A stretch of 5,625 nt of DNA from Tardiphaga sp. (lineage in GTDB: Bacteria > Pseudomonadota > Alphaproteobacteria > Rhizobiales > Xanthobacteraceae). Location of the stretch: contig JACMOT010000571.1 of NCBI GenBank assembly GCA_014377915.1, positions 1 to 5,625 of the forward strand, in the 5' to 3' direction. Positions 1 to 5,625 of this stretch are shown here, in pieces (position 1 is the stretch's first letter; each line of letters begins with the position of its first letter). The notes beneath the pieces were generated by a model. It worked only from the letters and a program-made list of their open reading frames with translations, ran no database searches and was not told where the DNA came from. Position numbers and translations under genes: made by a program.

Positions 1-6
1 GGCACT

Positions 7-141
7 TGTCCCGGACGCAGCGCAATGCGCCTCCGCAGGAGGCGTCATGAGCTGCAGAGCCGGGACCGCCAAAAACGTCGTTGCCTGATAAGGTCCCGGC
101 TCTGCGGAGCGGCATAAGAATGCCGCACCGCGTCCGGGACA
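7..141. repeat. Nested palindromic intergenic repeat, clover-like
   Basis: Two perfect inverted-repeat pairs are nested. The outer arms are TGTCCCGGACGC (7-18) and its complement (130-141). The inner arms are GCAGAGCCGGGACC (54-67) and its complement (92-105). Smaller hairpins sit between them: CCTCC/GGAGG around 31-42 and GCGGCAT/ATGCCGC (109-115 with 120-126, loop AAGA). Folded together they give a multi-armed structure. From memory, palindromes with GTCCCGGACGC outer arms and GAGCCGGGACC inner arms are common between genes in Bradyrhizobium and relatives. The family assignment is therefore recollection; the pairing is visible in the sequence. No open reading frame of note lies inside it. 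Confidence 0.8.
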
Positions 142-280
142 CGAGTCCGATCTTTCATATCTCAGGATCAGCCAAAAGACCGGTCCCAAACTCGCAATGA
201 CGGCTGTGAGATCCCTACTTCCCTACTGGCGTAACCATCCCATCGCGCCTACATTGGGGTCGCGAAGCTGTGTCGCGCGT

Positions 281-428
281 CAGAAGCCATAATATCCCCG
301 GGGCCTTATCGATCCTCACGGGAACTGTCCCTGGCCGGGTCCGTGGATCCGGTCATATGGTGCCCACCTACTCTCGTAGGTGCTCCGGGATCGAGTGCTT
401 CAACGGCCATCGCGGCTTCGCACTTTTT
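281..428 (+). ncRNA. ssrS: 6S RNA (regulator of housekeeping RNA polymerase)
   Basis: 6S RNA mimics an open promoter and sequesters the sigma70-type holoenzyme. The expected architecture is visible. The closing stem pairs GGCC (302-305) with GGCC (405-408) and CGATCC (310-315) with GGATCG (388-393). A large bubble follows, then an apical stem GGCCGGGTCC (333-342) with GGATCCGGTC (345-354). The bubble's 3' side carries a perfect hairpin, CACCTAC-TCTC-GTAGGTG (365-382), and its 5' side a small GGGA-ACTG-TCCC hairpin (320-331). GAAGCC (283-288) can extend the closing stem with GGCTTC (414-419). The primary sequence resembles alphaproteobacterial 6S RNAs as I remember them, and the nearby fau gene fits the usual ssrS-fau linkage. 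The 3' end is set by the T tract. The 5' end is uncertain, between about 268 and 300; a weak -10-like TAATAT at 290-295 would favour a start near 300. Confidence 0.82.
394..428 (+). terminator. Terminator-like hairpin at the 6S RNA 3' end
   Basis: AGTGC (394-398) can pair with GCACT (420-424), and GCC (406-408) with GGC (414-416) inside it. TTTTT (424-428) follows. This alternative fold competes with the 3' strand of the 6S closing stem, so it may act only during transcription. It stands between ssrS and the parD start, only 14 bases before the ATG, so any read-through would carry 6S transcripts into the toxin-antitoxin and fau genes. Confidence 0.55.
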
Positions 429-442
429 GATCAGAGGTCTCG

Positions 443-703
443 ATGAGACATGTTGAGGTATTGCTGCCCGAGGCGTTGAGCGACTTTGTCGAGACCAACG
501 TTGCGAGCGGCCAATATGCCTCCGCCAGCGATGTCATAGGCGATGCTCTGCGCCTGCTCGAAGCACAGCAGTCCGATGCCGCCAAGCTAGAATGGCTTCA
601 GGAAGCTGTGCGTGTCGGCCTCGAAAGCGGCGATGCGGGCGAGGTTGATATTGAAGACGTCATCGCCGAGGCGAAAGCCCGACGTGCCGCTCCAGGACGG
701 TAA
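443..703 (+). CDS. parD: ParD-like type II antitoxin
   Basis: This 86-residue protein should neutralise the ParE-like toxin encoded next and repress its own operon by binding DNA as a ribbon-helix-helix dimer. The N terminus fits that fold: a short strand (about residues 3-9, HVEVLLP), then two helices covering roughly 10-42, with the SGQYASASDVIGDALRLLE pattern typical of ParD/CC2985-family antitoxins. The acidic and charged C-terminal half (about 47-86) is the part that usually wraps the toxin. The ATG at 443 has an AGAGG ribosome site (433-437) five bases upstream. The stop TAA shares its last A with the parE ATG (TAATG), a typical coupled arrangement. The leader starts right after the ssrS T tract, so its promoter or operator would have to lie inside ssrS, or the operon depends on read-through. 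The symbol denotes the family; the exact subfamily is inferred. Confidence 0.85.
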   Translation: MRHVEVLLPEALSDFVETNVASGQYASASDVIGDALRLLEAQQSDAAKLEWLQEAVRVGLESGDAGEVDIEDVIAEAKARRAAPGR

Positions 704-1008
704 TGCGGGTCCGGCTGACGCGACTGGCGCGCAGCGACCTTCTCGCTATTTCGGATTACCTTACGCAACCGAGTGAAGCAGGTGCCGACTCCGTGCTTCG
801 CCGGATCGCACAACGCTATCAACAGCTTTCGCTGTTTCCAAATCGCGGCACTCCCCGATCCGATATTCTCGCCGGCGTGCGGATGCTGGTCGTCGAGCGA
901 TGGCTTGTACTTTATATGGTGGGACCTGATGTCGTGGTTATTCTCCGTATCGTTGATGGTTCGCGCGACCTGTCACGGCTTTCCGTGCCCAATGACGATC
1001 TACTATGA
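703..1008 (+). CDS. parE: ParE/RelE-superfamily toxin
   Basis: This 101-residue protein is the probable toxin partner of the antitoxin just upstream. Family features are an N-terminal strand and helix (RLTRLARSDLLAISDYL, about residues 4-20), a central LxxFPxxGxxR segment (about 44-52), and a C-terminal beta sheet containing GVRMLVVERWLVLY and ending in ILRIVDGSRDL. This is the usual ParE layout. Characterised ParE toxins poison DNA gyrase; whether this one does is inferred. An AGGA site (694-697) sits five bases before the ATG at 703. The toxin frame ends at 1006-1008 and overlaps the fau start by four bases (ATGA), so toxin and folate enzyme are probably translated from one mRNA. There is no frameshift or internal stop, so the pair looks intact. 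Confidence 0.83.
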   Translation: MRVRLTRLARSDLLAISDYLTQPSEAGADSVLRRIAQRYQQLSLFPNRGTPRSDILAGVRMLVVERWLVLYMVGPDVVVILRIVDGSRDLSRLSVPNDDLL

Positions 1009-1592
1009 GCGATAACGGGGCCGGTTCCCTAAAAGCCGAACTCCGTATCGCCGCCTTGTCACGTCGCGGTGCGCTGTCCGGCGACGAGCGCCGCGCCGCC
1101 GCGCGGGCCATCGCCGCGCGGGCCTTCCCGCTTGCCGTTACGCCGGGAATCATCGTCGCCGGCTATTCGCCGATCCGCGGCGAGATCGATCCGGTGCCGC
1201 TGATGCAGGCACTGGCGGCGCAAGGCGCGCGGCTGGCGCTACCGGCGATCGTGGCGCGGGATGCGCCGCTGCTGTTTCGCGCCTGGGAGCACGGCAGCAC
1301 GCTGCTCGCGGGAGCGATGGGCATCCTGGAGCCGCCGCCGGACGCGCCGCGACTGATCCCGGATATCGTGCTGGTGCCGCTGGCCGCTTTCGACCGCGCC
1401 GGCCACCGCATCGGCTACGGTGCTGGCCATTACGACCGCACCTTCGAGCAATTGCGGGCCATCCAGCCCTTTACCGCCGTCGGCATCGCCTTCGACGTGC
1501 AGGAAATCGCGAGGATTCCGGCGCGGCCGCACGACGTGGCGCTGGATTATGTGCTAACGGACACCCGGATGATTGATTTCCGGAGCATTTGA
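1005..1592 (+). CDS. fau: 5-formyltetrahydrofolate cyclo-ligase
   Basis: This cytoplasmic enzyme (EC 6.3.3.2, also called ygfA or MTHFS) uses ATP to convert 5-formyltetrahydrofolate to 5,10-methenyltetrahydrofolate, returning a stored folate to one-carbon metabolism. The 195 residues match the family's usual length. Visible motifs are the basic N-terminal helix with K10, R14 and R20/R21, the GYSPIRGEID segment (53-62), GILEPP (106-111), and the signature VPLAAFDRAGHRIGYGAGHYDR (about 124-145) that forms the nucleotide and folate site. The ATG at 1005 overlaps the parE stop as ATGA, and I see no good ribosome site before it, so translation probably depends on re-initiation after parE. The phosphoesterase gene starts one base after its stop. 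In many proteobacteria fau sits directly behind ssrS; here the toxin-antitoxin pair intervenes. Confidence 0.93.
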   Translation: MSDNGAGSLKAELRIAALSRRGALSGDERRAAARAIAARAFPLAVTPGIIVAGYSPIRGEIDPVPLMQALAAQGARLALPAIVARDAPLLFRAWEHGSTLLAGAMGILEPPPDAPRLIPDIVLVPLAAFDRAGHRIGYGAGHYDRTFEQLRAIQPFTAVGIAFDVQEIARIPARPHDVALDYVLTDTRMIDFRSI

Positions 1593-1593
1593 T

Positions 1594-2418
1594 TTGCGCA
1601 TTCTGTTTATCGGCGACGTGGTCGGCAAGACCGGCCGCAACGCCATCGCCGACCATTTGCCCGGCTGCGTGCGCGACTGGAAGCTCGATCTGGTGATCGT
1701 CAACGGCGAGAACGCCGCCGGCGGCTTCGGCATCACCGAGACGATCTACAATGATTTCATTGATGCCGGCGCCGACGCGGTGACGCTCGGCAACCACGCC
1801 TGGAATCAGAAGGAGGCGCTGGTATTCATCGAACGCGCGCCGCGGCTGATCCGGCCGCTGAATTTTCCGCGCCACACGCCCGGCCGCGGCGCCGCCATGA
1901 TCGATACCAAGAACGGCGCCCGCGCTTTGGTCATCAACGCCATGGGCCGCGTCTTCATGGAGCCGCTCAACGACCCGTTCAGCGCCATCGGCAAGGAGAT
2001 CGATGCCTGTCCGCTGGTCGAGGCGGTCGATGCCATCGTGATCGATTTTCACGGCGAGGCTACCAGCGAGAAGCAGGGCATGGGCTATTTCTGCGACGGC
2101 CGCGTCAGCCTGGTGGTGGGCACCCACACCCATGTGCCGACCGCCGATCACCAGATCCTGGCCGGCGGCACCGCCTACATGACCGACGCCGGCATGACCG
2201 GCGATTATGATTCCGTGATCGGCATGCAGAAGGAAGAGCCGGTGCGGCGCTTCACCACCGGCATTCCGTCCGGCCGCTTCGAGCCGGCCTATGGCCCGGC
2301 GACCATGAGCGGCGTCGCGGTGGAAACCGACGACAGGACCGGCCTGGCCCTGAAGATCGCCCCGGTGCGGTTGGGTGGCCGGCTGTCGCAGACGGTGCCG
2401 GAGTTCTGGGTGAACTAA
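1594..2418 (+). CDS. YmdB-family (TIGR00282) metallophosphoesterase
   Basis: This 274-residue protein is a dinuclear-metal phosphoesterase of the YmdB type. Bacillus subtilis YmdB hydrolyses 2',3'-cyclic nucleotides and affects sporulation and biofilm choice; the substrate here is unknown. The metal-site residues are in order: D8 (GDVVG), E39 and N40 (NGEN), N67 and H68 (GNHAW), H153 (DFHGEATSEK), H178 and H180 (GTHTHVP). I chose the TTG at 1594 because GGAG (1582-1585) lies eight bases upstream, the protein then begins MRILFIGDVVG as family members do, and E39 takes the same number as in B. subtilis YmdB. A TTG at 1573 would add seven unsupported residues and overlap fau. It follows fau after one base, implying co-transcription. 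A diverged relic of its C terminus lies at 5498-5590. Confidence 0.93.
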   Translation: MRILFIGDVVGKTGRNAIADHLPGCVRDWKLDLVIVNGENAAGGFGITETIYNDFIDAGADAVTLGNHAWNQKEALVFIERAPRLIRPLNFPRHTPGRGAAMIDTKNGARALVINAMGRVFMEPLNDPFSAIGKEIDACPLVEAVDAIVIDFHGEATSEKQGMGYFCDGRVSLVVGTHTHVPTADHQILAGGTAYMTDAGMTGDYDSVIGMQKEEPVRRFTTGIPSGRFEPAYGPATMSGVAVETDDRTGLALKIAPVRLGGRLSQTVPEFWVN

Positions 2419-2420
2419 GC

Positions 2421-2432
2421 TGTCCCGGACGC
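2421..2432. repeat. Isolated arm of the palindromic repeat
   Basis: TGTCCCGGACGC occurs two bases after the phosphoesterase stop and is identical to the outer arm at 7-18. No matching second arm or inner GAGCCGGGACC arm is seen in the following 120 bases. It is therefore a single arm, probably the remainder of a truncated repeat unit, placed exactly where the downstream gene block begins. Confidence 0.6.
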
Positions 2433-2509
2433 GTTCTCGCGAATCGATTGAAGGTTTCCCCGAAAAGCCGCGGTCCCGATCGAGGGAAATCCGTGCACCG
2501 GCCGTACTC

Positions 2510-2547
2510 CCCCTGTCTGGCGGCGCGTCGCGCCGTGGTACTAGGGG
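2510..2547 (+). promoter_or_regulatory. Leader hairpin that can mask the porin ribosome site
   Basis: CCCCT (2510-2514) can pair with AGGGG (2543-2547), which is the Shine-Dalgarno sequence of the outer membrane protein gene. Inside this is a compact GC hairpin: CGGCGC (2521-2526) with GCGCCG (2530-2535) and loop GTC. The fold would hide the ribosome site and could tune translation. The pairing is visible; a regulatory role is inference. No convincing promoter was found in 2433-2509. Confidence 0.35.
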
Positions 2548-2553
2548 TTGAGG

Positions 2554-3270
2554 ATGAAGAAAGCGATCGGTTTGGCTTGCCTGCTCGGCCTGTCCGGTAT
2601 CGGCAAGGGGTTGGCGGCGGATCTCAGGGGGGCGGCTCCCGTAGCGCAGCGGCAGTTGGTTGTCCCGCAACTGCCGAGCTGGGCCGGGCTTTATGTCGGC
2701 GTCCAGGCCGGCCATCAGTCGGGCGGCGGCGACATCAATGTTCCTGCGACCGGCGAATTTCATGCCGTGGATCCAAAGTCGTTCATCGGCGGCGTCATGG
2801 CCGGCTACGCCATGCAACGGGGCCGCGTGGTCGGGGGTCTCGAAGGCGACATCAATGTGCTCGGCGGCAGTGCGCTTGTGGATACCGGCTTGGCGCCCGA
2901 TCCCGCGGTGACCCAGCTGCGGACTAAAATGAGCTGGAATGGCCATTTGCGGGGCCGGCTCGGCTACAGCTTCGATCAGGCGATGATCTTTATGGCCGGC
3001 GGTCTGGCGCTGGCGGGAGTCGAGAACAAGGCGATCGACAATGCGGCGGGCGTGACCGCGATCTGGAACGACACGCGCGCGGGCTGGACACTGGGTGGCG
3101 GCGTCGATTACCGCATCGTCCCCGCGATGACCGTCCGGCTCGAATATCTCTACGACAATTACGGCACCACGACGCTTGCGGCGCAGACCGTCGGCAATGT
3201 CGCTTTCGCCGAACGCGCGCACACGCTCGATACCCACACGCTTCGCGCCGGCGTCAACTGGCGTTTCTGA
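2554..3270 (+). CDS. Omp25/Omp31-like outer membrane beta-barrel protein
   Basis: This 238-residue protein has a signal peptide (KK near the N terminus, hydrophobic stretch, probable cleavage at GLA-A near residue 21). The mature part fits an eight-stranded barrel of the OmpA-like/Omp25-Omp31 porin family common in Rhizobiales. Support includes the WAGLYVGVQAG first strand (43-53), the FIGGVMAGYAMQ strand (77-88), EGDINVLG, the LRGRLGYSF strand (132-140), GWTLGGGVDYRI (178-188), VRLEYLYDNYG (194-204), and the terminal LRAGVNWRF ending in the phenylalanine that BAM recognises. The ATG at 2554 has AGGGG (2543-2547) six bases upstream; a TTG at 2548 would overlap that region and is rejected. The likely role is structural or permeability-related in the outer membrane. 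It is the first gene after the phosphoesterase and lies 33 bases before a small secreted protein gene. Confidence 0.88.
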   Translation: MKKAIGLACLLGLSGIGKGLAADLRGAAPVAQRQLVVPQLPSWAGLYVGVQAGHQSGGGDINVPATGEFHAVDPKSFIGGVMAGYAMQRGRVVGGLEGDINVLGGSALVDTGLAPDPAVTQLRTKMSWNGHLRGRLGYSFDQAMIFMAGGLALAGVENKAIDNAAGVTAIWNDTRAGWTLGGGVDYRIVPAMTVRLEYLYDNYGTTTLAAQTVGNVAFAERAHTLDTHTLRAGVNWRF

Positions 3271-3303
3271 ACGCAATCACCACAGCGAAGAAAGGCTATC
3301 ACC

Positions 3304-3600
3304 ATGCGAAAATTTCTGATTCTGGCCGCGCTGCTCGTCGCCGCGCCCATCGCTAACGCGGCACCGCTGATGGTGCCGGATGCGCTGCGCCCCGCCATAG
3401 CGGCTGTCGCGAACGTAGAAACGGTGGCCTGCGTTCGTTACGGTTGGCGCGGCGCCGGCGTCTATCCCGGCTGTTACCGGGGACCGCGCTATGCGATGGC
3501 GGCGCCGTATTACGTTGCGCCGCGCGTCCATGTCGCTCCACCCGTCTATGTGCCGCCGGCGCGGCAATGCTGGTACGCGGGCGCGTGGCGGCTGTGTTGA
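3304..3600 (+). CDS. Small secreted Tyr/Pro-rich protein, four cysteines
   Basis: This is a 98-residue protein of unknown function. It has a clear signal peptide (MRKFLILAALLVAAPIANA, cleavage after residue 19). The mature part is rich in Tyr, Pro, Ala, Arg and Val, with repeated short patterns such as APYYVAPRVHVAPPVYVPPA (67-86). Cysteines at 43, 57, 89 and 98 (the last residue) could form two disulfides in the periplasm. Similar short secreted Tyr/Trp/Cys proteins are frequent and usually uncharacterised in Bradyrhizobium-type genomes. The ATG at 3304 has AAAGG (3291-3295) eight bases upstream. It sits 33 bases after the porin gene and 73 bases before the sigma factor start, so it could be co-transcribed with either. 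An envelope role is likely; nothing more specific can be read. Confidence 0.72.
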   Translation: MRKFLILAALLVAAPIANAAPLMVPDALRPAIAAVANVETVACVRYGWRGAGVYPGCYRGPRYAMAAPYYVAPRVHVAPPVYVPPARQCWYAGAWRLC

Positions 3601-3673
3601 TATCAGATCAATGGCGTCGGGTGCCCAGCGCGTGCGCCCGGTGCCGCCGCGCGGTGAAGCAGGGGCGCAGGCG

Positions 3674-4231
3674 ATGGTGGACGAAACGGACGAAGCCCTG
3701 ATGCTGGCAGTCGCCGCGCGCCAGCAGCAGGCGTTCCGCATCCTGATGGGCCGCCACATGCCGCGCGCCCTCAGAGTCGCCCAGCGCGTCGTCCGCAATG
3801 CCGCCGAGGCCGACGAGATCGGACAGGAGGCATTTTTGCGGATCTGGACCCGCGCGGCGTCGTTCGATCCAGCAGTGGCGCGATTCACCACCTGGCTCTA
3901 CCGGATCGTGCTCAATCTTGCCTTTGATCGCGTTCGCAGGCCGGCCTTCGCGCCGATCGAAGACGCCGGCGATGTCCGGGACGACAGACCCGAGCCGGTG
4001 GAGCGGCTGATCGCGGACCAGGAGCGGCGGATGCTGGAGCAGGCGATGGCGCAATTGTCGGACCGGCAGCGTGGCGCCATCGCGCTGTTTCACATGGAGG
4101 GGCTGAGCGGCGAGGAGTCTGCCGCGGCCATGAATATCAGCGCCAAGGCGTTCGAGTCGCTGCTGGCGCGGGCGCGCATCGCGCTGCGGGACAACGTCAA
4201 GAAACTTCAGGATGACAGGAGGTACGCATGA
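3674..4231 (+). CDS. ECF (sigma70 group 4) RNA polymerase sigma factor
   Basis: This 185-residue protein has the two conserved ECF sigma domains and no others. Region 2 spans about residues 7-90, with DEIGQEAFLRIW (47-58) for core binding and FTTWLYRIVLNLAFDRVRR (71-89) for -10 recognition. An acidic linker (93-115) follows. Region 4 spans about 120-178, with LSDRQRGAIALFHMEGLSGEE and the helix-turn-helix up to LLARARIALRDN for -35 contact. The ATG at 3674 has AGGGG (3661-3665) eight bases upstream and gives normal ECF length. Earlier starts at 3491 and 3611 add basic, unstructured residues, lack a ribosome site, and the first runs across the preceding gene. The stop overlaps the next gene's start (ATGA). 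It should direct a small envelope-stress regulon, probably held inactive by the anti-sigma protein encoded next; the promoter motif could not be identified. Confidence 0.9.
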   Translation: MVDETDEALMLAVAARQQQAFRILMGRHMPRALRVAQRVVRNAAEADEIGQEAFLRIWTRAASFDPAVARFTTWLYRIVLNLAFDRVRRPAFAPIEDAGDVRDDRPEPVERLIADQERRMLEQAMAQLSDRQRGAIALFHMEGLSGEESAAAMNISAKAFESLLARARIALRDNVKKLQDDRRYA

Positions 4232-4647
4232 CACGCGATCAATTCCAACAACTGGCCGATACATGGGGCGGCGACATCGATCGCTGGCCGGCGGCGGTGC
4301 GGACCGCCGCGCGCGGGATCGCAGCGACAGCGGATGGCGCAGCGATTCTGCGGGAACAGCGCGGTCTCGACAGGCTGTTTGCAACCGCGCCCGAGGTCGG
4401 CAGCGCGCGCGCGGGGCGAGCGGGCCTCGCCGTGCTTCAGCGCATCGCGCAGGCGCAGGCCGCGCCGCCCTGGTATCGCCGGGTGCTGCGGCCGGTCTCG
4501 ATGATTCCCGCCACCAGCCTGGCCTGTTCGGCGCTGCTCGGTATCTGGCTGGCGGGCGCGCTGCCCTATGATCACTCTGACGAGGCCATATCGGTGGTCA
4601 GCATGCTGCTGGATAGTTCCGTCATGTCGCCCTGGGGTGTGCAATGA
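4228..4647 (+). CDS. Probable single-pass anti-sigma factor
   Basis: This 139-residue protein should bind and hold the ECF sigma factor at the inner membrane. The cytoplasmic N-terminal part (1-90) carries FQQLADTWGGDIDRWPAAVR (6-25), a pattern I associate with uncharacterised proteins encoded after alphaproteobacterial ECF genes, followed by alanine-rich helices up to about 78. One membrane helix is predicted at about 92-112 (IPATSLACSALLGIWLAGAL), leaving a periplasmic tail of about 27 residues. No zinc-binding HXXXCXXC motif is present, so it is not a ZAS-type anti-sigma. It has a strong AGGAGG (4217-4222) five bases before the ATG and overlaps the sigma stop (4228-4231) and the sensor start (4644-4647), indicating fixed stoichiometry. 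The function comes from position and topology rather than from a named domain. Confidence 0.7.
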   Translation: MTRDQFQQLADTWGGDIDRWPAAVRTAARGIAATADGAAILREQRGLDRLFATAPEVGSARAGRAGLAVLQRIAQAQAAPPWYRRVLRPVSMIPATSLACSALLGIWLAGALPYDHSDEAISVVSMLLDSSVMSPWGVQ

Positions 4648-5087
4648 AATTCTGGCCGTCTCCGCCAAACCGCCTGCGCTGGGCGCTGCTGGCATCGCTC
4701 TGCTTGAATCTCGCGCTTGCGACCTATGTTTCCGCACAATGGTTCCAGCCGGCGTGGTCGTCGGCCAATGCCGGAATGCCGCTGCGAATGGTCGAGCGCA
4801 TCGCCTCGCGGCTGCCGAAGGAAGATGCCGATATCCTGTGGCGGATCTATCGCGACAAGCAGCCCGACGTCCTGCCACTGCAGGCGGAGTACATTCGAGC
4901 GCTGCGCGAGACCATGCAACTGACCGGGCAGACCGACCTCGACAGGCCGGCGCTGCGCGCCGCGATCCGCGCTGCGCGCGACAAACGCATCAAGATCGGT
5001 GATGCGGTGATCGATACCTTCATCGACATGCTGGAGCAGATTTCTCCGAAAGGACGGCGCCAGCTCGTCGGCGGGTTTCTCCGTTGA
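4644..5087 (+). CDS. Membrane-anchored periplasmic sensor, CnrX/Metal_resist-like
   Basis: This 147-residue protein has an N-terminal membrane anchor (about 12-30, WALLASLCLNLALATYVSA) and a helical periplasmic domain (about 46-147). The spacing of RIASRLPKEDADILWRIYRD (52-71), a second long helix LQAEYIRALRETMQ (79-92), DRPALRAAIRAARDKR (100-115) and a last helix to about 143 resembles the four-helix heavy-metal-sensor fold of CnrX and the CpxP/Spy group (PF13801-like). Third in the overlapping sigma/anti-sigma/sensor set, it probably controls anti-sigma activity from the periplasm. The protein contains no histidine at all, whereas CnrX binds Ni/Co through histidines, and its only cysteine is in the anchor. 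A classical metal-sensing site is therefore absent. It may sense misfolded protein, another ligand or envelope state. Confidence 0.75.
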   Translation: MKFWPSPPNRLRWALLASLCLNLALATYVSAQWFQPAWSSANAGMPLRMVERIASRLPKEDADILWRIYRDKQPDVLPLQAEYIRALRETMQLTGQTDLDRPALRAAIRAARDKRIKIGDAVIDTFIDMLEQISPKGRRQLVGGFLR

Positions 5088-5093
5088 GAAGAA

Positions 5094-5128
5094 GCGCCAG
5101 CGTCGCGAGGGATCTCCGTGACTGGCGC
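5094..5128 (+). terminator. Hairpin just after the sigma module
   Basis: GCGCCAG (5094-5100) and CTGGCGC (5122-5128) form a perfect seven-pair stem with a 21-base loop, beginning seven bases after the sensor stop. No T tract follows, so it would be a weak intrinsic terminator, an RNA-stabilising end, or a processing site separating the sigma operon from the cysteine-rich protein gene. Confidence 0.35.
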
Positions 5129-5189
5129 GTATCAGATATATCGGCCGGGATGGTCCGGGCCAGAATGATATCAGGCAAACGGAGCCAAC

Positions 5190-5498
5190 ATGGTGCAGCG
5201 AGTAATTTCCCGGACGCCGCGCAACGACGGCAAGAGGTTCATTTTTCGCCCCACCGATACGTTCATGCGGGCCCTGCTGGCGGCGGCGTGCCTGATCGGG
5301 ATTCTGGTGCTGACATTGTCGATGGCGATGGCGCAGGACGACGGAGGTCAGGCGCGGCAGGCCTGCGAGGTTGACTACCGCAAGCTGTGCACCGGCACCA
5401 TGCCTGGCGGCGGTCGCGTCCGCAAATGCCTGAACGACCATTTCGACGCGCTGTCCGACCCCTGCAAACAGGTAGTCTCCACATGGCCCAGCAAGTAA
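5190..5498 (+). CDS. Secreted cysteine-rich-repeat protein
   Basis: This 102-residue protein has an exported C-terminal domain with one cysteine-rich repeat of the PF00839 type (first described in Golgi apparatus protein 1, also found as short periplasmic proteins in Rhizobiales). The mature cysteines are C59, C67, C80 and C92 in the pattern ACEVDYRKLC, then VRKCL, then DPCKQVV, likely two disulfides. A hydrophobic signal segment at about 27-45 is followed by AMA-Q (cleavage near 48). The ATG at 5190 has GGAG (5181-5184) five bases upstream; it places 25 basic residues before the hydrophobic core, an unusually long n-region. The ATG at 5265 would give a normal signal peptide but has no visible ribosome site. 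It lies 102 bases after the sensor gene, so may be a target of the sigma factor. Function unknown. Confidence 0.78.
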   Translation: MVQRVISRTPRNDGKRFIFRPTDTFMRALLAAACLIGILVLTLSMAMAQDDGGQARQACEVDYRKLCTGTMPGGGRVRKCLNDHFDALSDPCKQVVSTWPSK

Positions 5499-5590
5499 CC
5501 GGTCTGGCGATCCAGACCGATGCTGACCGGGGATCGCAGGATCCGGTCGGCGATCGGCTGGCACAGGCGGTACCGCAGTTCTGGGTGAGT
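5498..5590 (+). pseudogene. Relic of a metallophosphoesterase 3' end
   Basis: Read in the frame of 5498, this stretch encodes TGLAIQTD (5498-5521) and RLAQAVPQFWVS (5555-5590). The intact phosphoesterase ends with SGVAVETD (2308-2331) and RLSQTVPEFWVN (2380-2415). By my count the last 36 bases agree at 29 positions and the first 24 at 15. The spacing differs by 15 bases, an in-frame five-codon deletion. Most residue changes are conservative (V/I, E/Q, S/A, N/S), suggesting the copy diverged as a working gene before being cut. The equivalent TAA stop is missing: the frame runs on through GTGAGTTTG into the repeat at 5604. An in-frame ATG at 5483 overlaps the cysteine-rich gene's end, but nothing upstream in that gene resembles the phosphoesterase catalytic core. 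Confidence 0.72.
5500..5519 (+). terminator. Hairpin after the cysteine-rich protein gene
   Basis: CGGTCTGG (5500-5507) and CCAGACCG (5512-5519) make a perfect eight-pair stem with loop CGAT, starting two bases after the TAA. The sequence after it (ATGCTGAC) has no T tract, so intrinsic termination would be inefficient. It lies inside the phosphoesterase relic, so the pairing may have evolved there or be coincidental. Confidence 0.4.
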
Positions 5591-5603
5591 TTGCGGCCTA
5601 TCG

Positions 5604-5625
5604 GTAGCCCGGATGAGCGAAGCGA
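5604..5625. repeat. Start of a GTAGCCCGGATGAGCGAAGCG-type repeat, cut by window end
   Basis: The last 22 bases begin GTAGCCCGGATGAGCGAAGC. From memory this is the first arm of a very common short intergenic repeat in Bradyrhizobium-like genomes, normally followed by AATCCGGG as the returning arm. The second arm would lie beyond the window. It begins 14 bases after the end of the phosphoesterase relic. Confidence 0.6.

Follow-up and report, generated by a model that had tools for sequence, protein, structure and literature searches.

The window, the whole 5,625-nt stretch of DNA that was analyzed, carries an intact metallophosphoesterase gene of the TIGR00282/YmdB family (ymdB; positions 1594..2418, plus strand). 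Its product matches PF13277 with an E-value of 9.7e-103 and scores 272.7 bits against TIGR00282, above the cut-off of 254.15, over model positions 1–257 of 266. The closest relatives of this gene are those of Tardiphaga, and some of the intact ymdB genes in relatives have longer ends than usual. A 5-formyltetrahydrofolate cyclo-ligase gene (1005–1592) adjoins ymdB and appears to be a fast-changing neighbor, its protein being 61% identical between the window and genome G200 (locus L107), compared with 92% for ymdB. A 6S RNA (262–422; RF00013, 79.3 bits) lies 5′ of the cyclo-ligase gene, and similar DNA occurs in 77 of 80 ymdB loci. Between the two lies a ParD/ParE-type toxin-antitoxin pair (443–1008; PF03693 and PF05016), for which the 80 ymdB loci gave no DNA match and the eight regions that carry the block described below no protein match. 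Dispersed repeats lie close to both window ends (92–145 and 5604–5625), which suggests that the window may be a complete contig bounded by repeats. The first of these recurs, whole or in part, in 13 of the 80 loci.

These comparisons draw on 80 named ymdB loci, kept from 161 candidates, and on 11 regions from genome searches, which together make up 91 loci, at least two of which (L143 and L147) repeat contigs among the 80. The family searches covered 391 genomes from a larger family, with two candidates per genome scored in the search that gave the ATPase match discussed below, up to ten for the heavy-metal-resistance gene, and up to six for ymdB, relatives of which were found in 377 of the 391 genomes (E ≤ 1e-60). 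Two genomes used repeatedly as references, G180 and G200, were found in a search of the genus of G002, whose ymdB locus (L002) is that of a Tardiphaga sp. Distances between genes were derived by hand from the listed gene positions.

Beyond ymdB, positions 2481..5513 (plus strand) form a block common to the window and G200, 83.7% identical over 3036 aligned positions. All of its genes lie on the plus strand. They begin with an outer-membrane beta-barrel protein (2554..3270; PF13505), present in four of the eight block regions, and a 98-residue protein (3304..3600) that matches no Pfam family and is present in six. The remaining four genes are found in all eight regions and encode an ECF-type sigma factor (3674..4231; PF04542 and PF08281; start codon picked by eye), a 139-residue protein without a Pfam family that is presumed from its position only to be the anti-sigma factor (4228..4647), a heavy-metal-resistance-type protein (4644..5087; PF13801), and a cysteine-rich protein of 102 residues (5190..5498), for which PF00839 falls just under the cut-off. 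A scan of ten window proteins matched no integrase family.

A degraded copy of the ymdB 3′ end

Positions 5531..5590 (plus strand) duplicate, in degraded form, the end of a TIGR00282/YmdB gene on its 3′ side. At the DNA level, 29 of 34 bases are identical between 5555–5588 and the tail of the window's own ymdB at 2380–2413 (40.1 bits). A comparison of this tail with 18 genomes from the G002 genus, whose listed sizes add up to about 105 Mb, gave at least two matches outside ymdB that reach 40 bits, a lower bound because scoring was limited to 40 candidates per genome. At two such matches per roughly 105 Mb, the chance of a 40.1-bit match within 5.6 kb is, by simple arithmetic, of the order of 1e-4. 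BLAST E-values are inflated in this GC-rich DNA, in which chance-like self-matches among 87 sequences reach 2e-5, and profile and shuffle controls were therefore used. A protein profile built from 70 distinct ymdB tails was searched against the six-frame translation of the 80 loci (1.4 Mb) and the window. Its best match outside ymdB is the frame of the relic, at 17.9 bits, followed by a place in locus L013 at 15.6 bits and then by one at 12.2 bits. A DNA profile of ymdB 3′ ends likewise ranks 5487–5588 as the best place in 1.53 Mb of related DNA with ymdB masked (27.1 bits, E 3e-6), ahead of L013 (23.8 bits) and the next match (13.7 bits). The relic still scores 27.2 bits once the window and G200 are dropped from this profile, while the top score among 3000 shuffled sequences is 14.9 bits.

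The signal is unevenly distributed along this stretch. Taken alone, the 3′ half of the relic scores 17.2 bits in the DNA profile and ranks second behind L013. The upstream half, with the translation TGLAIQTD (5498–5521), scores 4.8 bits with 5528–5625 masked and ranks 105th, which is not significant by itself. In addition, homology of the block with G200 extends beyond the cysteine-rich gene and its stop codon as far as 5513, so that part of 5499–5520 may be the flank of that gene. Positions 5499..5530 (plus strand) thus constitute a joint zone that is claimed by both neighbors, resembling the G200 flank of the block as well as the SGVAVETD stretch of ymdB, and the solid relic is confined to 5531–5590. 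This resemblance to both partners, seen in a comparison with proxies for the exact parents, may reflect short microhomology at the joint. The zone also holds a perfect 8-bp inverted repeat with a CGAT loop (5500–5519), directly 3′ of the cysteine-rich gene. The repeat lacks a T run and a terminator scan made no call, and an intrinsic terminator was therefore rejected at this place. In G200, a G+C-rich hairpin is predicted at the matching place after the cysteine-rich gene, the only such case, by eye, among the other block regions.

The initial annotation had described the whole of 5498–5590 as a parallel to the end of ymdB, interrupted by an in-frame gap of 15 bases. The profiles and the 29 identical bases bear this out for about 5531–5590, while the upstream half is ambiguous. 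The gap is arithmetically correct if both halves are homologous, but the profile alignment needs several gaps. The same annotation held that the segment is a relic of a homologous gene rather than a recent duplication, and here the profile matches agree; since the two tails differ at 5 of 34 bases, recent duplication is disfavored. Only the last 20 or so codons are confidently recognizable, and there is no complete open reading frame, although the frame of the relic continues without a stop to the window end. At about 60 nt the relic cannot encode the enzyme, and it is most likely functionless for the organism. Its best alignment is with a Rhodopseudomonas tail (L037), and its sequence does not separate tails of the recipient type from those of the G200 type. 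A second ymdB tail in the metagenome-assembled genome (MAG) G003 was also considered as a relic and rejected, because two contigs of that assembly, 97% identical over 648 positions, span the same locus.

The sequence 3′ of the relic is readable for 35 nt, to position 5625, and includes the start of a dispersed repeat (5604..5625, plus strand) that begins 13 nt after the relic, as counted by hand. In the complete genome of G180, which does not carry the heavy-metal-resistance gene, a repeat of this kind also comes after the intact ymdB, on the same strand and at the same offset of 13, with two mismatches to the window in a 12-base motif. A repeat within 50 nt after ymdB was observed in 8 of the 91 loci, compared with 0.26 expected from repeat density, and seven of these eight are Bradyrhizobium loci and thus not independent. 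The agreement with G180 in repeat, orientation, and offset makes the relic and the repeat look like a former ymdB end together with its own flank. The window thus shows what looks like a displaced tail with resident flank beyond the incoming DNA, over the 35 nt for which that flank is known. A search of a plasmid collection with 5400–5625 yielded no match at E 1e-5, and a plasmid origin was rejected on that basis.

The interval beyond ymdB in related genomes

Relatives of the heavy-metal-resistance gene were found in 27 of the 391 family genomes (E ≤ 1e-10), although the weakest of these, at 30–49% identity, may be paralogues. In at least 13 of the 27 carriers the gene lies 3′ of ymdB, on the same contig and strand and within 14 kb; this is 13 of the 18 carriers for which the place of ymdB was among those listed, and a lower bound because of the other nine. 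The distance from ymdB to the gene is 2.3 kb in G200, 3.25 kb in G064, and 8.3–13.5 kb in the eleven others. Among the 80 named loci, block DNA is found within 10 kb after ymdB in seven, all from Rhodopseudomonas, and directly after ymdB in none. In the genus of G002 the heavy-metal-resistance gene is present in 1 of 18 genomes, namely G200, where the block is directly 3′ of ymdB. No ymdB tail was found after the block in G200, in which the next gene lies on the opposite strand and was judged by eye to encode a sugar ABC-transporter permease. A convergent chemoreceptor gene is the next item after the block in G081 and G243.

The proximity of the heavy-metal-resistance gene to ymdB in so many carriers, together with the adjoining block in G200, indicates that the block is an old neighbor of ymdB and not a fresh insertion into this gene. 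This weakens one of two scenarios raised in the initial annotation, a simple insertion of 2419–5498 at the gene end. The observation named there as a refutation, an ancestral block order present in all relatives without the relic, is approached by these carriers and by G200, but the order is not universal, as the single carrier in the genus of G002 illustrates.

The conserved gene beyond ymdB is the convergent chemoreceptor, which has an MCP signaling domain (PF00015) and is related to the gene after ymdB in G180. It was located in 57 of the 91 loci, at an interval from ymdB of 3 to 11,682 nt with a median of 2504 nt; the value for L021 is too large, being based on a partial match. In the other 34 loci the chemoreceptor gene is absent from the available sequence, which extends less than 5.5 kb beyond ymdB in 13 and 10 kb or more in 21. 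This variable interval spans relatives from Bradyrhizobium, Rhodopseudomonas, and Tardiphaga, and its range from 3 nt to 11.7 kb points to a zone of repeated DNA gain or loss in this family. One further ymdB fragment was observed, in Rhodopseudomonas sp. Cfx3-05 (L013:14103-14148), where 28 nt from the interior of its ymdB recur without mismatch about 3.3 kb 3′ of the gene. This piece adjoins another chemoreceptor gene (PF00015 and HAMP) and is possibly a second ymdB scar.

Origin of the relic

The tree signal in ymdB changes along the gene. For the whole gene, the window groups with L002 and L003 (100/95), and G200 with L001. Split trees of 20 of the 92 available ymdB rows place the window in a clade with L002, L003, and G180 for codons 1–90 (98/96), and a pairing of the window with G200 is rejected for this part (p-AU 0.0056). 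After codon 90, the four-member clade is disfavored (p-AU 0.044) and the window with G200 is not rejected (0.113). G200 is nearest to the window by path in the 3′ part, yet the partner of the window in the best tree is, with weak support, L008 (80/85). Triplet break tests gave 5 of 500 permutations in each of two triplets, with breaks within 1758–1893, and 41 of 500 in a third triplet that includes L001, with a break at 1941–1974. Together with the split trees, the first two tests suggest a left-crossover zone inside ymdB at 1758..1893, a post hoc placement in that the split, the break point, and the triplets were all chosen after seeing the data. Fourfold-degenerate sites run opposite to a simple mosaic reading, since the window and G200 differ at 7 of 42 such sites in the 5′ part and at 27 of 100 in the 3′ part; in the block genes this difference is 0.21–0.44. 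As neither the 3′ part nor the block shows a reduced divergence from G200, the donor would not have been close to G200, or the event would be old. G200-like and G180-like genomes were the only proxies found for donor and recipient.

On balance, the relic is probably the old 3′ end of the resident ymdB, displaced when another ymdB allele and the porin/sigma block recombined in. The relic, its G180-like flank, the block beside ymdB in other genomes, and a mosaic signal in the trees are observed, and the order of events, a one-sided illegitimate joint, and the donor are inferred as follows. The recipient chromosome would have carried ymdB followed directly by the dispersed repeat, and the incoming piece of DNA another ymdB allele with the porin/sigma block behind it. 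On the left side, homologous exchange inside ymdB (at about 1758–1893) would have produced the present gene as an intact hybrid. On the right side, the end of the block may have been joined, with no long homologous stretch, at a point no more than about 100 bases from the 3′ end of the resident ymdB, whose tail and flank would then have come to lie 3′ of the block and decayed. The second scenario of the initial annotation, a recombined second allele with the old tail left behind, is thus the one favored by the flank and by the moderate, post hoc mosaic signal.

A tandem duplication of ymdB and block in an ancestor, followed by loss of nearly all of the second copy except the last ymdB bases, would equally yield ymdB, block, and a ymdB tail with the native flank of ymdB. 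It does not predict a mosaic signal in ymdB, and G200 lacks a tail after its block (in the window, further remnants could lie beyond 5625), so that we regard this origin as unlikely. Somewhat less probable again is a short copy of the ymdB tail, pasted by template switching in repair or replication independently of the arrival of the block. That such copies can occur without the block is indicated by the 28-nt piece about 3.3 kb downstream of ymdB in L013, in whose genome (G013) the heavy-metal-resistance gene was not found with up to ten candidates scored; a repeat at the same offset from the relic as from ymdB in G180 would, however, go unexplained.

An assembly artefact, in which the contig joins two metagenome strains between about 5500 and 5531, is improbable. 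Dispersed repeats near both ends of the window are as in metagenome contigs, and one ymdB end occurs on two contigs in G003, but the relic aligns with gaps and its frame passes the usual stop, which looks more like decay than like the working gene end of a second strain. The longer ends of some intact ymdB genes temper the argument from read-through. Chance similarity, or the end of an ABC-transporter ATPase gene on the minus strand, is highly improbable as an explanation, despite a 42-nt match of 85.7% to the C terminus of an apparent ATPase of this type in G065 (labeled by eye) and two more non-ymdB matches in G230 and G145. With two candidates per genome scored, the ATPase match turned up in a single one of the 391 genomes. 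The intact ymdB tail has a similar reading in antisense, the minus-strand frame runs into the dispersed repeat, and both profile and shuffle statistics favor ymdB.

More speculatively, the 3′ end of ymdB could be a recurrent landing place in this family, where ymdB-anchored pieces repeatedly enter before the chemoreceptor gene and push old tails downstream. The fading tails of the window and L013 would then record successive captures, a generalization that we consider conceivable though doubtful.

For many gained genes, nothing remains to show how they were acquired, and a displaced tail together with its native flank would reveal both the direction of one capture event and how its DNA was joined. 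The ymdB-chemoreceptor intervals offer a natural series for counting such events. No paper on this locus was found among the literature matches listed.

Comparison with known systems

The intact gene is a member of the TIGR00282/YmdB family (PF13277), and the relic matches the C terminus of that family, differing from it in being about 60 nt long and encoding no enzyme. An integrase-mediated island in a gene 3′ end is a poor parallel, as no integrase is present among the ten window proteins and no near-perfect direct repeats of the attL/attR type were found, the tails matching at 29 of 34 bases only. A closer parallel is homology-facilitated illegitimate recombination (HFIR), which has been described for conjugating E. 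coli as well as for three species with natural competence (PMC3240628) and proposed to account for the displacement of effector and immunity genes in Vibrio cholerae (PMC5361080). The likeness would lie in homology at one end and an illegitimate joint at the other (PMC3240628, PMC5361080). The present case differs in that it is inferred from one sequence, with an old and decayed joint and with parents known as proxies only.

In V. cholerae, orphan immunity genes and effector 3′ ends of the type VI secretion system (T6SS), like orphan Rhs 3′ regions, reflect a module that is anchored in a shared upstream region and pushes older material downstream (PMC5361080), as proposed here for ymdB. The cargo in the window is a porin/sigma-factor operon, unlike the T6SS modules. 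Moreover, displaced T6SS immunity genes can stay useful (PMC5361080), whereas the metallophosphoesterase tail in the window seems simply to decay. Ultimately, the locus is best seen as a known mechanism that has left an unusually legible scar, and as one more recombination scar of a familiar kind rather than a new type of element.
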